Source of the DNA: Arthrobacter celericrescens
GTDB taxonomy: Bacteria; Actinomycetota; Actinomycetes; Actinomycetales; Micrococcaceae
DNA: 64,000 nt
NCBI RefSeq assembly: GCF_003614925.1
Contig: NZ_QYLP01000021.1
Coordinates: 62,001 to 126,000 of the forward strand
Direction of reading: 5' to 3'
Under the pieces are notes generated by a model. It made no database searches. It was not told the DNA's origin and was given only the letters and a program-made list of their open reading frames with translations. The position numbers and the translations under genes are program-made. This document shows, one piece after another, positions 1 to 64,000 of this stretch (the first letter of the stretch is position 1; every line of letters starts with the position of its first letter).

Positions 1-538
1 GTTCTCGGTGTCCCTGTTCCTGGACCTCGACTTCGGCCGGGCGTTGTTCATCGGCGCCGTCCTCGGGCACGCTGAACCGGGCGAAACCGCAGTCCGCCAC
101 GAGTTCCTGCCCGGCGTAATCGCCGGGTCCGAGCCCACGGGCGAGCCGGTGGCGGAGACCACGGCCCTGATCGGCCGCCGGGTGGAGTGGGTGTACAGCG
201 ACATCCACGCCTACGAGCACATCTACCTGAGCCCGCAGTGGTACACGTGGCAGTGCCTGGCCGGACCCGAGCGCGGCCTGGCCGACACTGACACCAACAC
301 CACCTTCCAGATCCGCCCGGGAATCTACGTCTTCACATGGCGCGAAAAAGTGATCCCCTGCGGTTCCGTGACCATCGCCGATCACCGCGACGTGCGGGCC
401 ATCCGCTCGCACGGCTACCTCTTCGGCTGGGACGAGGCCGGCACCGAACCCGTGCACTTTACCTTCGGGGCCCACGGCCGGCTGATCAGCATGACCGCGC
501 ACACCCCGGAGTTGGACCCGGCGCTGCCGTTGGGCTGA
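1..538 (+). CDS. MoaF-like protein, 5' truncated by window edge
   Basis: The reading frame is open to the first bases of the window, so the true start lies outside it; the GTG at 8 is only an internal codon. The visible part matches the C-terminal half of the MoaF family (named for molybdenum-cofactor operons): YEHIYLSPQWYTWQC, then GPERGLADTD, then a WREK segment and a DHRDVRAIRSHGYLFG stretch. MoaF-type proteins are lipocalin-like beta-barrels and many occur away from molybdenum genes, so a cofactor role is not shown here. No molybdenum gene follows: the next genes are a toxin-antitoxin pair. Family assignment is from motif recall. Confidence 0.7.
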   Translation, partial: FSVSLFLDLDFGRALFIGAVLGHAEPGETAVRHEFLPGVIAGSEPTGEPVAETTALIGRRVEWVYSDIHAYEHIYLSPQWYTWQCLAGPERGLADTDTNTTFQIRPGIYVFTWREKVIPCGSVTIADHRDVRAIRSHGYLFGWDEAGTEPVHFTFGAHGRLISMTAHTPELDPALPLG

Positions 539-561
539 GGCGCCCCGCAGGCCGACAGGAA

Positions 562-597
562 CCTCCTACTGGTACGTTAAGTGGTACCAGTAGGAGG
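562..597. promoter_or_regulatory. 14-bp-arm palindrome overlapping the antitoxin ribosome-binding site
   Basis: CCTCCTACTGGTAC (562-575) and its exact complement GTACCAGTAGGAGG (584-597) flank an 8-nt spacer. The right arm ends in AGGAGG, the Shine-Dalgarno of the antitoxin GTG at 605. It is placed as an autoregulatory operator for the toxin-antitoxin complex. If transcription starts upstream of it, the same repeat would fold the Shine-Dalgarno into a hairpin. Confidence 0.65.
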
Positions 598-604
598 GTT
601 TGGC

Positions 605-853
605 GTGGCAATAACAACCAGCGAAGCGCGGCGGGACCTGTTCGGGCTGATCGAACGGGTCAATCTCGATCACACCGAAATCGAAATCACGTCGCGGCGC
701 GGCTCGGCAATACTCATGTCCAAGGATGAGTATGACTCCCTCATTGAAACGAGCATCCTTCTGCGTTCCCCGAAGAACGCGAGGCGCCTGGTTTCGGCAG
801 TGGAGAGCGCCCGCTCAGGCGGCGCTGTGGAGCACGGGCTCCTCAAACCGTGA
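605..853 (+). CDS. Type II antitoxin, YefM/Phd family
   Basis: An 82-residue protein with the Phd/YefM N-terminal DNA-binding fold: TTSEARRDLFGLIERVN, then an EITSRRG strand and LMSKDEYDSLIET. The C-terminal part (about 55-82) is the usual toxin-wrapping tail. The GTG at 605 is chosen because AGGAGG lies about 7 nt upstream and the homology begins there; an upstream in-frame ATG at 581 would sit inside the palindrome. The stop overlaps the toxin start (GTGA), so the two are translationally coupled. It should neutralise the downstream YoeB-like RNase and repress the shared promoter. Confidence 0.88.
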   Translation: MAITTSEARRDLFGLIERVNLDHTEIEITSRRGSAILMSKDEYDSLIETSILLRSPKNARRLVSAVESARSGGAVEHGLLKP

Positions 854-1113
854 CGGAGCGCAAGCTCGCCTGGACCAGTGAAGGCTGGGAGGACTACCTC
901 TCTTGGCGGGTCCGGGACAAGACATTTCTGCGGATAAACCAGCTCATCGCAGACACCCTCCGAGACGACCCGTACGACGGTATCGGCAAGCCGGAACCAC
1001 TCAAACACGCCCTCGCCGGAGCGTGGTCGCGGCGCATCGACGAAAGCAACCGGCTTGTCTACCTGGCCGATGACAAGTACGTGACCATCCTGCAGGCCAG
1101 GTACCACTACTGA
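850..1113 (+). CDS. yoeB: Type II toxin, Txe/YoeB mRNA interferase
   Basis: At 87 residues it matches YoeB along its whole length: WEDYLSW, INQLIADTLRD, GIGKPEPLKH, WSRRIDESNRLVY and the terminal RYHY. Aligned to E. coli YoeB (offset 3), the catalytic Glu46, Arg65 and His83 correspond to E49, R68 and H86, all present, so an active ribosome-dependent RNase is expected. It starts with GTG inside the antitoxin stop codon (4-base overlap). The pair probably arrived as a cassette, since it sits between unrelated genes. Confidence 0.93.
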   Translation: MTERKLAWTSEGWEDYLSWRVRDKTFLRINQLIADTLRDDPYDGIGKPEPLKHALAGAWSRRIDESNRLVYLADDKYVTILQARYHY

Positions 1114-1158
1114 AACGTCGCTATGGTGGTCGTGACAGGACGTCTTTCGGGAGGGTGC

Positions 1159-1623
1159 ATGCCGTACATCGTTGATTTTGAGCAGGTCTCCGCCACTGGC
1201 CTGGAGTCGTCCCCGGTGGCCGAGGCCCTCGCCGGACTGCGCGCCAACGAGGCCCGCTACTACAAGAACAAGTACGGCCATGTCTTCACGGTCACCCCCG
1301 CGGCGGAGGCCCCGGAGATCCTGGAGCGGATCCACCGCATCCTGGCCGAGGAGCGCGAAATCACCATCGCCTCCACCCCGCTGGAGGTGTCCTCCTTCGA
1401 GGTCGACGGCCTGCGCATGGATTATGTCTTCTACGAATCCGGCCTGTCCGTCAACGTGATGTACAGCTTGGCGGAGGGCGGCAAGCGCGCCGTGGGATTC
1501 AAGCTGTCGCAGGGCATGGAGGTGCCCGAAGAACTTGCGGAGCGCTTCAAGTTCGCCCGCCAAAAGTCCAAGCTGGCCGGCGAAATCCGGGGCTCATTCT
1601 TCGTGATCAAGGGCGAGTACTGA
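1159..1623 (+). CDS. Conserved-looking protein of unknown function
   Basis: I do not recognise this 154-residue protein. The start ATG at 1159 is preceded by GGGAGGG with 4-nt spacing; an earlier in-frame GTG at 1123 lacks a good site. It has no signal peptide or membrane segment. It mixes charged helices (SPVAEALAGLRANEARYYKNK, about 17-37) with a central beta-rich part (TIASTPLEVSSFEVDGLRMD) and a lysine-rich end (about 127-154). It follows the toxin gene by 45 nt on the same strand and ends before a palindromic repeat shared with another locus. Confidence 0.6.
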   Translation: MPYIVDFEQVSATGLESSPVAEALAGLRANEARYYKNKYGHVFTVTPAAEAPEILERIHRILAEEREITIASTPLEVSSFEVDGLRMDYVFYESGLSVNVMYSLAEGGKRAVGFKLSQGMEVPEELAERFKFARQKSKLAGEIRGSFFVIKGEY

Positions 1624-1728
1624 ATCACCGGATTGCCGGGCTGGCCCAGCGCTGAGCCGGCCGCCCAGTACCGTAAGGCGCCGCGCCCAAGCCGTGTGCC
1701 GCCGTCGGGCTTTCCGCTTTTGCCTTCT

Positions 1729-1787
1729 CAAACGTTGGATGCCCGCTCAAATTTTGGCGGGCAAACAACGCTTCGCGGGGCGGAAGC
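1729..1787. repeat. Intergenic palindromic repeat, copy 1
   Basis: This imperfect hairpin (AACGTTG...GCCCGC / GGCGGGC...CAACGCTT) aligns over about 55 bp with a second copy at 9878-9936, including the flanking GGCGGAAGC. Both copies lie between convergent genes and have an AAATTT-type loop, as expected of a REP-like element or a bidirectional terminator. Confidence 0.6.
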
Positions 1788-1825
1788 CTGCAACCCTCGA
1801 GTGACATGCCACCGGACACACGCCA

Positions 1826-2509
1826 TCAGCGCGGAGAGGGTTCGAGTTCCTCGATCGCGGCCTGCTCCACCATGCCGAGGTGCTGGCGTACCAACCGCAC
1901 CGAAAGTTCCTGGTCGCCTTCCAGGAAGGCCTCCACAAGCTGGGTGTGGGCGCGCTTCATCTTCTCGACGTCATCGCGCCGGGAATCGATGACCGCCACG
2001 AAGAGCGAGGAGTCAATCATCAGCTGTTCCTCCTGCTTCATGAGCCGTTCGTTCCCGGACATCCCCACCAGCGCCACATGCAGTTCGCGGTGCCGGCGCG
2101 AGCTTTCGGCGACGTCACCGGAATCCATCGCCTCGATGTAGGCGGCCAACGCCTCCCGGAGCCGTTCCTTGCTGGCATTGCCCGCCGCAATGGAACGGAT
2201 GCCGGCGTGGACCTCCACCAGCTCGCGGGCCTCCATGATGTCCCGGACTTCCTTCTCCGTAAATGAGCGCACCTGGGCGCTGTGGTACGGCCGGCGCACC
2301 AGGTACCCCTCACCGATGAGGAAGTTCAGCACTTCACGGATGGTGGTCCGCGACACGGAGTATTTTTCTGCGACCCATTTCTCGGTGACCGGAGCCCCAG
2401 CGGCGAGTTCGCCGCTGACGATGGCGCGGCGGATCTCCTCCGCAATGTTCTCGGCCGCGTGGGTGGATGCCCCTGCGCTGTCCCCCTTGGTATCACTCAT
2501 GCCGCTCAT
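1826..2509 (-). CDS. GntR-family transcriptional regulator, FCD subfamily
   Basis: A 227-residue FadR-type regulator. The N-terminal winged helix (about 17-85) shows EEIRRAIVSGELAAGAPVT, then SVSRTTIREVLNFLIGEGYL. The C-terminal all-helical FCD domain (about 95-220) has the family's conserved ARELVE, HRELH and HLGMVE histidine positions, which bind a metal and a carboxylate effector in relatives. The ATG at 2509 has GGAG about 10 nt upstream; a second ATG at 2500 is also possible. It is divergent from the argH-like operon, so it is the likely repressor, with the pathway substrate or an intermediate as inducer. Confidence 0.9.
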   Translation of the reverse strand: MSGMSDTKGDSAGASTHAAENIAEEIRRAIVSGELAAGAPVTEKWVAEKYSVSRTTIREVLNFLIGEGYLVRRPYHSAQVRSFTEKEVRDIMEARELVEVHAGIRSIAAGNASKERLREALAAYIEAMDSGDVAESSRRHRELHVALVGMSGNERLMKQEEQLMIDSSLFVAVIDSRRDDVEKMKRAHTQLVEAFLEGDQELSVRLVRQHLGMVEQAAIEELEPSPR

Positions 2510-2556
2510 GTTCGCAGATCTCCGCGCGGCGCACCATTCGACGTCATGAAAACAAT

Positions 2557-2612
2557 TTTGCCATACAATTTCTTGACATAGTGGTCCTTCATGGCAAATA
2601 TTGTCGTACATT
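2557..2612 (+). promoter_or_regulatory. Promoter and candidate GntR operators of the argH-like operon
   Basis: TTGACA at 2573-2578 is followed after 17 nt by AAATAT (2596-2601), a plausible -35/-10 pair. TTTGCCAT (2557-2564) and its complement ATGGCAAA (2591-2598) flank the -35. ATTGTCGTACATT (2600-2612) resembles the imperfect ATTGT-N-ACAAT palindromes bound by FCD-type GntR proteins and covers the start region. Both dyads are visible; assigning them to the adjacent GntR is inference. Confidence 0.45.
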
Positions 2613-2642
2613 CATGGAGAAACTTGTGGGAAGGATCACAGA

Positions 2643-4118
2643 ATGAGCGTTGCTCAGGCACAAGACGCCGGGCATCATGAGGCCGGGAAACTCTGGGGCG
2701 GGCGGTTCTCCGCCCCCTCGGCGAAGGCCCTTGAAGACATCTCCCGCTGCCCTCCGGAGTACTACCGGATGGTCCGCTTCGACGTGGTGGGTTCCAAGGC
2801 CCACGCCGGCGAACTGGTCCGGGCAGGCCTCCTCAGCGAAGGCGAGCGGGCAACCATCAGCAACACCCTGGACGCCATCGTGGCCGACCACGAATCAGGG
2901 ACCGTGCGCCCCACCGCCGAGGACGAAGATGTCCACGGCTACCTGGAGCGGGTCCTCGTGGAGCGCCTCGGCACCTTGGGCGGAAAGCTTCGTGCCGGCC
3001 GCAGCCGCAACGACCAGACCTCCAATGAGCTGCGGCTGTACCTCCGGGCAGCGGCCGCGGGGCTCGCCACCGCCGCCGCGGAACTTGTCGAGGCGCTGAT
3101 CCGGCGGGCGGAAGAAAACCGCGACGTCGCGGCGCCGGGTTTCACGCACCTGCAGCCCGCCCAGCCCATCACCTTCGGGCACCAGCTGCTGGCGCACGCC
3201 TCGGCGATCTCGCGCAATGTCCAGCGCCTCCGCAACGCGTGGGAATCGTCGTCGCTCTCGCCGCTGGGTGCGGCAGCCCTGGCGGGCAACCCGCTCAGCC
3301 ATGAGCCCCTGACGGCGGCCCGCGAGCAGGGTTTCTCGGGCCTGGTGGTCAACTCGATCGACGGCGTTTCCAGCCGCGACCACGTTGCCGATTTCCTGTA
3401 CGCCACCGCCATGCTGGCCACGGACATCTCCCGGCTGAGCGAAGAGCTGTGCCTTTGGTCCTCCGCCCAGTTCGGCTGGATCGGCCTGCACGACTCCTGG
3501 TCCACGGGATCCTCGATCATGCCGCAGAAGAAGAACCCGGACATCGCCGAGCTCTCCCGTGGTAAAGCGGCCCGCCTGAACGCCAACCTCAGCGGCATGC
3601 TGGGCGTGCTCAAGGGACTGCCTTTCGCCTACAACCGCGACCTCGCCGAGGACAAGCACTTCACCTTCGACAGCACGGACACCTTGGAACTGGTCCTGCC
3701 TGCCATCACCGGCATGGTTCAGACTTTCACCGTCCGGGCCGAGACGATGCGCCGCCAGGCCGTTCAGGGCTTCACGCTGGCCACCGAACTGGCCGACTGG
3801 CTCGCTGAACAAGGCATCCCCTTCAGCCAGGCACACGACGTCGCGGGTGAGGTGGTGCACTTCTGCGAAGCGGAAGGCATCGGGCTGGAAGAGCTGAGCC
3901 TGGCCCAGGCTCAGGCCATCGACGCCCGCATCACCGAAGCGGCGCTTGGCCGGCTCAGCATCGAGTCCGCATTGGCCCGGCGTTCAGGGCCCGGCGGCAC
4001 CGCGCCGTCGAACATCGACCCCCAGGCGAGCGCCCTGCGCGGCGCGCTGGCCAGCAGCCTGGCCGGCTTCGCCACCCCCGACCCCGCCACCCCCGACCCC
4101 CAGGAGGTTCCGGCATGA
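2643..4118 (+). CDS. Argininosuccinate-lyase-like C-N lyase, probably catabolic
   Basis: At 491 residues it belongs to the aspartase/fumarase superfamily and is closest in motifs to argininosuccinate lyase: DVHGYLERVL (96-105), AGRSRNDQ (118-125), catalytic-base region THLQPAQPITFGHQ (168-181), and the signature loop GSSIMPQKKNPD (289-300) with the catalytic serine. Such enzymes eliminate fumarate from an N-substituted aspartate. The ATG at 2643 follows AAGGAT. Neighbours are an amino-acid ABC importer, two hydrolases and an MmgE/PrpD protein rather than arginine biosynthesis genes. I therefore infer breakdown of an imported N-substituted aspartate; relatives with such roles are EDDS lyase and iminodisuccinate lyase. 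True ArgH activity cannot be excluded. Confidence 0.85.
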   Translation: MSVAQAQDAGHHEAGKLWGGRFSAPSAKALEDISRCPPEYYRMVRFDVVGSKAHAGELVRAGLLSEGERATISNTLDAIVADHESGTVRPTAEDEDVHGYLERVLVERLGTLGGKLRAGRSRNDQTSNELRLYLRAAAAGLATAAAELVEALIRRAEENRDVAAPGFTHLQPAQPITFGHQLLAHASAISRNVQRLRNAWESSSLSPLGAAALAGNPLSHEPLTAAREQGFSGLVVNSIDGVSSRDHVADFLYATAMLATDISRLSEELCLWSSAQFGWIGLHDSWSTGSSIMPQKKNPDIAELSRGKAARLNANLSGMLGVLKGLPFAYNRDLAEDKHFTFDSTDTLELVLPAITGMVQTFTVRAETMRRQAVQGFTLATELADWLAEQGIPFSQAHDVAGEVVHFCEAEGIGLEELSLAQAQAIDARITEAALGRLSIESALARRSGPGGTAPSNIDPQASALRGALASSLAGFATPDPATPDPQEVPA

Positions 4119-5014
4119 CGCCTACCCAGGCAACCGCACGCATCACCTACCGGATTGTTCCGGTCAAGCATTGGGCCCGCTGGATTGCGGCGATCGCGAC
4201 GGCGGCAGTGCTGGTCTGGATTGTCGCCTCCTTTGCGGGCGCCCAGATCGACTGGCCCACCGTGGGCGAATACTTCACCTTCCCGGCCATCGTGTCCGGC
4301 ATGGGCATCACCGTGGCCCTGACGGTCGTTTCCATGCTCATCGGCATCGCGCTGGGCGTGCTCGTCGCCGTCATGAGGCTCTCCTCCAACCCCGTGGTGA
4401 GCGGCATCGCGTGGATCTATGTGTGGTTCTTCCGCGGCACCCCGGTGTACCTGCAACTGCTTCTTTGGTTCAACATCGCCCTGGTGTTCCCCGTTGTGGG
4501 CATTCCCGGGCTTATCGAAGGCCGCACTGTGGACGTTGTGTCGCCCTTCGTGGCCGCGATCCTGGGCCTCGGCCTGAACCAGGGCGCCTACACCTCCGAG
4601 GTGGTCCGCGCCGGCATCCTGTCCGTTGACGAAGGCCAGGGCGAGGCCGCCAAGGCCCTGGGCCTGCCCGGCACCGCAACCATGCGGACGGTCGTCCTGC
4701 CCCAGGCCATGCGGGTCATCCTGCCCCCGATCGGCAACGAAACCATCGGCATGCTGAAGACCACCTCCCTGGCATCCGCCATCGGCGCTTCGGAGGTGCT
4801 GAACGAAGCCCAGCACGTCTACCTGGTCAACAACATGATCATGGAGCTGCTGATCGTCTCGGGCATCTGGTACCTGCTGGCCGTCTCCGTCCTGTCCGTC
4901 ATCCAGTACTACGTGGAACGCCGCTTCGCGAAGGGCAGTTCCAGCAAGGCCCTCCCCCTGACCCCTTGGCAGAAGGTGGTCTGGTTCTTCACCAGCCGTA
5001 GGAGCGTCGCATGA
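4115..5014 (+). CDS. Polar amino-acid ABC transporter permease (HisM/GlnP type)
   Basis: A 299-residue inner-membrane permease with about five to six hydrophobic segments. The first is [20 protein letters not shown]; others follow around residues 55-85 and 90-125. The cytoplasmic loop contains the [24 protein letters not shown] motif (about 175-198) that docks on the ATPase. It starts in an ATGA overlap with the lyase stop and ends in an ATGA overlap with the ATPase start, so translation is coupled. Only one permease gene is present, so a homodimer is expected. The imported compound is probably the lyase substrate. Confidence 0.93.
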
Positions 5015-5787
5015 GCATCCAGCCACTTGTCCAGCTTGAGAGCATCACCAAGAACTTCGGCCCCAACGAAGTCCTCAAAGGCGTCGACCTGGAGGTAAGC
5101 AGCGGCGAGGTGGTCTGCATCCTGGGCCCCTCCGGCTCAGGGAAATCCACCCTTCTGCGCTGCATCAATTTCATCGAACAGCCCACGTCCGGGCTGGTCT
5201 TCGTGGGAGACGAGGTCATCGGCCACCGCCGCACGGAGGACCCGGAGGTCCTCCAACAGGTCCACGAAAACGCCATCGCCCGGCAGCGCAGCGAGATCGG
5301 CATGGTCTTCCAGCGCTTCAACCTCTTCCCGCACATGACCGTTCTGGAGAACATCACCCACGCCCCGCGGCTGGTGCGCGGGCACAGCGCGGCCGTGGCC
5401 AACGAGGCGGCCATGGCCCTCCTGGAGAAGGTCGGCCTCGCGGACCGGGCAGCCGCCTATCCGCGCCAGCTCTCCGGCGGGCAGCAGCAACGGGTGGCCA
5501 TCGCCCGCGCCCTGGCCATGGAGCCCCGCCTCATGCTCTTCGATGAGCCCACCTCCGCGCTGGACCCCGAACTGGTCGGCGAAGTCCTCAAGGTCATGAA
5601 GGAACTCGCCGCCGGGGGCCTGACGATGATCGTGGTCACCCATGAAATCGGCTTCGCCCGCGAAGTGGCGGACCGCGTGGTCTTCATGGACGGCGGCGTA
5701 ATCGTGGAGCAAGGCAGCCCGGCCGAGGTGATCGGCAACCCGCAGAACCCGCGGACCCGGGCCTTCCTGTCCAGGGTCCTCAAGTAG
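5011..5787 (+). CDS. Polar amino-acid ABC transporter ATP-binding protein (GlnQ/HisP type)
   Basis: A 258-residue ATPase with Walker [10 protein letters not shown] (39-47), Q-loop [10 protein letters not shown], signature LSGGQQQR (154-161), Walker B and D-loop [11 protein letters not shown] (about 176-186) and switch histidine in VVTHE. The [15 protein letters not shown] insertion before the Q-loop is typical of the HisP/GlnQ branch. It overlaps the permease by ATGA and is followed after 57 nt by the binding-protein gene. It energises uptake for the operon. Confidence 0.95.
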
Positions 5788-5844
5788 CTCCCCCAAGTAA
5801 CTCCCAAGACACCCCTCGAAACCCCCACTCCCCCGAAGGAAGCC

Positions 5845-6690
5845 ATGAAGAAGAACGTCCTCAAGGGCGGCATCGCCGTCCTCGGCCTCGCCCTTGCCCT
5901 CACTGGCTGCGGTTCAGCCGCCAAAAGCGCCGACGGCCAGCTCAGCACTATCAAGGATGGCGTGCTCACCGTCGGCCTGTCCCCTGATTTCCCGCCGATG
6001 GAATACCTCGATGAAACCACCAACAAGCTGGTGGGCGTGGACGTGGACATCGTCACCGAAATCGGCAAGCGCCTGGACCTGAAGGTCGACTACACCCACC
6101 AGAAGTTCGACCAGCTCATCAACTCCGTCCGCACCGACCGCGTGGACATCGTGTTCTCCGGCATGTCCGACACCGTGGAGCGCCAGAAGACCGTTGATTT
6201 CATCGACTACTTCAAGTCGGTGGGCCGCTTCTACGTCCTGGGAGCCAACAAGGCCAAGTACACCCAGGACACGGACGTCTGCGGCCAAAGCGTCGCTGTG
6301 AGCTCCAAGACCGACTACTACCCGGCCCTGCAGCGTTTCAGCAAGGAAAAGTGCGAGGGCGCCGGCAAACCGGCCGTGAACATCGTGCCCACCGACTCCG
6401 GCGCGGCCGCCCGCCTCCAGCTGGACCAGGGCCGCGCCCAGGTGGCCATCCAGGGCGCAGAGAACCTTGTCTATTTCGAGAAGAAGAACCCAGGCAAGTA
6501 CGCCATGGTCCTGGGCAACGTCAACGAGCTTCCGTTCGGCGCCGCCACCAAGAAGGGAAACGCGGCACTCCAGGACAAGGTGGTCAAGGCTTTCCAGGAC
6601 ATGAAAGCGGACGGCACCCTGAAGAAGATCCTGGACTCCCACAACGTGGGATACGGCCTGACGGATCCGGTCCTGAACGGGGTCAAGTAA
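5845..6690 (+). CDS. Extracellular solute-binding lipoprotein, family 3
   Basis: A 281-residue protein with a lipoprotein signal peptide (lipobox LTGC, lipidated Cys22) and a family 3 fold: VLTVGLSPDFPPMEYLDE, then VGVDVDIVTEIGKRL, then DRVDIVFSGMSDT, the usual amino-acid binding sequence blocks. It has a GAAGGAA ribosome site before the ATG. Two cysteines in the mature part (about residues 150 and 173) could form a disulfide. It should capture the pathway's substrate outside the cell and deliver it to the adjacent permease. Binding specificity cannot be read from sequence. Confidence 0.93.
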   Translation: MKKNVLKGGIAVLGLALALTGCGSAAKSADGQLSTIKDGVLTVGLSPDFPPMEYLDETTNKLVGVDVDIVTEIGKRLDLKVDYTHQKFDQLINSVRTDRVDIVFSGMSDTVERQKTVDFIDYFKSVGRFYVLGANKAKYTQDTDVCGQSVAVSSKTDYYPALQRFSKEKCEGAGKPAVNIVPTDSGAAARLQLDQGRAQVAIQGAENLVYFEKKNPGKYAMVLGNVNELPFGAATKKGNAALQDKVVKAFQDMKADGTLKKILDSHNVGYGLTDPVLNGVK

Positions 6691-6693
6691 GCG

Positions 6694-7554
6694 GTGAAGC
6701 CTGACAACGCCAGGGCCGGTGTGGAGGCCCCCGCCACCCCGGACAGCGCCACACCGGGCCGCGCCACACTGGCCTTGGCCTTCGACCTTGACGGACCTAC
6801 CGGCAACGCCATGCTCACCGGAGCCCTCTGGCGCAAGCCGGGCTACTTCACCTTGGGAGCGTACGGCCCGCACCGGGCCATGCCCCGGATCCTGGACATC
6901 CTGGCCGGCCACGGACTCACCGCCACGTTCTTCACTCCGTCCTGGGTGGTGGAACAGTGGCCGGAGCTCTGCCGGAGGGTGCTGGAGGACGGCCACGAAA
7001 TGGCCCACCACGGGCACCGTCACGAAGTGTTTTTCGGCAAACCCGAAGAGGAACAGCGGGCCATCATCCGCCGCAGCCGGGACATCTTCCGGCAGCTGCT
7101 CGGCGCCCCCGGGGCAGGCTTCCGTGCCCCTTCCGGCGACTGGCACCCGCGGACCGCGCAGCTCCTGGCCGAGGAAGGGCTGCTGTATTCCAGTTCGCTG
7201 CGAAACGGCGACCTGCCCTTCCGGCACGCGGACAACGGGCTCATTGAACTGCCCGCCAAATCCCTCTTCGACGACTACACCGCTTTCGCCTACCACCGCG
7301 CCCCGAACTTCCCGTCCGGGCTGGACCGGGTGGCGCCTTACCGGCCGGTCTTCAACGGCTGGCGGGACGAGATCCTCGCGGCGGCGGACGAAGGCCTGCT
7401 AGTCAGCACTATCTGGCACCCCAAGGTCATCGGCACCCCGGGCCGGGCTCTGATGCTGGACGAGTTCCTCGGCACGCTCGCGGACTCCGGCCGGGTCCGG
7501 ATAACCACTTCCCGGGCCGTGGCCGAGGACTGGAACGAAAGGCACCCGCGATGA
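6694..7554 (+). CDS. Polysaccharide-deacetylase-fold hydrolase, copy A
   Basis: A 286-residue NodB-homology (CE4-like) protein of the PuuE/HpPgdA branch. Metal-site motifs are visible: FDLDG (D31, D33) and HxxxH at H106-H110 within HEMAHHGHRH, then FRAPSGDW (about 132-139). It has no signal peptide, so it acts in the cytoplasm, unlike true cell-wall deacetylases. Related intracellular enzymes open cyclic amides or imides (PuuE allantoinase, cyclic imide hydrolase). Here it may cut an amide bond in the imported compound. The GTG at 6694 is 3 nt after the previous stop and lacks a clear ribosome site, suggesting coupling. Confidence 0.85.
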   Translation: MKPDNARAGVEAPATPDSATPGRATLALAFDLDGPTGNAMLTGALWRKPGYFTLGAYGPHRAMPRILDILAGHGLTATFFTPSWVVEQWPELCRRVLEDGHEMAHHGHRHEVFFGKPEEEQRAIIRRSRDIFRQLLGAPGAGFRAPSGDWHPRTAQLLAEEGLLYSSSLRNGDLPFRHADNGLIELPAKSLFDDYTAFAYHRAPNFPSGLDRVAPYRPVFNGWRDEILAAADEGLLVSTIWHPKVIGTPGRALMLDEFLGTLADSGRVRITTSRAVAEDWNERHPR

Positions 7555-8477
7555 ACACCACTCCGGAACTCCCGACGGCGGCCGGCACCTCCGCGGCCGT
7601 CCGTCCGCAAGAGCCGGGCTGGCCGCAGGGGGCGCGCTGCGCCGTCGTCGTCACCATCGACGTCGACGGCGACCTGCCCTTCCTGGCCCTCGACCCCGGG
7701 CACCGGGACCGCCTGAAGTCCCGTTCCGTGGGGCAGTACGGCCCGGACCACGGCGCCGCCCGGCTCCTGCGCGTGCTGGAGCGGCTGGGCGTGGCGGCCA
7801 GCTGGTTCGTTCCGGGGGCGATCGCGCAGCAGCACCCGGAACTGGTCCGGTCCGTGCTGGCCGGCGGGCACGAGCTCGCCTGCCACGGCATGCACCACCT
7901 GGACTTCGACGGTCTGGACCTCGACGCCCAGGTGGCGGAGATGCTCGACGGCGCCCGCGCGCTTCGGGAAGCGTCCGGTGCGCAGGTCCGCGGACTCCGC
8001 ACGCCCTCCGGCGAGTGGAAGCCCGGCTTCCCGGAGGCCATGGCCGCGGCCGGTTTCGAGTGGTCCTCCTCCCTGCCGGGCGACGACCGTCCCTTCCCGC
8101 TGGGCGACTCCGGCGTCCTGGAACTTCCCTTCCGCTACGAGCTGGAGGACCTGCAGTACCTGGGCTTCAACTTGGATCCGCCGTTCCCGCCCGGGCAGTC
8201 GCGCATCCAGAGCCTGGACGCCGTCCGGGACAACTGGGACATCGAGTTCGCCGCGGCCCGGCGCTTCGGCACCGTGCTCATACTCCGGCTCAACGCCGAG
8301 ATCATGGGCACCCCGGGGCGGGCGCGGCTGCTGGAGGACTTCCTGAGCTCCATCCTGGACTCCGGCGAGGCCTGGGTTGCCACCTGCGGCGAGCTTGCCG
8401 CTCACTGGGCCGGGCAACCGGTGGAAACGGACCACCCCTACCGCCGGTTCCTCGACCTGGCGCCACTGGAATCATGA
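7551..8477 (+). CDS. Polysaccharide-deacetylase-fold hydrolase, copy B
   Basis: A 308-residue paralogue of the preceding gene, starting in an ATGA overlap with it. It has VTIDVDGDLPF (D37, D39), HGMHH giving H112-x3-H116, and LRTPSGEWKPGF. The two copies share layout but differ in length and sequence, so they are not a recent duplication and may form a heteromer or act on successive substrates. It has no signal peptide. A cytoplasmic C-N hydrolase role is inferred from the PuuE-like branch and from the operon context. Confidence 0.85.
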   Translation: MNTTPELPTAAGTSAAVRPQEPGWPQGARCAVVVTIDVDGDLPFLALDPGHRDRLKSRSVGQYGPDHGAARLLRVLERLGVAASWFVPGAIAQQHPELVRSVLAGGHELACHGMHHLDFDGLDLDAQVAEMLDGARALREASGAQVRGLRTPSGEWKPGFPEAMAAAGFEWSSSLPGDDRPFPLGDSGVLELPFRYELEDLQYLGFNLDPPFPPGQSRIQSLDAVRDNWDIEFAAARRFGTVLILRLNAEIMGTPGRARLLEDFLSSILDSGEAWVATCGELAAHWAGQPVETDHPYRRFLDLAPLES

Positions 8478-9844
8478 CGACGGCGGCCCGCACCCAGGCG
8501 CCGCCGCTGGCCGTGCGTTTGGGGGATTGGGTGGCCGGGATGGCCAGCCAGCCGCTCTCCCCCGGGCAGGCCCGGAAGGCCTCCGACCATCTCCTCGACA
8601 CGCTCGGCGCCATGGTGGCCGGCCAGGACGAGCCCGCGGCCCAAGCCGCGCGTAAGGTGTTCCGCCGGCCCGGGCCGGTGCCGCTGGCCGGCGTCGCTGG
8701 TTTGTGGCATCACGGCGCCACCGTGGATCCGCTGGACGCCGCCTTCGTCAATGCCGTGGCCGCCCACTGCCTTGAGATCGACGACACCGAAGGTTGCGAC
8801 CACTCCGGTGCGGTGGTGGTCCCGGTGTTGCTTTCGCTTCTTCCTGCTGGGGACACGCCCGACGGCGGCGCCCGCCCGGGCGGGCGGCTCCTCCCTGCGC
8901 TGGTGGCCGGCTATGAGGTGGGACGCCGGGTGCAGCTCGCACTCGGCGGCTACGAGCGGCACAACGCCCGCGGCTGGCATTCGACGGCGACCTGCGGCGT
9001 GTTCGCGGCGGCGGCCGCCGCCTCGGTGATGCTGGGGCTGGACGGCCGGCAGTCGGCGTCGGCCTTGGGCATCGCGGCGAGTTCAAGCGCCGGCAGCTGG
9101 GCATTCTCCGCCGACGGCAGCATGACCAAGCAATTCCACCCGGGGAAGGCCGCGCGGGCAGGGCTTGAAGCCGCGCTCCTGGCGCAGGCGGGCGCGAGCG
9201 GTCCGCAGCAGGTGTTCGAGCCGGTGTGGGGAGGGTTCTTCGCCACCCACGGCGGCCCGGACGGCGCCGGCTCCGGCAAAGTGGAACCCGGTCTCCTAGT
9301 GGAAGGTTTGGGCTCCGTGTGGCACTTCGAACACTCGGCCATCAAGCCCTACGCCAGTTGCCGCAGCGCCCACTCTGCCATCGACGCATTCCTGGACATC
9401 CTCGCCGCGGAGGGCCTGGAGCCCGCGGATATCCGGGCCGTGCGGGTGCACGTCAACGACTTCCTGCGGCCCATGATCTGCCCGCCCGCGCCGGCGGACG
9501 CCGCCCAGTCCCGGATGAGCCTGTCGGTGTCCTTGGCGCTCTTGTGTGAGGGCAGGGAGCTGATGCCGGAGGACTTCAGGCACTTCGACAGCCCCGCGAT
9601 CTTGGAGCAGCTGGCGCGCATCGAGGTTGTGCGGGATCCGGAGGGCGGGCGCGAGCCGTTGGTGGAGGTCGTCACGGACAGCGGGACCTTCGCCTCGCGG
9701 GTGGAGCATGCCCGGGGCGGGGCAAGGCACCCCCTCAGCCCCGCCGAGGTGGAAGGGAAGTTCCGCCGACTCACGGCGGACCGCTTGGACGTGGCGCAGC
9801 AGGCGGAGTGGATCGCCTTTGCCCGGGACCTGCTCGCCTTTTGA
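8474..9844 (+). CDS. MmgE/PrpD family protein
   Basis: A 456-residue protein of the MmgE/PrpD family, whose known members are 2-methylcitrate dehydratase, cis-aconitate decarboxylase and iminodisuccinate epimerase. Visible blocks: ALSPGQ-like helix with DTLGAMVAG, NAVAAHCLEIDDTE (about 85-98), GYEVGRRV, RGWHSTATCGVFAAAAAAS (about 158-176), SMTKQFHPGKAARAG, and KPYASCRSAHSAIDA (about 291-305). The ATG at 8474 overlaps the preceding stop (ATGA). Beside an argininosuccinate-lyase-like enzyme, an epimerase or isomerase role on a C4-dicarboxylate derivative is more likely than methylcitrate metabolism, because no prpB or prpC is present. Confidence 0.87.
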   Translation: MTTAARTQAPPLAVRLGDWVAGMASQPLSPGQARKASDHLLDTLGAMVAGQDEPAAQAARKVFRRPGPVPLAGVAGLWHHGATVDPLDAAFVNAVAAHCLEIDDTEGCDHSGAVVVPVLLSLLPAGDTPDGGARPGGRLLPALVAGYEVGRRVQLALGGYERHNARGWHSTATCGVFAAAAAASVMLGLDGRQSASALGIAASSSAGSWAFSADGSMTKQFHPGKAARAGLEAALLAQAGASGPQQVFEPVWGGFFATHGGPDGAGSGKVEPGLLVEGLGSVWHFEHSAIKPYASCRSAHSAIDAFLDILAAEGLEPADIRAVRVHVNDFLRPMICPPAPADAAQSRMSLSVSLALLCEGRELMPEDFRHFDSPAILEQLARIEVVRDPEGGREPLVEVVTDSGTFASRVEHARGGARHPLSPAEVEGKFRRLTADRLDVAQQAEWIAFARDLLAF

Positions 9845-9877
9845 GCTGCCCGCCCATCGAAAACCGCCGCACCGTCC

Positions 9878-9936
9878 CAAATGTTGTTTGCCCGCCCAAA
9901 TTTGAGCGGGCAAACAACATTTCCTCAGGCGGAAGC
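9878..9936. repeat. Intergenic palindromic repeat, copy 2 (perfect 17-bp arms)
   Basis: Arms 9879-9895 and 9906-9922 are exact complements around a 10-nt loop containing AAATTT. The same sequence, less perfect, occurs at 1729-1787 with the same GGCGGAAGC flank. It lies between the convergent MmgE/PrpD and fructanase genes and probably ends transcription from both sides. Confidence 0.7.
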
Positions 9937-9956
9937 TTCCCAGCGAAGCTAAAACC

Positions 9957-12900
9957 TCAGAGCGGCGTGACCACCAGGTCCTGGTAGGCGGCGCGGCCGT
10001 CGAAAACGTTCACACCCACCTTTCCCGAACCAAACTGCGCGTCCGTGATGTCGATCAGCTGTGCGCCGTCCACGGAGACGGTGATCCGGTTCCCCTGGAC
10101 CGCCGAGTCCAACTGGTAGCTCACTCCCTGGGACAGGGCCAGCGGGACCTTCGCCAGGATGCCGGTGGTGGGGTTGAACACGCCGTTGACCAGCACAAAC
10201 ACCCGGACTTCGCGCAGGTTCGGGTCCAGGTTCACGTAGTACGCGCTGGATCCATCAGCGGACGACCGCAGCAGCACCGAACCCGCACCGCCGTAACCGT
10301 GCTCCGGGGCGAGGTCGCGGTTGCGCATGGCGCCCGCGAACGGCTCACCGCCGAAGCGCACCGCGGCCTGCACCCGCACGTCCGTGAACGACGACGGACT
10401 CATGGCCGTGGAGTCCTTGTCGAAGGTTCCGGCCAGCCCGGCACCCGTGCTTTCCCAGCGCCCGCCGGGCACCACCGAGTAAGCGCCCAGGTTGTGCCGG
10501 GCGCTTCCGGCCGCCGCAGGCAGCGGGGCCGACGGCGGAGCGGACGTCAGGCGCGCAGTGTCGCCGAGCTGGTGGACCTTGACCGAGACGAGCCGGGCAG
10601 CGCCGCCCGCTGCGGTGAAGGACAGCCCTGTGGAGGAAGGGTCCGGGAACACGTGGGAAGAGATCGACGCCGTCCCGTCCCCGCCGAAGACCTCCACCGA
10701 GGACGCGTCCACCAGGACCCTCAGCTTCACCCGTCGCTCGGACCCCACCACCGTGGAACTCCACGGCGCCGAGGAGTTATCAGCGGCGGTCCCGGCGAAG
10801 TAGCGCGTAAAGTCCTCCCGGCCGGAGCTGCCGCGGTCCAGCGTAAGAGTGCCCGCGCCGGCGTCGAACCTCACGGACGTTTCCTGCGCACCCGTGGAGC
10901 CGCTCCCCTTCCGCAGCCCGAAGGCGAAGGACGAGGCGCCGCCGGTGGAGGGCAGGCCCACCTCGGCCTCGAGCTCGAAGGAACGCCCGGATGCGGCAGC
11001 CAGCGGATTGGCCGAGCTCGGGGTCACGGTGACGTCCGAGGCCTGCCAGGTGGAAGACCGCAATGACTCTTCCTCCACCACCGGAGCCTGCGTCAGCCGC
11101 AGCCCGCTCCCGGCTATGTCCACCAGTTTCAGCTCGCGCGGGATGCTGAGCTGGCCGTTCCAGCGGCCCGTGGGCGGGCTGAACGCGTAGTCCCAGTTGC
11201 TCATCCAGCCGATCATGATCCGGCGGCCGTCCGGCGCGCCGAAGAAGCTCATGGCGGCGTAGTAGTCCCGGCCGTGGTCGGCCTCAAGCACCTGCGTTGC
11301 CGGAGTATCCGGGGTGAAGCTGCTGCCATTCCAGGTCCCGGTGACGTACTGCGCCGCGGAGCCGTTGGTGGCGCGCACCGCACCGGTGCTCCAGTACAGC
11401 ACCCAGCGCGAGGTCCCGGGCTGTCCCTCCACAGGCATCGAGAAGAAGTCAGGGCATTCGAAGACGCCGCCGCGCACCCAGTCGCCGTAGCCGAAGGAAC
11501 TGGCGAAGGTCCAGGACACCAGGTTGGTGGAGGTGTAGAAGCGGATGTGGTCGCCGGCGGCCACCACCATCACCCACTTGCCCGCAACAGCGTCCCAGCT
11601 GACCTTGGGGTCGCGGAAGTCCCAGCCTCCGTTTGCGCCGCCCGGGTTCTGCACCACGGGCGCTTCCTGGACCAGTCGCCAGGAGCGGCCCTTGTCCGAG
11701 CTGTAGGCGGCCCGGACGGACTGGTTGCCGTTGGGGGCGTCGTGGTTGAAGGAGGTGAAGAAGGCCACCAGTCCTCCACCGGACACACCGTTGAAGAGCC
11801 CGCTGGAATTGGACGCGTCCACCACGGCCGAACCGGACCAGGACTCCCCCGAGGCCAGGTGCGGCAGGGCGATGGGCAGTTGCTTCCAGTGGATGAGGTC
11901 GGTACTGACGGCATGCGCCCAGCGCCCGCGGTCCTGGTGGAAGAGGTGGTACTCGCCCGCGAAGTAGACCAGGCCGTTGGGGTCCGAGCTGCTGCCCGAA
12001 TTCTGCGAGTAGTGGTAGCCGGGCTGGTAGAGCCCGTTCATGTACTCCTCCACAGCGTCCACCCGGACGTTCTGGAACGTCGCGGACCCTCCGACCACCA
12101 CCAATGCCGCACCCGTCCCGGCGGCCGTGCCGGCGTTGCCATTTAGCACGGCCGTGCCATTTACCAGGACGCTCGCGGTGCTGCCCTGCAGTGTGAGCTG
12201 GACCCGGTTGAACGGGGACAAGGACGTCTGCTGTGCCGCGGTGAAGCTTCCCCCGGGCAGCGTTCCGGAGAGCAGGAGCGCGCCGGTGGCGCGGTTGTAC
12301 AGCTTCGCGGTCCCGGCGCCCGGGTCGATCCGCAATTCAGTGCCGCCGCTGCCGTCGGGATTGCTCCGGACCACCACCGAGGCGGTCGCCGGGGAGGCGA
12401 CGTTCAGGTCAAGGGAGGCGACGACGTCGGACGCCACCGCCGGGACGAAACGCACCGCGCTGCCGGACGACGCAGTCCCCCGCAGCCCGCGCGCGTCCGG
12501 CTCCCATGCACCGGAACCAACGCGCCAGCCCTGCAGCGACGATTCGAGCCCGCGCAGCGTCATGCCCTGGAAGACCGTGGTGCCGTTGTAGGACAGCAGG
12601 CCGACATTTCCGGAGCCCACGCTGGAGTCGGTGGCCGTGATGGACGGCATGGCCCCGTTGGGGTCCAGGAAATCGGTCTGCCAGTACACGGCCAGCTGCG
12701 TTCCGGTGGCGGTGACGCGCAGTCGGTAGACCTTGTTCAGGGTGATCGCCGTGGTGAAGGTCCCCAGGGTGGCGTTGTCCGAAACGCGGTAAAGCCGCAG
12801 CCGCCCCGCGTTCGGGTCCACCTCGGCGGCGTAACCGGAGGTGCCAGCGGCGTTGCTGCGGAACAGGACCGCCCCCACCCCGTAGGTGGAGGTGAGCTGG

Positions 12901-13673
12901 ATGTCGGTGGTGAAGTCGACGTCGGCGGGTGACTGCCCGGTGGCGACGGCGCGGACGTTGATGTCCGCCGGCGCGGCGCCCCGGAATCCGGTGGCGGTGG
13001 CCTGCCAGGCGGAGGCGGAGGACCCGGACCAGCCGTCCACGTTGGTGTCGATGGTCCGCACGCCCGGGGTGCCGAAAGCGACCGTGCCGTTGTAGGCGTG
13101 CAGGCCCACATGGCCGCTGTTGTAGCGGTGGTCCGTGGCGTCGATCCGCTCCACGCCGTCCACGGCCACGTAGATCCGCGGCCCGTCCACGTGCACGTCC
13201 ACGGTGTAGGACTGGCCGGTGTTCAGCGGCACCGAGGCCGGGGTGGTGATGTCCTGGCCGGTGGCCAGGTCGAAGAGCCGCACCCGGTCCAGGTTCGGAT
13301 CGATCGTGGCCGCATACCCGGCCCCCGCGTCGGGGGTGGCCCGGAAGACGAGCGCTCCGACCCCAAAGGGGGTTCCGGCGTCGACCTTTACTCCCGCGGT
13401 GTAGCGGGCCGTGCCCGCCACGAGCTGCTCGCTGATGGCCGCTGCGTTCTGCCCGGACTGCGCGACGGCGGTGTACCCGCCCTGCGAGGTCCGGGTCCAG
13501 CTGCCGCTGACGCCCACGGCGTCCGGCATGGCACTGGTGGTGCTGTTGAGGGTGACCGGGCTTGGGCCTGCTTCAGAAGGGCCGAGGGCGGCCGCGGGAA
13601 CAGCTGCCCCCGTTCCCGCGAAACCCACACCAAGGACTGCGGCCGTGAGGCCGGCAACTATTCTCTTGTGCAT
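9957..13673 (-). CDS. Secreted multidomain GH32 fructanase (levanase/inulinase type)
   Basis: A 1238-residue secreted enzyme: signal peptide (1-30, ending AALG), three related beta-sandwich modules (about 45-205, 215-375, 385-540), a GH32 catalytic region (about 550-1060), and a fourth module (about 1085-1238). GH32 residues are SSDPNG with nucleophile D564, FRDPK (686-690) and acid/base E739 in the ECPD box. The modules share a GxVGLxxYNGTxxF pattern typical of LamG or DUF1080-like carbohydrate-binding folds. It hydrolyses beta-fructans outside the cell and is the last gene of the LacI operon. No LPXTG or membrane anchor is seen at the C-terminus. Confidence 0.93.
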   Translation of the reverse strand: MHKRIVAGLTAAVLGVGFAGTGAAVPAAALGPSEAGPSPVTLNSTTSAMPDAVGVSGSWTRTSQGGYTAVAQSGQNAAAISEQLVAGTARYTAGVKVDAGTPFGVGALVFRATPDAGAGYAATIDPNLDRVRLFDLATGQDITTPASVPLNTGQSYTVDVHVDGPRIYVAVDGVERIDATDHRYNSGHVGLHAYNGTVAFGTPGVRTIDTNVDGWSGSSASAWQATATGFRGAAPADINVRAVATGQSPADVDFTTDIQLTSTYGVGAVLFRSNAAGTSGYAAEVDPNAGRLRLYRVSDNATLGTFTTAITLNKVYRLRVTATGTQLAVYWQTDFLDPNGAMPSITATDSSVGSGNVGLLSYNGTTVFQGMTLRGLESSLQGWRVGSGAWEPDARGLRGTASSGSAVRFVPAVASDVVASLDLNVASPATASVVVRSNPDGSGGTELRIDPGAGTAKLYNRATGALLLSGTLPGGSFTAAQQTSLSPFNRVQLTLQGSTASVLVNGTAVLNGNAGTAAGTGAALVVVGGSATFQNVRVDAVEEYMNGLYQPGYHYSQNSGSSSDPNGLVYFAGEYHLFHQDRGRWAHAVSTDLIHWKQLPIALPHLASGESWSGSAVVDASNSSGLFNGVSGGGLVAFFTSFNHDAPNGNQSVRAAYSSDKGRSWRLVQEAPVVQNPGGANGGWDFRDPKVSWDAVAGKWVMVVAAGDHIRFYTSTNLVSWTFASSFGYGDWVRGGVFECPDFFSMPVEGQPGTSRWVLYWSTGAVRATNGSAAQYVTGTWNGSSFTPDTPATQVLEADHGRDYYAAMSFFGAPDGRRIMIGWMSNWDYAFSPPTGRWNGQLSIPRELKLVDIAGSGLRLTQAPVVEEESLRSSTWQASDVTVTPSSANPLAAASGRSFELEAEVGLPSTGGASSFAFGLRKGSGSTGAQETSVRFDAGAGTLTLDRGSSGREDFTRYFAGTAADNSSAPWSSTVVGSERRVKLRVLVDASSVEVFGGDGTASISSHVFPDPSSTGLSFTAAGGAARLVSVKVHQLGDTARLTSAPPSAPLPAAAGSARHNLGAYSVVPGGRWESTGAGLAGTFDKDSTAMSPSSFTDVRVQAAVRFGGEPFAGAMRNRDLAPEHGYGGAGSVLLRSSADGSSAYYVNLDPNLREVRVFVLVNGVFNPTTGILAKVPLALSQGVSYQLDSAVQGNRITVSVDGAQLIDITDAQFGSGKVGVNVFDGRAAYQDLVVTPL

Positions 13674-13709
13674 TCAGATCGCCTTTGATCACGTTGTCAT
13701 GGAATCGAC

Positions 13710-13757
13710 TGCTGAGTAGTTGTCGTTCTGAGGGCTCAAAACGACAACTACTCAGCA
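13710..13757 (-). terminator. Strong hairpin between the two GH32 genes
   Basis: TGCTGAGTAGTTGTCGTT (13710-13727) is exactly complementary to 13740-13757. After one mismatch the stem continues with TGAG/CTCA around GG. It overlaps the stop codon of the upstream GH32 gene and lies 37 nt before the secreted fructanase. It may be an attenuator, an mRNA stabiliser or a dispersed repeat. No T-tract follows on either strand. Confidence 0.6.
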
Positions 13758-15316
13758 ATCGATGAAGGGAAAAGGACGCGTTCGCCTCCAAAGATCTCCC
13801 CCATGGTCCAGGCATCGAAGGACAGCAACCGCGCTGTTCCGGCGGTGGCCACCAGGGTGACGTTGCCGCCGTCGAGTACCGGGTACACGCGGGCGGTGAG
13901 CGGCTTGCCGTTCGCGAAGATCTCGACGGCGGAGCGGTCCACCAGGACGCGCAGGGAGACGCGCCCGCCGGGCATGGCCACTGGGCCTTCCTTGGGTTCG
14001 GTGTCGAGCCCTTCCTCTTCGGCGGCGATGCTGCTGCGGCTGCGGTCCAGCCGCAGCGTTCCGGAGGTGCCGTCCGGGTCCAGGGCCAGTTCGACGGCGG
14101 TTTCCTCGCGTCCGTCGTCGGAGCCAAACAGCCCGAGCCGCACTACCGAGCCGACGGACAGCTGGAGCTCAAGTTCCAGATCGAGCTGCTTGCCGGAGAT
14201 TCCGGTCTCCACTGGCGTGCCGGCACCCACCAACACCTGCCCCGGAACCTGGACATGTCCGGTCCGGAGCCGTTCCAGTTCCGGCACCGGCGCGAAAGAC
14301 AGCGTGCCGTCCTCGGCCAGGGTGGTCACGCGGGGCAGGCTCATCACCCCGGACCAGCCGGCTTCCACGGCGGTTTCCTCGGGCCGCCCTTCCTGCAGCC
14401 AGCCGAACATGATCCGGCGGCCTGACTCATCGAGGAAGGACTGCGGGGCGTAGAAGAACCGGCCACCGTAGTCGAGCCGGTGCAGGGCGGCGGGTTCGAA
14501 GGTGTCCCCGGAGTACCGGCCGCTCCAGTACAGCGGGTGGCGGGTGTCGCCGTCGTTCCAGGCGGAGAAGACCAGCGCATCCGGCGCCGCATCCTCCGAG
14601 GCACCGCCCAAAACACCTGCACCCGCGCGGAACAGGTCCACGCATTCCCACATGGTGCCGGTCCAGTCCGTGGCGTCCGGATCACCCGAGGCGTCGCCGA
14701 TGAACAGCGGGCCCACGTAGTCCCAGGAGCGCAGGTCCGCGGACTCGTAGAGGAACGCCGTGCCGCCGCGGCCGCGGATGCCCGAGCCCACCAGCTGCCG
14801 CCACATGGAACCCTCGCGCCACACGCAGTGGTCCCGGTAAGCGGTGATGTCGACGCCAGCCGGCGGGGCCGCGATCACCGGGTTTTCCGGGGCCTTGCTC
14901 CAGCTCAGCAGATCGGGCGAACCGACCGCCACGCAGGGCAGTTCGTGCTCGCCGTGTCGGCCGGAGTACACCAGGGTGGGCACACCGCCGTCGTTCACGA
15001 GGACGCCGGACCAGCAGCCGTCCCGGTCCGGATCCCCGGAACCAGACCCCGGCTCCAGCGCCACCGGCGCGTCCTCCCAGTGCACCAGGTCCGTGGAGAC
15101 CGCGTGGCCCCAGAGGATGCGGTGGTGGAAGGCCCCTTCCGGGTTGTATTGGTAGAAGAGGTGGTACGTGCCGTTCCACTGGCTGACGCCGTTGGGATCG
15201 TTGAGCCAGCCGGCCGGGGAAACGAAGTGGAAGCGGGGCCGGTGCGGGTCGGCCTCGGCGCGGGCCACGAGTTCGCCGCGGGGAACGGTGGCCAGCGGGT
15301 GCGTCAGTTCAGTCAT
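13748..15316 (-). CDS. Cytoplasmic GH32 beta-fructosidase
   Basis: A 522-residue protein without a signal peptide: five-bladed GH32 domain with WLNDPNG (nucleophile D40), RDH (161-163, transition-state stabiliser) and ECVD (acid/base E224), then a C-terminal beta-sandwich (about 365-515) with the usual SVEIF-like DRSAVEIFANG motif. It should release fructose from fructo-oligosaccharides or sucrose after import. Its ATG directly follows the DppF-like stop (TGAATG), so it is coupled to the transporter genes. Confidence 0.93.
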   Translation of the reverse strand: MTELTHPLATVPRGELVARAEADPHRPRFHFVSPAGWLNDPNGVSQWNGTYHLFYQYNPEGAFHHRILWGHAVSTDLVHWEDAPVALEPGSGSGDPDRDGCWSGVLVNDGGVPTLVYSGRHGEHELPCVAVGSPDLLSWSKAPENPVIAAPPAGVDITAYRDHCVWREGSMWRQLVGSGIRGRGGTAFLYESADLRSWDYVGPLFIGDASGDPDATDWTGTMWECVDLFRAGAGVLGGASEDAAPDALVFSAWNDGDTRHPLYWSGRYSGDTFEPAALHRLDYGGRFFYAPQSFLDESGRRIMFGWLQEGRPEETAVEAGWSGVMSLPRVTTLAEDGTLSFAPVPELERLRTGHVQVPGQVLVGAGTPVETGISGKQLDLELELQLSVGSVVRLGLFGSDDGREETAVELALDPDGTSGTLRLDRSRSSIAAEEEGLDTEPKEGPVAMPGGRVSLRVLVDRSAVEIFANGKPLTARVYPVLDGGNVTLVATAGTARLLSFDAWTMGEIFGGERVLFPSSIAE

Positions 15317-16369
15317 TCAGGAGACCTTGGATTCTACGAGGGCGTGGCCGGCCGAGCCGGCGGCGGGACGGTACAGGTGGCAGCGCACCCAATGGCGGTT
15401 GTCGGGGCTGCCCACCCGGTGGCGGACGGGATGCTCGGCGGAGCAGGGCTGTTCCGGGTCGCCGTCGAACGCACACGACGCCGGACTCATCACCGCAGCG
15501 CGCAGCTCCGCCCGGCGGACGGGGTCATAGGAGCCCGAACGCGCCGGATCCGGCACGGCGGAGACCAGCAGTTGCGTGTACGGATGGGCCGGGTTGGCCA
15601 GTAGGTCCAGGGACTCGCCTTCCTCCACGAGCTCACCGGCGAACATCACGGCCGTCCGGTCCGCGAGGTAGCGGGCGGAGGCGAGGTCGTGGGTGATGTA
15701 GAGCATGGAGATGCCCTGTTCGTCGCGGAGCTTGCGCATCAGGTTCAGGATCCCGATCCGCACCGAGACGTCCAGCATGGACGTAGGCTCGTCGGCGAGG
15801 ATCACCTGCGGTTCCACGGCGAGCGCCCGGGCGATGGCCACGCGCTGCCGCTGTCCGCCGGAGAGTTCGTGCGGGTAGGAGTTGAGCATGTCCGGCTGCA
15901 GGCCCACGGTGGTCATGAGCTCCTCGAGGCGGCGCTGGGTTTCCGTGGCGGAGCCGGCCTTGCCGTGGATGGCCAAGGAGCGGCGCAGGAAGTGCTCGAT
16001 CCGGTGGGCCGGGTTGAGCGAGCCGAAGGGGTCCTGGAACACCATCTGCAGCTGCGAACGGAACGCGCGGGAGGCCTGGAAGCGGTCGCGCTTGAGGACG
16101 TCGACGCCGTCCAGCAGGATTGCGCCGGAGCTCGGCTTTTCGAGGCGTGCCACGCAGCGGGCCAGGGTGCTCTTGCCGGAACCGGACTCGCCCACCAGGG
16201 CCACGATTTCGCCGCGGCCCAGGCTCAGGTCCACCTGGTGAAGGGCCCGGACGGACCTGCGGGAGAGCAGCCCGCCGATGGGGAAGGTCTTGCTGAGGCC
16301 GCGGATTTCCAGGGCTGGTTGCCCGGTTCCGGCGGCGGGCGCCGCGGCGCCCAGAACAGTGCTGCTCAT
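15317..16369 (-). CDS. Dpp/Opp-type ABC transporter ATP-binding protein (DppF-like)
   Basis: A 350-residue ATPase with Walker A VGESGSGKST, signature [15 protein letters not shown], Walker B ILADEPTSMLD and C-terminal oligopeptide-transporter extension (HPYTQLLVSAVPDP, then a CAFDGDPEQPCSAEHP segment with cysteines like those binding an iron-sulfur cluster in related ATPases). It overlaps the preceding ATPase gene by ATGA. Its place between permeases and GH32 genes argues that this peptide-type transporter carries fructo-oligosaccharides. Confidence 0.93.
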   Translation of the reverse strand: MSSTVLGAAAPAAGTGQPALEIRGLSKTFPIGGLLSRRSVRALHQVDLSLGRGEIVALVGESGSGKSTLARCVARLEKPSSGAILLDGVDVLKRDRFQASRAFRSQLQMVFQDPFGSLNPAHRIEHFLRRSLAIHGKAGSATETQRRLEELMTTVGLQPDMLNSYPHELSGGQRQRVAIARALAVEPQVILADEPTSMLDVSVRIGILNLMRKLRDEQGISMLYITHDLASARYLADRTAVMFAGELVEEGESLDLLANPAHPYTQLLVSAVPDPARSGSYDPVRRAELRAAVMSPASCAFDGDPEQPCSAEHPVRHRVGSPDNRHWVRCHLYRPAAGSAGHALVESKVS

Positions 16370-17328
16370 CGGGAGGCTCCTTCCAGGGCGGATCCGCCGG
16401 CCGCGCCGGCAGCGACACCAAACGGTGCCACGAAATGGCCGGGCGAGGCCTCGGCGAGGTCGGGGATGTTGCGGAACTTCACGCCGTCGGCCAGTCCCGC
16501 GAGCGGGACCCGCGGCCCGGTGAGCGGCGGGAAGGCGCCCATGAGGGCCTGGGTGTAGGGGTGCTGCGGGGCGGTGTGGATGTCCGCGGCTTTGGCGGTT
16601 TCGACGATCCGGCCGCCGTACATCACGGCCATGCGGTGCGAGAGCTCCACCATGAGGGACATGTCGTGCGTGATGAACAGGACGGAGAAGCCCAGTTCGT
16701 GCTGCAGTTCCTTGATCTGGGCCATGATTTCCTGCTGCACCACCACATCCAGCGCGGTAGTGGGCTCGTCCAGGATCAGCAACGACGGCTTGAGCGCCAC
16801 CGCCATGGCGATCACGGCCCGCTGCCGCATGCCGCCGGAGAGCTGGTGGGGGTAGGACTTCAGCCGCACCGGATCGATCCGCACCAGTTCCAGCAGTTCC
16901 GCGGCCCGGCGCAGCGATTCCTTGCGCGAGTAGCCGGCGTGGGTGGTGTAGATGTCCGTGATCTGTTCGCCGATGGTCAGCACCGGGTTGAGCGAGTTCA
17001 TGGCCGACTGGAACACCATGGCCACGTCCTGCCAGCGGAAGCGCCGCAGCTCCTCCGGGCCCATGGCCAGCACGTCCTTGCCGCCGAAGCGGATGCTGCC
17101 GCCGGCGATCTTCGCCGGGTCCTTGAGCAGGCGCATGATCGAGTTGGCGATGGTGGACTTGCCGCAGCCGGATTCCCCGGCCAAGCCAAAGATCTCGCCG
17201 GTGCCGATGCTGAAAGACACACGGTCGACGGCGGTGGTTGAGCGGGTGTCGCCCACGTACTTCACGGTGAGGTCCTTGACCTCCAGGACCGGCTCGTGCG
17301 AGCCGAAGGAGACCTGGGAAACAGTCAT
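16366..17328 (-). CDS. Dpp/Opp-type ABC transporter ATP-binding protein (DppD-like)
   Basis: A 320-residue ATPase: Walker A GESGCGKST, Q-loop VFQSAMNSLNPV, signature LSGGMRQRAVIAMA, Walker B LILDEPTTALD, H-loop ITHD, and the HTAPQHPYTQALMGAFPPL tail typical of DppD. It overlaps both neighbours by 4 bases. It pairs with the following ATPase to drive the two permeases. Confidence 0.93.
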   Translation of the reverse strand: MTVSQVSFGSHEPVLEVKDLTVKYVGDTRSTTAVDRVSFSIGTGEIFGLAGESGCGKSTIANSIMRLLKDPAKIAGGSIRFGGKDVLAMGPEELRRFRWQDVAMVFQSAMNSLNPVLTIGEQITDIYTTHAGYSRKESLRRAAELLELVRIDPVRLKSYPHQLSGGMRQRAVIAMAVALKPSLLILDEPTTALDVVVQQEIMAQIKELQHELGFSVLFITHDMSLMVELSHRMAVMYGGRIVETAKAADIHTAPQHPYTQALMGAFPPLTGPRVPLAGLADGVKFRNIPDLAEASPGHFVAPFGVAAGAAGGSALEGASR

Positions 17329-18347
17329 TTCGCTGCGCTCCTTTCAGGGTTGGCCGGGGTTACAGCGGCTTTGATTTTCCGCAACCGCGGATTGGTGACC
17401 TCATCCACGGCGTAATTGATAAGGGCCAAGGCGAAGGCGACCAAAGCGATACAGACACCGGATGGCACGAACACCCACCAGCTGCCAGTCATCAGTGCAC
17501 CCTCGTTGCCGGCCCAGAAAAGGTTGTTGCCCCAGGAGACGGTGCTGACGTCGCCCAGGCCCAGGAACTCCAGGCCCGCCTGCGCGCCGATGCCGTAGAT
17601 GACGCAGGCCAGCAGGGTGCCCATCACGATCGAGGCCATGTTGGGCAGGATCTCGCGGAACATGATCCGCCCGGCCCGTTCGCCGGACACCACGGCCGCG
17701 GCCACGAAGTCCTTGGAACGGATGGACAGGGCCTGAGAGCGCAGCACCCGGGCCGAGCCGGCCCAGCCGGTAACGATCAGCACCAGGATCACGGTGCCCA
17801 GGCCCGGCGGCAGGAACGCGGCCAGGATGACCAGCAGGGGCAGGCCCGGCAGGAGCAGGAACACGTTGGTGATCAGGGACAACGCCTCGTCGATGAACTT
17901 GCCGAAATACGCGGAGGCCAGGCCCACCAGGATGCCGACCAAGGTGGAGGCGAAGCCCACCGTGAGGCCCACCAGCAGGGAGCTGCGGGCGCCGTGGACG
18001 GTCAGGGCCATGACGTCCTGGCCTTTGGCGGTGGTGCCCAGCCAGTGCTCGGCGGAGGGTTCCAGGCTGGCCATGTCCGTGATGCGGGACGGATCGCCCG
18101 GGAAGAGCACCGGCGCCAGAAGCGCCAGCGCGATGAACACGAGCAGGATCGCGGCCCCCACCATGGCCTTCGGATTGGTCAGGAGCCCGTGGATGAGGCC
18201 CTGCCGCGGCTTGGGCGCGGGTGCGGAAGCGACGCCGGGTGCCGGAGCCCCGGTGGCGGGGGCCGGAGCCCCGGTGGCCGGGGCCGCCGTCGGGCTCTCC
18301 ACTACGGCGTCCGCCGCGGAAGGTGACGGATGGATGTAGGTAGTCAT
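17325..18347 (-). CDS. Dpp/Opp-type ABC transporter permease (DppC-like)
   Basis: A 340-residue permease with a proline/alanine-rich cytoplasmic N-terminus (1-45; TGAPAPATGAPAPG repeat), a first helix at about 58-78, five further helices, and the VLRSQALSIRSKDFVAAAVVSG EAA-loop region (about 213-234). GTSxxGQDVM-like LGTTAKGQDVMAL is present, as in DppC proteins. Overlaps the DppD-like gene by ATGA. Confidence 0.92.
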   Translation of the reverse strand: MTTYIHPSPSAADAVVESPTAAPATGAPAPATGAPAPGVASAPAPKPRQGLIHGLLTNPKAMVGAAILLVFIALALLAPVLFPGDPSRITDMASLEPSAEHWLGTTAKGQDVMALTVHGARSSLLVGLTVGFASTLVGILVGLASAYFGKFIDEALSLITNVFLLLPGLPLLVILAAFLPPGLGTVILVLIVTGWAGSARVLRSQALSIRSKDFVAAAVVSGERAGRIMFREILPNMASIVMGTLLACVIYGIGAQAGLEFLGLGDVSTVSWGNNLFWAGNEGALMTGSWWVFVPSGVCIALVAFALALINYAVDEVTNPRLRKIKAAVTPANPERSAAK

Positions 18348-18356
18348 CGGTTGCCC

Positions 18357-19334
18357 CTAGCTGGCGCGCACGCGCGGGTCGAGGCGGACGTAGAGGATGT
18401 CCACCAGGAAGTTGGCCAGCAGCACGGCGGCCGTGATGGTCAGGAACAGGCCCTGCATGAGCGGGTAGTCCAGGCCCTGCACCGCATTCAGCAGCTGGTA
18501 GCCGACGCCCGGGTACGCGAACACCACCTCGGTCAGCAGCGCACCGCCCACCACGAAGCCCAGGCTCATCCCGAACGCGGTGGCGGAGGGCAGCATGGCG
18601 TTGCGGGCGGCGTAGCGGAACATGATGCGTCCCGGCTTGAGGCCCTTGGCCTCGGCCATGGTGATGTAGTCCTCGGCGTTGGTGGCGATCATCGTGTTGC
18701 GCATGCCCAGCATCCAGCCGCCGATCGAGACCAGCACGATCGTCAGGGCCGGTAGCACCAGGTGGGCGCCGGCGTCGGAGATGAACTCCCAGGTGAACGC
18801 AGGCTCCAGCCCGTCGCTGAACGCGTGGCGGAGCGGGGACCAGCCCAGGATCACGCCGAACAGGTACAGCGCCCCCATCGCGAGCCAGAAGTACGGGAAG
18901 GAACCGATGAAGACCAGCAGGGGCGGCAGGGCCGAGTCGATCGCGCCGCCTCGCCGCCAGGCGGCCAGGATGCCCAGCAGGTTGCCCACGACGGCGGCAA
19001 TCACCAGGGCGGTCCCGCCAAGCAGGAGGGTCCAGCCGATCTGGGAGGCGATGACCTCGGTGACAGGCGTGGGGAAACGGGTGATGGACACGCCCATGTT
19101 GCCGGTGACGATGTTGTACAGGTAGTCGGCGTACTGCTCCCAGATGGGACGGTCGTCCACGCCCAGGAGCTTGCGCAGGGCCTCGATCTGCTCGGGCTGC
19201 ATCTGGCCGGCGGAGCGGGCGAACATACGGGAGACGGGGTCGCCCGGCATGAAGCGCGGGAGCAGGAAGTTCAGTGTGATGGATACCCAGAAGGCGATCA
19301 GGTAGAAACCTAAACGGCGCAGGATGAAGCGCAC
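18357..19334 (-). CDS. Dpp/Opp-type ABC transporter permease (DppB-like)
   Basis: A 325-residue permease with six predicted helices; the first is FYLIAFWVSITLNFLLPRFMPGDP (about 10-33), the usual DppB start. The EAA-loop MAEAKGLKPGRIMFRYAARNAMLPS (about 226-250) and the terminal LVDILYVRLDPRVR are characteristic. It is separated from the binding-protein gene by 123 nt containing a hairpin, which could set a step-down in expression after the binding protein. Confidence 0.92.
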   Translation of the reverse strand: MRFILRRLGFYLIAFWVSITLNFLLPRFMPGDPVSRMFARSAGQMQPEQIEALRKLLGVDDRPIWEQYADYLYNIVTGNMGVSITRFPTPVTEVIASQIGWTLLLGGTALVIAAVVGNLLGILAAWRRGGAIDSALPPLLVFIGSFPYFWLAMGALYLFGVILGWSPLRHAFSDGLEPAFTWEFISDAGAHLVLPALTIVLVSIGGWMLGMRNTMIATNAEDYITMAEAKGLKPGRIMFRYAARNAMLPSATAFGMSLGFVVGGALLTEVVFAYPGVGYQLLNAVQGLDYPLMQGLFLTITAAVLLANFLVDILYVRLDPRVRAS

Positions 19335-19405
19335 GGTTTCCCTCCATTCGGGAATTGCGGGTGGCCGGAACCGTGGGGGGTCACGGCCGGAGAAGAGATG
19401 TGGTG

Positions 19406-19449
19406 CCCTGGGCCGCGGACGGCTTGGGGAGCGCGCCCGCAGCCCAGGG
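19406..19449 (-). terminator. Possible attenuating hairpin after the binding-protein gene
   Basis: CCCTGGGC (19406-19413) pairs with GCCCAGGG (19442-19449) around a GC-rich loop, just downstream of the binding-protein stop. Such stems often protect the binding-protein message or reduce read-through. The loop is long, and no T-tract is present. Confidence 0.3.
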
Positions 19450-19457
19450 AGGGACCG

Positions 19458-21137
19458 CTACTTGCGGGGTTCCAGCGTCGTCAGAACCAGGACGGTGGTG
19501 GGTGCGCGGACCGAGAGGGTGGCGTACGCGTTGTCCTGGGTGGGCCAGCCGGTGAAACGGGTGTCGTTGTAGGCGCCCCATTCCGGGCCGGAGAACAGCG
19601 GCACCAGCGGCGCGACGTCGTTGTACTCTTCCTGGAGCTTGTACGCGATGTCCTTCTGCTTGGCCTCATCGCCAGCGGCGACGAATTCCTTCAGGAGGGC
19701 ATCGGCCTTCGGGTCGCCGAAGCGGTGGTAGTTGTCGAAGGTCTTGGTGCCTACCGGCTTGACCGTGGCGCTGCCCATGGAGGTGTTGAAGTATTTGTAC
19801 GGGCTGGGGTCGTTGGCGCTCCAGACGATGCCGGAGTCGAAGGTGCCCTGCTCGTAGCCGGCCACCACGGCGGCCCAGTCCGGGGAATCGACTTTGGCGG
19901 TGACGCCCACGGCCTGCAGGTTCTGGGAGATCACGTTGGCCACGGACAGCCAGTCAGAAGAGGAGGCGCCCACGGAGATCTTGAACTCGAAGGGCTTGCC
20001 GTCCTTCAGGGTGCGCTTGCCGTCGGCACCCTTGGCGTAGCCGGCCTCGTCCAGGAGCTTGTTGGCCTCCTCGACGTTGAGCTTGGTCCAGGTGCAGTTG
20101 TCCTTGACGGCGGGGTTCTTCCAGCTGTCGTAGTTGCCGGAAAGGCCGGTGCAGTCGGCTGGCTGGGCGTAGCCGCTCATGCCGATCTTGGTGACCTGGT
20201 CACGGTCGACGGCCATGCTGAGGGCCTTGCGGACCTTCGGATCGTTGAACGGCGCCTTGGCGGTGTTCAGCTGCCAGTTGATCATGGCGCCCGTGGGCGG
20301 GAACCAGTAGTTGCGGTGCTCCTTGTCCTTGGAAACGAAGGTCTTTTCGATGTTCGGGATGAACTGCGGGGCCCAGTCCACGTCGCCGTTCGCGGCGGCG
20401 AGGTTGGCGCCGTCGTTTCCGGCGAAGGCGAGCATCTTGATGCCGGCGATCTTCTGCTTCTCCGGCTGCCAGTAGTTGGGGTTCTTCTTCAGTACGAAGG
20501 ACTGGGCCTGGAAGTTGTCCACCTCGGTGTAGGGGCCGGTGCCGACGGGCTTGGCGTTGGTGTCCTTCTCCGGATCCTTGAGCGCGGACCAGATGTGCTT
20601 CGGCAGGATGGTGAGCTGTCCGACGTCGTACAGGGCCGGTGACCAGGGCGTGTTGAAGGTGAAGGTGACCTTGTTGGTTCCTTCGGGGGTGACCGCCTTG
20701 AGGTAGTCGAAGCCGCCCTTGATCTTCTTCTGCAGCTGGAAGGTGTAGGCGACGTCCTCGGCCACCAGCGGCTTGCCGTCGGACCACTTCACGCCGTCGC
20801 GCAGGGTGAAGGTGATGGACTTGCCGTCCTTGGCAACGTTCCATTCGGTGGCGAGCCACGGGGTGGTGTCGCCCTTGGCCGGGTTGAAGATCAGCAGGGA
20901 TTCGTAGATGGACTGCTGCACCATCGGGTTCACCGTGGGGGCGAACGGGTTGAAGTTGCGGATGAACGTGCCCATGTCTTCGCGTGGAATGGTGAGCAGG
21001 GCGTTCTGGTTGGCGGAGGATGAGGAGGAGCCGGCCGGCTTGTTTGCCGTGGCTGAACAACCGGTGAGGAGCAACGCCCCCACTGCCAGGCCGGCGGCGG
21101 TGATCCGCGCAGACCTCAGGAACCGGGATTGTGTCAT
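19458..21137 (-). CDS. Family 5 extracellular solute-binding lipoprotein of the fructan operon
   Basis: A 559-residue lipoprotein (lipobox LLTGC) with the family 5 (DppA/OppA) fold: PWLATEWNVAKDGKSITFTLRDGVKWSDGKPLVAEDVAYTF motif region, KVTFTFNTPWSPALYD and GNDGANLAAANGDVDWA. The ATG at 21137 begins the hydrophobic signal; a longer frame upstream lacks support. A serine-rich linker follows the lipidated Cys. Family 5 proteins mainly bind peptides, but several branches bind sugars. The operon's two GH32 enzymes point to a fructo-oligosaccharide ligand. Confidence 0.92.
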   Translation of the reverse strand: MTQSRFLRSARITAAGLAVGALLLTGCSATANKPAGSSSSSANQNALLTIPREDMGTFIRNFNPFAPTVNPMVQQSIYESLLIFNPAKGDTTPWLATEWNVAKDGKSITFTLRDGVKWSDGKPLVAEDVAYTFQLQKKIKGGFDYLKAVTPEGTNKVTFTFNTPWSPALYDVGQLTILPKHIWSALKDPEKDTNAKPVGTGPYTEVDNFQAQSFVLKKNPNYWQPEKQKIAGIKMLAFAGNDGANLAAANGDVDWAPQFIPNIEKTFVSKDKEHRNYWFPPTGAMINWQLNTAKAPFNDPKVRKALSMAVDRDQVTKIGMSGYAQPADCTGLSGNYDSWKNPAVKDNCTWTKLNVEEANKLLDEAGYAKGADGKRTLKDGKPFEFKISVGASSSDWLSVANVISQNLQAVGVTAKVDSPDWAAVVAGYEQGTFDSGIVWSANDPSPYKYFNTSMGSATVKPVGTKTFDNYHRFGDPKADALLKEFVAAGDEAKQKDIAYKLQEEYNDVAPLVPLFSGPEWGAYNDTRFTGWPTQDNAYATLSVRAPTTVLVLTTLEPRK

Positions 21138-21204
21138 GATGGGTATCTCATTCCTATCTTGCTGAAAGGTGGGTTGGGGCAGATCTTCAGTGGTGATTTC
21201 GCGG

Positions 21205-22341
21205 TCAGACTGAAGAACGTTCAAGCAGCGGACAGTCGACCAGCTGCTGGTCGGCAGCGATCGGCTGTCCTGCTGTGAGGGCTGCGAGCGTCCGGACTCC
21301 CAGGGCCCCCATTTCTTCGAAGGGCAACGCAACCGTGGTGAGCTTGGGCCTGAGGTAGGCCGCAATCAATTCCTGGTTGTCGAAGCCGATCACGGCGATG
21401 TCTCCGGGGATGGTCAGGCCCCGTTCCTTGATGGCGTCGTAGGCGCCCATCGCCATCCGGTCGTTGAGGCAGAACAGGGCCGTCGGCTGGCCCTCCCCTT
21501 CCGGATACCGGTCAAGAATCGTGCAGGCGGCCGCATAGCCGCCGTCCGCCGTCGCGTGTCCCGAGACGACAAGTTCCGGGTCCAGTTCCAGCCCGGCGGC
21601 GGCGAGTGCTTCGCGGGCACCCTCCAAACGCCCGATCGCGGCGGGAATGTCCGGGTCCAGGTTGATGATGCCGATCCGGGTGTGTCCGGCCTGGAGCAAG
21701 CGTTCGACGGCGACCCGTCCCCCGGTGCGTTCGTCCGGGACGATCGAGGGCAGTTTGCCGTCGGCGTCGAAGCAGTTGATCAGCACAGTGGGAACCTCGC
21801 TGGCGCTTTCCGGAACGTGCACGCCGCGGTGGTAGGTGGCCGCGTACAGCAGCCCCTCGACGCGCTGTTCCAGCAGCTTTTCGATGGCGGCGTCTTCCAT
21901 GCCCTGGTTGGGTCCGTGCGCATCGGCCTGGTCGGAGGGCGCGATGAGCAGGAAGCGGCGGTCCAGCCAGGCCTGGTCCTGGGCACCTTTGATGATGTCG
22001 ACGGCGAACGGAGCCGTGACGATCTCCGTGACGATCCCGTACCAGTCGCTGCGCTGGGAGGCCAGGGCGCGGGCCCCGGCGTTGGGCCGGTAGCCCAGTT
22101 CCTGGACGGCCTCGGCGATGCGGATCTTGGTTTCCTCGGAGATGCCGGCATCCGCGCGGTTGCTCAGGACGAACGAAACGGTGGTGCGGGAAACACCGGC
22201 GCGCTGCGCGACGTCGGTCATGGTGACCCCGCGCTGCCGGGCCTTGGCGGCCTTGGCTGCGGCGGTGCCGGCCGCGTTCGCGGCCTCGCCACTGGCTTTG
22301 GGGGCCGTAGCGGCCTTGCCCTCGGCGGTGCTTCTCGCCAT
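21205..22341 (-). CDS. LacI-family transcriptional regulator of the fructan operon
   Basis: A 378-residue regulator with an unusual alanine/lysine-rich N-terminal extension (about 1-37) before the HTH VTMTDVAQRAGVSRTTVSFVLSN (about 39-61), the hinge GYRPNAGARALAS and a periplasmic-binding-protein-like effector domain (about 100-370). The ATG at 22341 has GGAG 6 nt upstream and is preferred to an upstream TTG at 22371. It is the first gene of the fructan operon, 67 nt before the binding-protein gene, so it should autoregulate from the two palindromes at 22424-22470. Confidence 0.93.
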   Translation of the reverse strand: MARSTAEGKAATAPKASGEAANAAGTAAAKAAKARQRGVTMTDVAQRAGVSRTTVSFVLSNRADAGISEETKIRIAEAVQELGYRPNAGARALASQRSDWYGIVTEIVTAPFAVDIIKGAQDQAWLDRRFLLIAPSDQADAHGPNQGMEDAAIEKLLEQRVEGLLYAATYHRGVHVPESASEVPTVLINCFDADGKLPSIVPDERTGGRVAVERLLQAGHTRIGIINLDPDIPAAIGRLEGAREALAAAGLELDPELVVSGHATADGGYAAACTILDRYPEGEGQPTALFCLNDRMAMGAYDAIKERGLTIPGDIAVIGFDNQELIAAYLRPKLTTVALPFEEMGALGVRTLAALTAGQPIAADQQLVDCPLLERSSV

Positions 22342-22423
22342 TGAATGCTCCACTTGCTCTTCGTCGAACAATGCCTGCTGCTTGCTCTGGGTTGCTGCGT
22401 TGCTTGCTGTTCCAAGCTGCGCT

Positions 22424-22484
22424 GGTAACGCGCGTTACCTTGGAAGGTGTGATTTAGGTTACGCGCGTTAGTCGGAGGTGTCAA
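22424..22484 (-). promoter_or_regulatory. Fructan operon promoter with two LacI-type operators
   Basis: On the minus strand TTGACA (22484-22479) is followed after 17 nt by TAACCT (22461-22456). Two palindromes share the ACGCGCGTTA core: GGTAACGCGCGTTACC (22424-22439, perfect) and GGTTACGCGCGTTAGT (22458-22473). Their centres are 33 bp apart, about three helical turns. One fills the -35/-10 spacer; the other lies just downstream of the start. This is a classic repressor arrangement. Confidence 0.8.
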
Positions 22485-22732
22485 CGAGGAGTTTCGGCCG
22501 GGTTTCCACCAGGCACTCCGAAGGCGACTCCTCCGATCAGGCGGTCCCCGCCGTTAGGCTACGGTGGCCGGAGGTTCCCGCTGAATTCGCCGGAACACTG
22601 CCGGGTCGCCGGAAGGTTCCAGCGACTCCGCAGCTCTCCCGCGACCCGGGAACACAGGCCACCGGCGTACCCGCGCCGCAACCGTCCCGCTGCCGCGCTT
22701 AGTCCGGGCCCCCGCGGCACTACGCTGGTCCC
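22485..22732. other. Intergenic region with no gene seen
   Basis: This stretch separates the divergent LacI and HTH genes. It carries presumed promoter sequence for the rightward gene but I find no convincing -35/-10 pair, RNA gene or repeat in it. Confidence 0.5.
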
Positions 22733-23155
22733 ATGGCATTGAGAGCACCCCGCATCACTCCCGGCCTGCCTGCCGAGGACGCCCGGAGCCTGGCCCGCTC
22801 GCTCCAGGACAGCAACGACATCACGGTGTTCGTGGACGGCACCGTCCACCGCCTCCCCGCGACGGCGAGGGACGCCGTCGTCGACATGCTCCAGAGGCTC
22901 GGCCGCGGCGAAGCGGTGAGCGTCAGCAGCGTCGAGGAAATGCTCACCACCTCCCAGGCCGCCGAGCTCGCGGGCATCTCGCACACGTACCTGCGGAATA
23001 TGACCGACCGGGGCGAAATCCCCGTGGAGTACCGTGGCTCGCACCGGCGCATCCGGCTGAGCGACATCATGGCGTGGCTCGAAACCCAGAAAGCCCAGAA
23101 GAAGGCCGCCGATCCGGCCGACTCCGCAGCAGGGGAGCCTGCCGGGCAAGAATGA
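22733..23155 (+). CDS. Excisionase-type helix-turn-helix protein (antitoxin-like)
   Basis: A 140-residue protein. A MerR/excisionase-type HTH occupies about 64-118: LTTSQAAELAGISHTYLRNM, then GEIPVEYRGSHRRIRLSDIMAWLE. The N-terminal part (about 20-60) holds the DGTVHRLPATARDAVVDMLQRL block seen in antitoxins that accompany PIN-domain toxins. No PIN or other toxin gene follows; the next gene is a small membrane protein. It may be an orphan antitoxin turned regulator. Confidence 0.75.
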   Translation: MALRAPRITPGLPAEDARSLARSLQDSNDITVFVDGTVHRLPATARDAVVDMLQRLGRGEAVSVSSVEEMLTTSQAAELAGISHTYLRNMTDRGEIPVEYRGSHRRIRLSDIMAWLETQKAQKKAADPADSAAGEPAGQE

Positions 23156-23250
23156 CGCCCGCCGCGACGCACATGACGGCGTGATAAGGATCAAGCAACA
23201 ATCCATGCGAAGCGGGCCTTGGATTGCACCCCCGGCGATACCCTTAATCC

Positions 23251-23472
23251 GTGCGAAATTTCAAGGGGTGGCATATCTTGGCGGGCCTGGCCGCGATGGC
23301 CGTTGCCGCCCCCTTGGGATCGCTCATGGGCCTGAATTTCGTGGCCACTTTCATGTTCGCCTGCGTGGCCTTCGTTGCGGTCGCGTTCTGGGTGGACAAC
23401 AGGCTCGCCCGGCGCCGCACCGCCCAGCCCGACTCCGGTGAACTCCCGCTCCGCGACCCCGCCGACAGCTGA
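23251..23472 (+). CDS. Small two-helix membrane protein
   Basis: A 73-residue protein with two hydrophobic segments (about 9-28 and 32-48), a basic loop (DNRLARRR) and a short hydrophilic tail. It begins at GTG 23251 after a weak purine-rich site. I do not recognise the family. It ends 3 nt from the convergent PucR-family gene. Confidence 0.55.
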   Translation: MRNFKGWHILAGLAAMAVAAPLGSLMGLNFVATFMFACVAFVAVAFWVDNRLARRRTAQPDSGELPLRDPADS

Positions 23473-23475
23473 GCG

Positions 23476-24690
23476 TCAGATCCGCGGCCGCGCCGCCCAT
23501 CGCCTGGCTTTGAGCGCAGCGTGCAGTTCCAGCCGCACTCCCCCGCTAAGCGGGTCGACGCCAATCAGCTGACGGATCCGCGCCAGCCGGTTGTAGATGC
23601 TGCTGCGGTGCAGATGCAGTTCCTTCGCGACTTCCTGCACGGAGCCGTCGCTGTCGTACAGCAGCTCGAGCACCGGCAGCAGTTCCCCGTTGCGGTCCGC
23701 GGCCTCCAAGGTGCTGAAATGCACTGAACCGTGGTCGTCCCAGCCGCCAGGCGCCGTCAGGCGGTCGAAAAGCTGGTAAACGCCGACGGCGCGGCTGTCC
23801 ACCAGCTCGCCGAGGCGGGGGTCGACGGTTGCGGCCTGCGCTGCGAGCTTGGCCTGCCGGTAGGCGGGGCCCAGGCCGCGGATCACCGGCAGCGGTTCGC
23901 TGATGCCCAGTATGAGCCGTTCGACGCCCCGGCCGGCGCGCTTGGCCAGTTCCAGCTGGTAGTGCACCAGCACCTGGGCGTGGATGGCGCGCCCGGCCGT
24001 TTCCCGGAACAGCATCACGGCGTGCGTTTCGGTTCCGGCACTGAACAGCACGGAGTCGACGCCGATGGTGGACTGCAGCGCGGCCGAGCGGTGGATGAGG
24101 GTCGCCGCGAGGGGATCGCCGACGCCGTCGCCTCCTCCGGCGTCGAGCACCACCACGAGCTGCCATGGGGCTTTGCCCTGGATTTCCTTCCAGCCGGCCA
24201 CCGCGGCGAGCGCGTTCGATTCGCCCTCGCAGGCGGCCAGGAACTCCCGTTCCCGGCGGCGCCGGAACTCGGATTCGGCGGTGTTGGATTCCAGCAGCAG
24301 CCCGGCCAGCAGGTCCAGTTCGTTCCGCACGCCGGGCAGCTGGGCGAGGATCGCCGTCGCGCTTTGCTCCTCGACGTCCTGCTGCACCCACAGGTACCCC
24401 ACCCGGAATCCGCGCACCAGTAGCGGAACGCACACCCGGCCGAGCATGCCGAGCTCATCGTTGGCCGGGACCACCACGGGGCGTACCGCCGTCGCGATCC
24501 CGTGGGAGAGCTGCCAGGCGCTGACGTCCGCCGGGACCTTCTTGCTGAGCAGGAAGTTCACGCGGACGCGGTCGGCGTGGGATTGGTTGGAACTGTACGC
24601 AAGCAGCACGCCGTCGAGGTCTTCCAGGGACAGGCCCCGGCCGAGCTTGAGCGCCACTTCCTCGACAAGCTGTTCGACGTCCTGCTGCAT
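23476..24690 (-). CDS. PucR/CdaR-family transcriptional regulator
   Basis: A 404-residue regulator. Residues 1-130 form a GAF-like sensory region, the middle (about 150-290) a degenerate GGDEF-like domain, and the C-terminus (about 340-395) the PucR HTH: GSVQEVAKELHLHRSSIYNRLARIRQLIGVDP. It starts 9 nt after dctA on the same strand, so it is probably co-transcribed. Family members sense purine, sugar-acid or amino-acid metabolites; here a dicarboxylate effector and control of dctA are likely by context. Confidence 0.9.
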   Translation of the reverse strand: MQQDVEQLVEEVALKLGRGLSLEDLDGVLLAYSSNQSHADRVRVNFLLSKKVPADVSAWQLSHGIATAVRPVVVPANDELGMLGRVCVPLLVRGFRVGYLWVQQDVEEQSATAILAQLPGVRNELDLLAGLLLESNTAESEFRRRREREFLAACEGESNALAAVAGWKEIQGKAPWQLVVVLDAGGGDGVGDPLAATLIHRSAALQSTIGVDSVLFSAGTETHAVMLFRETAGRAIHAQVLVHYQLELAKRAGRGVERLILGISEPLPVIRGLGPAYRQAKLAAQAATVDPRLGELVDSRAVGVYQLFDRLTAPGGWDDHGSVHFSTLEAADRNGELLPVLELLYDSDGSVQEVAKELHLHRSSIYNRLARIRQLIGVDPLSGGVRLELHAALKARRWAARPRI

Positions 24691-24699
24691 GCTGCAAGA

Positions 24700-26043
24700 C
24701 TACTGCCGGGAAAGCTCCGCTTCCTCTCCGCGGAAAGCACGCAGCATCGCTTCTCGGTCGAAGCGGCCCTCCCACTTTGCCACCACGAAGGTGGCCACGC
24801 AGTTGCCCAGCAGGTTGACCACCACGCGCATGGAATCCATCAGGCGGTCGGCGCCCAGCAGGAGCGCGACGCCTGCCACCGGGAAGATACCCAGGGCACC
24901 GGCCGTCGCAGAGAGGGCGAGGAACGCCGAACCGGGGACGCCGGCCATGCCCTTGGACGTGAGCATGAGGATGCCCAGGGCCACGAGCTGCTGGCCGAGG
25001 TCGAGCTGGTGTCCGAAGGCCTGGGCCAGGAACAGCAGCGAGATCGAGAGGTAGATCGCGGCGCCGTCGAGGTTGAAGGAGTAGCCGGTGGGGATGACCA
25101 GGCCGGTGGTGCTGCGCGGGCAGCCGGCGTTGGCCAGCTTGGCCATGATCCGCGGCATCACCGATTCGGTGGATGCGGTGCCCAGCGCGAGCAGGAACTC
25201 TTCGCGGGTGTACTTCATGAACTGCCACAACGGCACGCGGGCCACGCCCCAGGCAACCAGGAACAGCAGCGCGATGAACACGACGGCGGCGCCGTAGCAG
25301 GCGGCGATCAGCACCGCGTAGGTGCCCAGGGAGTCGAGCCCGTACTGGCCGATAATGAACGCCATGGCGCCGAACGCGCCGATGGGTGCCACCCTCATGA
25401 CCCAGCTCATGATCCTGAAGAAGATCTCGAGGACTGTTTCCATCAGGGTCAGCACCGGAGCACACCGTTCCTTGCCGATCACCACCACGGCGGCGCCGAA
25501 AAACACCGAAAAGCACAGCACCTGGAGCAGGCTGTTGTTCGCGAAGGCGCCCACCACGCTGGCGGGGATGATGCCGAGCAGGAACTGTCCCGCGTCCTTT
25601 GGCGGGGCGGTGCCGGTCTTGGCGTTCAGCGCGTCCTGGCTGAGCGAGTTCGGATCGATGTTGAGCCCGGCGCCGGGCTGCACCAGGTTGCCCACCAACA
25701 GCCCGAAAGCCAGGGCGAACAGCGTAGCCGCGGTGAAGTAGGCCAGCGCCTTGACGCCCACCCGCCCCACGGCCTTGACGTCGCCCACCGCGGCGATTCC
25801 GGTGACGATCACCAGGAAGATCAGCGGGGCGATGATCATCTTGATGAGCTGGATGAAGCCGTCGCCGAGGGGCCGCAGCGCCGCGCCGAGCTCCGGCCAG
25901 AAGTGGCCGATCAGCACGCCGGCCACGACGGCGATCAGGATCTGCAGGAAGAGGGACCGGTAGAACGGCTTCGACGGCGGGGCCTTGGTGCCGGTGGCGG
26001 GGGCCGCCGTGTGGGCGACGGGGGAAGAGGCATTGAGGGTCAT
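24700..26043 (-). CDS. dctA: C4-dicarboxylate:cation symporter
   Basis: A 447-residue secondary transporter of the DAACS family with eight helices and two re-entrant loops. Signature segments: LALGTASTESVMPRIMAKL (serine-rich hairpin), SFNLDGAAIYLSI (NLDG motif) and LTSKGMAGVPGSAF. The first 28 residues are a hydrophilic, proline/alanine-rich extension, longer than in E. coli DctA (428 aa). It should import fumarate, malate, succinate or aspartate. It could complement the argH-like pathway, which would release fumarate, but the loci are not adjacent. Confidence 0.93.
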   Translation of the reverse strand: MTLNASSPVAHTAAPATGTKAPPSKPFYRSLFLQILIAVVAGVLIGHFWPELGAALRPLGDGFIQLIKMIIAPLIFLVIVTGIAAVGDVKAVGRVGVKALAYFTAATLFALAFGLLVGNLVQPGAGLNIDPNSLSQDALNAKTGTAPPKDAGQFLLGIIPASVVGAFANNSLLQVLCFSVFFGAAVVVIGKERCAPVLTLMETVLEIFFRIMSWVMRVAPIGAFGAMAFIIGQYGLDSLGTYAVLIAACYGAAVVFIALLFLVAWGVARVPLWQFMKYTREEFLLALGTASTESVMPRIMAKLANAGCPRSTTGLVIPTGYSFNLDGAAIYLSISLLFLAQAFGHQLDLGQQLVALGILMLTSKGMAGVPGSAFLALSATAGALGIFPVAGVALLLGADRLMDSMRVVVNLLGNCVATFVVAKWEGRFDREAMLRAFRGEEAELSRQ

Positions 26044-26213
26044 GGTTGCCCACCCTAGGGAAGCCGGATTTCAGTCGTGTGGCACAAACATCACATGACG
26101 AAGCATGCTTGAAACATTCGTTCCATCGAGTGCCGTGCGGTTCGACTTTCTCCAGGCGCCTCGCTGCAACCCTTGCCGAGCAGTGCTCAGCTTGAGGGAA
26201 GTGCATTATCGGC
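26044..26213. other. Intergenic region upstream of dctA
   Basis: It holds the presumed leftward dctA promoter. I see one short perfect palindrome, AAGCATGCTT at 26101-26110, which could be an operator, but nothing else and no gene. Confidence 0.4.
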
Positions 26214-26263
26214 AAAATATACAAAATCGCGATTCTGTACATTTTGAGACTCGCGCATAGAAT
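26214..26263 (+). promoter_or_regulatory. Operator and promoter of the second toxin-antitoxin pair
   Basis: AAAATATACAAAATCG (26214-26229) and CGATTCTGTACATTTT (26230-26245) are complementary at 14 of 16 positions with no spacer, giving a 32-bp operator with TGTACA/TATACA cores as reported for YefM operators. A good -10, TAGAAT, lies at 26258-26263, only 6 nt from the ATG at 26270, so the transcript is probably leaderless. Confidence 0.7.
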
Positions 26264-26269
26264 TGACCC

Positions 26270-26533
26270 ATGAGTGAGATGTCGTTGACTGCCGCGCGCA
26301 CGCACCTGGCCGAGGCAGTAGATGCTGCCCGGATGCAGCACGATCCGGTGTGGCTAACCAAGCATGGCAAGCGCCTGGCAGCAGTGATCGACGCCGAAGA
26401 TCTGGACCGCCTGCTGCAGGCAGCCGAAGACCTGGACGATCTGCGCTCGGCCCAGGCCGCCCGAGTTGAACGCACTGCCGGCGCGGAGCCGATTCCCTGG
26501 GATGAGGTCAAGGCCGACCTGGGCCTGCTGTGA
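26270..26533 (+). CDS. Type II antitoxin, Phd/YefM family
   Basis: An 87-residue antitoxin: MSLTAARTHLAEAVDAAR helix pair, then PVWLTKHGKRLAAVIDAEDLDRL, a textbook Phd/YefM DNA-binding region, followed by an acidic C-terminal tail ending VKADLGLL that should bind the toxin. Its stop overlaps the toxin GTG. The operator directly upstream supports autoregulation. Confidence 0.9.
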   Translation: MSEMSLTAARTHLAEAVDAARMQHDPVWLTKHGKRLAAVIDAEDLDRLLQAAEDLDDLRSAQAARVERTAGAEPIPWDEVKADLGLL

Positions 26534-26793
26534 CCTACAAGGTCCAGGTTGACCACGCTGCGCTGCGGCAGCTGCGCAAGCTCGACCCGCAGGCCCGGCA
26601 GCGGGTGGCCGCAGCGATCGAATTACTGTCTGATAATCCGCGCCCGCCCGGAGCCAAGAAGCTTGTCGGAGGCGAGGGCGAATGGCGCGTACGAACCGGG
26701 GATTACAGGATCATCTATGAAGTCCATGACGACGTTCTCATTGTCCTGGTCGTCGCTGTCGGCAACCGTCGGGATACTTACAAGAACCGCTGA
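26530..26793 (+). CDS. Type II toxin, RelE/ParE superfamily
   Basis: An 87-residue protein: YKVQVDHAALRQLRKLDPQ, ARQRVAAAIELL, then the conserved core EWRVRTGDYRIIYEVHDDVLIVLVVAVGNRRDTY. The GDYRIIYEV and GNRRDTY blocks are those of RelE mRNA interferases, with the basic and tyrosine residues expected of an RNase site. GTG start inside the antitoxin stop (4-base overlap), with no separate ribosome site. Confidence 0.92.
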   Translation: MTYKVQVDHAALRQLRKLDPQARQRVAAAIELLSDNPRPPGAKKLVGGEGEWRVRTGDYRIIYEVHDDVLIVLVVAVGNRRDTYKNR

Positions 26794-26807
26794 TCGTTCG
26801 AAGCGCC

Positions 26808-27050
26808 ATGACCACCATCTTTGAAGTTGATTCCGACTTCATACTCTCCGAGCAGATACCCCTTGTAGCGGGTGACCTTAGATATGGTTTGGACCGGTTC
26901 TTTATCAACGACCAGACCGTCATTGACATAGCTGTCGGTGCAGTCGGGCGGGGAAGTGCCGATCCCTTGCTCCACGAGCTCGCAGCGTTGCTACCAACGG
27001 CGCCAGGGATCGGTCCGACGCCGTCGGCGCTCCCCGAGGTGACGGCCTAG
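26808..27050 (+). CDS. Small protein of unknown function, possibly a truncated gene
   Basis: An 80-residue frame 14 nt after the toxin. LRYGLDRFFINDQTVIDIAVGAVGRGSADPLLHELAAL (about 24-60) resembles the start of larger uncharacterised bacterial proteins, so this may be the N-terminal remnant of one. The last 20 residues are proline/threonine-rich and look non-conserved. There is no good ribosome site. It may be a partner of the toxin-antitoxin cassette or cargo beside it. Confidence 0.45.
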   Translation: MTTIFEVDSDFILSEQIPLVAGDLRYGLDRFFINDQTVIDIAVGAVGRGSADPLLHELAALLPTAPGIGPTPSALPEVTA

Positions 27051-27051
27051 C

Positions 27052-27070
27052 GCGCACCTCGGAGGTGCGC
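27052..27070 (+). terminator. Short GC-rich hairpin after the toxin-antitoxin region
   Basis: GCGCACC (27052-27058) pairs with GGTGCGC (27064-27070) around a 5-nt loop, immediately after the stop of the small gene. There is no T-run, so it would be a weak or Rho-assisted terminator. Confidence 0.4.
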
Positions 27071-27114
27071 CCTCCCCAACTACCCAACATCAGGCGACAC
27101 CTGCCGCTCGCCAC

Positions 27115-27130
27115 CTCGACATATGTCGAG
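27115..27130. promoter_or_regulatory. Perfect 16-bp palindrome upstream of ald
   Basis: CTCGACATATGTCGAG is exactly self-complementary and lies about 150 nt before the alanine dehydrogenase start. It is a good candidate operator; the binding protein is unknown. Lrp/AsnC-type AldR or PucR-type regulators control ald in other bacteria, but this motif is not theirs as far as I can recall. Confidence 0.4.
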
Positions 27131-27281
27131 CCGAAAATCGCAAAAACCGCGGAATCATGCGGAAGTCGCGTCCCGCCGTCGTGCACTTTCCTGTCTGGTG
27201 GCTCACAAGCGGATCTATTCTGGAATCACAGTCCCCCACCGCACAAAGGCCCAGTAAGCCTTTCGACAATGGAGCCCAAAA

Positions 27282-28400
27282 ATGATCATCGGCGTCCCCA
27301 AAGAGATCAAGAACAACGAATTCCGTGTAGCCATCACTGCGGCCGGAGTTCACGAGTTCCGCACCCACGGCCACACCGTGCTGGTGGAGCGCGGCGCAGG
27401 CCTGGGCTCAGGCATCACCGACGAGGAATACTCGATCGCCGGCGCAGAAATCGTGGCCGAAGCCGATGACGTGTGGGCCCGCGCCGACATGGTCATGAAG
27501 GTCAAGGAACCCATTGCCGCTGAATACCACCGCTTCCGCAAGGGCCTGATCCTCTTCACCTACCTGCACCTGGCTGCCGAGCCCGAGCTCACCCAGGAGC
27601 TCATCAACTCCGGCGTCACCGCCATCGCCTACGAGACCGTGCAGGACGGCCGCGCACTGCCGCTGCTGGCCCCGATGTCCGAGGTCGCCGGCCGCCTGTC
27701 CGTGCAGGTAGGCGCCAACTCGCTCATGGCTCCGGCCGGCGGCAAGGGCGTGCTGCTGGGCGGCGTCCCGGGTGTCCGCCCGGCCAAGGTCGTGGTGCTG
27801 GGTGCGGGCGTGGCCGGCACCAACGCCGCCGCAATGGCCCTGGGCCTCGGCGCCGACGTGACCATCATGGACATCAACATCAACCGCCTGCGCGAACTGG
27901 ACGCCCAGTACCAGGGCCGGCTGAAGACCGTGGCCTCCAACGCCTATGAGATCGAGAAGGCCGTGGTGGACGCCGACCTGGTGATCGGCTCCGTGCTGAT
28001 CCCGGGCGCCAAGGCCCCGAAGCTGGTCTCCAACGAACTGGTCTCCCGCATGAAGCCGGGCTCCGTGCTGGTGGACATCGCCGTGGACCAGGGCGGCTGC
28101 TTCGCCGACACCCACCCCACCACGCACCAGGAACCCACCTACAAGGTGCACAACTCCATCTTCTACTGCGTCGCCAACATGCCCGGCGCCGTGCCCAACA
28201 CCTCCACCTACGCGCTGACCAACGTCACCCTGCGCTACGCCGTGGCCCTGGCCAACCTGGGCGTCAAGGCCGCCTTCGACCGCGACCCCGCCCTGGCCGC
28301 CGGCCTCAACATCGCCGCCGGCCACGTGGCACACCACTCGGTGTCCGAGGCCCACGGCCTGCCGTTGGTGGCTGACTGGCACGAGCTCGTCTCCGCCTAA
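27282..28400 (+). CDS. ald: Alanine dehydrogenase
   Basis: A 372-residue enzyme, the normal length. It interconverts L-alanine and pyruvate plus ammonia with NAD. Active-site residues known from the Mycobacterium enzyme are present at the same numbers: R15, K75 and H96. The Rossmann motif VVLGAGVAGTNAAAMALGLGADVTIMD lies at about 170-196, and ALTNVTLRYA near the C-terminus. It is monocistronic, with a long 5' region (231 nt) holding a palindrome, so expression is probably regulated by alanine or nitrogen state. Confidence 0.96.
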   Translation: MIIGVPKEIKNNEFRVAITAAGVHEFRTHGHTVLVERGAGLGSGITDEEYSIAGAEIVAEADDVWARADMVMKVKEPIAAEYHRFRKGLILFTYLHLAAEPELTQELINSGVTAIAYETVQDGRALPLLAPMSEVAGRLSVQVGANSLMAPAGGKGVLLGGVPGVRPAKVVVLGAGVAGTNAAAMALGLGADVTIMDININRLRELDAQYQGRLKTVASNAYEIEKAVVDADLVIGSVLIPGAKAPKLVSNELVSRMKPGSVLVDIAVDQGGCFADTHPTTHQEPTYKVHNSIFYCVANMPGAVPNTSTYALTNVTLRYAVALANLGVKAAFDRDPALAAGLNIAAGHVAHHSVSEAHGLPLVADWHELVSA

Positions 28401-28418
28401 GTTTGTCCCGCACAACCC

Positions 28419-29090
28419 TCACCGCTTGGCGGGAACCTCCGGCAGGGATGGCGACGGGACCGGCGCAGGAACAGAGGGCACCATAACGGGTGGTTCGACC
28501 CTCCGGTCCAATGGAACGTCGGGCAGCTCCGGGCGCGGCAGCTCCGGAGCGACCGGGGGCTTCGGAGCCAGCGGGGCCGGTTCTCCGGTTCCGGGCGTGA
28601 CGGTTACAGATGGCATGGGTGAAGGTGCCGTGTTGGAAGGCACCGGGACTACCGGCGTTGCCGGGTCGATCGGATGCGCCGGCGGCACGGCGGGCGGCGC
28701 CGGGACCAGCTTCGAGACAACAGTGCCCACCGCGGACCCCAGCTGGCCCAAGGCGCCCGGGATGCCGCCGTCGGACGCTGCCGCAGCCGTTGCCCCGGCG
28801 GCAAGGGACGCGGCGACGGCGACGGCGGTCACCGCCAGCCGGCGCTTCCTCCGGCGCGCGGCCAGCTCGTCAACGGAGGCAGGCGCCGGGCCGCCGGCCT
28901 CAGGGGCGGCCGGCGAAGCGGCGCCGGACGCCATCAAAGCGCGGAGGGCGTTGGACGGCTCAGGGCGGACGTCAGCCAGGGCGCGGAGTTCCAGCAGTCC
29001 GTCCCGGATGTCCGCGGAATCCTCCAGGCCGGCTTCGGCCAGCAGGCGGTTGATGCCCGCGGCGCCGCCGTCGGCGCGGTGTTCGCTCAT
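28419..29090 (-). CDS. Single-pass membrane protein, probable anti-sigma partner
   Basis: A 223-residue protein: cytoplasmic N-terminal region (1-80), a basic RRRKRR stop-transfer followed by a membrane helix (about 86-105), then a proline-rich extracytoplasmic tail with VPAPP, PAPVPSPSLP and similar repeats. The zinc-binding HxxxCxxC motif of ZAS anti-sigma factors is absent. The ATG at 29090 overlaps the sigma-factor stop (ATGA), the arrangement usual for a sigma/anti-sigma pair. The assignment rests on context and topology. Confidence 0.7.
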   Translation of the reverse strand: MSEHRADGGAAGINRLLAEAGLEDSADIRDGLLELRALADVRPEPSNALRALMASGAASPAAPEAGGPAPASVDELAARRRKRRLAVTAVAVAASLAAGATAAAASDGGIPGALGQLGSAVGTVVSKLVPAPPAVPPAHPIDPATPVVPVPSNTAPSPMPSVTVTPGTGEPAPLAPKPPVAPELPRPELPDVPLDRRVEPPVMVPSVPAPVPSPSLPEVPAKR

Positions 29091-29638
29091 GATGTGCCAT
29101 TCCTTTGCTGCGCGCACTCCCGGAGTGCGAGCAAGGCCCTGCGCTGCAGTTGTTTCACGGCTCCTTGTGTCTTGCCCATGATGGTGGCCGTTTCTTCCAG
29201 GGAGAGGTCGGCCACGACCCGCAATGCCAGCACCTCGCGGTAGTCGTCCCTGAGCCCGTCGAGGAGTTCGGTCACGCCGAGCCCGCCGCCGTGACCGAAC
29301 GCCTGGGCCTCGGCCGACGGTGTGCGGCGCTCGTCCTGCCCGGGGTCGAAAGGGCTGAAGGCAGGTTCGCGTTCCCGCTTCCGGTAATGGTCCACCAGTC
29401 GGGCGTGCGCGATCGAAAAGAGCAGGGACTTGGCGCCCTGGAGTCCCCCTTGGAGGGACGGGATTTTCGGATAAAGCGCCAGGAAGACGTCCTGGGTGAC
29501 AGCCTCGGGATCGTGGACGCCGCGGGCGCGCAGGTATCCGAGGACCTGGCCGGAAAAGCTGTTGTAGGCAGCCGTGAAGAGCAGCGCGGGGTCTTCCGCG
29601 TCCGTCTGCACATATTCCTCAGCCAAGGGGTCCAGCAC
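29087..29638 (-). CDS. ECF-type RNA polymerase sigma factor
   Basis: A 183-residue protein with region 2 (about 18-85: LLFTAAYNSFSGQVLGYLRARGVHDPEAVTQDVFLALY, then AKSLLFSIAHARLVDHYRKRERE) and region 4 (about 125-175: LRDDYREVLALRVVADLSLEETATIMGKTQGAVKQLQRRALLAL). It begins at GTG 29638 with GGAGGG upstream. It is co-translated with the membrane protein downstream. A GGAACC-N16-GCGTGC sequence before the next gene is a candidate target promoter. Confidence 0.92.
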   Translation of the reverse strand: MLDPLAEEYVQTDAEDPALLFTAAYNSFSGQVLGYLRARGVHDPEAVTQDVFLALYPKIPSLQGGLQGAKSLLFSIAHARLVDHYRKREREPAFSPFDPGQDERRTPSAEAQAFGHGGGLGVTELLDGLRDDYREVLALRVVADLSLEETATIMGKTQGAVKQLQRRALLALRECAQQRNGTS

Positions 29639-29714
29639 CCGCGGCCCTCCATCCCACGCGGCGCCCCTGCCCCTACCGATGATGCGGAGGAACGGCGCCG
29701 TCGTCCGTTGCGTG

Positions 29715-29748
29715 GCGGGGCTCCCTGCCCGAAAACAGGGAGCCCCGC
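29715..29748 (-). terminator. 13-bp stem terminator after the alanine-rich protein gene
   Basis: GCGGGGCTCCCTG (29715-29727) is exactly complementary to 29736-29748 around an 8-nt loop. It lies just beyond the stop of the gene ending at 29772 and before the sigma-factor gene, so it separates the two transcripts. Confidence 0.8.
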
Positions 29749-29771
29749 GTCGTTAAAGCCTAGCCGCGGGG

Positions 29772-30482
29772 CTAGGGACGGACGGAATCGACGGGTCCAT
29801 CGACCTGGCCGGGCAGCTCGGCCGGGGCGCCCGGGACGGCAGGCACGGCGGGCGTTGCCGGTACGGCCGGAGCCGCGGGAACGGCCGGGGTGGCCGGCAC
29901 TGCCGGAAGGGCTGCGTTCTCCCCGGCGTTAGCACCAGCGTTGGCCTCGGCGTCGGCCGCACCGCGGGCGGCGAATTCGGCTTCGACACCCGCCACGAGG
30001 TGCTCGCAATGGGTTCCAACGTTGCCTTCGCCGCCGGCGGCGACCACCAGGGACTGGTAGCCCGGAATCTTGGCGTCAGCGTTCAGCCCGCCGCTGAGCA
30101 GCGCCCTGCAGAGGCCGAAGGATTCGGGCAGGGCGACGCCGGCGGCCTTGGCCTTCGCGGCCTCGACGGCGTCCTCGATCTTTGCCTGCGCGTCGTTGAC
30201 GGCGTCGGACGCCTTGGCTTGCGCCTCATCTGCCGCGTCGGCAGCCTTAGCCTGGGCGTCGGCGGCAGCGGCGGCAGCCTTCGCCTTCGCGGCAGCGGCT
30301 TCCGCGGCGAGGTCCTGGACGGCCGGAGCGGGTGCGCCGATCAGTTCGTGGGCCTTCTGCTGGAGATCGGCAGGAAGCACCCCGGCGAATGCGGCAGCAC
30401 CGGAACCGCCCACGGTGACGGCTCCGGCGGCGAGCAGGCCGGCTGCGACTTTGCTGGTGGCAAGGACAGTGAACATGGACAT
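29772..30482 (-). CDS. Alanine-rich exported or surface protein
   Basis: A 236-residue protein: hydrophobic N-terminus (about 8-34, VAAGLLAAGAVTVGGSGAAAFAG), an alanine/lysine/aspartate helical rod (about 55-115) built of repeats such as AKAADAADEAQAKASDA, a small domain with two cysteines (C124 and about C158), and a VPATPAVPAAPAVP tail. The rod resembles LEA- or apolipoprotein-like amphipathic helices. No enzyme motif is present. The tail style matches that of the anti-sigma-like neighbour, hinting at shared location or origin. Confidence 0.75.
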   Translation of the reverse strand: MSMFTVLATSKVAAGLLAAGAVTVGGSGAAAFAGVLPADLQQKAHELIGAPAPAVQDLAAEAAAAKAKAAAAAADAQAKAADAADEAQAKASDAVNDAQAKIEDAVEAAKAKAAGVALPESFGLCRALLSGGLNADAKIPGYQSLVVAAGGEGNVGTHCEHLVAGVEAEFAARGAADAEANAGANAGENAALPAVPATPAVPAAPAVPATPAVPAVPGAPAELPGQVDGPVDSVRP

Positions 30483-30561
30483 GGAATCCTCCGACAGATG
30501 TCTGGCTTTGGCACGGCAGCAACGGTCGGCTGCCGGTGGTCAGTGGTGCGGGGCGTTGCCC

Positions 30562-30589
30562 GCACGCCTTTTACATCGACGTCGGTTCC
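30562..30589 (-). promoter_or_regulatory. Candidate ECF sigma-factor promoter
   Basis: On the minus strand GGAACC (30589-30584) and GCGTGC (30567-30562) are separated by 16 nt, close to the GGAAC / CGT pattern used by many ECF factors. It lies about 80 nt upstream of the alanine-rich protein gene, next door to the sigma-factor gene. Confidence 0.4.
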
Positions 30590-30618
30590 GGAAAAGTTAC
30601 TCGTTCACGGAAGAATTC

Positions 30619-31677
30619 TCAGGCGGCGATCGTCCGTGCCTGTTCGATCAGCTCCAGCACCGCGGCCGAGTCCTCCGGATCCACCGGGAGCGGCAGCGCG
30701 GAGGAGGCTCCGCCGTCGGCGATTTTATCCGCGAGGATCCGGTAGAACTCCTGGTAGGCGCCGCGCTCGGTGGGCACGGGCGTGCGCACTCCGTCGCGCT
30801 CCAGGATGCCGTAGTTTTCCTGTCGATCCAGGCCGTAGCCCGGGTCCGTGGGCAGCCCGCCGGAGAGGATGAAGGGTTCCTGCGGGTCGGCGCCGAACTT
30901 GACGAAGCCGGCGTCGCTGCCCAGGATCCGGAAGCGCGGGCCGTGCAGGCGGCTGCTCAGGTTCAGGGCGTGGTGGCTGATGACGCCTGAGTCGTGGCGG
31001 AGGGCCAGGAAGATGTCGTCGTCGGCGCGTTCCTGGACGCGGCGCGCGGTGATTTCCGCGTAGCTGACCGTCGCGGGTCCCAGCAGTTTCAGGGCGAGGT
31101 CCAGCACGTGGGTGCCGAGGTCGTAAAGCACCCCGCCGCCCTCGTCCACGCCGGCGCCGACCTTCCACGCCTTGCTGATCTCCGGCGCCCAGCGCTCCAT
31201 GGAACTTTCGAACCGCAGCACCTCACCCAGCACGCCGGCGTCGAGCAGCTTCTTCACGGTGAGCGCGTCGCCGTCCCAGCGGCGGTTCTGGTAGACGGTG
31301 AGGACGCGGCCAAGCCGCGCCGACAGGTCGATCAGTTCCCGCGCCTGCGCGCTGTGCACGGTGAACGGTTTGTCCACGACGACGTCGAAGCCGGCTTCCA
31401 GCGCCGCTTTCGCCAGCGGGTAGTGGCTTGCCGGCGGCGTCCCGAGGACGATCAGGTCCAGCTCCCCGGCGAGCGCGAGGATGTCCTCCGGCCGGTCCAC
31501 GAGCCGGACCCCCGGATAGCGCTCCGTTGCCGCCCGGCGGCGCCCGGCGTCGGAGGTGGCGATCACGTCCAGCGAGTACGCGGGGTCCGCGGCGAGGAAC
31601 GGTGCGTGGAAGACGCTGCCGGAGAGGCCGTAGCCGGCGACGGCGGCGCGGATGGGGGTGCTGGTAGCTGGCGTCAT
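30619..31677 (-). CDS. Gfo/Idh/MocA-family oxidoreductase
   Basis: A 352-residue NAD(P)-dependent oxidoreductase: Rossmann GYGLSGSVFHAPFLA (about 15-29), LIVLGTPPASHYPLAKAALEAGFDVVVDKPFT with the conserved Lys of the DKP motif (about 97), VYQNRRWDGD and GGGVLYDLGTHVLDLAL. These features match the YhhX/YdgJ/IolW-like branch, often called scyllo-inositol or sugar dehydrogenases. The substrate cannot be told. It stands alone, 17 nt downstream of the DtxR-type regulator on the same strand, and could be its second cistron. Confidence 0.9.
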   Translation of the reverse strand: MTPATSTPIRAAVAGYGLSGSVFHAPFLAADPAYSLDVIATSDAGRRRAATERYPGVRLVDRPEDILALAGELDLIVLGTPPASHYPLAKAALEAGFDVVVDKPFTVHSAQARELIDLSARLGRVLTVYQNRRWDGDALTVKKLLDAGVLGEVLRFESSMERWAPEISKAWKVGAGVDEGGGVLYDLGTHVLDLALKLLGPATVSYAEITARRVQERADDDIFLALRHDSGVISHHALNLSSRLHGPRFRILGSDAGFVKFGADPQEPFILSGGLPTDPGYGLDRQENYGILERDGVRTPVPTERGAYQEFYRILADKIADGGASSALPLPVDPEDSAAVLELIEQARTIAA

Positions 31678-31694
31678 GCTGCCAAGGCTACCGC

Positions 31695-32369
31695 TCAGGC
31701 CGCAACAACCCAGATGGCTTCGGCCGCCGCGGATCCCAGGTCTATTTCGTGGCCGTTTTCCTCGATCCTGATGTTGGTGAGGTCGGCGTAGGGGCGTTGG
31801 CCCAGCACGGTCAGCCGGGTGTCGGGTTTGAGTCCGAGCTCGGCGAAGTAGCGCAGCATGTCCGGGTTTGCATCGGAGATCCTGGTGATGGTGACGTTCG
31901 TGCCTGGCTCGGTGGCCGCGAGGGGTCCGGCAGCCGGTCGGTGGGGTGTGCCGTCGGCGGCAGGGATCGGGTCGCCGTGCGGGTCCCGGGTGGGGTGGCC
32001 GAGCAGGGTGTCGATCTTGTCGATCAAAGTGTCGGAGACGGCGTGCTCGAGCACTTCGGCTTCGTCATGCACTTCGTCCCACCGGTAGTTGAGGGTTTCG
32101 ACGAGGAAGGTTTCCAGCAGCCGGTGCCGGCGGACCATTGTGACGGCGTGTTCGCGTCCGGTGGGCGTGAGTTCGATGCTTCTGTAGGGGGCGTGCTCGA
32201 CCAGTCCCTGTTTGGCCAGTTTCCGGATTCCGTCCGAGACGGTGGACGGGGTCACTCCGAGGCGTTCGGCCATGGCTCCGATGGTGATGGGTTCGGAGGA
32301 CCATTCCGTGGCTGACCAGATGAGCTTGAGGTAGTCCTGGGCGGATGTGGTCAGGTCTGAGACTGGCAT
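31695..32369 (-). CDS. DtxR/MntR-family metal-dependent regulator
   Basis: A 224-residue repressor: winged HTH (about 1-65) with TTSAQDYLKLIW and ITIGAMAERLGVTPSTVSDGIRKLAKQGLVEH, a metal-binding and dimerisation domain (about 70-140) with RRHRLLETFLVETLNYRWDEVHDEAEVLEHAVSD, and a C-terminal FeoA/SH3-like domain (about 150-220). The family-typical E, H and D ligands in HRLLE, WDEVHDEAEVLEH are present. ATG 32369 is used because the homology begins there. It should be a manganese- or iron-responsive repressor of itself and of the divergent copper oxidase operon. Confidence 0.92.
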   Translation of the reverse strand: MPVSDLTTSAQDYLKLIWSATEWSSEPITIGAMAERLGVTPSTVSDGIRKLAKQGLVEHAPYRSIELTPTGREHAVTMVRRHRLLETFLVETLNYRWDEVHDEAEVLEHAVSDTLIDKIDTLLGHPTRDPHGDPIPAADGTPHRPAAGPLAATEPGTNVTITRISDANPDMLRYFAELGLKPDTRLTVLGQRPYADLTNIRIEENGHEIDLGSAAAEAIWVVAA

Positions 32370-32388
32370 AAGGCCATCATATCCCCCG

Positions 32389-32426
32389 ATCATAAATGTT
32401 AGACTAGCCAAACAAACATGTTAGAC
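32389..32426. promoter_or_regulatory. DtxR/MntR-type operator between the regulator and multicopper oxidase
   Basis: TGTTAGACTAGCCAAACA (32397-32414) is palindromic at 14 of 18 positions. On the minus strand it sits between a TATGAT -10 (32394-32389) and a GTTTGT-like -35. The half-site TGTTAGAC recurs at 32419-32426 in the same orientation, 22 bp (two turns) away, toward the oxidase gene. Both features are seen directly; the assignment to the adjacent regulator is inference. Confidence 0.6.
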
Positions 32427-32440
32427 ACATGGAGGATGCG

Positions 32441-33544
32441 GTGGAGGCCCTGAATCCGGCGACCACGAAGATGCCCAGCCGGCGTGCGATGTTGTCCGGA
32501 GCTGCGCTTGCTGTGGTGCCGACGTTCTCGGTGCTGGCCACAGCCGCCGCGGACGGGTCGGGTACGCATTCTGGGCACAACGGTGAGCCCGCCGCTCCGC
32601 TTGACGGCCAGGGCGGCCGTCAAGCGGAGCCACGCGGCATGGCGGTGGATCATGCCGGCCATGCGGGGTTCGCCGGGGGCCCGGTTCCTGCGGATAGGGC
32701 AGGCATTGACCCGACCGCGATCCTGCGGGATTTCGACAAGGGCAAGACCCGGCTGCTGCCCGATGGCCGGACGCTGCGGGAATGGGACATCGTCGCAGTC
32801 GACAAGGAGTTCGAAATCGCCCCTGGGGTGATGTTCCCCGGCTGGTCGTACAACGGCAGGATCCCGGGGCCGACGCTGTGGGCGCGGGAGGGGGATGCGC
32901 TGCGGATCAATTTCACCAACGCAGGGGCGCATCCGCACACCATGCACTTCCACGGAATCCACCGCGCTTCCATGGACGGCACGCCCGGAATCGGAGCGGG
33001 GTCCATCGAGCCGGGGCAGCGCTTCACCTATGAATTCGACGCGACCCCGTTCGGCACCCACCTGTATCACTGCCACCAGTCGCCGCTGGCCCCGCACATT
33101 GCCAAGGGCCTCTACGGCGGCTTCATCATCGAGCCCAAGGCCGGCCGGCCGAAGGCGGATGACGAAATGGTCATGGTGATGAACGGCTACAACACCGACG
33201 GCGGGGACGACAACGAGTTCTACTCCGTGAACGGGCTGCCGTTCCATTTCATGGACCACCCGGTGCAGGTCAAGCAGAACGCACTCGTGCGGATCCACCT
33301 GATCAACGTCCTGGAGTACGACCCCATCAACTCCTTCCACGTGCACGGGAACTTCTTCCACTACTACCCGACCGGAACCATGCTGACCCCCAGCGAGTAC
33401 ACGGACACGATCTCACAGGTGCAGGGGCAGCGCGGGGTGGTGGAAATACGCTTCCCCTACCCGGGCAAGTACATGTTCCACGCCCACAAGACCGAGTTCG
33501 CCGAGCTGGGCTGGATGGGCTTTTTCGAAGTGAGCCCGGAATGA
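32441..33544 (+). CDS. Two-domain multicopper oxidase, Tat-exported
   Basis: A 367-residue enzyme with a twin-arginine signal (SRRAMLSGAALAVVPT, 13-28). Copper sites: HPHTMHFHG (164-172), HLYHCHQSPLAPH (207-219, Cys211), SFHVHG (299-303) and FHAHK (346-350). The Cys lies in domain 1, as in nitrite-reductase-like two-domain oxidases; the position usually held by the axial Met is not Met. GTG 32441 is preferred because GGAGG sits 5 nt upstream; ATG 32429 lacks a site. A histidine-rich stretch (SGHNG, HAGHAG; 44-75) may bind metal. Its stop overlaps the ZIP start. Oxidation of Mn(II), Fe(II) or Cu(I) is plausible with these neighbours. Confidence 0.85.
   Translation: MEALNPATTKMPSRRAMLSGAALAVVPTFSVLATAAADGSGTHSGHNGEPAAPLDGQGGRQAEPRGMAVDHAGHAGFAGGPVPADRAGIDPTAILRDFDKGKTRLLPDGRTLREWDIVAVDKEFEIAPGVMFPGWSYNGRIPGPTLWAREGDALRINFTNAGAHPHTMHFHGIHRASMDGTPGIGAGSIEPGQRFTYEFDATPFGTHLYHCHQSPLAPHIAKGLYGGFIIEPKAGRPKADDEMVMVMNGYNTDGGDDNEFYSVNGLPFHFMDHPVQVKQNALVRIHLINVLEYDPINSFHVHGNFFHYYPTGTMLTPSEYTDTISQVQGQRGVVEIRFPYPGKYMFHAHKTEFAELGWMGFFEVSPE
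32594..32630 (+). repeat. 16-bp-arm inverted repeat inside the multicopper oxidase gene
   Basis: GCTCCGCTTGACGGCC (32594-32609) and its exact complement (32615-32630) flank AGGGC. It encodes the low-complexity linker around residues 52-64. A stem this strong near the 5' end of a message could affect translation, or mark a small insertion tolerated in the linker. Confidence 0.75.
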
Positions 33545-34797
33545 CCCGCACCCAGCCCACGCCACGGACCACCCGTTCCGCCACCACCCGTTTCCCCTCC
33601 AGCGGCAGCACGGCAGGAGCGCGACGGCGGAAGCCCCGTTGGCTGCTTGGGCTCGCTCCCTTGACGCTCATCGCCGTCTTGCTGGGCCTCTTCTCACTCT
33701 TGAACGGACCCGGCCTTGCCTCCCTGGGCCAAGGGGTGCCACCCAAGGAAGAAGTCGCGGTCGAAAACATCCGCCTGTCTCCGGGACAAATCGAGCTCAC
33801 CGTCCGCAACGAGGGCCCCGACCCGGTCTCGATAGCCCAGGTCAACGTCTCGGACTACTACGCGGCCTTCACCCAGACCGCACCCACCATGGCGCCGATG
33901 CAATCCAGCACCCTGACGGTCAGCTACCACTGGGTCGACGGCGACCCGTACGAGGTCGCCCTTGTCACCTCGGTGGGAGGCAAGATCACCGCCGTCATTG
34001 ACGCCGCGGCGCCCAGTCCGGAACGGGACGGTTCCTTCTTCGGACTCATGGGCCTACTGGGCATCTACGTCGGAGTGATTCCCGTGGCGCTGGGCATGCT
34101 CTGGATGCCGTTCATCCGGCGGTCCTCGGCTGCCTGGGTGCGCGGGCTGCTCGGCGTCACCGTCGGATTGCTGGCCTTCCTGACGTTCGATGCAACGCTG
34201 GAGGGTTTCGAGCTGGTCACCGACAACCACGCGTTCGGCGGGACGTTGGTGGTGATCCTCGGCGCCCTGGCAGCGTACCTGGCGCTTGAGGCCGTAGATG
34301 CCTGGATGCGCCGCCGCCGGGAACACGGAAACGGGCCGGCGGCCTTGCCGCCGAACCGCCTTGCCCTGCTGATCGCCGTCGGCATCGGCCTGCACAACCT
34401 GGGCGAAGGACTGGCGATCGGATCCGCGTACGCCGTCGGGTCGCTGGCACTGGGCGCCTCGCTGATCGTGGGCTTCGCGATCCACAACACCACCGAAGGC
34501 CTGGCCATCGTCACGCCGCTGGCCCGGACCCGTCCTTCCATGGTTCGCCTGGTCCTGCTGGGCCTGATCGCGGGAGCACCGGCGGTGCTCGGAGCGGTGT
34601 TCGGTGCCGCCAGCTACCAGCCCAGCCTGAGCGCTTTCCTGCTCGGACTCGGAGCCGGCGCCGTCGGCCAGGTCGCAGTGAAACTGCTGCCGCTGCTCAA
34701 AGACAACAGCGGCCGGATCATCACCCCGCTCACCGCCGGCGGAATCCTGGCGGGCATCGCGGTCATGTTCGGCACAGGCCTCCTGGTCGTGGCCTAG
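33541..34797 (+). CDS. ZIP-family metal transporter with an extracytoplasmic beta domain
   Basis: A 418-residue protein. After an N-terminal helix (about 38-55) comes a non-membrane beta-rich domain (about 68-155: VENIRLSPGQIELTVRNEG, VNVSDYYAAF), then eight hydrophobic helices of the ZIP fold (about 165-418). Metal-site motifs are GIGLHNLGEGLAIGSA and GFAIHNTTEGLAIVTPLA, the HNxxEG pair of ZIP helices IV and V. ZIP proteins import Zn, Fe or Mn. ATGA overlap with the oxidase implies a joint role in metal handling under the DtxR-type regulator. The fused domain is unusual for bacterial ZIPs. Confidence 0.9.
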   Translation: MTRTQPTPRTTRSATTRFPSSGSTAGARRRKPRWLLGLAPLTLIAVLLGLFSLLNGPGLASLGQGVPPKEEVAVENIRLSPGQIELTVRNEGPDPVSIAQVNVSDYYAAFTQTAPTMAPMQSSTLTVSYHWVDGDPYEVALVTSVGGKITAVIDAAAPSPERDGSFFGLMGLLGIYVGVIPVALGMLWMPFIRRSSAAWVRGLLGVTVGLLAFLTFDATLEGFELVTDNHAFGGTLVVILGALAAYLALEAVDAWMRRRREHGNGPAALPPNRLALLIAVGIGLHNLGEGLAIGSAYAVGSLALGASLIVGFAIHNTTEGLAIVTPLARTRPSMVRLVLLGLIAGAPAVLGAVFGAASYQPSLSAFLLGLGAGAVGQVAVKLLPLLKDNSGRIITPLTAGGILAGIAVMFGTGLLVVA

Positions 34798-34806
34798 CGA
34801 AAGTTA

Positions 34807-34870
34807 ATTCAAGAATTCTCTTGACAAGAGCATGGCACTAGGAGTCTTATTCAAGAACCTACTTGAATAA
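34807..34870 (+). promoter_or_regulatory. Promoter with two ATTCAAG-N6-CTTGA(A/C) operators
   Basis: TTATTCAAG (34847-34855) and CTTGAATAA (34862-34870) are perfect 9-bp arms around 6 nt. ATTCAAG (34807-34813) and CTTGACA (34820-34826) form a second, near-perfect copy with the same 6-nt spacer, centred 42 bp (four turns) upstream. TTGACA (34821-34826) with TCTTAT (34845-34850) 18 nt later makes a promoter whose two elements are each covered by one operator. Confidence 0.75.
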
Positions 34871-34887
34871 GAAAGGGGGCGGTGGCA

Positions 34888-35376
34888 ATGGCCACCATCC
34901 AAACTCCTCGGACACAGCAGTCCCGCCTCCGCGCAGGTGCCGCGCTCATGGCAGTCGCGGGACTCGGATTCGTCGGATATGCCGCGATCTTCTTCGTGCT
35001 CAACTTCACGGACACCTTCCTCGAACTCGGGATCGGTCCTGACCAGGTGGACAAGGGCAAGAATGAGATCGAGGCCTTCAGCCCGCAGCTGTACCACTAC
35101 ATCAGCCACCTGCACATCGCGGTCAGCGGCTTCATCGCGGCCACCGGACTGGCCGTCGCAGCCCTGTCCTGGTACGGCGTTCGCCGCGGTGAACGGTGGG
35201 CCTTCGGCACGGCCGTCGCCGTTCCCGTCGTCGGCCTCGCCGTTGCCCTGCCGGCCCACTACCCTTGGGGCCTGGCGACCCTCGGACACCTCGGCCTGAT
35301 CTACCTCGCCGTCCTCATCTTCCTGGTCGGAGTCGTGCTGGCATTCACGGCCATGAGAAGCCCAGCGAAGGCGTAA
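34888..35376 (+). CDS. Four-helix membrane protein of unknown function
   Basis: A 162-residue protein with four hydrophobic helices (about 18-40, 75-97, 105-125, 130-152). The loop after helix 1 is acidic (FTDTFLELGIGPDQVDKGKNEIEAF), and YHYISHLHIA places several histidines at the start of helix 2. ATG 34888 follows AAAGGGGG by 8 nt and is preferred to GTG 34882. I do not recognise the family. It is the first gene after the paired operators and is followed by the MFS gene, so it belongs to the inducible unit. Confidence 0.75.
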   Translation: MATIQTPRTQQSRLRAGAALMAVAGLGFVGYAAIFFVLNFTDTFLELGIGPDQVDKGKNEIEAFSPQLYHYISHLHIAVSGFIAATGLAVAALSWYGVRRGERWAFGTAVAVPVVGLAVALPAHYPWGLATLGHLGLIYLAVLIFLVGVVLAFTAMRSPAKA

Positions 35377-35462
35377 CGCACCAGTTGCCATCGGCGCGAA
35401 CACCCCGGACTGGAGGAGATCACGCACCCAAAAGAGCCAAGCACTCCCCGGAACCGGGGCCG

Positions 35463-36740
35463 GTGCTGGGGCTGCGCCAGAACCTGGCCCAGTTCATCCT
35501 GCTCATCGCCGTCAACGCTTTGGTCGGCGGCACCCTCGGCCAGGAAAGGACCATCCTGCCTCTGCTGGCCGGCGGTGTCTTTCACCTCGACCGCTACACC
35601 AGCGCCCTGACGTACATCCTCGCCTTCGGTCTGTCCAAGGCGGCGATGAACTACTTCGCCGGGACCCTCTCGGACCGGTTCGGCCGCAAGCCGGTACTCG
35701 TGGCTGGATGGCTGGCAGCGATCCCAGTTCCGTTCCTGCTCATCTTCGGGCAGGCCTGGGCATGGATCGTGGGGGCAAACGTGCTCCTGGGCATCAGCCA
35801 GGGACTGACGTGGTCCACTACCGTGATGATGAAGATGGACCTCGTGGGCCCGTCCCGGCGGGGACTTGCCATGGGCCTGAACGAGGCGGCAGGCTACCTG
35901 GGCGTCGCGGCCACCGCCCTGGCCACCGGTTACCTCGCCTCCGAATACGGCCTCCGGCCAGCCCCGTTCCTTCTTGGCGCGGCCTTCATCGGCCTCGGCT
36001 TGGGGCTGTCCGTCGTGACCGTGCGCGAAACCCGCGGCCATTCCCTCCTTGAGGCCCGCGCCCACGTCGATGCCAACGAGCACGCACACGGCGGGCTCAC
36101 GGACCGGCAGGTCTTTACCCTGACCAGCTTCCGCGACCGTTCCCTCTCGTCGGTTAGCCAGGCCGGCATGGTGAACAACCTCAACGACGGCCTCGCCTGG
36201 GGCCTCTTTCCGGTCCTGTTTGCCGGCGCCGGGCTGAACCTTGGTCAAATCGGCATTCTCGCCGCTACCTATCCAGCCGTGTGGGGCGCCGGGCAGCTCT
36301 TTACCGGGGCGGCTTCGGACCGGTGGGGGCGGAAGTGGCTCATCGTCGCCGGCATGCTCACCCAGTCCGTGGGACTCGCCACCGCTGCAGCCTCGCACAG
36401 CTTCAGGCCGTGGCTGGCCTCGGCGGTACTCCTGGGAGTGGGGACGGCGATGGTGTACCCGACGCTGCTCGCCGCCATCGGCGACGTCGCCCACCCTGCC
36501 TGGCGGGCCCGCTCTGTCGGCGTCTACCGGCTCTGGCGCGACGGCGGTTTCGCCGTCGGGGCCCTCCTGTCCGGCCTCCTCGCGGACCTGTACGGGATCC
36601 CCGCCGCCATCGTTGCCGTCGCCGCTGTCACTGCAGCCTCCGGCCTGCTCGTCGCCTTCCGGATGCGCGGCAATGACCATGCACCAAAGGTTGAAGGGCC
36701 GGCACCCGCGGGATCCTCCGCAGGCACCGGCCCTTCGTAG
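35463..36740 (+). CDS. Major facilitator superfamily transporter
   Basis: About 425 residues and twelve helices. MFS loops are visible: LSDRFGRKPVLVAGW between helices 2 and 3, and ASDRWGRKWLIVAG in the second half. LGLRQNLAQF through TYTSALTYI is where related transporters begin. The start is uncertain: a strong GGAGGAG at 35412-35418 is not followed by any start codon in this frame, so I place it at GTG 35463; TTG 35385 is an alternative. It may export a metal complex or drug; the preceding small membrane gene and operators set its regulation. A hairpin overlaps its 3' end. Confidence 0.8.
   Translation: MLGLRQNLAQFILLIAVNALVGGTLGQERTILPLLAGGVFHLDRYTSALTYILAFGLSKAAMNYFAGTLSDRFGRKPVLVAGWLAAIPVPFLLIFGQAWAWIVGANVLLGISQGLTWSTTVMMKMDLVGPSRRGLAMGLNEAAGYLGVAATALATGYLASEYGLRPAPFLLGAAFIGLGLGLSVVTVRETRGHSLLEARAHVDANEHAHGGLTDRQVFTLTSFRDRSLSSVSQAGMVNNLNDGLAWGLFPVLFAGAGLNLGQIGILAATYPAVWGAGQLFTGAASDRWGRKWLIVAGMLTQSVGLATAAASHSFRPWLASAVLLGVGTAMVYPTLLAAIGDVAHPAWRARSVGVYRLWRDGGFAVGALLSGLLADLYGIPAAIVAVAAVTAASGLLVAFRMRGNDHAPKVEGPAPAGSSAGTGPS
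36693..36736. terminator. Hairpin at the 3' end of the MFS gene
   Basis: GAAGGGCCGG (36693-36702) is exactly complementary to CCGGCCCTTC (36727-36736). It overlaps the last codons of the MFS gene and lies about 20 nt from the convergent binding-protein stop, so it may terminate both transcripts. No T-run is present. Confidence 0.5.
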
Positions 36741-36757
36741 TTACGGCGTGGAAGTGG

Positions 36758-38464
36758 TTACTTCTTTTCCCAGCCGATGGTAGTCCAGTCCGGAACGTTG
36801 GACAGGCTCTTGAACAGGGACGGGCCGTAGTTGGCCAGGCCCTTGTGGACGAACTGGATCTCCGGTCCGTTCATCACCACACCCATGGAGTAGTACTTCT
36901 CCATGTGCTTCTTCTCGACCTCCATGGCGGCCTTGTTGCGCTCGCCGTTGTCCTCGATGCTGGACAGCTTGGCGATCTCTGCGTCCAGCTCGGCGTCGCC
37001 CAGGCCGTTCTCGTTGGTCTTGAAGTCGTAGTACTGCTTCACGGCGTCGGTGGCGTCGGAGCCCACGGTGTAGCCGGAGATGGTCATGTCGAACTCGCGG
37101 GAGCCGATGATCTTGCCGAATTCGGCGTCGCCCTTCTGATCGATTCCAACGTCCATGCCCGCAGCCTGGAGCTGCTTCTGCACGGTCTGGGTGGTGGCCA
37201 GCGAGGTGGGGTCGTCACCGAAGTTGGTGATCTTGAAGGCCACGGGCTTGCCGTCCTTCTCCATGACGCCCTTGCTGTTCGGTGCGTAGCCGGCGTCGGT
37301 GAGGATCTTCTTCGCCGCGTCCGGGCCGCTTTCCTTGACCGGGTAGTTGTCCTGGTAGTTCTTGGAGAACGGCATCAGCATCATCGACCCCGAGCTCTCC
37401 TCTTCCCAGTTCAGGCCGTTGAAGCGCACCTTGCGGATGGCTTCGCGGTCGACGGCGGCGAACACGGCCTTGCGGACGGCGACGTCGGTGAGCGAGGAAC
37501 GCTTGGCATTCAGGTTCAGGCCGCCGGCGAAGAGCCTCTGGCCGCGGCGGATGTCGGTGTCCTTCGTGCCTTCGAGCTGCTTGTAACGGGTGAGGGTGCG
37601 GCCGCTGGTGGCGTCGATTTCACCGTTCTTGAAGGCGGCGATGGTGGCGCTGGGCTCCATCTGGCGGAAGACCACCTTGGAGAGCACCGGCTTGGCGCCC
37701 CACCACTTGTCATTGGGAACGATCACCACGGTCTTGGCGGCGGCGTCGTAGTTCTCCACCTTGAACGGGCCGGCCATCCACTCGGGGTGCATGTTGCCGG
37801 TAAAGCCGGTGTTGAACACCTCCGGGGTGTTCACCTTCGGGTGGATCAGGCCGGTGAACAGGGCGTCAAGCGGGTAAACGGGCTGGGTGGTGGTGACAAT
37901 GACTTCCTTGTCATTGGCGCCAGCCTTGACCGAATCCACGAATTCGTACGCACCGGAGGACACGATGTCGATGTCCTTGTTCTTGCCCTGGAGCATCTTC
38001 CAGGTGTTCTGGAAGGTCTTCACGTCGATCGGGGTGCCGTCGTTGAAGGTGGCCTTCTCGTTGATCTTGATGGTGACGGTCTGCTCGCCGTTCTTGACCT
38101 CGCTCTTGACCTCTTCGCAGAAGTCCTTGTTCGGCGTCGCGGTGCCGTCGTAGTCGAAGTTCCAGCAGCCCCAGGTGCCGGCGCCGTCGATCGGGCGGTG
38201 CAGGGCGGTGTTGTCCGAGCTGTTGCCCACGTTGGAGAAGCCGTTGAAGTCCGGGCCGATGTTGCCCAGGGCGAGGGTCAGCGTGCCGCCCTGTTCGAGG
38301 TCCTTCGGGTCCTTCTCGTTGATGCTGATGAGCTTGCTGATGTCGCCGCCGGCCGACTGCGCCTTTTGGGATTCCGGACCGGACGACGGCGTGCCGCCGC
38401 CGCATGCGGTCAGCATCAGCGCCGAGGCGATCGCCACGCCGCTGAGGGTCAGGTACTTCTTCAT
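36758..38464 (-). CDS. Family 5 solute-binding lipoprotein, second Dpp transporter
   Basis: A 568-residue lipoprotein with lipobox LTAC (Cys21) and a family 5 fold: GTLTLALGNIGPDFNGFSN, VTIKINEKATFNDGTPIDVKTFQNTWKML and ATIAAFKNGEIDATSG. It contains a WGCWNFD / CEE cysteine pair (about 120-140) that may form a disulfide. It is the last gene of a four-gene operon. Family 5 proteins bind oligopeptides or similar ligands; nothing nearby narrows this further. Confidence 0.92.
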   Translation of the reverse strand: MKKYLTLSGVAIASALMLTACGGGTPSSGPESQKAQSAGGDISKLISINEKDPKDLEQGGTLTLALGNIGPDFNGFSNVGNSSDNTALHRPIDGAGTWGCWNFDYDGTATPNKDFCEEVKSEVKNGEQTVTIKINEKATFNDGTPIDVKTFQNTWKMLQGKNKDIDIVSSGAYEFVDSVKAGANDKEVIVTTTQPVYPLDALFTGLIHPKVNTPEVFNTGFTGNMHPEWMAGPFKVENYDAAAKTVVIVPNDKWWGAKPVLSKVVFRQMEPSATIAAFKNGEIDATSGRTLTRYKQLEGTKDTDIRRGQRLFAGGLNLNAKRSSLTDVAVRKAVFAAVDREAIRKVRFNGLNWEEESSGSMMLMPFSKNYQDNYPVKESGPDAAKKILTDAGYAPNSKGVMEKDGKPVAFKITNFGDDPTSLATTQTVQKQLQAAGMDVGIDQKGDAEFGKIIGSREFDMTISGYTVGSDATDAVKQYYDFKTNENGLGDAELDAEIAKLSSIEDNGERNKAAMEVEKKHMEKYYSMGVVMNGPEIQFVHKGLANYGPSLFKSLSNVPDWTTIGWEKK

Positions 38465-38506
38465 AGTGTTCCCTTCAGTACTTGCTTGTTTGCAGAGGAT
38501 GAAGCT

Positions 38507-40675
38507 TCAGGCGTGCACCACGAGCATGTCGGCGTCGATCTCGCCGTCCGGGAAGAAGCAGGCGAACTGCTGGGCTTCCTCGGCTGCCAGAGCCGGCTCG
38601 AGCGTGAGGCACTTGTCCCGCTTCTCCCGCGGGAGGGCGGCGAAGACGGGGCAGCGCGTGGCGAAGTTGCAGCCCTGGGGCGCGTCCAGCGGGCTGGGCA
38701 GGTCGCCCTGCAGGATGATCCGCTCGCGGGTCCGTTCCAGCTCAGGGTCCGGGACCGGGATGGCCGAGAGGAGCGCGCGGGTGTAGGGGTGGCGCGGGTT
38801 GTCGAAGACCTGGTCCACGTCGCCCATTTCCACGATCTTGCCCAGGTACATCACGGCCACCCGGTTGGAGATGTGCCGCACCACGGACAGATCGTGCGCC
38901 ACCATGAGGTAGCTGAGGCCGAGCTCGGCGCGGAGCTGGTCCAGGAGGTTGATGACGCCGGCCTGCACGGAGACGTCGAGGGCCGAGACCGGCTCGTCAA
39001 GCACCACCAGCTTCGGGTTCACGGCGAGCGCCCGGGCGATGCCGATGCGCTGGCGCTGGCCGCCGGAGAACTGGTTGGGGAAGCGGTTCACATGGTCGGG
39101 CTGCAGCCCCACCAGCCGCATCAGCTCCATGATGCGTTTCCGGATGGCGTCCTTGGGCATGCCAAGGTTCTCCAGCGGCTCTGCCAGGACCTCGTAGACC
39201 GTGAAGCGCGGGTCCAGGGCGCCGGTGGGGTCCTGGAAGACCATCTGCATTTCCTTGCGCATGGCCTGCTTGGTCTTGCCGTCCGTGGCGGCCTTGTTGC
39301 TGACGCCGCCGATCACCACCTCGCCGTCCTGGTCCGGATGGAACTCCATGATTTCCAGCAGGGTGGTGGTCTTGCCGCAGCCCGATTCGCCCACGATCGA
39401 AAGGCATTCGCCCTCGCGGATGTCGAAGCTCAGCCCGTCCACGGCCTTGACCGTGCCGATGCGCCGCTTGAAAAGGGACCCCTTCAGCAACGGAAAATAC
39501 TTCTTCACGTCCTTGAGCTCCAGGACCGTTGCCCGCCCGTCCCGGCTGACGCCGTCGAACTTTGACACCGGAACCGGGGGCGCGTGGAAGATGCGGTGCG
39601 CGTCCACGCCGTCGAGCGTGCCGCTCTTGATGCACGCGGCCCGGTGGCCGCCGGTGCCGCCGTCGACGGCAAGCAGGGCGGGCTCGGCCGTGCGGCATTC
39701 ATCGCTCGCCAGCGGGCAGCGCGCCGCGAACGAGCAGCCGGTGACGGCGTTGATCAGGTTGGGCGGGGTGCCCTCGATCGGCACCAGCGAGCTTTTCTGC
39801 GAAGTGTCCACGCGCGGAACCGCGCCCAGCAGGCCCAGGGTGTAGGGCATGCGCGGCCGGTAGTAGATGTCCTCCACAGTGCCGGTTTCCACGGGCTTGC
39901 CGGCGTACATCACCATGATGTCGTCCGCCATGCCCGCCACCACGCCGAGGTCGTGGGTGATCATCACGACGGCGGCCCCGGTCTCCTCCTGCGCGGCGTG
40001 CAGCACTTCCAGGACCTGGGCCTGGATGGTCACGTCGAGGGCCGTCGTCGGCTCGTCCGCGATCAGCACCCGCGGATCGTTGGCGATCGCGATGGCGATC
40101 ATGACGCGCTGGCGCATGCCGCCGGAGAACTCGTGCGGGAAGGACTTCAGCCGGGCCTGCGGGCTGGGGATGCCCACCATGGCCAGGAGCTCGACGGCGC
40201 GGGCCTCTTTCGCGCGGCTGCTCATACCCGGGTTGTGGACCGTGAGCGCCTCGATGATCTGGTGGCCCACCGTGTACACCGGGGTCAACGAGGACAGCGG
40301 GTCCTGGAACACCATGGCGATGTGGCTGCCGCGGTGCCTGCACATGGCTTTGTCGCCCAGGCCCAGCAGTTCCTTGCCCTTGAAGCGCACGGATCCGCTG
40401 ATGTCCGCGGTTTCCGGCAGCAGGCCCATGATCGCCATGGAGGTCACGGACTTGCCGGAGCCGGATTCGCCCACGATGCCCAGGGTCTTGCCCGCCATCA
40501 GGTCGAAGTCCACGCCGCGGACCGCGTGCACCACGCCGTTCTCCGAGTTGAAGCGGACGTTCAGGTCCCGGACGCTGAGGACCGCGTCGCCGGGGGCGTA
40601 CAGTCCGGCGTCGCGGAGGCGATCGGCAGGCTGGCGCTCGACGACGGACGGCTGGGTGGTGATGTCGCTGCTCAT
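38507..40675 (-). CDS. Fused DppD-DppF ABC transporter ATPase
   Basis: A 722-residue protein carrying two complete ATPase domains. N-half (about 28-345): Walker A GIVGESGSGKS, signature FSGGMRQRVMIAIA, Walker B LIADEPTTALD. C-half (about 385-690): Walker A SIVGESGCGKTT, signature FSGGQRQRIGIARAL, Walker B LVVLDEPVSALD. Each half keeps the oligopeptide C-terminal extension with clustered cysteines (CSFAARCPLASDEC and CNFATRCPVF). Most systems use two separate genes; the fusion fixes a 1:1 heterodimer. It overlaps the DppC-like gene by ATGA. Confidence 0.94.
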   Translation of the reverse strand: MSSDITTQPSVVERQPADRLRDAGLYAPGDAVLSVRDLNVRFNSENGVVHAVRGVDFDLMAGKTLGIVGESGSGKSVTSMAIMGLLPETADISGSVRFKGKELLGLGDKAMCRHRGSHIAMVFQDPLSSLTPVYTVGHQIIEALTVHNPGMSSRAKEARAVELLAMVGIPSPQARLKSFPHEFSGGMRQRVMIAIAIANDPRVLIADEPTTALDVTIQAQVLEVLHAAQEETGAAVVMITHDLGVVAGMADDIMVMYAGKPVETGTVEDIYYRPRMPYTLGLLGAVPRVDTSQKSSLVPIEGTPPNLINAVTGCSFAARCPLASDECRTAEPALLAVDGGTGGHRAACIKSGTLDGVDAHRIFHAPPVPVSKFDGVSRDGRATVLELKDVKKYFPLLKGSLFKRRIGTVKAVDGLSFDIREGECLSIVGESGCGKTTTLLEIMEFHPDQDGEVVIGGVSNKAATDGKTKQAMRKEMQMVFQDPTGALDPRFTVYEVLAEPLENLGMPKDAIRKRIMELMRLVGLQPDHVNRFPNQFSGGQRQRIGIARALAVNPKLVVLDEPVSALDVSVQAGVINLLDQLRAELGLSYLMVAHDLSVVRHISNRVAVMYLGKIVEMGDVDQVFDNPRHPYTRALLSAIPVPDPELERTRERIILQGDLPSPLDAPQGCNFATRCPVFAALPREKRDKCLTLEPALAAEEAQQFACFFPDGEIDADMLVVHA

Positions 40676-41622
40676 TTGGTCTTCTTCTTTGTTGAGGCGC
40701 GGCCGATCGAGGTGGAGCTGGGATCGAACGCGTCCCGCAGGCCGTCGTTCATCATGGCCAGCGAGCCGGTCAGCAGGAACATGACGGTCAGCGGCACCCA
40801 GAACATCCAGGGGAAGGAGGACACCTGGCCGGTGGCGCCGCCGATCAGCACGCCGAGGCTGACGTCGGGCAGCTTGATGCCGATGCCGATGTAGGAGAAC
40901 GCCACCTCGGCGAGGATGGCGCCGGTGATGCCGCGGGTGAAGTCGAGCACCAGGAGGGAGCCGATGTTCGGGACCAGGTGGCGGCGGACGATCCGCATGG
41001 ACGGCACGCCCATGTACTTGGCCGCCTTCACGTAGTCCCGCTGCATGAGGGACATGGCCAGCGAGCGGACCAGCCGGGCGGTTCCCATCCAGCTGAAGAA
41101 CAGCAGGACGGCGATCAGCAGCAGCCAGCTCGGCAGTTCCTTGAGGCTCTGGCCGCCGCCGCTCGTGGCGACCGCGACCACCAGGATGGCGGGCATCATG
41201 ATGAGCGCTTCGAGGATGAAGAGCATCACCGAGTCCACCTTGCCGCCGAAGAACGCCATGCTGCAGCCGTAGACCGCGGAGATGAGCACGGACAGTCCGC
41301 CCACGATCAGGCCGATGAGGATGGAGACCCGGGTTCCCTCGACCACCAGCGCCAGGAGGTCGATGCCAGCCTGGGAGGTGCCCAGCAGGTGCTCGGGCGA
41401 GGGGCCCATGCCGATGTTGAGGGGATCGATGGTTTCCTTGTCCCAGGTGGTGAGGAAACCACCGAACAAGGAGAAAGCGAACAGCACCAGGAAGATGGCC
41501 AGGCCGGCCACGGCAGTCTTGTTCCGCATGAAGCGGCGGAAGATGATGCGGCCTTTACCGATGACGACGTCGGCCGCCCGGGCTTCGTCGATTTCTGCGA
41601 CAGGATCGATAAGGTTCGTCAT
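40672..41622 (-). CDS. Dpp/Opp-type permease (DppC-like), second transporter
   Basis: A 316-residue permease: first helix at about 37-57, then LGTSQAGIDLLALVVEGTRVS, typical of DppC, then five more helices. The EAA-loop SLMQRDYVKAAKYMGVPSMRIVRRHLVPN lies at about 195-223, and the lysine-rich tail ends STKKKTK. ATG 41622 overlaps the DppB stop (TAATG); a longer upstream frame overlaps dppB in another frame and is discarded. Confidence 0.92.
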   Translation of the reverse strand: MTNLIDPVAEIDEARAADVVIGKGRIIFRRFMRNKTAVAGLAIFLVLFAFSLFGGFLTTWDKETIDPLNIGMGPSPEHLLGTSQAGIDLLALVVEGTRVSILIGLIVGGLSVLISAVYGCSMAFFGGKVDSVMLFILEALIMMPAILVVAVATSGGGQSLKELPSWLLLIAVLLFFSWMGTARLVRSLAMSLMQRDYVKAAKYMGVPSMRIVRRHLVPNIGSLLVLDFTRGITGAILAEVAFSYIGIGIKLPDVSLGVLIGGATGQVSSFPWMFWVPLTVMFLLTGSLAMMNDGLRDAFDPSSTSIGRASTKKKTK

Positions 41623-42626
41623 TACTGGGCCCTCACTCGCGGATCGACCAGGGTGGTGGCGAAGTCGGCCAGGATGGCGCCGATGGCGAAGATCACCGAG
41701 CCGTAGGCCAGCATGGCGGTGGCCACGTTGACGTCCTGTTTGCCGATCGCGTCGATGCTCCACAGGCCCACGCCGGGCCACGCGAAGATGGCTTCGGCGA
41801 AGAAACCGCCGGTGAAGATCGCGGGGATGGTGAAGGCGATGCTCTGCGCCACCGGGATGAAGGACACCCGCAGGGCGTGCCGGGTGATGGCATGGTTCCG
41901 GGTGAGTCCCTTGGCCCGGGCGGTGCGGACGAAGTCGGCGTTGACGTTGTCCAGCAGGTACTGACGCTGGGCGATCTGGTACCCCGCCCAGCCGAACACG
42001 GTCATCGCGAAGGTGGGCACGGCGTAGTGGGCCACCAGGTCGACGAACGCCGGCCAGCCGGGCTCGATTCCCGGCGTCGAGATGCCGGTGACGAAGAAGA
42101 TGCGCTCCCCCACGGCGTCGTTGACGCCGATGGCTCCCAACTGCACCAGGAAGTAGGCGATCGGGGCGGGCAGGATGTGCACCAGGTAGCTGTAGGAGGT
42201 GATGGCGCGGTCCTGGAACTTGTACTGCCGGGCCGCCGAATACACGCCCAGGGCCACGCCGATGATGAGCGTGAGGATGATCGATGCGAGGAAGAGCCGG
42301 GTGGAAATCATCACGCGGTCCGCGAATTCGGCGTTCACGTAGGCGCCGTTGGGGCTGCGGCCCCAGTCCCAGCGGGTGAGGATGCCGCCGAGCCACTGGA
42401 CGTAGCGTTCCCAGGGATTCAGGTTGGGGTCCAGGCCCAGGAGGCGGAAGGAGTTGGCCACCTGCTCGGGGGTGGGCCGCGGGATCTTTTCCTGTTCCAG
42501 CAGCGCGGGCTTGAGCGAGCTCACTGCCAGGAAGTATCCGGCCGACGTGGTCAGGAAGATCATCACCACGTAGATGAGGGCACGTTTGCCCAGATAGCGG
42601 AGCATCTGCATCCAATCGTGAAACAT
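41622..42626 (-). CDS. Dpp/Opp-type permease (DppB-like), second transporter
   Basis: A 334-residue permease: first helix at about 16-35, a long extracytoplasmic region (about 36-100, with NPWERYVQWLGGIL), then five helices and the RTARAKGLTRNHAITRHALRVSFIPV EAA-loop (about 236-261). Ends with FATTLVDPRVRAQ as DppB proteins do. It is the first gene of the operon. Its start lies only 11 nt from a near-perfect 22-bp palindrome, which probably controls the unit. Confidence 0.92.
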   Translation of the reverse strand: MFHDWMQMLRYLGKRALIYVVMIFLTTSAGYFLAVSSLKPALLEQEKIPRPTPEQVANSFRLLGLDPNLNPWERYVQWLGGILTRWDWGRSPNGAYVNAEFADRVMISTRLFLASIILTLIIGVALGVYSAARQYKFQDRAITSYSYLVHILPAPIAYFLVQLGAIGVNDAVGERIFFVTGISTPGIEPGWPAFVDLVAHYAVPTFAMTVFGWAGYQIAQRQYLLDNVNADFVRTARAKGLTRNHAITRHALRVSFIPVAQSIAFTIPAIFTGGFFAEAIFAWPGVGLWSIDAIGKQDVNVATAMLAYGSVIFAIGAILADFATTLVDPRVRAQ

Positions 42627-42630
42627 TAAC

Positions 42631-42658
42631 TTCGAAGGATGTGCTTCGAATCACATCC
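42631..42658. promoter_or_regulatory. 22-bp palindrome directly upstream of the second Dpp operon
   Basis: GGATGTGCTTCGAATCACATCC (42637-42658) mismatches its own complement only at one base pair (20 of 22 positions) and holds the TTCGAA centre; another TTCGAA lies at 42631-42636. It is immediately before the dppB-like start, so bound protein would block transcription or translation start. Regulator unknown; the TetR gene just upstream is one candidate. Confidence 0.6.
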
Positions 42659-42777
42659 CAGAGGAAGCTATCACATGGAAAGGCACAGGAATTGCCAAGG
42701 CGCCAAGTCAAGCGGCTGGTGTCCGGATCGTTATCAACGGATCACGGACGTTGGCGCTCGTCAGGAAGGGAAAACGG

Positions 42778-43407
42778 TCACTTCGCGTCGGGCGGGCAGC
42801 CCAGGAGGCGGCCGGCAAATTCGCGCCAGCCGGCCTCGATGCGGGCAACTTCGATCCCCTGGCTGCGCAGCGCGTAGAGCACCCGCTCGGGGTCGAGGGT
42901 AGCGATCAGGAACGACGCCATCAGCCAGGGATCGCGGTCAACACCGGCCTCACGCAGCAGCATTTCGATATGGCGGTGCCAGAGCAGGGCGGGCGGCGCC
43001 GCGTGACGGTTGTGTGGCGAGTGCTCCGAAGCCCGGGCGAGCTCCCCGTACTTGTCGATGTACCTGATCCGGGCCTCGCCGAAGGCCATGAGGCGTTCCA
43101 CCGGCGGCGCGCCGGGGCCCAGCGGCGGGGGGCCGAAGATGAACCGCTGCTGGAACTCGGCCTCGGCGTCGCTCAGCAAGGTCATCATCAGGCCCGCACG
43201 GTTACCGAAACGGCGGAAGACCGTCCCTTTGCCCACCTCAGCCCGGCAGGCAAGCATGTCCATGGTGACGGCGTCGACGCCATGTTCGGCAACAAGCTCC
43301 CTGGCAGCCTGCAGGAGACGCTCGCGGTTGCGGGCGGCGTCGCTGCGCTCGGGCTGCGGCCCCGAAGAACCCTCCGGGCGGATTGGGATGAGGCTCACAA
43401 AAAACAT
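42778..43407 (-). CDS. TetR-family transcriptional regulator
   Basis: A 209-residue repressor: HTH in residues about 22-68, NRERLLQAARELVAEHGVDAVTMDMLACRAEVGKGTVFRRFGNRAGL, with the usual GKGTVFRRF recognition helix; ligand domain about 75-209. It is divergent from the FMN reductase gene, with a 20-bp dyad between them. Divergent TetR and flavin reductase pairs usually respond to quinones or electrophiles. It could also control the downstream Dpp operon. Confidence 0.92.
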   Translation of the reverse strand: MFFVSLIPIRPEGSSGPQPERSDAARNRERLLQAARELVAEHGVDAVTMDMLACRAEVGKGTVFRRFGNRAGLMMTLLSDAEAEFQQRFIFGPPPLGPGAPPVERLMAFGEARIRYIDKYGELARASEHSPHNRHAAPPALLWHRHIEMLLREAGVDRDPWLMASFLIATLDPERVLYALRSQGIEVARIEAGWREFAGRLLGCPPDAK

Positions 43408-43425
43408 TCTAGTCTCGGGAATACA

Positions 43426-43445
43426 AAGCGGACCGCAGTCCGTTT
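43426..43445. promoter_or_regulatory. Probable TetR operator
   Basis: AAGCGGACCGCAGTCCGTTT is palindromic at 16 of 20 positions with perfect CGGAC/GTCCG half-sites. It starts 19 nt before the TetR start and 80 nt before the FMN reductase, covering the shared promoter zone. Confidence 0.65.
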
Positions 43446-43524
43446 AGCTAGGTGAAAGGCAGGCATCCAGCCTCAGATCAAGCGCCCGACGGCTCCGGCC
43501 GCGGACAGAAGCAAGGAGTTTCCC

Positions 43525-44088
43525 ATGACCACGAACACCGTTCTCGCACTGGTTGGCAGCCTTCGCGCCGACTCCCACAACCGCAAGCTCGCCGAAGCCA
43601 TCGCCCTGAACGCCCCGGAAGGCGTCGACGTGCAGGTCTACGGCTCCCTCGGCACCATCCCGTTCTACAACGAAGACATCGACGTCGAAGGCCAGGTTCC
43701 CGCTGAAGCCGCCGCCCTGCGCGCCGCCGCTGCAGGTGCCGACGCCCTGCTGCTGGTCACCCCGGAGCACAACGGCACCATGCCCGCCTCGCTCAAGAAC
43801 GCCATCGACTGGCTGTCCCGCCCCTTCGGCGCCGGCGCCCTCGCCGGTAAGCCGACCGCCGTCGTCGGAACCGCCTTCGGCCAGTACGGCGGAGTCTGGG
43901 CACAGGACGAAGCCCGCAAGGCCGTCGGCATCGCCGGCGCCAAGGTGCTGGAGGACGTCAAGCTGGCCGTCCCGGGTTCCATGATCCGTTTCGCCGAGCT
44001 GCACCCGAAGGACGACGCCGAGGTCGTCGACCAGATCAAGGGCATCTTCGAGCCGCTGACCGCAGTCGCAGAAGAGGCCGCCGCCTGA
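43525..44088 (+). CDS. NAD(P)H-dependent FMN reductase
   Basis: A 187-residue flavodoxin-like protein: LVGSLRADSHNRKLAEAIA (FMN phosphate loop, about 8-26), then LLLVTPEHNGTMPASLKNAIDWLSRP (about 75-100), the hallmark of the FMN_red family (ChrR, ArsH-like, azoreductase-like), then AVVGTAFGQYGG. AAGGAG precedes the ATG by 9 nt. It reduces FMN, quinones or azo/chromate compounds with two electrons and is probably repressed by the divergent TetR protein. Confidence 0.93.
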   Translation: MTTNTVLALVGSLRADSHNRKLAEAIALNAPEGVDVQVYGSLGTIPFYNEDIDVEGQVPAEAAALRAAAAGADALLLVTPEHNGTMPASLKNAIDWLSRPFGAGALAGKPTAVVGTAFGQYGGVWAQDEARKAVGIAGAKVLEDVKLAVPGSMIRFAELHPKDDAEVVDQIKGIFEPLTAVAEEAAA

Positions 44089-44109
44089 CCCTTCCTGAGG
44101 TCTTAGCCC

Positions 44110-44152
44110 AGGCCCCGTTCCGCCCGGATTTCCGGGCCGGACGGGGCCTTTT
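44110..44152 (+). terminator. Rho-independent terminator after the FMN reductase gene
   Basis: AGGCCCCGT...CCCGG and CCGGG...ACGGGGCCT form a long stem with one or two mismatches, followed by TTTT (44149-44152). It lies 21 nt after the stop. Confidence 0.9.
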
Positions 44153-44307
44153 GCGTCTCGTTCGGCACGCTACCAATCCGTGACGGAGCTGATGCCGAAC
44201 CGTCACCCCGGCGGCATTTCGCGGCGAATTCACCGGACTTACGGTTGAAGCAGGAGGCGGCAACGTGGGCAGTGCGCACGGGGCCGCCGGATAGCTCGGA
44301 GGCTGTC

Positions 44308-45168
44308 ATGGTGGGCATGCGCGGATTCGGACGCTCGACGGCGGGCGCCCCGCCGCGCGGCGGCCTGGCCTTCGGTTCGCTGCTCGCGTGCGGCCTGGTT
44401 TTCGGGCTCGGCGGCTGCGCGTATCCCGCGAGCCTGGCACCCGGGCCGACCCTACCGGCGGCCATCACGGCAAGCAGTCCCGCGGTCACCGCGCCCCCTG
44501 CGCTGCCCGCCGGATCGGTTCCAGCGACGTCGTCCGCGGCCCCACCGGCAGCTGAGCCCGCCGCGCCGGGGGCCACCTCCCCCGGCGCAGGCGGCCACAC
44601 CATCCCGGCCACGCCGCCGGCTGCGGTTTCGCCCGGCGTCCCTCCCGTGGCGCCTTCCACCGGAGCGACACCGACGGCGACGGCAGGCGCGTCACCGGGC
44701 TCCCGCACGGGCGCGCCGGAAGATCTCACGGTGCTCACCGGCCCGGCCATCTACCTCGTGGCAATCGACGACGGCGGCCGACGCGGCGCCCGCTTCGGCT
44801 GCAATGACAGCCTGGTCGCCGTGCACTCCGTTCCCGGACAGCCCGGGCAGGCATCCACGGGCACCTCGGCCGCCTCGCCGGACCCCGTGGAGACCGTGAT
44901 GACCCGGCTGCTGGCCCCGGACGCCGTCCCGGCCGGCTCGGGTCTGTACAGCGCCCTTGCCGCCTCGGCCCTGACGTACGTTTCGGGCCGGTTGGACGGC
45001 GCCACGGCCGTTGTCGACTTCCGCGGCGAACTGCGTCAGGGCGGCGTGTGCGACAGCCCCCGGATCGACGCCCAGCTCACCCAGACCGCCATCGCCGCGA
45101 CGGGCGCATCCCGCGCTGACATCCGGATCAACGGGCGCCCCTTGGCGGAGTTCCTGGACCTGCGGTAG
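44308..45168 (+). CDS. Lipoprotein with a GerMN-type domain
   Basis: A 286-residue protein with an N-terminal signal and lipobox LGGC (about Cys33), a long proline/alanine/threonine linker (about 35-145), and a C-terminal GerMN-like domain (about 150-285: IYLVAIDDGGRRG, VETVMTRLLA, YVSGRLDGATAVVDFRGEL, IDAQLTQTAIAATG, INGRPLAEF). In non-sporulating actinobacteria such domains occur in envelope lipoproteins of unclear function. GGAGG lies 5 nt before ATG 44308, so the longer frame from 44245 is discarded. Confidence 0.85.
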   Translation: MVGMRGFGRSTAGAPPRGGLAFGSLLACGLVFGLGGCAYPASLAPGPTLPAAITASSPAVTAPPALPAGSVPATSSAAPPAAEPAAPGATSPGAGGHTIPATPPAAVSPGVPPVAPSTGATPTATAGASPGSRTGAPEDLTVLTGPAIYLVAIDDGGRRGARFGCNDSLVAVHSVPGQPGQASTGTSAASPDPVETVMTRLLAPDAVPAGSGLYSALAASALTYVSGRLDGATAVVDFRGELRQGGVCDSPRIDAQLTQTAIAATGASRADIRINGRPLAEFLDLR

Positions 45169-45227
45169 CAGGGCGGACAAATACGACTCGGCCCCGATAC
45201 GGCGACGGCTGTCCGGGGGGCGGCTGC

Positions 45228-45764
45228 TCATGACGTGGCGATCGCGATCAGGCGCCGCAAGGCCCAGGCCATCCGCACCAGCCCGAGCGCCGCGGCGAAG
45301 CCGAGCCCGAACACCACCGCCTCAATGGGCCAGACGCCGGTGACGCCGTCGCCCTCCACCAGGATTGCCGCCAACGCTGCCACCAGGAGGGCGGCCAACA
45401 CCGGGATGACGGAAAGGAACGCTTCGCCGATCTGCCGCCGGTGGTCCGGCGCAAGCCGCTCCAGGGGCAGGGCCCGCTGCCCCGGCGGTGCCTTCTTGCC
45501 CAGCACGTTCACCAGCATGGAAACGCTGCTCAGGATCAGGCCGGCCACGGCGCCGGACAGGGTGGCCAGGGTCTGGAAAAGGGTGCGGCGCGAGTCTTCG
45601 GCGACGCCTTCGATCATGAACGGCTGCGCCCAGGCCGCGGACGCCGCAAGCCAGGCGCCCACCGCCACCGCCGCCCACAGCAGGTCCGCGCGGGGATGCT
45701 GCAGGAACCAGCGCCACGCGGCGCCTCGGCGAGGGTGGCCGATCTCGACGTTGTACAGGCTCAC
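45228..45764 (-). CDS. Four-helix membrane protein, possible effector of a two-gene module
   Basis: A 178-residue protein with four hydrophobic helices (about 28-47, 63-87, 113-136, 145-166) and basic loops; residues 90-110 are cytoplasmic and charged (KKAPPGQRALPLERLAPDHRRQ). I do not recognise the family. Its GTG overlaps the stop of the upstream gene (GTGA), so the two are made together. Small four-helix proteins coupled to a soluble partner recur in bacterial conflict systems, but nothing in this sequence proves that role. Confidence 0.65.
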   Translation of the reverse strand: MSLYNVEIGHPRRGAAWRWFLQHPRADLLWAAVAVGAWLAASAAWAQPFMIEGVAEDSRRTLFQTLATLSGAVAGLILSSVSMLVNVLGKKAPPGQRALPLERLAPDHRRQIGEAFLSVIPVLAALLVAALAAILVEGDGVTGVWPIEAVVFGLGFAAALGLVRMAWALRRLIAIATS

Positions 45765-46774
45765 CGCGCAGCACCTCCCGCCAAGGCATGTTCTCCAGCC
45801 GCTGCCTGTTCTCCCGCGGTTGCCTGTTCCATTGCAGTCGCCGCAGCCAAGCGGGGCACCACGGAGTTGTCAGGCATTCCAGTCACCTCCGGCAAAGTCC
45901 TGGCGAAGAACTCTTCGTGATTCTGCGCCTGATTGCGCAGGATTTCCACCGCTTCGGCCGCGGCGCGGGCCGGATCGTTGAAGGCGTCGGCGTCGACGTC
46001 CACGTAGGAAATGAACCGTTCCTTGAGCAGGTCCACCACCTCCCGGTCGCCGCTGACGGAGTTCTTGCCTTCGGCCACCACGTGGTCGAACTGCTCCATG
46101 GATCCGGCCCGCCGGAACACCTCGATCAGGTGCTGGATGCGTTCCCGGATCCGCTGTTTGTCCCGCGCGCTGCCGCTGCGGCCGACGCTGAGGGATACCC
46201 GGAACGTGCCTTCGCTCATGAGGCGCGAGGCGCTGTCCAGCACGTCCGCCCATTCGCCGCCCATGGATGTCCCGGACAGGCGCCCGGCCGGCAGCGAAAA
46301 CTCGAAGCGGCTGACGTCCAGGCGTTCCAGGATGTCCTCCACATCTTCGCGGACAACAGGAACAAGGCCTGGCTCCAGCCCGAGCATCCCGCCAAGATAC
46401 TCCCCGAGCCGCGCCGCCCGCGGGCCGTTGCCGCTGCCCAGCACCGCCAGCACGTTCCGTTTCAGGAAGGCGAAGTAGGTGGTCTCCAGGAGGTGGTCGC
46501 CGGCGTCGAGCGGCAGCGCTTTCCGGCGCCCCGCACTGTCCCCCACGCTCGGCAGGTTCCCGCCGCGCACCCGGTCCAGCAGCAGCACCGGAAAGGGCGC
46601 GACGGCGGCCGCCTGGGCGAGCAGGACGGTTCCGTCGGCGCAGCGGAAGTGGCGGTCGACGCCGTCGTCCTCAGCCTCCCGCAGCACCTCGGCCACCCGG
46701 CGCGCGGGAAACGGCCGGAACAGCCCCTCGCCGCTCATCTGGTCGATCCGCCAGAACTGCACGCTTCGTTTCAC
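45761..46774 (-). CDS. Soluble protein of unknown function coupled to the membrane protein
   Basis: A 337-residue protein not recognised with confidence. Its start (MKRSVQFWRIDQMSG), the VLLAQAAAVAPFPVLLLDRVRGGNLP segment, LLETTYFAFLKRNVLAVLGSGNGPRAARLGEYL and the later SRFEFSLPAGR / FRVSLSVGRSGS strands resemble uncharacterised proteins often found near mobile or defence genes. The C-terminal 35 residues are an alanine/glutamate/glycine repeat (AAATAMEQATAGEQAAAGEH) that looks unstructured. It is co-translated with the four-helix protein downstream. Confidence 0.65.
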   Translation of the reverse strand: MKRSVQFWRIDQMSGEGLFRPFPARRVAEVLREAEDDGVDRHFRCADGTVLLAQAAAVAPFPVLLLDRVRGGNLPSVGDSAGRRKALPLDAGDHLLETTYFAFLKRNVLAVLGSGNGPRAARLGEYLGGMLGLEPGLVPVVREDVEDILERLDVSRFEFSLPAGRLSGTSMGGEWADVLDSASRLMSEGTFRVSLSVGRSGSARDKQRIRERIQHLIEVFRRAGSMEQFDHVVAEGKNSVSGDREVVDLLKERFISYVDVDADAFNDPARAAAEAVEILRNQAQNHEEFFARTLPEVTGMPDNSVVPRLAAATAMEQATAGEQAAAGEHALAGGAAR

Positions 46775-46913
46775 CAGCCCACCATCCTGCGCCTTGTCCT
46801 GCGACCGCCCTCAAACTGCACCCGCCCCTCAAACTGCCCTTGTGCCAAAGCTACGCCGGGGCACCGACATTCACACCGGCGTCGGCCGCCGAACGGACAG
46901 TAAAGAAACATCT

Positions 46914-46930
46914 GTTGCCCAATTGGCAAC
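46914..46930. promoter_or_regulatory. Palindrome GTTGCC-CAATT-GGCAAC upstream of the aminotransferase
   Basis: Perfect 6-bp arms with an AATT centre, 22 nt before the GTG start of the aminotransferase. Position and symmetry suggest an operator near the transcription start. Regulator unknown. Confidence 0.5.
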
Positions 46931-46952
46931 TCTGGGGAGTATCCTGTTCACT

Positions 46953-48263
46953 GTGACCCACGAAACACTGGACGCCGGGCCGGAGTTGCCCGCCGAAGCG
47001 ATCGATGCCATCGAGAGGGCTGCCACCGCAGCCCACCGCCACGAGGAACTCTTCTCGGAGCGCGCCGCCAACATCAAGCAGTCAGCCGTACGGGACGTCT
47101 TCGACATCTCCATGCGGCCGGGCCTGGTGTCCCTTGCAGGCGGAAACCCCTACCTTCAGTCCCTGCCCCTCGAAAAGCTCGGGCAGACCGCAGCGCAGAT
47201 CATCGCCGCGGAGGGCATGACCGCACTGCAGTACGGCGGCGGCCAGGGCACCGCCGAACTGCGCACCCAGATCTGCGAGATCATGGCGGCCGAAGGCATC
47301 ACCGACGCCCGGCCGGAGAACGTGGTCATCACGGCAGGCTCCCAGTCCGCGCAGGACGTCGCCACCAAGGTCTTCTGCGATCCGGGCGACGTGGTCCTCG
47401 CGGAAAACCCCACCTACGTTGGCGCCCTGAACACTTTCGAGGCCTACCAGGTCCAGGTCGAAACGGTGGAGATGGACGGCGACGGCCTGGTCCCGGAGAT
47501 CCTCGAATCCCGGATCGCCGAGTTGCAGGCGCAGGGCAAGAACATCAAGTTCCTCTACACGATCCCCAACTTCAACAACCCCTCGGGGATCACCCTCGCC
47601 GCCGAGCGCCGCCAGCGGATCGTCGATATATGCCGCAAGGCGAATATTCTGGTGCTGGAGGACAACCCGTACGGCCTGCTGCGCTTCGACGGCAAGCCGC
47701 TGGCGCCGATGCGGGCCCAAAACGCCCACGACGTCATCTACATGGGTTCGTTCTCGAAGATCTTCGCACCAGGACTCCGCATCGGCTGGGCCCTTGTGCC
47801 GGAGCACCTGCAGCGGCGCTTCTACCTGGCCTCCGAGGCCGTGACGCTGTGCCCGCCGACGCTGAACCAGATGCTCATCTCGGCCTACCTGCGCGATTAT
47901 GACTGGCGCGGCCAGATCGAAACGTATCGAGCGCTCTACGAGGAGCGCTGCGCGGCCCTGCTCTCCGCACTGGATGAGTACATGCCCGAGGGCCTGAGCT
48001 GGACGCGGCCCGACGGCGGCTTCTTCGTCTGGGTGACGCTGCCCCAGGGTGTTGACACCTATCCGCTGCTCCAGAAGGCGATCGATGCGGGCGTCGTGTT
48101 CATCCCCGGTGCGGCCTTCACGCCGTCGGACGGTCCATCCAACAAGCTGCGTTTGGCGTTCAGCGCCGTGCCTCCCGATACTATTGCCGAAGGCGTCCGG
48201 AGACTCTCGAACGTACTCACGGAAGCAATTGAAAAAAGGTCCAGCAAAGGAGCAGATCTATGA
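46953..48263 (+). CDS. PLP-dependent aminotransferase, class I/II (2-aminoadipate-like)
   Basis: A 436-residue fold-type I enzyme: MRPGLVSLAGGNPYLQSLP, QYGGGQGTAELR (about 93-104), ITAGSQSAQD, ENPTYVGAL, TIPNFNNPSGIT (about 203-214), LEDNPYG (about 235-241) and GSFSKIFAPGLRIGW with the PLP lysine at K269. This pattern matches the LysN/2-aminoadipate and MocR-like aminotransferase branch, but no winged helix is present, so it is an enzyme rather than a MocR regulator. The GTG at 46953 is 13 nt from GGAG, so the start is provisional. It overlaps the next gene by ATGA. Confidence 0.88.
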   Translation: MTHETLDAGPELPAEAIDAIERAATAAHRHEELFSERAANIKQSAVRDVFDISMRPGLVSLAGGNPYLQSLPLEKLGQTAAQIIAAEGMTALQYGGGQGTAELRTQICEIMAAEGITDARPENVVITAGSQSAQDVATKVFCDPGDVVLAENPTYVGALNTFEAYQVQVETVEMDGDGLVPEILESRIAELQAQGKNIKFLYTIPNFNNPSGITLAAERRQRIVDICRKANILVLEDNPYGLLRFDGKPLAPMRAQNAHDVIYMGSFSKIFAPGLRIGWALVPEHLQRRFYLASEAVTLCPPTLNQMLISAYLRDYDWRGQIETYRALYEERCAALLSALDEYMPEGLSWTRPDGGFFVWVTLPQGVDTYPLLQKAIDAGVVFIPGAAFTPSDGPSNKLRLAFSAVPPDTIAEGVRRLSNVLTEAIEKRSSKGADL

Positions 48264-48691
48264 GCGGTGTAGTCCTCGTCGGCGTCGACGGAAGCGAAAC
48301 GGCACGTCGGGCGGCCGAGTCGGCCAGGCGGCTGGCAACGGCACTCGAAGCCGAGCTGCGCGTCGTCACGGCATTTGAAAGCGACCGCGTTGAAATCGTC
48401 GAAAGCGGCGCCGACAAGTGGGTCCTCTCCGATGCGGACGCCGCGGAAAAGGTTGCCCGCACCATCGCCGGCGAACTCGCCTCCGCGCAGCTGCAGACCA
48501 GCTTCGGCGCCATCCGCGGCAAGGCCGGCGAGGCCCTCGTCAAGGAAGCCGAGCGCGTGGACGCCCAGCTGATCGTGGTTGGAAACCGCCGCATGCAGGG
48601 CCTCGGCCGCATCCTCGGCAGCGTGGCGAACACGGTGGCGCACAACGCCCCCTGCGACGTCTACATCGCCAAGACGGACGAACCCGCCTAA
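48260..48691 (+). CDS. Universal stress protein family
   Basis: A 143-residue single-domain UspA protein: VVLVGVDGSETARRAAESARRLA (5-27), then LIVVGNRRMQGLGRILGSVANTVAHNAPCDVYIAK (about 104-138). The GNRR...GLGRILGSVA block corresponds to the G-2x-G-9x-G(S/T) ATP-binding motif. It overlaps the aminotransferase stop (ATGA) and is followed by a terminator, so the two form an operon. Confidence 0.93.
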   Translation: MSGVVLVGVDGSETARRAAESARRLATALEAELRVVTAFESDRVEIVESGADKWVLSDADAAEKVARTIAGELASAQLQTSFGAIRGKAGEALVKEAERVDAQLIVVGNRRMQGLGRILGSVANTVAHNAPCDVYIAKTDEPA

Positions 48692-48715
48692 GGCAGGCCA
48701 TCGGGCAGGTTACGG

Positions 48716-48756
48716 AGCCGGCCGGTTCCCTGGTGAAAACCGGGAACCGGCCGGCT
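48716..48756 (+). terminator. 15-bp stem terminator after the stress-protein gene
   Basis: AGCCGGCCGGTTCCC (48716-48730) is exactly complementary to 48742-48756 around TGGTGAAAACC, 25 nt after the stop. T content after the stem is low. Confidence 0.8.
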
Positions 48757-48794
48757 CTTGCCTTGCCGCGGGGAGGTCCTGCCGCGGCACCGGT

Positions 48795-49286
48795 ATGACG
48801 CGCCACACTGCCACCCTTGACGGGAATCACGCCGCCTGGTGGGCGTTCTCACCCCGTTACCGGCCGGTCCGTAAGGGCCCCGCCGATAAAATTGGGGAAG
48901 GCCCCCGACGGCGCGAGCCGCCCATCACAAACGACCTCCAGGACCTCATCTTGCTTACTCTGCAGCGCCAGCGCGTCGGCCACGACATCCTCCTTGCCCG
49001 CCACGGAAACCACATCAGCTCCATGCGTTTGGACCGCAGCAACGACCGCGTCGTCGCCGTCCTCAACGACGGAACCACGGACAGCGCCCCGAACCTCATT
49101 TCCCCGCTGCTCGAGATGCCGGAAAACCTCCGTAGCGTGCTGCGTTCGGACTGGCGCGCCCTGGTCCTGGGTTCGGCAATGATGCTGGCCATCGGCCTCC
49201 TGGCCGCAGCCGTGTCCATCGCGCTGACCGGCAACATGAGCGACGAGCAGCTGGCCCAGCTCTCCTACTCAACCTCCATGTACTGA
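48795..49286 (+). CDS. Single-helix membrane protein of unknown function
   Basis: A 163-residue frame from ATG 48795. The first 45 residues are low-complexity and the conserved-looking part starts at TNDLQDLILLTLQRQRVGHDILLARHGNHI (about 48 on), so the true start may be later. One membrane helix lies near the C-terminus (about 127-148, ALVLGSAMMLAIGLLAAAVSIAL), with a short external tail. No family recognised. Confidence 0.55.
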   Translation: MTRHTATLDGNHAAWWAFSPRYRPVRKGPADKIGEGPRRREPPITNDLQDLILLTLQRQRVGHDILLARHGNHISSMRLDRSNDRVVAVLNDGTTDSAPNLISPLLEMPENLRSVLRSDWRALVLGSAMMLAIGLLAAAVSIALTGNMSDEQLAQLSYSTSMY

Positions 49287-49324
49287 TCCTGCCGGCCCGC
49301 TGACAACGCGGGCCCAGTATGCAG

Positions 49325-49362
49325 AAGAGCCCGACCGCGCCGGATGGCGCCGTCGGGCTCTT
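49325..49362. terminator. Bidirectional terminator between convergent genes
   Basis: AAGAGCCCGAC and GTCGGGCTCTT pair, then GCGCC/GGCGC after one mismatch, around GGAT. A smaller hairpin GGCCCGC/GCGGGCC lies just upstream (about 49294-49314). It serves the convergent membrane-protein gene and the bkd operon. Confidence 0.85.
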
Positions 49363-49399
49363 GTCGCTTAAGGCCCCTTCCGGGGCCCGGAGCCGCGCA

Positions 49400-50908
49400 C
49401 TAGTCCAGCAGCAGCGCCGGCTCTTCGAGGATGGCGGCGACGTCGGCCATGAAGCGGGCGGACAGATCGCCGTCGACCACGCGGTGGTCGAAGGACCCGC
49501 CCAAGGTGGTGATCCAGCGCGGAATGACTTCGCCGTCGAGAACCCAGGGCTTCTGCTTGATGGTGCCGAAGGCGACGATCGCCACCTCGCCCGGGTTGAT
49601 GATGGGCGTTCCCGTGTCGATGCCGAGGGCGCCGATGTTGGTGATGGTGAGGGTGCCGCCCTGCATCTGCGCGGGCTGGGTCTTGCCGGCGCGGGCCGTG
49701 GTGGCGAGTTCGTTCAGGGCCAGGGCGAGCTCCTTGAGGGAGAGGTCCTGGGCGTCCTTGATGTTCGGCACCATGAGGCCGCGCGGGGTGGCGGCCGCGA
49801 TGCCGAGGTTCATGAAGTGCTTGACCTGGATTTCAGCGCCGCCCTTGCCGTCCGCGTCCTCCACCCAGCTGGCATTGACGCTGGGGTTGCGGGCGGCGGC
49901 CCAGATGACGGCCTTGGCGAGGATCAGCAGAGGCGACACCTTGATGCCTTCGAAGTCACGGGAGGCCTTCAGCCGCTTGACGAATTCCATGGTGCGGCTC
50001 GCGTCGACATCCACGAAGATGCTCACGTGCGGCGCGGTGAACGCGGAGTCCACCATGGCCTTGGCGGTGGCCTTGCGGACGCCCTTGACCGGGATCCGCT
50101 CCATGCGCTGGTCCTGCGGCTTGCGGGAAGCGCCCCAGAAGGAGTCGGCCTGGTCCAGTTCGGCGTCGCGCTGGGCCTGGTAGCTGACCAGGTCCTCGCG
50201 GGTCACCTCGCCGCGGGCGCCGGTCGCGGTGACGTCGGCGAGGTCGATGCCGAGGTCCCGTGCGATCTTCCGCACCGGAGGCTTGGCCAGCACGCGGCTG
50301 ACGATGTCGCTGACTGTCGCACCCAAGGCACCGCCGCGGCCCGCGGCAGCAGGAGCCTGGGCTGGTACTGCGGGGGCTGGAGCGGGCGGCACGGGAGCGG
50401 GGGGCTCGACGGCGGCGGGAGCCGCCGGCGCCGACGGAACCGCAACGGACTGTGCAGGCGCCGACGGGGCGTTCCGGCGCGGCCGCCGCTTGACGGCGTC
50501 GGCCTTCGGACCGGAGCCAACCAGCGGACCGCCGGCCGGGCCGGCGTCGGAGGCACCGCCGTCGGGCGCGTCTTCGGAAAGCTTGCCGTACATCGGCGCC
50601 TCAACCACTGAGGGTTCGACGACGGCGGGAGCAGCCGGCGCGGGCGCCTCACCGGCGGGCGCGGCGGCCCCGTCGGAGATGCCGATGATGGGCGTTCCGA
50701 CCTCCACGGTGATGCCCTCGGCCACGAGGAGCTCGGACACCGTGCCGGCGTACGGCGACGGGAGCTCGACGAGGGACTTGGCCGTCTCGATCTCGCAGAT
50801 GACATCGTTGATGGCCACGGCGTCGCCCGGTTTGACCTTCCAGGAGACGATCTCGGCCTCGGTCAGGCCTTCTCCGACATCCGGGAGGTTGAATTTCTTT
50901 ACAGTCAC
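49400..50908 (-). CDS. bkdC: Branched-chain 2-oxoacid dehydrogenase E2, dihydrolipoyl acyltransferase
   Basis: A 502-residue E2: lipoyl domain (1-78) with lipoylated K44 in IETAKS, a long alanine/proline linker, a peripheral-subunit-binding domain (about 200-245: [35 protein letters not shown]), a second linker and the catalytic acyltransferase domain (about 275-502) with HRVVDGD (H475, D479). It has one lipoyl domain, as in bkd complexes; actinobacterial pyruvate dehydrogenase E2 usually has more. It is the last gene after E1alpha and E1beta. E3 is not in the window. Confidence 0.93.
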
Positions 50909-50964
50909 TTCGGTCCTTACGTTTCAGCAGGCGGCCCGGCAGGGCGCGGCGCAGGCAGGAGCGG

Positions 50965-51945
50965 CTAGTAGGCCAGCGAACGGTCCAGGGCTTCGAGGAT
51001 CTTGTCGATGTCCGGCAAGTAGTCCTCCTCCACCTTGGCCACGGGGTAGGGCATGTGGAAGCCGCCCACGCGGATGACGGGGGCCTCGAGGTGCAGGAAC
51101 GCGCGTTCGCTGATCCGGGACGCGATTTCGCCGCCGATGCCGCCGAACGTGGGAGCCTCGTGGGCCACGATCAAGCGTCCGGTCTTGCGCACGGACGCTT
51201 CGACGGTGTCGAAGTCGATCGGCGAGATCGAGCGCAGGTCGATGACCTCGATGCTGTGCCCGTCCTCGGCTGCCGCGGTGGCAGCCGCGAGGGCCACAGG
51301 CACCAGCGGGCCATACGCCACGATCGTGGCATCGCTGCCTTCACGCAGGACGTGCGCCTTGAAGGGATCCGACGCCGGGCCCGGGTTCTCGGTGTCGACC
51401 TCGCCCTTGAGCCAGTAGCGGCGCTTGGGTTCGAAGAAGATCACGGGGTCCGTGCATTCGACGGCCTGCTGGATCATCCAGTAGGCGTCGTGGGCGTTGG
51501 ACGGGGTGATGATCCGCAGGCCGGCGGTGTGCGCGAAGAGGGCTTCCGGCGATTCGGAGTGGTGCTCGATCGAGCCGATGCCGCCGCCGTAGGGGATGCG
51601 GATGACCACGGGCACGGTGAGCTTGCCGCTGCTGCGGAAGTGCATCTTGGCCAGCTGGGTGGTGATCTGGTTGAACGCCGGGAAGACGAAGCCGTCGAAC
51701 TGGATCTCGCAGATAGGGCGGTAGCCACGCAGGGCCAGGCCGATCGCGGTGCCGACGATGCCGGATTCGGCGAGCGGGCTGTCCACCACGCGGTCCGGGC
51801 CGAAGTCCTTGAGGAGCCCGTCGGTGACGCGGTAGACGCCGCCGAGGGCGCCGATGTCCTCGCCCATGAGCAGGGACTTGGCGTTGTGGTTGAGGGTTGC
51901 GCGGAGGCCTTCGTTGATGGCCTTGGCAACGGTCATGGTGGCCAT
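50965..51945 (-). CDS. bkdB: Branched-chain 2-oxoacid dehydrogenase E1 beta subunit
   Basis: A 326-residue TPP-binding subunit: VAKAINEGLRATLNHNAKSLLMGEDIGALGGVYRVT at the N-terminus, PLAESGIVGTAIGLALRGYRPICEIQFDGF (about 58-87), IPYGGGIGSIEHHSES and the C-terminal transketolase-like domain (about 205-320). ATG 51945 overlaps the E1alpha stop (TGATG). With E1alpha it decarboxylates the 2-oxoacids from valine, leucine and isoleucine and feeds branched-chain fatty-acid precursors. Confidence 0.94.
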   Translation of the reverse strand: MATMTVAKAINEGLRATLNHNAKSLLMGEDIGALGGVYRVTDGLLKDFGPDRVVDSPLAESGIVGTAIGLALRGYRPICEIQFDGFVFPAFNQITTQLAKMHFRSSGKLTVPVVIRIPYGGGIGSIEHHSESPEALFAHTAGLRIITPSNAHDAYWMIQQAVECTDPVIFFEPKRRYWLKGEVDTENPGPASDPFKAHVLREGSDATIVAYGPLVPVALAAATAAAEDGHSIEVIDLRSISPIDFDTVEASVRKTGRLIVAHEAPTFGGIGGEIASRISERAFLHLEAPVIRVGGFHMPYPVAKVEEDYLPDIDKILEALDRSLAY

Positions 51946-53141
51946 CAGTGACCGGCCTCCTCTTCGCTTTCGAAACCTGCTTCGTATTGCGTGAACCACG
52001 CCTGTTCTTCCGCGACCAGGGGGTGCGGTTCGGCGTAGACCCCGGCGAAGGCGTCGTGGATGTCGGGCGCCTGCAGGGCCAGGGCGGTGCTGCGGACATA
52101 GGCCGCCAGTTCGTTCCCGTCCTGCTTGACCTGGTCGAAGAAGGCGTCGTCGGCCAGGCCTTCGGCACGGAGGTACTTTTCGAGGCGGTCCAGGGGGTCC
52201 TTGCTGCGCCACTCGGCCTCTTCGGCGGACTGGCGGTACTTGGTGGGATCGTCGGCAGTGGTGTGCGCGCCGACGCGGTAGGTGTGGGCTTCGATCAGCA
52301 CGGGGCCGCGGCCCTCACGTGCGTGCTCAAGCGCCCATTCGGTGACGGCGTGAACGGCGATGACGTCGTTGCCGTCCACCCGGATGCCCGGGAAACCGTA
52401 GCCCTTGGCCCGGTTGAAGAGGGGAATCTTGGTCTGGACCTCGGTGGGAACCGAGATGGCCCAGTGGTTGTTCTGGCAGAAGAAGACGACAGGGGCGTCG
52501 TACGAGGCCGCGAACACCATGGATTCGTGGACATCGCCTTCGGAGCTGGCGCCGTCGCCGAAGTAGGCCAGCACGGCTGCCTTGGGATCGTTGGATCCGG
52601 CGGCTTCGGCGAGCTTCTGGTCCCGCTGGATGCCCATGGCGTAGCCCACGGAATGCGGCATCTGGGCGGCGAGCACCAGGGTGTACAGGTGGAAGTTGTT
52701 CTCGGTCGGGTCCCAGCCGCCGTTGGAGATGCCGCGGAAGAGCTTCAGCAGCTCGGAGAGGTCAACGTTCCGGGTCAGGGCGACGCCGTGCTCCCGGTAG
52801 GTGGGGAAGATGTAGTCCTGCGGCTGGCTGGCCCGGCCGGAGCCGATCTGCGCGGCTTCCTGGCCGGTGAGGGGAACCCACAGGGCCAGTTCGCCCTGGC
52901 GCTGCAGGGCCGTGGCTTCCTGGTCGAAGCGGCGGATCTTGGCCATGTCCGCGTAGAACCCGCGCAGCTGCTCCGGTTCCAGGCGCTTGGCGTAGTCCGA
53001 AAACACGGGATCCGTGCCGAGCGTGCCATCCGGCCCGAGCAATTGGACCATCCCCGTTGCGGGGTCGCCGGACTCCGTTCCCTCAGGGAACTGCTGTCCG
53101 GTCCCGTTGATCCGGGGGGTGGGCAATTGGGTTGAGCCCAT
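51945..53141 (-). CDS. bkdA: Branched-chain 2-oxoacid dehydrogenase E1 alpha subunit
   Basis: A 398-residue subunit with the TPP motif YFGDGASSEGDVHESMVFAASYDAPVVFFCQNN (about 192-224), the phosphorylation-loop-like YRVGAHTTADDPTKYR and RRFDQEATALQRQGEL. ATG 53141 is preceded by AAGGAG; the longer frame to 53219 would run into the palindrome. It is the first gene of the operon and lies downstream of a 38-bp palindrome that probably controls it. Confidence 0.94.
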   Translation of the reverse strand: MGSTQLPTPRINGTGQQFPEGTESGDPATGMVQLLGPDGTLGTDPVFSDYAKRLEPEQLRGFYADMAKIRRFDQEATALQRQGELALWVPLTGQEAAQIGSGRASQPQDYIFPTYREHGVALTRNVDLSELLKLFRGISNGGWDPTENNFHLYTLVLAAQMPHSVGYAMGIQRDQKLAEAAGSNDPKAAVLAYFGDGASSEGDVHESMVFAASYDAPVVFFCQNNHWAISVPTEVQTKIPLFNRAKGYGFPGIRVDGNDVIAVHAVTEWALEHAREGRGPVLIEAHTYRVGAHTTADDPTKYRQSAEEAEWRSKDPLDRLEKYLRAEGLADDAFFDQVKQDGNELAAYVRSTALALQAPDIHDAFAGVYAEPHPLVAEEQAWFTQYEAGFESEEEAGH

Positions 53142-53190
53142 TCCGTCTCCTTTGCCTTGCCGCAGCCGACGCTGAGCATTTTTCGCTGAT

Positions 53191-53228
53191 ATATTCCATT
53201 TGGGGAATGCATTCCTCAAATGGAATAT
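53191..53228. promoter_or_regulatory. 38-bp near-perfect palindrome upstream of the bkd operon
   Basis: ATATTCCATTTGGGGAATG (53191-53209) and its complement at 53210-53228 differ at one base pair only. Inside it, ATTCC/GGAAT units recur at 53193, 53204, 53211 and 53222, giving repeats about 11 and 18 bp apart, the phasing expected of an Lrp/AsnC-type multimer. It starts 50 nt before the E1alpha start. Confidence 0.7.
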
Positions 53229-53285
53229 TTGGCTTGCGTCCCTAACTTTATCCTCAGTAAGGGACCCAAGGACATTTGTTAACCC

Positions 53286-54404
53286 CTACAAAGGCCGCGG
53301 CGCATTTGTATAAACGGCACAGAGTTCCAGGAACCGGGTGTTCGCTTCGACCTCTCCGATGCTGACACGGACGCCCTCGTTCGCGAAGGCACGGACCGAC
53401 AAGGCACGCTCCCCGGCAAGCTCCGCGAACCCGGCGCTGTGCTCGCCCAGGTTGAGCCAGACGAAGTTTCCCTGTGCCTCCGGGACAAACCAGCCAAGCT
53501 CCCGCAGGCCCGCCACAACGCGTTCGCGTTCGTCGACCAGGCCCTGCACCCGCTCCACCACGTCGTCGAAGTGCGCCAGGGACGTGACGGCGGCGCGTTC
53601 GGCGATCTGCGAGACCGCGAACGGCGTGGCGGCCACACGGAGGTGCTGGGTGATGTCCGGGCCTGCGACGCTGTAGCCCACACGGAGCCCGGCGAGGCCG
53701 TGCGCCTTGGAGAACGTCCGGAGGACGACAACGTTCGGGTACTTCCGGTAGAGCTTGATGCCGTCCACGGCGTCCGCGTCGCGGACGAACTCCTGGTAGG
53801 CCTCGTCAATGACGACGACGACGCCGGGCGGGACGGACTGGATGAACCGTTCCGTTTCCTCGGCGGTGAGGATGGGTCCGGTGGGGTTGTTCGGCGTGCA
53901 GAGCAGGATGACCTTGGTGCGCACGGTGACGGCGGCGGCCATCGCGTCAAGATCGTGCCGGCCGTCGGGCAGCAGCGGAATCCTGACGCTTTCCGCACCT
54001 GCCAGTCCGACACAGATGGGATAGGCCTCGAAGGACCGCCAGGCATAAATCACTTCGTCTGCCTTGCCGTCGGCGTTCTGCCCGGCGAAGGCGGCGAGGA
54101 TCTGGTTCAGGGCGCCGAGGCTCCCGGCGCCGGTGACGACGTCGTCAGCCGGGACACCGAGGAAGTCCGCGAGCGCGCCCCGCAGCTTGGTGGCGAGGGG
54201 ATCGGGGTAGCGGTTGATGTCGCTCTGATCGGCAATTGCCTCCAGCACCGCGGGAATCGGAGGCAGCGGGTTCTCGTTCGAAGACAGCTTGTAGCTGGTC
54301 AACCCCTCAATTGCCACAGGCGGTTTCCCGGCGGCGTATTTGGGAAGGCTGTCGACCACCGGTCGGGCCCGGACGCCCTCCTGTGCCATGTCAGCAGAAG
54401 TCAT
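53286..54404 (-). CDS. hisC: Histidinol-phosphate/aromatic aminotransferase (HisC family)
   Basis: A 372-residue fold-type I PLP enzyme: LSSNENPLPP (40-49), RYPDPLATKLRGALADFLG, GAGSLGALNQIL, LCTPNNPTGP (168-177), VVIDEAYQEF (197-206), TFSKAHGLAGLRVGY with PLP lysine K233, and QGNFVWLNLG. ATG 54404 is chosen by homology. No other histidine genes adjoin it, so it may be the second HisC-type copy, used as an aromatic aminotransferase (PatA), as in other actinobacteria. It stands just beyond the bkd operon on the same strand with its own start region. Confidence 0.9.
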   Translation of the reverse strand: MTSADMAQEGVRARPVVDSLPKYAAGKPPVAIEGLTSYKLSSNENPLPPIPAVLEAIADQSDINRYPDPLATKLRGALADFLGVPADDVVTGAGSLGALNQILAAFAGQNADGKADEVIYAWRSFEAYPICVGLAGAESVRIPLLPDGRHDLDAMAAAVTVRTKVILLCTPNNPTGPILTAEETERFIQSVPPGVVVVIDEAYQEFVRDADAVDGIKLYRKYPNVVVLRTFSKAHGLAGLRVGYSVAGPDITQHLRVAATPFAVSQIAERAAVTSLAHFDDVVERVQGLVDERERVVAGLRELGWFVPEAQGNFVWLNLGEHSAGFAELAGERALSVRAFANEGVRVSIGEVEANTRFLELCAVYTNAPRPL

Positions 54405-54479
54405 GGTTCCAAGCCTACTGGTCGGCATTTTCGGGCCCGCATGGACACTCCTTGAAGCACTGTGTGAAAGCATGGGCGC

Positions 54480-54908
54480 ATGGGTGCATTCATCGTCCGT
54501 GTCCTGATCAATGGCCTGGCCCTCTGGGTGGCCGGCTGGATTCTTCCCGGCCTGGATATTTCCACCACGGCCACCAGCAACGCCGTGAACAATGCCGGCA
54601 TCACCCAGGGCGCCGACACTCTGGGGATCGTTCTTGCCTACCTGTTCATCGGCCTGATTTTCGGAGTGGTCAACGCCTTTGTCCGCCCCCTCGTGAAGCT
54701 GCTGTCCCTGCCGATCACCATCCTGACGTTGGGCCTTTTCACGATCATCATCAACGCGGCGATGCTGTACCTCACCGCGTTGATGAGCAGCTACACGCCG
54801 GTGCACCTGACCATCGATTCCTTCTTCTGGACGGCCATCCTGGCCGCGATCATCATCAGCGTGATTTCGATGGTTGCCGGCTGGATCCCCGGAGCCCGCC
54901 GCCGCTGA
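54480..54908 (+). CDS. Four-helix phage-holin-family membrane protein (PF04020 type)
   Basis: A 142-residue protein with four helices (about 4-25, 45-70, 78-100, 112-134) and the family motif NAFVRPLVKLLSLPITILTLGLFTIIINAAMLYL (about 63-96). Despite the family name these are chromosomal membrane proteins of unknown role across bacteria. It has no lysin or phage genes around it and is divergent from hisC. Confidence 0.9.
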   Translation: MGAFIVRVLINGLALWVAGWILPGLDISTTATSNAVNNAGITQGADTLGIVLAYLFIGLIFGVVNAFVRPLVKLLSLPITILTLGLFTIIINAAMLYLTALMSSYTPVHLTIDSFFWTAILAAIIISVISMVAGWIPGARRR

Positions 54909-54930
54909 CCATACTTGACCTCACCGCCAT

Positions 54931-56382
54931 CTACGGCCTCACCGCCAACCGGCCTCGGAGCGGTTTTCCCGGAACCGGGGGCTGTGGCGTCGGTGCGGGC
55001 ATTGCCTCGCGTGTGAGCTTGAACCTTGTCACCTTGGCGGGGACCTGGGTGGTGCGCCCGGCCGTCCCGAGCGCGCCCGCCACGACGGCAGCGGAAGCCA
55101 CCAAGGACGGGTCGCGGCTCGCGGCGACCCGTTCCGCGCCCTCCGCGTAGGTCTCCAATCGGTGCCCCGGGCCGAGGCCGGGATCTTCGCCCGCCGGTGT
55201 CTCAACAAAGTTGTCGAGCGTCACCGTCACCCGGTCCTTCGTGTCGGCGTTCGGGACGCCGTCATACCCCGGAACGAGGTCTTGGGTGTGCTCCAGATGG
55301 AGGCTGCTGATCCCGGGCCCGGGAGTGACCCCGCCCACCGGGGATCCGGCCGTGAAGACGTACTTGAGGTCGTATTCGGCCAGGAAGGCCTTGTTGGCCG
55401 CGAGGTTCATCGCGTGGACGCCGCCCTGGCTGTGACCGACCGCCACGACCTCCTGTCCGGGCTTGGCGCCTGCCTCCCGCAATGCCTCCTGGATGGCAGG
55501 GGTGAGATGGGCGGAGTTGTAGCCGAGGGCGTCGACGATGCCGCCTTCGTCGATGGGGTTGCTCCCGCCCGGCGGCTCTCCCTTTTGCGTCCCGGGAATG
55601 AGCACCACCCAGGCGATCCCCTTGTCCGGGCGTTCCACTTTGATGACTGCGATCTCCCCCTTCCCTGCGGCATGCAGATCCTCGTTGCGGCGCAGCAGGG
55701 CCGCGAGGGACAAATCGACGGTTTCATCCGTGGTTTCCACCTTCCGCGCTGCAACGGGCCGCGGTTTCAGGTACCCCAATCCGGGCACGGCCACGATGGC
55801 CAGGAGGATGGCCCGGACATCCGTCTGGCCGGCCACGGCGGCAGTCACCGGGGCAGTAAAGGCCGTCGGCAGTGAAAGGGATCCCGCGATGAGGGGAAGC
55901 TGCGCCACAAGATGTTCAACGCGGTCCCGGTCTCCATAGTGGGTTCCTGGCTTTGCCCCGACGAACAGCATGTTCGCCTCCAGCAGGGGTGGGTGCAGCA
56001 ACCCCACGCGCGTGGCGATGGCATTCCATGACTCGGTGTACTCATACTCGCGGTGGCTCGCCCGGACCTGTTCCGCGGTTGCCCGGATCGCGTCACGGAT
56101 GCGGGAGGCAGCCTGTACACCGTCGCCGACGGTGACGATTGCCGGGCCGCCGGTGGTCAGGGTGCGCAGTTCGGCAACGAAGAGTTCCTGGCGGACCGTC
56201 TCGGCTTCCATGACAACGGTGTCCAGTGTCCGGACCACGCCGTCCAAGGCGTTGGCTCCGGCCAGGAGCTCCTCAAACTGGAAACTGATTCCGCCAACAC
56301 CGCCACGGACCTTCAAGACCTCGTCCGCCGGCGGGTCGACGGGCCTGAGCACGTCACCGTCCTGCATGCGCATGGCGGACAT
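54931..56382 (-). CDS. Alpha/beta-hydrolase with an N-terminal helical secretion-type domain
   Basis: A 483-residue protein. Residues about 20-125 form a WXG/LXG-like helical bundle (FQFEELLAGANALDGVVRTLDTVVMEAETVRQELF, ATAEQVRASHREYEYTESWNAI). Residues about 265-400 form an alpha/beta-hydrolase core with nucleophile elbow VGHSQGG (about 338-344) and HLEHTQDLVPG downstream. No signal peptide is present. ATG 56382 overlaps the stop of the small upstream gene. The layout (small WXG100-like partner, then helical domain plus lipase-like enzyme) resembles proteins exported by type VII secretion, but no esx or ecc gene is in the window. Confidence 0.7.
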   Translation of the reverse strand: MSAMRMQDGDVLRPVDPPADEVLKVRGGVGGISFQFEELLAGANALDGVVRTLDTVVMEAETVRQELFVAELRTLTTGGPAIVTVGDGVQAASRIRDAIRATAEQVRASHREYEYTESWNAIATRVGLLHPPLLEANMLFVGAKPGTHYGDRDRVEHLVAQLPLIAGSLSLPTAFTAPVTAAVAGQTDVRAILLAIVAVPGLGYLKPRPVAARKVETTDETVDLSLAALLRRNEDLHAAGKGEIAVIKVERPDKGIAWVVLIPGTQKGEPPGGSNPIDEGGIVDALGYNSAHLTPAIQEALREAGAKPGQEVVAVGHSQGGVHAMNLAANKAFLAEYDLKYVFTAGSPVGGVTPGPGISSLHLEHTQDLVPGYDGVPNADTKDRVTVTLDNFVETPAGEDPGLGPGHRLETYAEGAERVAASRDPSLVASAAVVAGALGTAGRTTQVPAKVTRFKLTREAMPAPTPQPPVPGKPLRGRLAVRP

Positions 56383-56687
56383 CAGTAGCCCGCTCCTGCA
56401 GCAGCCGACGCCTTCGCCGCCTGCTGCAGCACTGTCGCAGAGGCCTCGCGCAAGGCATCGCGTGCCTTCCGCAGCTCTGCCACGTGGACGGCCACGACTT
56501 TCCTGTAGGCCCGGCCAGCCGGCGACTGCCATTGCCTCATCTGCACCTGGCCAAGCTGGGATAGCGCGGCATCCGCTTCATCCGCACACCGGGCCATCCG
56601 TGTGGCGAGTTGCCGGGCGTCGACGCCCTGTGGGACCCAATGCCCCGGATCAAACGGGGTATCCGCCGCAACCAAGGTGTTGGCCAT
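56382..56687 (-). CDS. WXG100-like small helical protein
   Basis: A 101-residue all-helical protein with QWQSPAGRAYR at about 53-63, matching the helix-turn-helix hinge WxSxxGxxxR of WXG100/ESAT-6-like proteins. Helix 1 is about 22-50 (DARQLATRMARCADEADAALSQLG); helix 2 about 58-95. It ends in an alanine-rich tail. Its stop overlaps the hydrolase start (TGATG), so it is probably the partner or chaperone of that protein. Confidence 0.7.
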   Translation of the reverse strand: MANTLVAADTPFDPGHWVPQGVDARQLATRMARCADEADAALSQLGQVQMRQWQSPAGRAYRKVVAVHVAELRKARDALREASATVLQQAAKASAAAGAGY

Positions 56688-56895
56688 GTTCAGCTCCTGT
56701 CTTCCAGCGCGGTACGGGCACCGGGCTGCCCGCCTGATGCACCGAAGCTACGGCGCGCACCCGGGGCGCGGAACCGCCGTCGGGCGCTATGTGGACAACC
56801 GGCCCGCAGGGGTGCTGTGGAGGACGGGCCACGGCGGTATTCACATAGCAGGGTCCGCTTAAGGCGCCCGCCGCAGTTCATGAAAGAATTGGCCC

Positions 56896-58335
56896 ATGCC
56901 TGAAACCGCCGCCGCTGTTACCCGTACGCCCTCCGGACGCCTGGCCCTTGCCGCGTCGCCGGAGAAGATTGCCCTCGGCCCCCTGGACGGCCGTTACCAG
57001 TCCGCCATCGCACCGCTGGTCGATTACCTGTCTGAGGCCGCCCTCAACCGCGACCGCGTGGCCGTCGAGGTCGAATGGCTCATCCACCTGACCAGCAACA
57101 GCGTGCTGCCCGGCGCGGGCCCCCTGACCGCCGAACAGCAGGACAAGCTGCGCGGCATCGTCACCGAGTTCGATGCCGCCGCCGTGGCCGAACTGGCCGA
57201 GATCGAAGCCGTCACCGTGCACGACGTCAAGGCCGTCGAGTACTACATCAGCCGCCGCCTCCCGGCCATCGGCATCGAGAACCTGACCGCGATGGTGCAC
57301 TTCGGCTGCACCTCCGAGGACATCAACAACCTTTCCTACGCCCTGGGCGTCAAGGGCGCCGTGGAGGACGTCTGGCTGCCGGCCGCCCGCGCGCTGGTGC
57401 AGCAGATCGAAGCCATGGCCGAGGAAAACCGTGCCGTGCCGATGCTTTCGCGCACGCACGGACAGCCGGCCACCCCCACCACGCTGGGCAAGGAACTGGC
57501 CGTGATCGCGTACCGTCTCAGCCGCCAGCTGGACCGCGTCGCGAAGACCGAATACCTGGGCAAGATCAACGGCGCCACCGGCACCTACGCCGCGCACGTC
57601 GCCTCCGTTCCGGGCGCCGACTGGCAGTCCGTGTCCAAGTCCTTCGTCGAGGGCCTGGGCCTCACGTGGAACCCGCTCACCACGCAGATCGAAAGCCACG
57701 ACTGGCAGGCCGAGCTGTACTCCGACATCGCGCGCTTCAACCGGATCCTGCACAACGTCTGCACGGACATCTGGAGCTACATCTCCATCGGCTACTTCCG
57801 CCAGATTCCTGTCGCCGGCGCCACGGGTTCGTCCACCATGCCGCACAAGGTCAACCCGATCCGCTTCGAGAACGCCGAAGCGAACCTGGAAATCTCCAAC
57901 GGCCTGCTGGACACGCTCGCCGCCACCCTGGTCACCTCCCGCTGGCAGCGCGACCTCACGGACTCCTCCTCGCAGCGCAACATCGGCGTGGCATTCGGCC
58001 ACTCCCTGCTGGCCATTTCGAACGTCGCCAAGGGCCTGAAGGCGCTCGACGTCGCCGGGGACGTCCTCGCCGGCGACCTCGACACCAACTGGGAAGTCCT
58101 GGGCGAAGCCATCCAGATGGTGATGCGCGCCGAGGCCATCGCCGGCGTCGCAGGCATGGAAAACCCCTACGAGCGCCTGAAGGACCTCACCCGCGGACAC
58201 CGCGTTGACGCAGCCCGCATGCAGGAATTCGTCTCCGGGCTGGGCCTCTCGGCCGACGCCGAAGCCCGCCTCCTGGCCCTCACCCCCGGCGGCTACACCG
58301 GCATCGCGGACGAACTGGTGGACCACCTCAAGTAG
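56896..58335 (+). CDS. purB: Adenylosuccinate lyase
   Basis: A 479-residue enzyme of purine biosynthesis that cleaves SAICAR and adenylosuccinate, releasing fumarate. Blocks: TSEDINN (139-145), RTHGQPATPTTLGKEL (186-201, catalytic His188) and the signature loop GSSTMPHKVNP (311-321). It matches the long E. coli-type PurB. It has a short, weak ribosome site, and a 16-bp stem terminator follows. It is the second aspartase-superfamily member in the window beside the argH-like gene. Confidence 0.97.
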   Translation: MPETAAAVTRTPSGRLALAASPEKIALGPLDGRYQSAIAPLVDYLSEAALNRDRVAVEVEWLIHLTSNSVLPGAGPLTAEQQDKLRGIVTEFDAAAVAELAEIEAVTVHDVKAVEYYISRRLPAIGIENLTAMVHFGCTSEDINNLSYALGVKGAVEDVWLPAARALVQQIEAMAEENRAVPMLSRTHGQPATPTTLGKELAVIAYRLSRQLDRVAKTEYLGKINGATGTYAAHVASVPGADWQSVSKSFVEGLGLTWNPLTTQIESHDWQAELYSDIARFNRILHNVCTDIWSYISIGYFRQIPVAGATGSSTMPHKVNPIRFENAEANLEISNGLLDTLAATLVTSRWQRDLTDSSSQRNIGVAFGHSLLAISNVAKGLKALDVAGDVLAGDLDTNWEVLGEAIQMVMRAEAIAGVAGMENPYERLKDLTRGHRVDAARMQEFVSGLGLSADAEARLLALTPGGYTGIADELVDHLK

Positions 58336-58384
58336 GATCCGGCCGGACGCCGCGCAGGCCGCATCCGTTCACTGAAATCACGAC

Positions 58385-58435
58385 GACGGCGGGCCGGGAC
58401 ACAGCCCCACTCACGGGGCGTCCCGGCCCGCCGTC
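58385..58435 (+). terminator. 16-bp stem terminator after purB
   Basis: GACGGCGGGCCGGGAC (58385-58400) is exactly complementary to 58420-58435, with a further small stem in the loop (GCCCC/GGGGC). It begins 50 nt after the purB stop. Confidence 0.85.
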
Positions 58436-58526
58436 GCCGTTTCCGTTTGGACGGGCGTCATGCCCCGCTCGAGCCCGCTCCCCTGTTTTCCGCCAGAATG
58501 TCCGGCCCGGCTAGTAAGGTGCCAGC

Positions 58527-59183
58527 ATGAGGCTTTTGCTTATCCGTCACGGCCAGACTCCCGGCAACGTCCTGGGCCAGCTGGACACCGCGTTTCCCGG
58601 CCCCGGGCTGACCGAACTCGGCGAGCGCCAGGCCGCCGCGCTGCCCGAGGCCCTGGCGGATGAAGCCATCGAGGCGATCTACACCTCAACCCTGCTGCGG
58701 ACCCAGGTCACCGCCGCACCGCTGGCCAGGGCGCTCGGCCTGGAACCGGTCGTCCTGGACGGCGTCCACGAGATCGAAGCCGGGTCCCTGGAGAAGAAGA
58801 CGGACCACGAATCGCACATGCGGTACATGGGCACCGTCTTTGCCTGGAGTGACGGCAACCTGGAGGTGCGCATGCCGGGCGCGTTCACCGGCCACGACTT
58901 CTTCGAACGCTTCGACGCCTCCGTGAACAAGGTGGCCGCCGCCGGTCATGCGACGGCAGTGATCGTCAGCCACGGCGCCGCCATCCGTTGCTGGGCGGGT
59001 CGCCGGGCCGAGGACATCGACACCCTCTTCGCCGAAACCCACCAACTGCCCAACACCGGAATCGTGGTGCTCGAGGGCGACCCGGACTCGGGCTGGAGCG
59101 TCCTGCACTGGGACAGCATCCCCGTGGGCGGCCTGGCCCTTGCCGATCCGACGGCGGAGGACCCCACCGGCGAAGCGGTATAG
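58527..59183 (+). CDS. Histidine phosphatase (phosphoglycerate-mutase family)
   Basis: A 218-residue protein with the RHGQT catalytic motif (phosphohistidine H8), a second basic/acid region STLLRTQVTAAPLARALGL, E83-like acid in HEIEAG and the SHGAAIR motif (about 150). The family includes broad phosphatases; the lack of a full mutase loop argues for phosphatase activity. It starts at ATG with weak AAGG site and is monocistronic, in line with the following genes. Confidence 0.9.
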   Translation: MRLLLIRHGQTPGNVLGQLDTAFPGPGLTELGERQAAALPEALADEAIEAIYTSTLLRTQVTAAPLARALGLEPVVLDGVHEIEAGSLEKKTDHESHMRYMGTVFAWSDGNLEVRMPGAFTGHDFFERFDASVNKVAAAGHATAVIVSHGAAIRCWAGRRAEDIDTLFAETHQLPNTGIVVLEGDPDSGWSVLHWDSIPVGGLALADPTAEDPTGEAV

Positions 59184-59314
59184 CGGGGCACCCGCCCAGC
59201 CCCGCGGATCCGGGCCGTCGGCAGTTCTCCGGACCCTTACGCCCAGGAAACACGGCGGTAACCGCCGCTTCGTAGGCTTGATTTGCATAACCCCTCCGGC
59301 GAAATGAGGTAGCG

Positions 59315-59818
59315 ATGCAGACCAACCCGCGGCTCAACATCCGTCAGGTCAGCTGGACAAACCCCGTGGGCGCAGACCTCCGCGCGGCCCAGCAGTCTGA
59401 ACTGGATTCCCGTTTCGGCACGTCCGATCACGAACCCGGCCCGGCGCCGTCGGAGGCCGACACAGCGGTCTTCGTGGTGGCATACGAGAAGTGTTCCGGA
59501 CAGCCGCTGGGCTGCGGCGGGCTGCGCATCGTGGACGACCACACGGTGGAGATCAAGCGCCTGTACGTAGTGCCCTACGCCCGCGGGTCCCGGGTGGCCA
59601 GCTCCATCCTGGCCAGCCTGGAAGGCCTGGCGCATTCCCGCGGTTTCCAGGTGATCACGGCGGAGGCGGGTTCGGCGCAGACGGACGGACGAAGCTTCTA
59701 TGAAAACTCCGGCTTCGAACCGGTCCCCAATTTCGGGCCGTACATCGGCGTCAGTGAGTCCCAGTGCTATTCGAAGGCCCTCGATTCCCACAGCGCCGCG
59801 CACACGGCCATGGCCTGA
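59315..59818 (+). CDS. GNAT-family N-acetyltransferase
   Basis: A 167-residue protein with the acetyl-CoA-binding motif A region RLYVVPYARGSRVASSILASLEGLA (about 84-108) and motif B FYENSGFEPVPNF (about 128-140). The pattern matches small GNATs of the RimI-like type acting on unknown small molecules. GAGGTAG ribosome site precedes ATG 59315. Confidence 0.88.
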   Translation: MQTNPRLNIRQVSWTNPVGADLRAAQQSELDSRFGTSDHEPGPAPSEADTAVFVVAYEKCSGQPLGCGGLRIVDDHTVEIKRLYVVPYARGSRVASSILASLEGLAHSRGFQVITAEAGSAQTDGRSFYENSGFEPVPNFGPYIGVSESQCYSKALDSHSAAHTAMA

Positions 59819-59887
59819 TGTCTTAATCTTCTGCGCAAAATCGGCCGGCCACGGGTGTTCCCCGTCCGGCTCGGCTAATCTCGCCCT

Positions 59888-60322
59888 ATGGAAAAAGCAG
59901 ACATCACGTTCCGGACCCGCAAATGGGTCCGCCCGGAGGACTTGAACGCCAACGGAACGCTGTTCGGTGGAAGCCTGCTGAAATGGATCGACGAGGAAGC
60001 GGCGATCTACGCGATCATCCAGCTGGGCAACGGCCGGGCCGTCACCAAGTACATCTCCGAGATCAACTTCGTGAGCTCGGCCGTGCAGGGCGACCTGATC
60101 GAGCTGGGCATCACGGCCACCCGCTTCGGTCGCACGTCCCTGACCATGCGTGCCGAGGTGCGGAATATGATCACCCGCCGCAGCATCCTGACCATCGAGG
60201 AACTCGTGTTCGTGAACCTCGGCGAGGACGGCACCCCGCAGCCGCACGGCTACACGGAGATCACCTACGACCGTGACCGGATCCCCGCCCACCACCTGAC
60301 CCAGACCCTGCAGCAGGACTGA
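59888..60322 (+). CDS. Acyl-CoA thioesterase, hotdog fold (YciA-like)
   Basis: A 144-residue protein: NANGTLFGGSLLKWIDEEAAIYA (about 21-43) contains the GGxLLxWxDExA motif of the acyl-CoA hydrolase family, with the catalytic Asp/Glu, and VSSAVQGDLIELG follows. It cleaves acyl-CoA thioesters in the cytoplasm. It is monocistronic, 69 nt after the acetyltransferase gene. Confidence 0.9.
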   Translation: MEKADITFRTRKWVRPEDLNANGTLFGGSLLKWIDEEAAIYAIIQLGNGRAVTKYISEINFVSSAVQGDLIELGITATRFGRTSLTMRAEVRNMITRRSILTIEELVFVNLGEDGTPQPHGYTEITYDRDRIPAHHLTQTLQQD

Positions 60323-60371
60323 ACCCTCCGGCGTCGTTCCGGCCGTCGGCCCGTGCCGCTAAGATGCCCGC

Positions 60372-61241
60372 ATGGAGCTGAGCACGGTGGCCGCGGAACT
60401 GTACGCGCTGCTGCCCGCCGAGTTCATCGCCGCCCGCGGCGCGCGCGTGAAGGAGGCGAAGGCCGCCGGCGACGCCGGGCTGGCGGCGCTGATCGGCCGG
60501 CTCCCGAAGCCTTCGGCGGCCGCCTGGGCGGTCAACATGCTGGCACGCAGCGGCGCCGCGGAACTGGGTGAGCTGCTCGGGCTAGGGAGCGCGCTGCGGG
60601 ACGCGCAAACGGACCTGGATCCTGCAAGGCTGCGGGAACTCGGACAGCAACGCCCCCATCTGCTGGCCGCCGCCGTCGGGAAGGCCGATGACATCGCCGC
60701 CGGTCTCGGCGTGCGGCTGAGCGGCGCCGCCACGAGCGAGATCACCGGGACCCTGCGCGCCGCCCTCGGCGACATGGATGCCGCAGCAGCTGTCCGGAGC
60801 GGCCTGCTGGTGCGGAGCTTGTCGGGCGACGGCGTGGACGCCGTGGACCTGTCCGGCGCGGTCGCGGTTGAAGGCGGCGCGGTGCCTGTTGCCCCCGCCG
60901 CCCCGCGGGTGAAAGCCGACGACGGCGATGCGGGCGCCCGCGAAAGCCTGCGGGCCAAGGCCGAGGACGCAGAGCGCGCGGCCAGCCAGGCGGAAGCCGA
61001 CCTCGCGGAGGCGGAACAGTCGCTCGCGGAGGCGACCTTCCGGCGTCGGGAACTCCAGGTGGCGCTGAAGGAGACCCGGGAACGCCTCGCGTCCCTGGAG
61101 GAGGAACTGGCGACCGCCGAGCAGGACGCCCGCCGCGCATCCCGCGCCGCCGAGGCCGCCGACAAGCTGGCGACGCAGAAGCGGCGCATCGCCGGGCAGG
61201 CCCGCCGCTGGCTTGAGCGCTACTCGGACGACGGGGACTGA
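60372..61241 (+). CDS. Coiled-coil protein of unknown function
   Basis: A 289-residue protein. The N-terminal half (1-150) is helical and contains LPKPSAAAWAVNMLAR (about 44-59), a block common in actinobacterial uncharacterised proteins. The C-terminal part (about 185-280) is a long alanine/glutamate coiled coil (EDAERAASQAEADLAEAEQSLAEATFRRRELQ). No signal peptide or catalytic motif. Function unknown; scaffolding is possible from structure alone. Confidence 0.75.
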   Translation: MELSTVAAELYALLPAEFIAARGARVKEAKAAGDAGLAALIGRLPKPSAAAWAVNMLARSGAAELGELLGLGSALRDAQTDLDPARLRELGQQRPHLLAAAVGKADDIAAGLGVRLSGAATSEITGTLRAALGDMDAAAAVRSGLLVRSLSGDGVDAVDLSGAVAVEGGAVPVAPAAPRVKADDGDAGARESLRAKAEDAERAASQAEADLAEAEQSLAEATFRRRELQVALKETRERLASLEEELATAEQDARRASRAAEAADKLATQKRRIAGQARRWLERYSDDGD

Positions 61242-61299
61242 GGTTTGAAGGCCGCGCTGGGTCCTTGAAGGCCGTGCTGGCGGGGCGTACAACGTAAGC

Positions 61300-61659
61300 A
61301 TGAACGACGTCAACGCCTGGATGGACAAGTACATCGCTGCCTGGACTTCGAACGACCCCGATGACATCCGCGCGCTGTTCACCGAGGATGCCGTCTACTC
61401 CACCCGGCCGGACACTGATTCGCCGTGGCGCGGACACATCGAGATCGTGGACGGCTGGATCGATGCCGGGGACATGCCGAAAGCCTGGGCCTTCGAGTGG
61501 ACGCTCCTTGGGCAGGACGGCAACCTGGCATTCGTCCAGGGGCTCACCAAATATTTCAACGGCCAGCCCACCTACGACAACCTCTGGGTGATCCGCTTCG
61601 CCCCGGACGGCAGGGCGTCCGAGTTCACCGAGTGGTACATGGCGCGGAAAGAGGCGTAA
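61300..61659 (+). CDS. NTF2-like/SnoaL-type protein
   Basis: A 119-residue single cone-shaped fold of the NTF2-like superfamily: VNAWMDKYIAAWTSNDPDDIRALFTEDAVYSTRP at the start, then EIVDGWIDAGDMPKAWAFEWTLLGQDGNLAFVQGLTKYF and RFAPDGRASEFTEWYMARKE. Such proteins bind or isomerise small molecules, or act as polyketide cyclase-like enzymes. Specific substrate unknown. Confidence 0.88.
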   Translation: MNDVNAWMDKYIAAWTSNDPDDIRALFTEDAVYSTRPDTDSPWRGHIEIVDGWIDAGDMPKAWAFEWTLLGQDGNLAFVQGLTKYFNGQPTYDNLWVIRFAPDGRASEFTEWYMARKEA

Positions 61660-61766
61660 AGGTTTCGTTAAGACCCGGTTCCCTCCGATCCGGGCGGTGT
61701 TACGCTCCCTGAGCGCCGGCCGCCGCACAGGCACCTGCGCTGAAGTGCCAACGGAGGGAAGCGCAG

Positions 61767-63197
61767 ATGTCGACAGCACGGAAGCCGGCATCCGGGCGCC
61801 TCCGGGATGAGCGCCTACGGGATGGGCCGCGCCCGGGGGAACCACGCGGCCCGAAAAAAGAAAGTGCCATCGCCCGGGCGCTGCTGCACCCCGTCCGTTC
61901 CCTGCCCTTGGCATTCCTGCTGGTGATCCTCATCGGCGCGGGGCTGCTGATGTTGCCGTTCTCCCGCGTGGATCCCGGCGCGGATCCGGGCCTCGCTCCC
62001 CTTTTCACGGCCGTGTCCGCCGTCTGCGTCACCGGCCTGGTCACCGTGGACACCGCCACCTTCTGGACCCCGTTCGGCCATGTGGTGATCCTGGGCCTCA
62101 TCCAGGTGGGTGGTTTCGGCATCATGACGCTCGCGACACTGCTGGCCCTCCTTGTCCGGAAAAGCCTCGGGCTGCGCGGCCAGCTGGTGGCACAATCGGA
62201 AACCCACACCCTCAACTTCGGCGACGTCCGCGCGGTGCTGTTCCGCGTCGCAAGGATCATGCTCAGCATCGAGGCCGCGACCGCCGTCGCGCTGTCCGTC
62301 CGCTTCTGGCTCGCCTACCAGCAGAACCCCGGCGTGGCGCTCTGGCACGGCGTCTTCCACGCGGTGTCCGCGTTCAACAACGCTGGTTTCGCGCTGTACA
62401 GCGACAACCTGATCGGATTCGCGGAAGACCCCTGGATCCTGGTGCCGATCTGCCTGGCCATCATTGCCGGCGGGCTCGGCTTCCCCGTGATCATCCAACT
62501 CCTCAGCGGAACGCGGCTCAAGGACTGGACCGTGCATCTCCGGCTCACGGTCTTCGGCACCCTGCTGCTCCTGGTCATTGGCTTCGTGGCGTTCGCGGCC
62601 TTCGAATGGAACCGGCCGGAAACCCTGGGCCCCCTCAGCACCGGCGGCAAAGTCCTCGGCGCCCTGGCCGGGACTGTGTTCCCGCGGACGGCCGGCTTCA
62701 ACAGCATCGACTACGGGGTGGCGTCCTCGGACACCCTCATGGTCACCGACATCCTGATGTTCATCGGCGGCGGCAGCGCGGGCACCGCCGGCGGCATCAA
62801 GGTCACCACCTTCCTGGTGCTCGGTTTCGCCATCTGGAACGAAGTCCGGGGCCGCGAACAGGTGACCATCGCCCACCGCTCCATCAGCACGTCCGTCCAA
62901 CGCCAGGCCTTGACGGTGGCGTTGCTCGGTGTCGCCGCCGTCATCAGCGGGACGTTGCTGCTGCTGATGTTTACCGACCACAGCCTGGAGAAAGTGCTGT
63001 TCGAGTCGATCTCCGCCTTCGCCACGGTGGGTGTGAGCACAGGCATCACCTACCACCTGCCCGAAAGCGCACAGTGGGTGCTAATGGCGCTCATGTTCAC
63101 GGGGCGCATCGGAACCATCACCGTGGCCTCGTCCCTGGCACTGTCTTCGCGCCCCCGGCTGTTCCGTTTGCCGGAGGAGCGGCCGATTATCGGGTAG
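61767..63197 (+). CDS. TrkH/KtrB-family potassium uptake channel
   Basis: A 476-residue membrane protein with a short basic N-terminus (1-40) and four M1-P-M2 repeats. Selectivity-filter-like segments: VCVTGLVTVDT (repeat 1), FNNAGFALYSDNL (repeat 2), RTAGFNSID (repeat 3) and ATVGVSTGIT (repeat 4). This matches KtrB/TrkH, which import K with a cytoplasmic TrkA/KtrA partner. No such RCK gene is in the window. It ends exactly before the convergent lipoprotein gene. Confidence 0.95.
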   Translation: MSTARKPASGRLRDERLRDGPRPGEPRGPKKESAIARALLHPVRSLPLAFLLVILIGAGLLMLPFSRVDPGADPGLAPLFTAVSAVCVTGLVTVDTATFWTPFGHVVILGLIQVGGFGIMTLATLLALLVRKSLGLRGQLVAQSETHTLNFGDVRAVLFRVARIMLSIEAATAVALSVRFWLAYQQNPGVALWHGVFHAVSAFNNAGFALYSDNLIGFAEDPWILVPICLAIIAGGLGFPVIIQLLSGTRLKDWTVHLRLTVFGTLLLLVIGFVAFAAFEWNRPETLGPLSTGGKVLGALAGTVFPRTAGFNSIDYGVASSDTLMVTDILMFIGGGSAGTAGGIKVTTFLVLGFAIWNEVRGREQVTIAHRSISTSVQRQALTVALLGVAAVISGTLLLLMFTDHSLEKVLFESISAFATVGVSTGITYHLPESAQWVLMALMFTGRIGTITVASSLALSSRPRLFRLPEERPIIG

Positions 63198-63629
63198 CTA
63201 CTTTGCCTTGACGAGCAGATTGTCGTGGATCCTGGTCCAGCCCTCGGACTCGAGCTTCTTGGAGTCGAAGCCGTCGGTGACGAGTGTGGTGGGCGAGGCC
63301 GGGCCGCCTACTCTGAGGATCTCGCCGCCGGTAGTGGGCGAATCCGTGCATCCCGCCGATCCAAGCCCGGGGTCGGCCTCCGGAACAACGAAAAGGCATG
63401 CTCCTCCGGCTTCCTTCATTCCGACGAAGTACTTCACGCTGTCGTGGGTTGCCAGCAGGCGGGTGGCATCCGGGGCGACATCGCTTTCTGCCGAAACACC
63501 GCCGGGCAACGTATCTTCAACCGTCGCGGCGCGATCCAGAGCTTTGATTCCTGCCGCATTCGAGCACCCGCCAAGCAAGAGGGCCGCCCCCAACGCTGCC
63601 GCAAATACCGAAACCAACTGACGCTTCAT
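63198..63629 (-). CDS. Putative lipoprotein of unknown function
   Basis: A 143-residue protein with signal peptide and lipobox LLGGC (about Cys22). The mature part has an ESEGWTRIHDNL end and two cysteines (about 81 and 94: GACLFVVPEAD, GCTDSP) that probably form a disulfide. No family recognised. Its stop adjoins the trkH stop without a gap. Confidence 0.8.
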   Translation of the reverse strand: MKRQLVSVFAAALGAALLLGGCSNAAGIKALDRAATVEDTLPGGVSAESDVAPDATRLLATHDSVKYFVGMKEAGGACLFVVPEADPGLGSAGCTDSPTTGGEILRVGGPASPTTLVTDGFDSKKLESEGWTRIHDNLLVKAK

Positions 63630-63716
63630 TCAAGCTCCCCCTGTCAGGCTGTCCTAGTGACTCGACAGTACCCGAGCGCCCCGCGCCCTCTCGGTAACCC
63701 TGCCCAATAACCCGGC

Positions 63717-64000
63717 TCAGTAGCTGGGCCGCGTTCCGCCGTCGGGTCCTTCCTGGGCGCCTTCCGGCAGGAACTTCGCCGCCAGCGCCTCCGAACCGCG
63801 GGCGAGCATCGCGACGTCGGCGCCCACCAGCACGAAGGAGGCGCCGGCGTCGAGGTATCCCTTCGCCGTTGCTTCGTTGAAGGCGTTGACGCCGGCGGGC
63901 TTGCCGGCCGCTTTGGCGGCTTCGAGGCAATGTTCGACGGCGGCCCGCACCGTCGGGTGCTCCTGCTCGCCGAGCAGCCCCATGGAGGCAGCGAGATCGG
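63717..64000 (-). CDS. HpcH/HpaI-type aldolase, truncated by window edge
   Basis: The frame continues past 64000; what is visible is the C-terminal part of a class II aldolase of the HpcH/HpaI family: DLAASMGLLGEQEHPTVRAAVEHCLEAAKAAGKPAG, then ASFVLVGADVAMLARGSEALA. This matches the C-terminal helices and metal-site region of 4-hydroxy-2-oxoheptanedioate and 2-keto-3-deoxy-sugar acid aldolases. The catalytic and metal ligands are mostly outside the window, so substrate is not assigned. Confidence 0.85.
   Translation of the reverse strand, partial: DLAASMGLLGEQEHPTVRAAVEHCLEAAKAAGKPAGVNAFNEATAKGYLDAGASFVLVGADVAMLARGSEALAAKFLPEGAQEGPDGGTRPSY

What the first reader, a model, noticed from the sequence alone, without database searches (positions are those of the whole stretch)
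54931..56687. WXG100-like gene coupled to a helical-domain alpha/beta hydrolase
The small protein has a WxSxxGxxxR hinge and the large one a helical N-terminus followed by a GHSQGG hydrolase. This is the layout of type VII secreted enzyme effectors. A lipase-like effector or surface enzyme would be new for this genus as far as I know.
Basis: partly seen in the sequence, partly recalled or inferred. Interest (0 to 1): 0.55.

Follow-up and report, generated by a model that had tools for sequence, protein, structure and literature searches.

The report
Likely type VII-secreted lipase pair
Two overlapping Arthrobacter genes, the larger of which turned up in every genome of its genus that was sampled, probably make a fat-cutting enzyme and its small helper that leave the cell together through a specialised secretion machine; in the twelve related genomes found without the pair, one particular version of that machine was missing too.

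Summary
Window 56382-56687(-) encodes a 101-aa predicted helical hairpin with a WxSPAGxAYR turn. It overlaps by one base a 483-aa protein, 54931-56382(-), with an N-terminal helical hairpin and then an alpha/beta hydrolase. The genus is Arthrobacter.

The type VII reading survived tests that could have refuted it. (1) The hydrolase hairpin ends in YxxxE, the mycobacterial type VII export motif: Y in 41 of 41 aligned family members, E in 40, D in one. (2) The genome has a WXG100 protein and two FHA-FtsK/SpoIIIE (EssC-type) ATPases. (3) In 38 genomes of the family the pair follows one EssC lineage, 'type B': 25 have both, 12 neither (five changes on a purB tree), one has the pair without type B, none the reverse.

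It does not look like an accessory toxin: the hydrolase is in 101 of 101 sampled genomes of the genus, and no immunity gene lies beside the pair. I read it as a core envelope lipase co-exported with its partner. Secretion, activity and complex are inferred. Type VII lipases with helical hairpins are known (LipY, TslA); I found this pair and EssC lineage in no paper searched.

The parts
56382..56687 (-). small WXG100-like partner, 101 aa; predicted helix-turn-helix (helices 14-51 and 56-99)
   Evidence: ORF; 21-row alignment; AlphaFold2 mean pLDDT 77; the first 31 of 50 Foldseek rows are all EsxA/EsxB/EsxEF-type chains, prob 0.99-1.00, E 0.09 and above
56502..56531 (-). hinge WxSPAGxAYR (W53-R62); W53, S55, P56, A57, G58, A60, Y61, R62 invariant in 21 of 21 rows
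56380..56384 (-). TGATG stop/start overlap of the two genes
   Evidence: TGATG or TAATG in 30 of 30 loci; exact one-base overlap in 100 of 110 loci
54931..56382 (-). hydrolase, 483 aa: N-terminal helical hairpin, variable linker, alpha/beta hydrolase domain (about 205-458), variable tail
55999..56289 (-). hydrolase residues 32-128, predicted PE/EsxB-like helical hairpin
   Evidence: helices 32-74 and 79-128
56032..56046 (-). Y113-E117, YxxxE motif in the last part of the second predicted helix (here YEYTE)
   Evidence: invariant in 20 of 20 rows; Y 41 of 41, E 40 and D 1 of 41 across the family
55429..55431 (-). S318, putative nucleophile in GHSQGG
   Evidence: 20 of 20; 41 of 41, where rows had been selected by this motif
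55279..55281 (-). D368, putative catalytic acid
   Evidence: 20 of 20; 40 of 41
55162..55164 (-). H407, putative catalytic histidine
   Evidence: 20 of 20; 39 of 41
56896..58335 (+). purB (adenylosuccinate lyase), divergent flanking gene; not part of the system, but it marks the conserved locus
   Evidence: PF00206 and PF08328; beside the pair in 108 of 110 loci
54480..54908 (+). PF04020 small membrane protein, convergent flanking gene; constant neighbour, probably not part of the system
   Evidence: 110 of 110 loci; still beside purB in 7 of 12 genomes without the pair

Best explanation
The two genes encode a substrate pair of a type VII secretion system. The small WXG100-like protein and the N-terminal hairpin of the hydrolase, made from overlapping genes, form a four-helix bundle. 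The WxSPAG turn of the partner and the YxxxE at the end of the hydrolase hairpin then make a composite export signal, as proposed for PE/PPE and EsxA/EsxB pairs. That signal is read by the 'type B' EssC ATPase (FHA plus FtsK/SpoIIIE), encoded elsewhere in the chromosome, and the pair is exported. Outside, the alpha/beta hydrolase acts as a class 3 lipase/phospholipase-like serine hydrolase (S318, D368, H407) on envelope or environmental lipids, as a housekeeping enzyme rather than a rival-killing toxin. Shown here: gene structure, predicted folds, motif conservation, joint presence and absence with EssC-B. Inferred: coupling of translation, complex, export, lipid substrate, physiological role.
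For: Partner: predicted hairpin whose first 31 Foldseek rows are all ESX/WXG100 structures. Hydrolase: predicted hairpin 32-74/79-128, then an alpha/beta hydrolase; best structural matches are phospholipase A1 and class 3 lipases, Z up to 9.3 over 182 residues at 4.3 A, and B. subtilis LipA, prob 0.97, E 5e-3. YxxxE: Y113 41 of 41, E117 40 E and 1 D, as conserved as D368 (40 of 41) and H407 (39 of 41). One-base stop/start overlap in 30 of 30 loci. Apparatus in the own genome: a WXG100 protein over the cut-off, two FHA-FtsK/SpoIIIE ATPases. Joint loss: five sampled family genomes have FtsK only and no WXG100 hit, and all five lack the pair at purB. In the EssC tree none of the 11 EssC rows of the seven other pair-less genomes falls in the type B clade of 29 rows. 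Tally over 38 genomes: pair+/B+ 25, pair+/B- 1, pair-/B- 12, pair-/B+ 0, Fisher p 4.8e-9 without phylogenetic correction; on a purB tree of 39 rows the pair-less state needs five changes, four of them forced by supported branches. No space for an immunity gene: hydrolase stop to PF04020 stop under 250 nt in 107 of 110 loci.
Against: No curated profile cut-off is reached by the window's two proteins. G101 has the pair but only an EssC of another type. The 38 genomes are not a random sample, and nine others were left out. Co-occurrence does not prove export. EccB, EccD, EccE and mycosin were not searched for, so the rest of the apparatus is unknown. The AlphaFold models rest on 20-21 sequences (hydrolase mean pLDDT 69) and no complex could be modelled. 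No lipase activity is shown; the fold matches are moderate.
Confidence: 0.78

Rival explanations
1. The pair is a type VII-delivered antibacterial lipase toxin (TslA-like) used against rivals.
For: The domains resemble those of known type VII toxins, and both genes diverge fast: median 49% and 44% identity to the window against 91% for purB over 110 loci.
Against: Hydrolase found in all 101 sampled genomes of the genus, at one fixed locus in 110 loci read, with no room for an immunity gene before PF04020 in 107 of 110; PF04020 stays in 7 of 12 pair-less genomes. Two-pair dN/dS 0.20-0.45. TslA has an adjacent immunity lipoprotein, and further copies of its locus vary between strains (PMC10730906, abstract and passages). 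The gap between purB and the small gene was not examined for immunity genes.
Confidence: 0.12
2. The pair is a cytoplasmic enzyme with a helical-bundle partner and is never exported; YxxxE and the WXG-like turn are structural.
For: No curated type VII profile is passed; no export was measured. Helical hairpins are common.
Against: YxxxE is as invariant as the catalytic residues although the rest of the hairpin diverges. About five separate joint losses with EssC-B have no ready explanation for a cytoplasmic enzyme.
Confidence: 0.1
3. The joint distribution with EssC-B only reflects genome streamlining or lineage history; the pair is exported by another EssC or by any of them.
For: Own genome also has a type A EssC. 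G101 keeps the pair with only a non-B EssC. Six of the 12 pair-less genomes belong to one genus, g26.
Against: Non-B EssC proteins are present in 7 of 12 pair-less genomes without the pair, and pair-less genomes occur in four genera. Pair-less genomes are not the smallest (2.2-3.8 Mb); genomes of 2.0-2.5 Mb with the pair exist (G102, G158, G199; sizes, pair).
Confidence: 0.15

Closest known systems
Mycobacterial PE/PPE pairs with hydrolase domains (LipY and the PF08237 PE proteins, ESX-5)
   Same: Helical hairpin ending in YxxxD/E, partner with the W-turn, C-terminal hydrolase; a role in envelope homeostasis or lipid uptake has been suggested for them (PMC7028111, passages). PF08237 is a weak hit in 5 of 20 members.
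   Different: PF08237 cut-off not shown to be reached (best E 0.0085); partner about 100 aa instead of a PPE domain of about 180 aa; the ATPase is FHA-bearing EssC-like and encoded elsewhere. PE/PPE N-terminal motifs were not tested for.
TslA/TlaA1/TlaA2/TilA of Staphylococcus aureus (T7SSb lipase)
   Same: Type VII lipase with Ser-Asp-His triad, helical targeting domain and small helical partners (PMC10730906, abstract and passages).
   Different: TslA has the helical domain at the C-terminus, two partners and an immunity lipoprotein, with further copies in a strain-dependent manner; here the helical domain is N-terminal, with one partner and no immunity gene before PF04020.
LXG effectors with Lap1/Lap2 partners (T7SSb)
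   Same: N-terminal helical domain plus WXG100-like partners and an F/YxxxD/E-type signal in the complex (PMC9600955, passages).
   Different: In the LXG system studied there the FxxxD motif sits in the Lap1 partner and the C-terminal toxin domains vary; here the motif sits in the enzyme and the C-terminal domain is constant.
T7SSd of Actinomycetota (Olsenella, Bifidobacterium)
   Same: FHA domain in the EssC-type ATPase (PMC11217815, abstract and passages).
   Different: T7SSd is described as a cluster with a kinase, TsdH and TsdI. By BLAST clusters over nine EssC-B loci, the neighbours are a small ORF (9 of 9), GlfT2-like (8), PdtaS-like (8), ABC-transporter-like (7), WhiB-like (7) and Glf-like (6) genes. 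The word Arthrobacter does not occur in that paper's main text.

Membership tests
WXG100 superfamily (small protein) | about 100 aa, helix-turn-helix hairpin | tested here: met
   101 aa; helices 14-51 and 56-99; first 31 Foldseek rows are ESX/WXG100 chains
WXG100 superfamily (small protein) | W-x-G in the turn | tested here: inconclusive
   W invariant, third residue S in 21 of 21 rows; some other genera have W-x-G at the same place (G105, G106, G136, G158)
WXG100 superfamily (small protein) | score over the curated cut-off of PF06013 or TIGR03930 | tested here: not met
   TIGR03930 17.2 bits against 44.85 for the window's protein; no PF06013 match for it at E up to 1, and PF06013 hits 1 of 21 members, E 0.0011. 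So it is called WXG100-like, not filed as a member
WXG100 superfamily (small protein) | gene in a two-gene operon with its partner | tested here: inconclusive
   one-base stop/start overlap; transcription itself not tested
Type VII secretion substrate | YxxxD/E at the end of a helical hairpin in one partner | tested here: met
   Y113-E117 in the last part of helix 79-128; Y 41 of 41, E/D 41 of 41
Type VII secretion substrate | EccC/EssC-type ATPase and WXG100 protein in the genome | tested here: met
   joint loss with EssC-B
Type VII secretion substrate | ATPase-dependent export of the pair | not testable with these tools
   needs a secretion assay
T7SSa (ESX) | EccB, EccD, EccE, mycosin | not tested
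T7SSd | kinase, TsdH and TsdI clustered with the ATPase gene | tested here: inconclusive
   other genes lie next to EssC-B in nine loci (only some scanned with Pfam); TsdH and TsdI were not searched for
PE-PPE hydrolases (PF08237) | score over the family cut-off | tested here: inconclusive
   5 of 20 members match weakly, best E 0.0085, bit scores not shown; the window's own protein does not match at E up to 1
Class 3 lipase (PF01764) | score over the family cut-off | tested here: not met
   13.4 bits against 22
Class 3 lipase (PF01764) | alpha/beta hydrolase fold with Ser-Asp-His in order | tested here: inconclusive
   S318, D368, H407 conserved after the expected strands; top structural matches are phospholipase A1 and class 3 lipases at Z 8-9.3, which is moderate
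TslA-type lipase toxin | C-terminal helical targeting domain and adjacent immunity lipoprotein | tested here: not met
   helical hairpin is N-terminal; no room for a gene between hydrolase and PF04020 in 107 of 110 loci

The most novel reading that the evidence does not exclude
[quoted passage not shown] Its ATPase gene sits in a conserved neighbourhood of galactan (glf, glfT2), transporter, whiB-like and pdtaS genes, its main core cargo is the purB-linked lipase pair, and its job is routine cell-envelope lipid or galactan-lipid maintenance rather than warfare.
Probability: 0.45. Interest if true: 0.75.

Novelty: new variant of a known kind. Interest (0 to 1): 0.6.

Why it matters
Type VII secretion is known mainly from mycobacteria and from interbacterial toxins of Bacillota. 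A lipase pair that is core in Arthrobacter and widespread in its family, tied to one ATPase lineage by repeated joint loss, would give a laboratory-friendly model for the housekeeping role of type VII lipases, and a set of related genomes with and without the system. It also offers a way to find scattered substrates: follow invariant YxxxE hairpins and joint loss instead of gene clusters.

Tried and rejected
Reading the 533-aa ORF from 56532 as the gene: rejected, because the overlapping ATG at 56382 is conserved. PF04020 as immunity protein: rejected, because it stays beside purB in 7 of 12 pair-less genomes and changes slowly (median 78% identity). Treating every profile match as the pair: rejected. 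The matches in G241, G195 and G153 are single-chain WXG-hydrolase fusions away from purB, and the profile missed the pair in G106 and G158, so pair status was read at the purB locus. Counting any EssC as the apparatus: too coarse. On raw counts 9 genomes have an EssC-type match but no hydrolase profile match; reading the locus and typing EssC resolved G106, G158 (pair there), G125, G176, G226, G231, G244 (no type B), not G116 and G264.

Rows left out of the 25/1/12/0 tally: G113 (pair not at purB; has type B), G116 (no purB match, no profile match; has a type B and another EssC), G232 (pair by profile only; has type B), G270 (pair not checked; one EssC inside, one outside the type B clade), G264 (71% complete; small gene at purB; EssC not typed), G174, G207, G127, G129 (pair seen, EssC-B not put in the tree). 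Short weak FtsK-like matches in G176 (773-aa frame), G105 (743) and G115 (915) were not put in the tree. The 38 genomes were not a random draw: pair-less ones were sought out, pair-bearing ones were taken from many genera. G101, G104, G124, G145 and G089 are in the tally but not in the purB tree. For G101 the pair was seen beside PF04020, purB lying outside the DNA held. A pair moved elsewhere and diverged beyond the profile would be missed in the pair-less genomes.

Sequence search of solved structures with the two profiles gave nothing useful: SNAP-25 coiled coils at E 0.13-1 for the hydrolase, no hit for the partner. NCBIfam gave only sub-threshold hits. No coevolution analysis was attempted. 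In one search, 10 of 145 loci (9 of 35 remote ones, 1 of 110 near ones) gave no hydrolase frame by my motif search and were dropped; 41 of the 116 unique rows were counted (the remote rows found plus every sixth near row, the window's protein included). A pattern search afterwards shows a YxxxE candidate in a fitting place in all ten dropped loci, but there the pattern selected what was shown, so it is weaker evidence.

Full report
WHAT IS THERE. The small gene, 56382-56687 on the minus strand, encodes 101 aa. The large gene starts at an ATG that overlaps the small gene's stop by one base (TGATG), giving 54931-56382, 483 aa. That junction is TGATG in 29 and TAATG in 1 of 30 loci, the window's own included, and exactly one base in 100 of 110 loci when 80 named loci are added (some genomes occur in both sets). 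Upstream, divergent, is purB; downstream, convergent, is a PF04020 membrane-protein gene. All 110 loci have the small gene, the hydrolase and PF04020, and 108 of 110 have purB within the DNA held. Named hits show that the genus is Arthrobacter/Pseudarthrobacter, the nearest being A. silvisoli NEAU-SA1 with 84% identity in the hydrolase.

HOW COMMON AND HOW OLD. The hydrolase was found in 101 of 101 sampled genomes of the genus, the own one included, and by profile in 184 of 197 genomes of the family sample, in all 32 genera, at E <= 1e-10. The profile is not a perfect detector: it missed the pair in G106 and G158, and it caught single-chain WXG-hydrolase fusions in three genomes of genus g26 that I read (G241, G195, G153), so I read the purB locus itself. 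Between purB and PF04020, or beside one of them, the pair is found in many genera at sequence identities far below those of the flanks. Within the 110 near loci the median identities to the window are 49% (hydrolase), 44% (partner), 91% (purB) and 78% (PF04020). Two pairwise comparisons give dN/dS of 0.20-0.21 for the hydrolase and 0.30-0.45 for the partner: fast, but constrained.

FOLDS AND MOTIFS. The partner is predicted as a hairpin, helices 14-51 and 56-99, with the invariant WxSPAG in the turn. The first 31 Foldseek rows are all ESX/WXG100 proteins (B. anthracis EsxB, S. aureus EsxA, M. abscessus EsxEF and others) with probability 0.99-1.00 and query TM-scores of 0.57-0.71, at E-values of 0.09 and above. 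Nine of 21 members hit the Pfam model T7SS_signal at E <= 0.01, best 1.2e-5; the window's own protein stays below its cut-off (17.9 against 27 bits). The hydrolase model has a hairpin, 32-74 and 79-128, a low-confidence linker, and an alpha/beta hydrolase from about 205 to 458 (mean pLDDT 69). The hydrolase part matches B. subtilis LipA (E 5e-3, prob 0.97) and, on re-alignment, phospholipase A1 and fungal class 3 lipases (top Z 9.3, rmsd 4.3, 182 residues). These are moderate values. S318, D368 and H407 follow the right strands for a catalytic triad and are invariant in 20 of 20 near members.

THE EXPORT MOTIF. In mycobacteria YxxxD/E at the C-terminal end of one partner's hairpin is required for export and lies near the WxG of the other partner (PMC7028111 and PMC9600955, passages read; PMC3935865, abstract). 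Here residues 113-117, in the last part of the second predicted helix, read YEYTE. In a family-wide alignment (135 of 145 loci gave a frame; 116 unique rows; 41 counted, the window's included), Y113 is Y in 41 of 41 and E117 is E in 40 and D in 1 of 41, against D368 in 40, H407 in 39 and the next best N-terminal residue, G27, in 37. S318 is 41 of 41 too, but rows were chosen by that motif, so it is no independent result. The ten loci dropped before the count also show a YxxxE candidate, found by pattern. A hairpin that varies almost everywhere except at the type VII motif is what export selection would leave.

THE APPARATUS. The window's genome has a WXG100 protein over its cut-off, three longer proteins with weak WXG N-termini, and two large FHA plus FtsK/SpoIIIE ATPases of EssC type besides FtsK. 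'Type A' is on contig C68, beside a PP2C-type phosphatase gene and another FHA protein; 'type B' is on contig C40. The type letters are mine. By BLAST clusters over nine type B loci, a small ORF without a Pfam match lies next to the gene in 9 of 9, a GlfT2-like gene in 8, a PdtaS-like kinase in 8, ABC-transporter-like genes in 7, a WhiB-like gene in 7 and a Glf-like gene in 6 (Glf, GlfT2 and PdtaS confirmed by Pfam for one locus, the small ORF scanned in two; the WhiB and transporter labels recalled). I did not search the genome for EccB, EccD, EccE or mycosin.

JOINT LOSS. In the 197-genome family sample an EssC-type match at E <= 1e-30 is missing in five genomes: G135, G177, G217, G241, G258. 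A domain search shows one FtsK and nothing else in each, and WXG100 proteins are missing in the same five (of the 23 genomes searched only the 71%-complete G264 also lacked one). All five lack the pair at the purB locus: next to purB lies PF04020 (G177, G241) or directly the aminotransferase-like gene that follows PF04020 in the window (G135, G217, G258) (the aminotransferase label is recalled). Seven further genomes lack the pair but have EssC proteins: G226, G195, G125, G153, G176, G231, G244. A tree of 48 EssC proteins puts all 11 EssC rows of these seven genomes outside a supported clade of 29 rows (SH-aLRT 100) that contains type B; that clade holds rows from 25 pair-bearing genomes and 4 rows from genomes whose pair status I did not verify. 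The partner gene was seen too in the two of these 25 where the first motif search had missed it, G124 and G117. Tally over 38 genomes: pair and B 25, pair without B 1 (G101, whose only EssC is of another type), neither 12, B without pair 0; Fisher p 4.8e-9, not corrected for relatedness. On a purB protein tree of 39 rows the pair-less state needs five changes, at least four forced by supported branches, in four genera. The sample was enriched for pair-less genomes on purpose, and nine genomes were left out for the reasons given under Tried and rejected.

HOW IT MOST LIKELY WORKS. The overlapping genes make the partner and the hydrolase together; their hairpins pair into a four-helix bundle; the partner's W-turn and the hydrolase's YxxxE form the composite signal read by EssC-B; the pair is exported and the hydrolase works outside as a lipase or phospholipase. 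Everything after the gene and motif facts is inference by analogy to PE/PPE and Esx pairs. The toxin reading is weak: the gene is core in the genus, at a fixed place, with no room for an immunity gene between it and PF04020 in 107 of 110 loci. A housekeeping envelope role fits the wide presence and the glf/glfT2 neighbourhood of EssC-B, but has no direct test.

WHAT IS KNOWN. Type VII lipases with helical targeting domains are established: LipY and related PE/PPE hydrolases (PMC7028111, passages) and TslA (PMC10730906, abstract and passages). The recent survey of type VII variants names T7SSa and T7SSd for Actinomycetota; the word Arthrobacter does not occur in its main text, nor any word beginning Micrococc (PMC11217815, abstract and passages). 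Searches for Arthrobacter, Micrococcaceae or Micrococcales with type VII terms listed no paper on such a system (listings; the lists show only the top 15, 12 and 10 rows; passages of PMC3796261 and PMC9495620 were unrelated). The library is open-licence PMC only, so this is not proof of absence from print.

VERDICT. Observation confirmed; the type VII reading is well supported by comparative evidence; a new variant of a known kind. The interest lies less in the enzyme than in the clean joint loss with one EssC lineage, which makes a housekeeping type VII system in a common soil genus directly testable.

Noticed in passing
L041 (G000 contig C68), 8128-17877: A second type VII-like cluster in the same genome: EssC type A with an FHA domain, another FHA protein and a PP2C-type phosphatase gene in a row.
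   Followed up: partly
L042 10299-14417 and L312-L319: EssC type B sits in a largely conserved neighbourhood: a small ORF in 9 of 9 loci, GlfT2-like in 8, PdtaS-like in 8, ABC-transporter-like and WhiB-like in 7, Glf-like in 6. A link between type VII secretion and galactan export is possible.
   Followed up: partly
L128, L129, L131 (G195, G241, G153): Single-chain proteins with a WXG-like N-terminal stretch fused to a similar GHSQGG hydrolase, away from purB. G241 has one although it lacks any EssC and any WXG100 hit; unexplained.
   Followed up: partly
L044 5900-6970, L045 6259-7770, L046 5525-6502: Three longer proteins with weak WXG100 N-termini in the window's genome; L045 also has a sub-threshold DUF2515 match and lies on the same contig as the window.
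   Followed up: no
L044 5224-8599: Around the WXG-type protein three short ORFs with lower GC at third positions share a YTxxE(W/Y)G stretch and have hydrophobic segments by eye: possibly repeated immunity genes of a polymorphic toxin.
   Followed up: no
window 54480-54908: The PF04020 gene (named as a 4-TMS holin family) is next to purB or the pair in all 110 near loci and in 7 of 12 genomes without the pair; a housekeeping membrane protein rather than a phage holin seems likely.
   Followed up: partly
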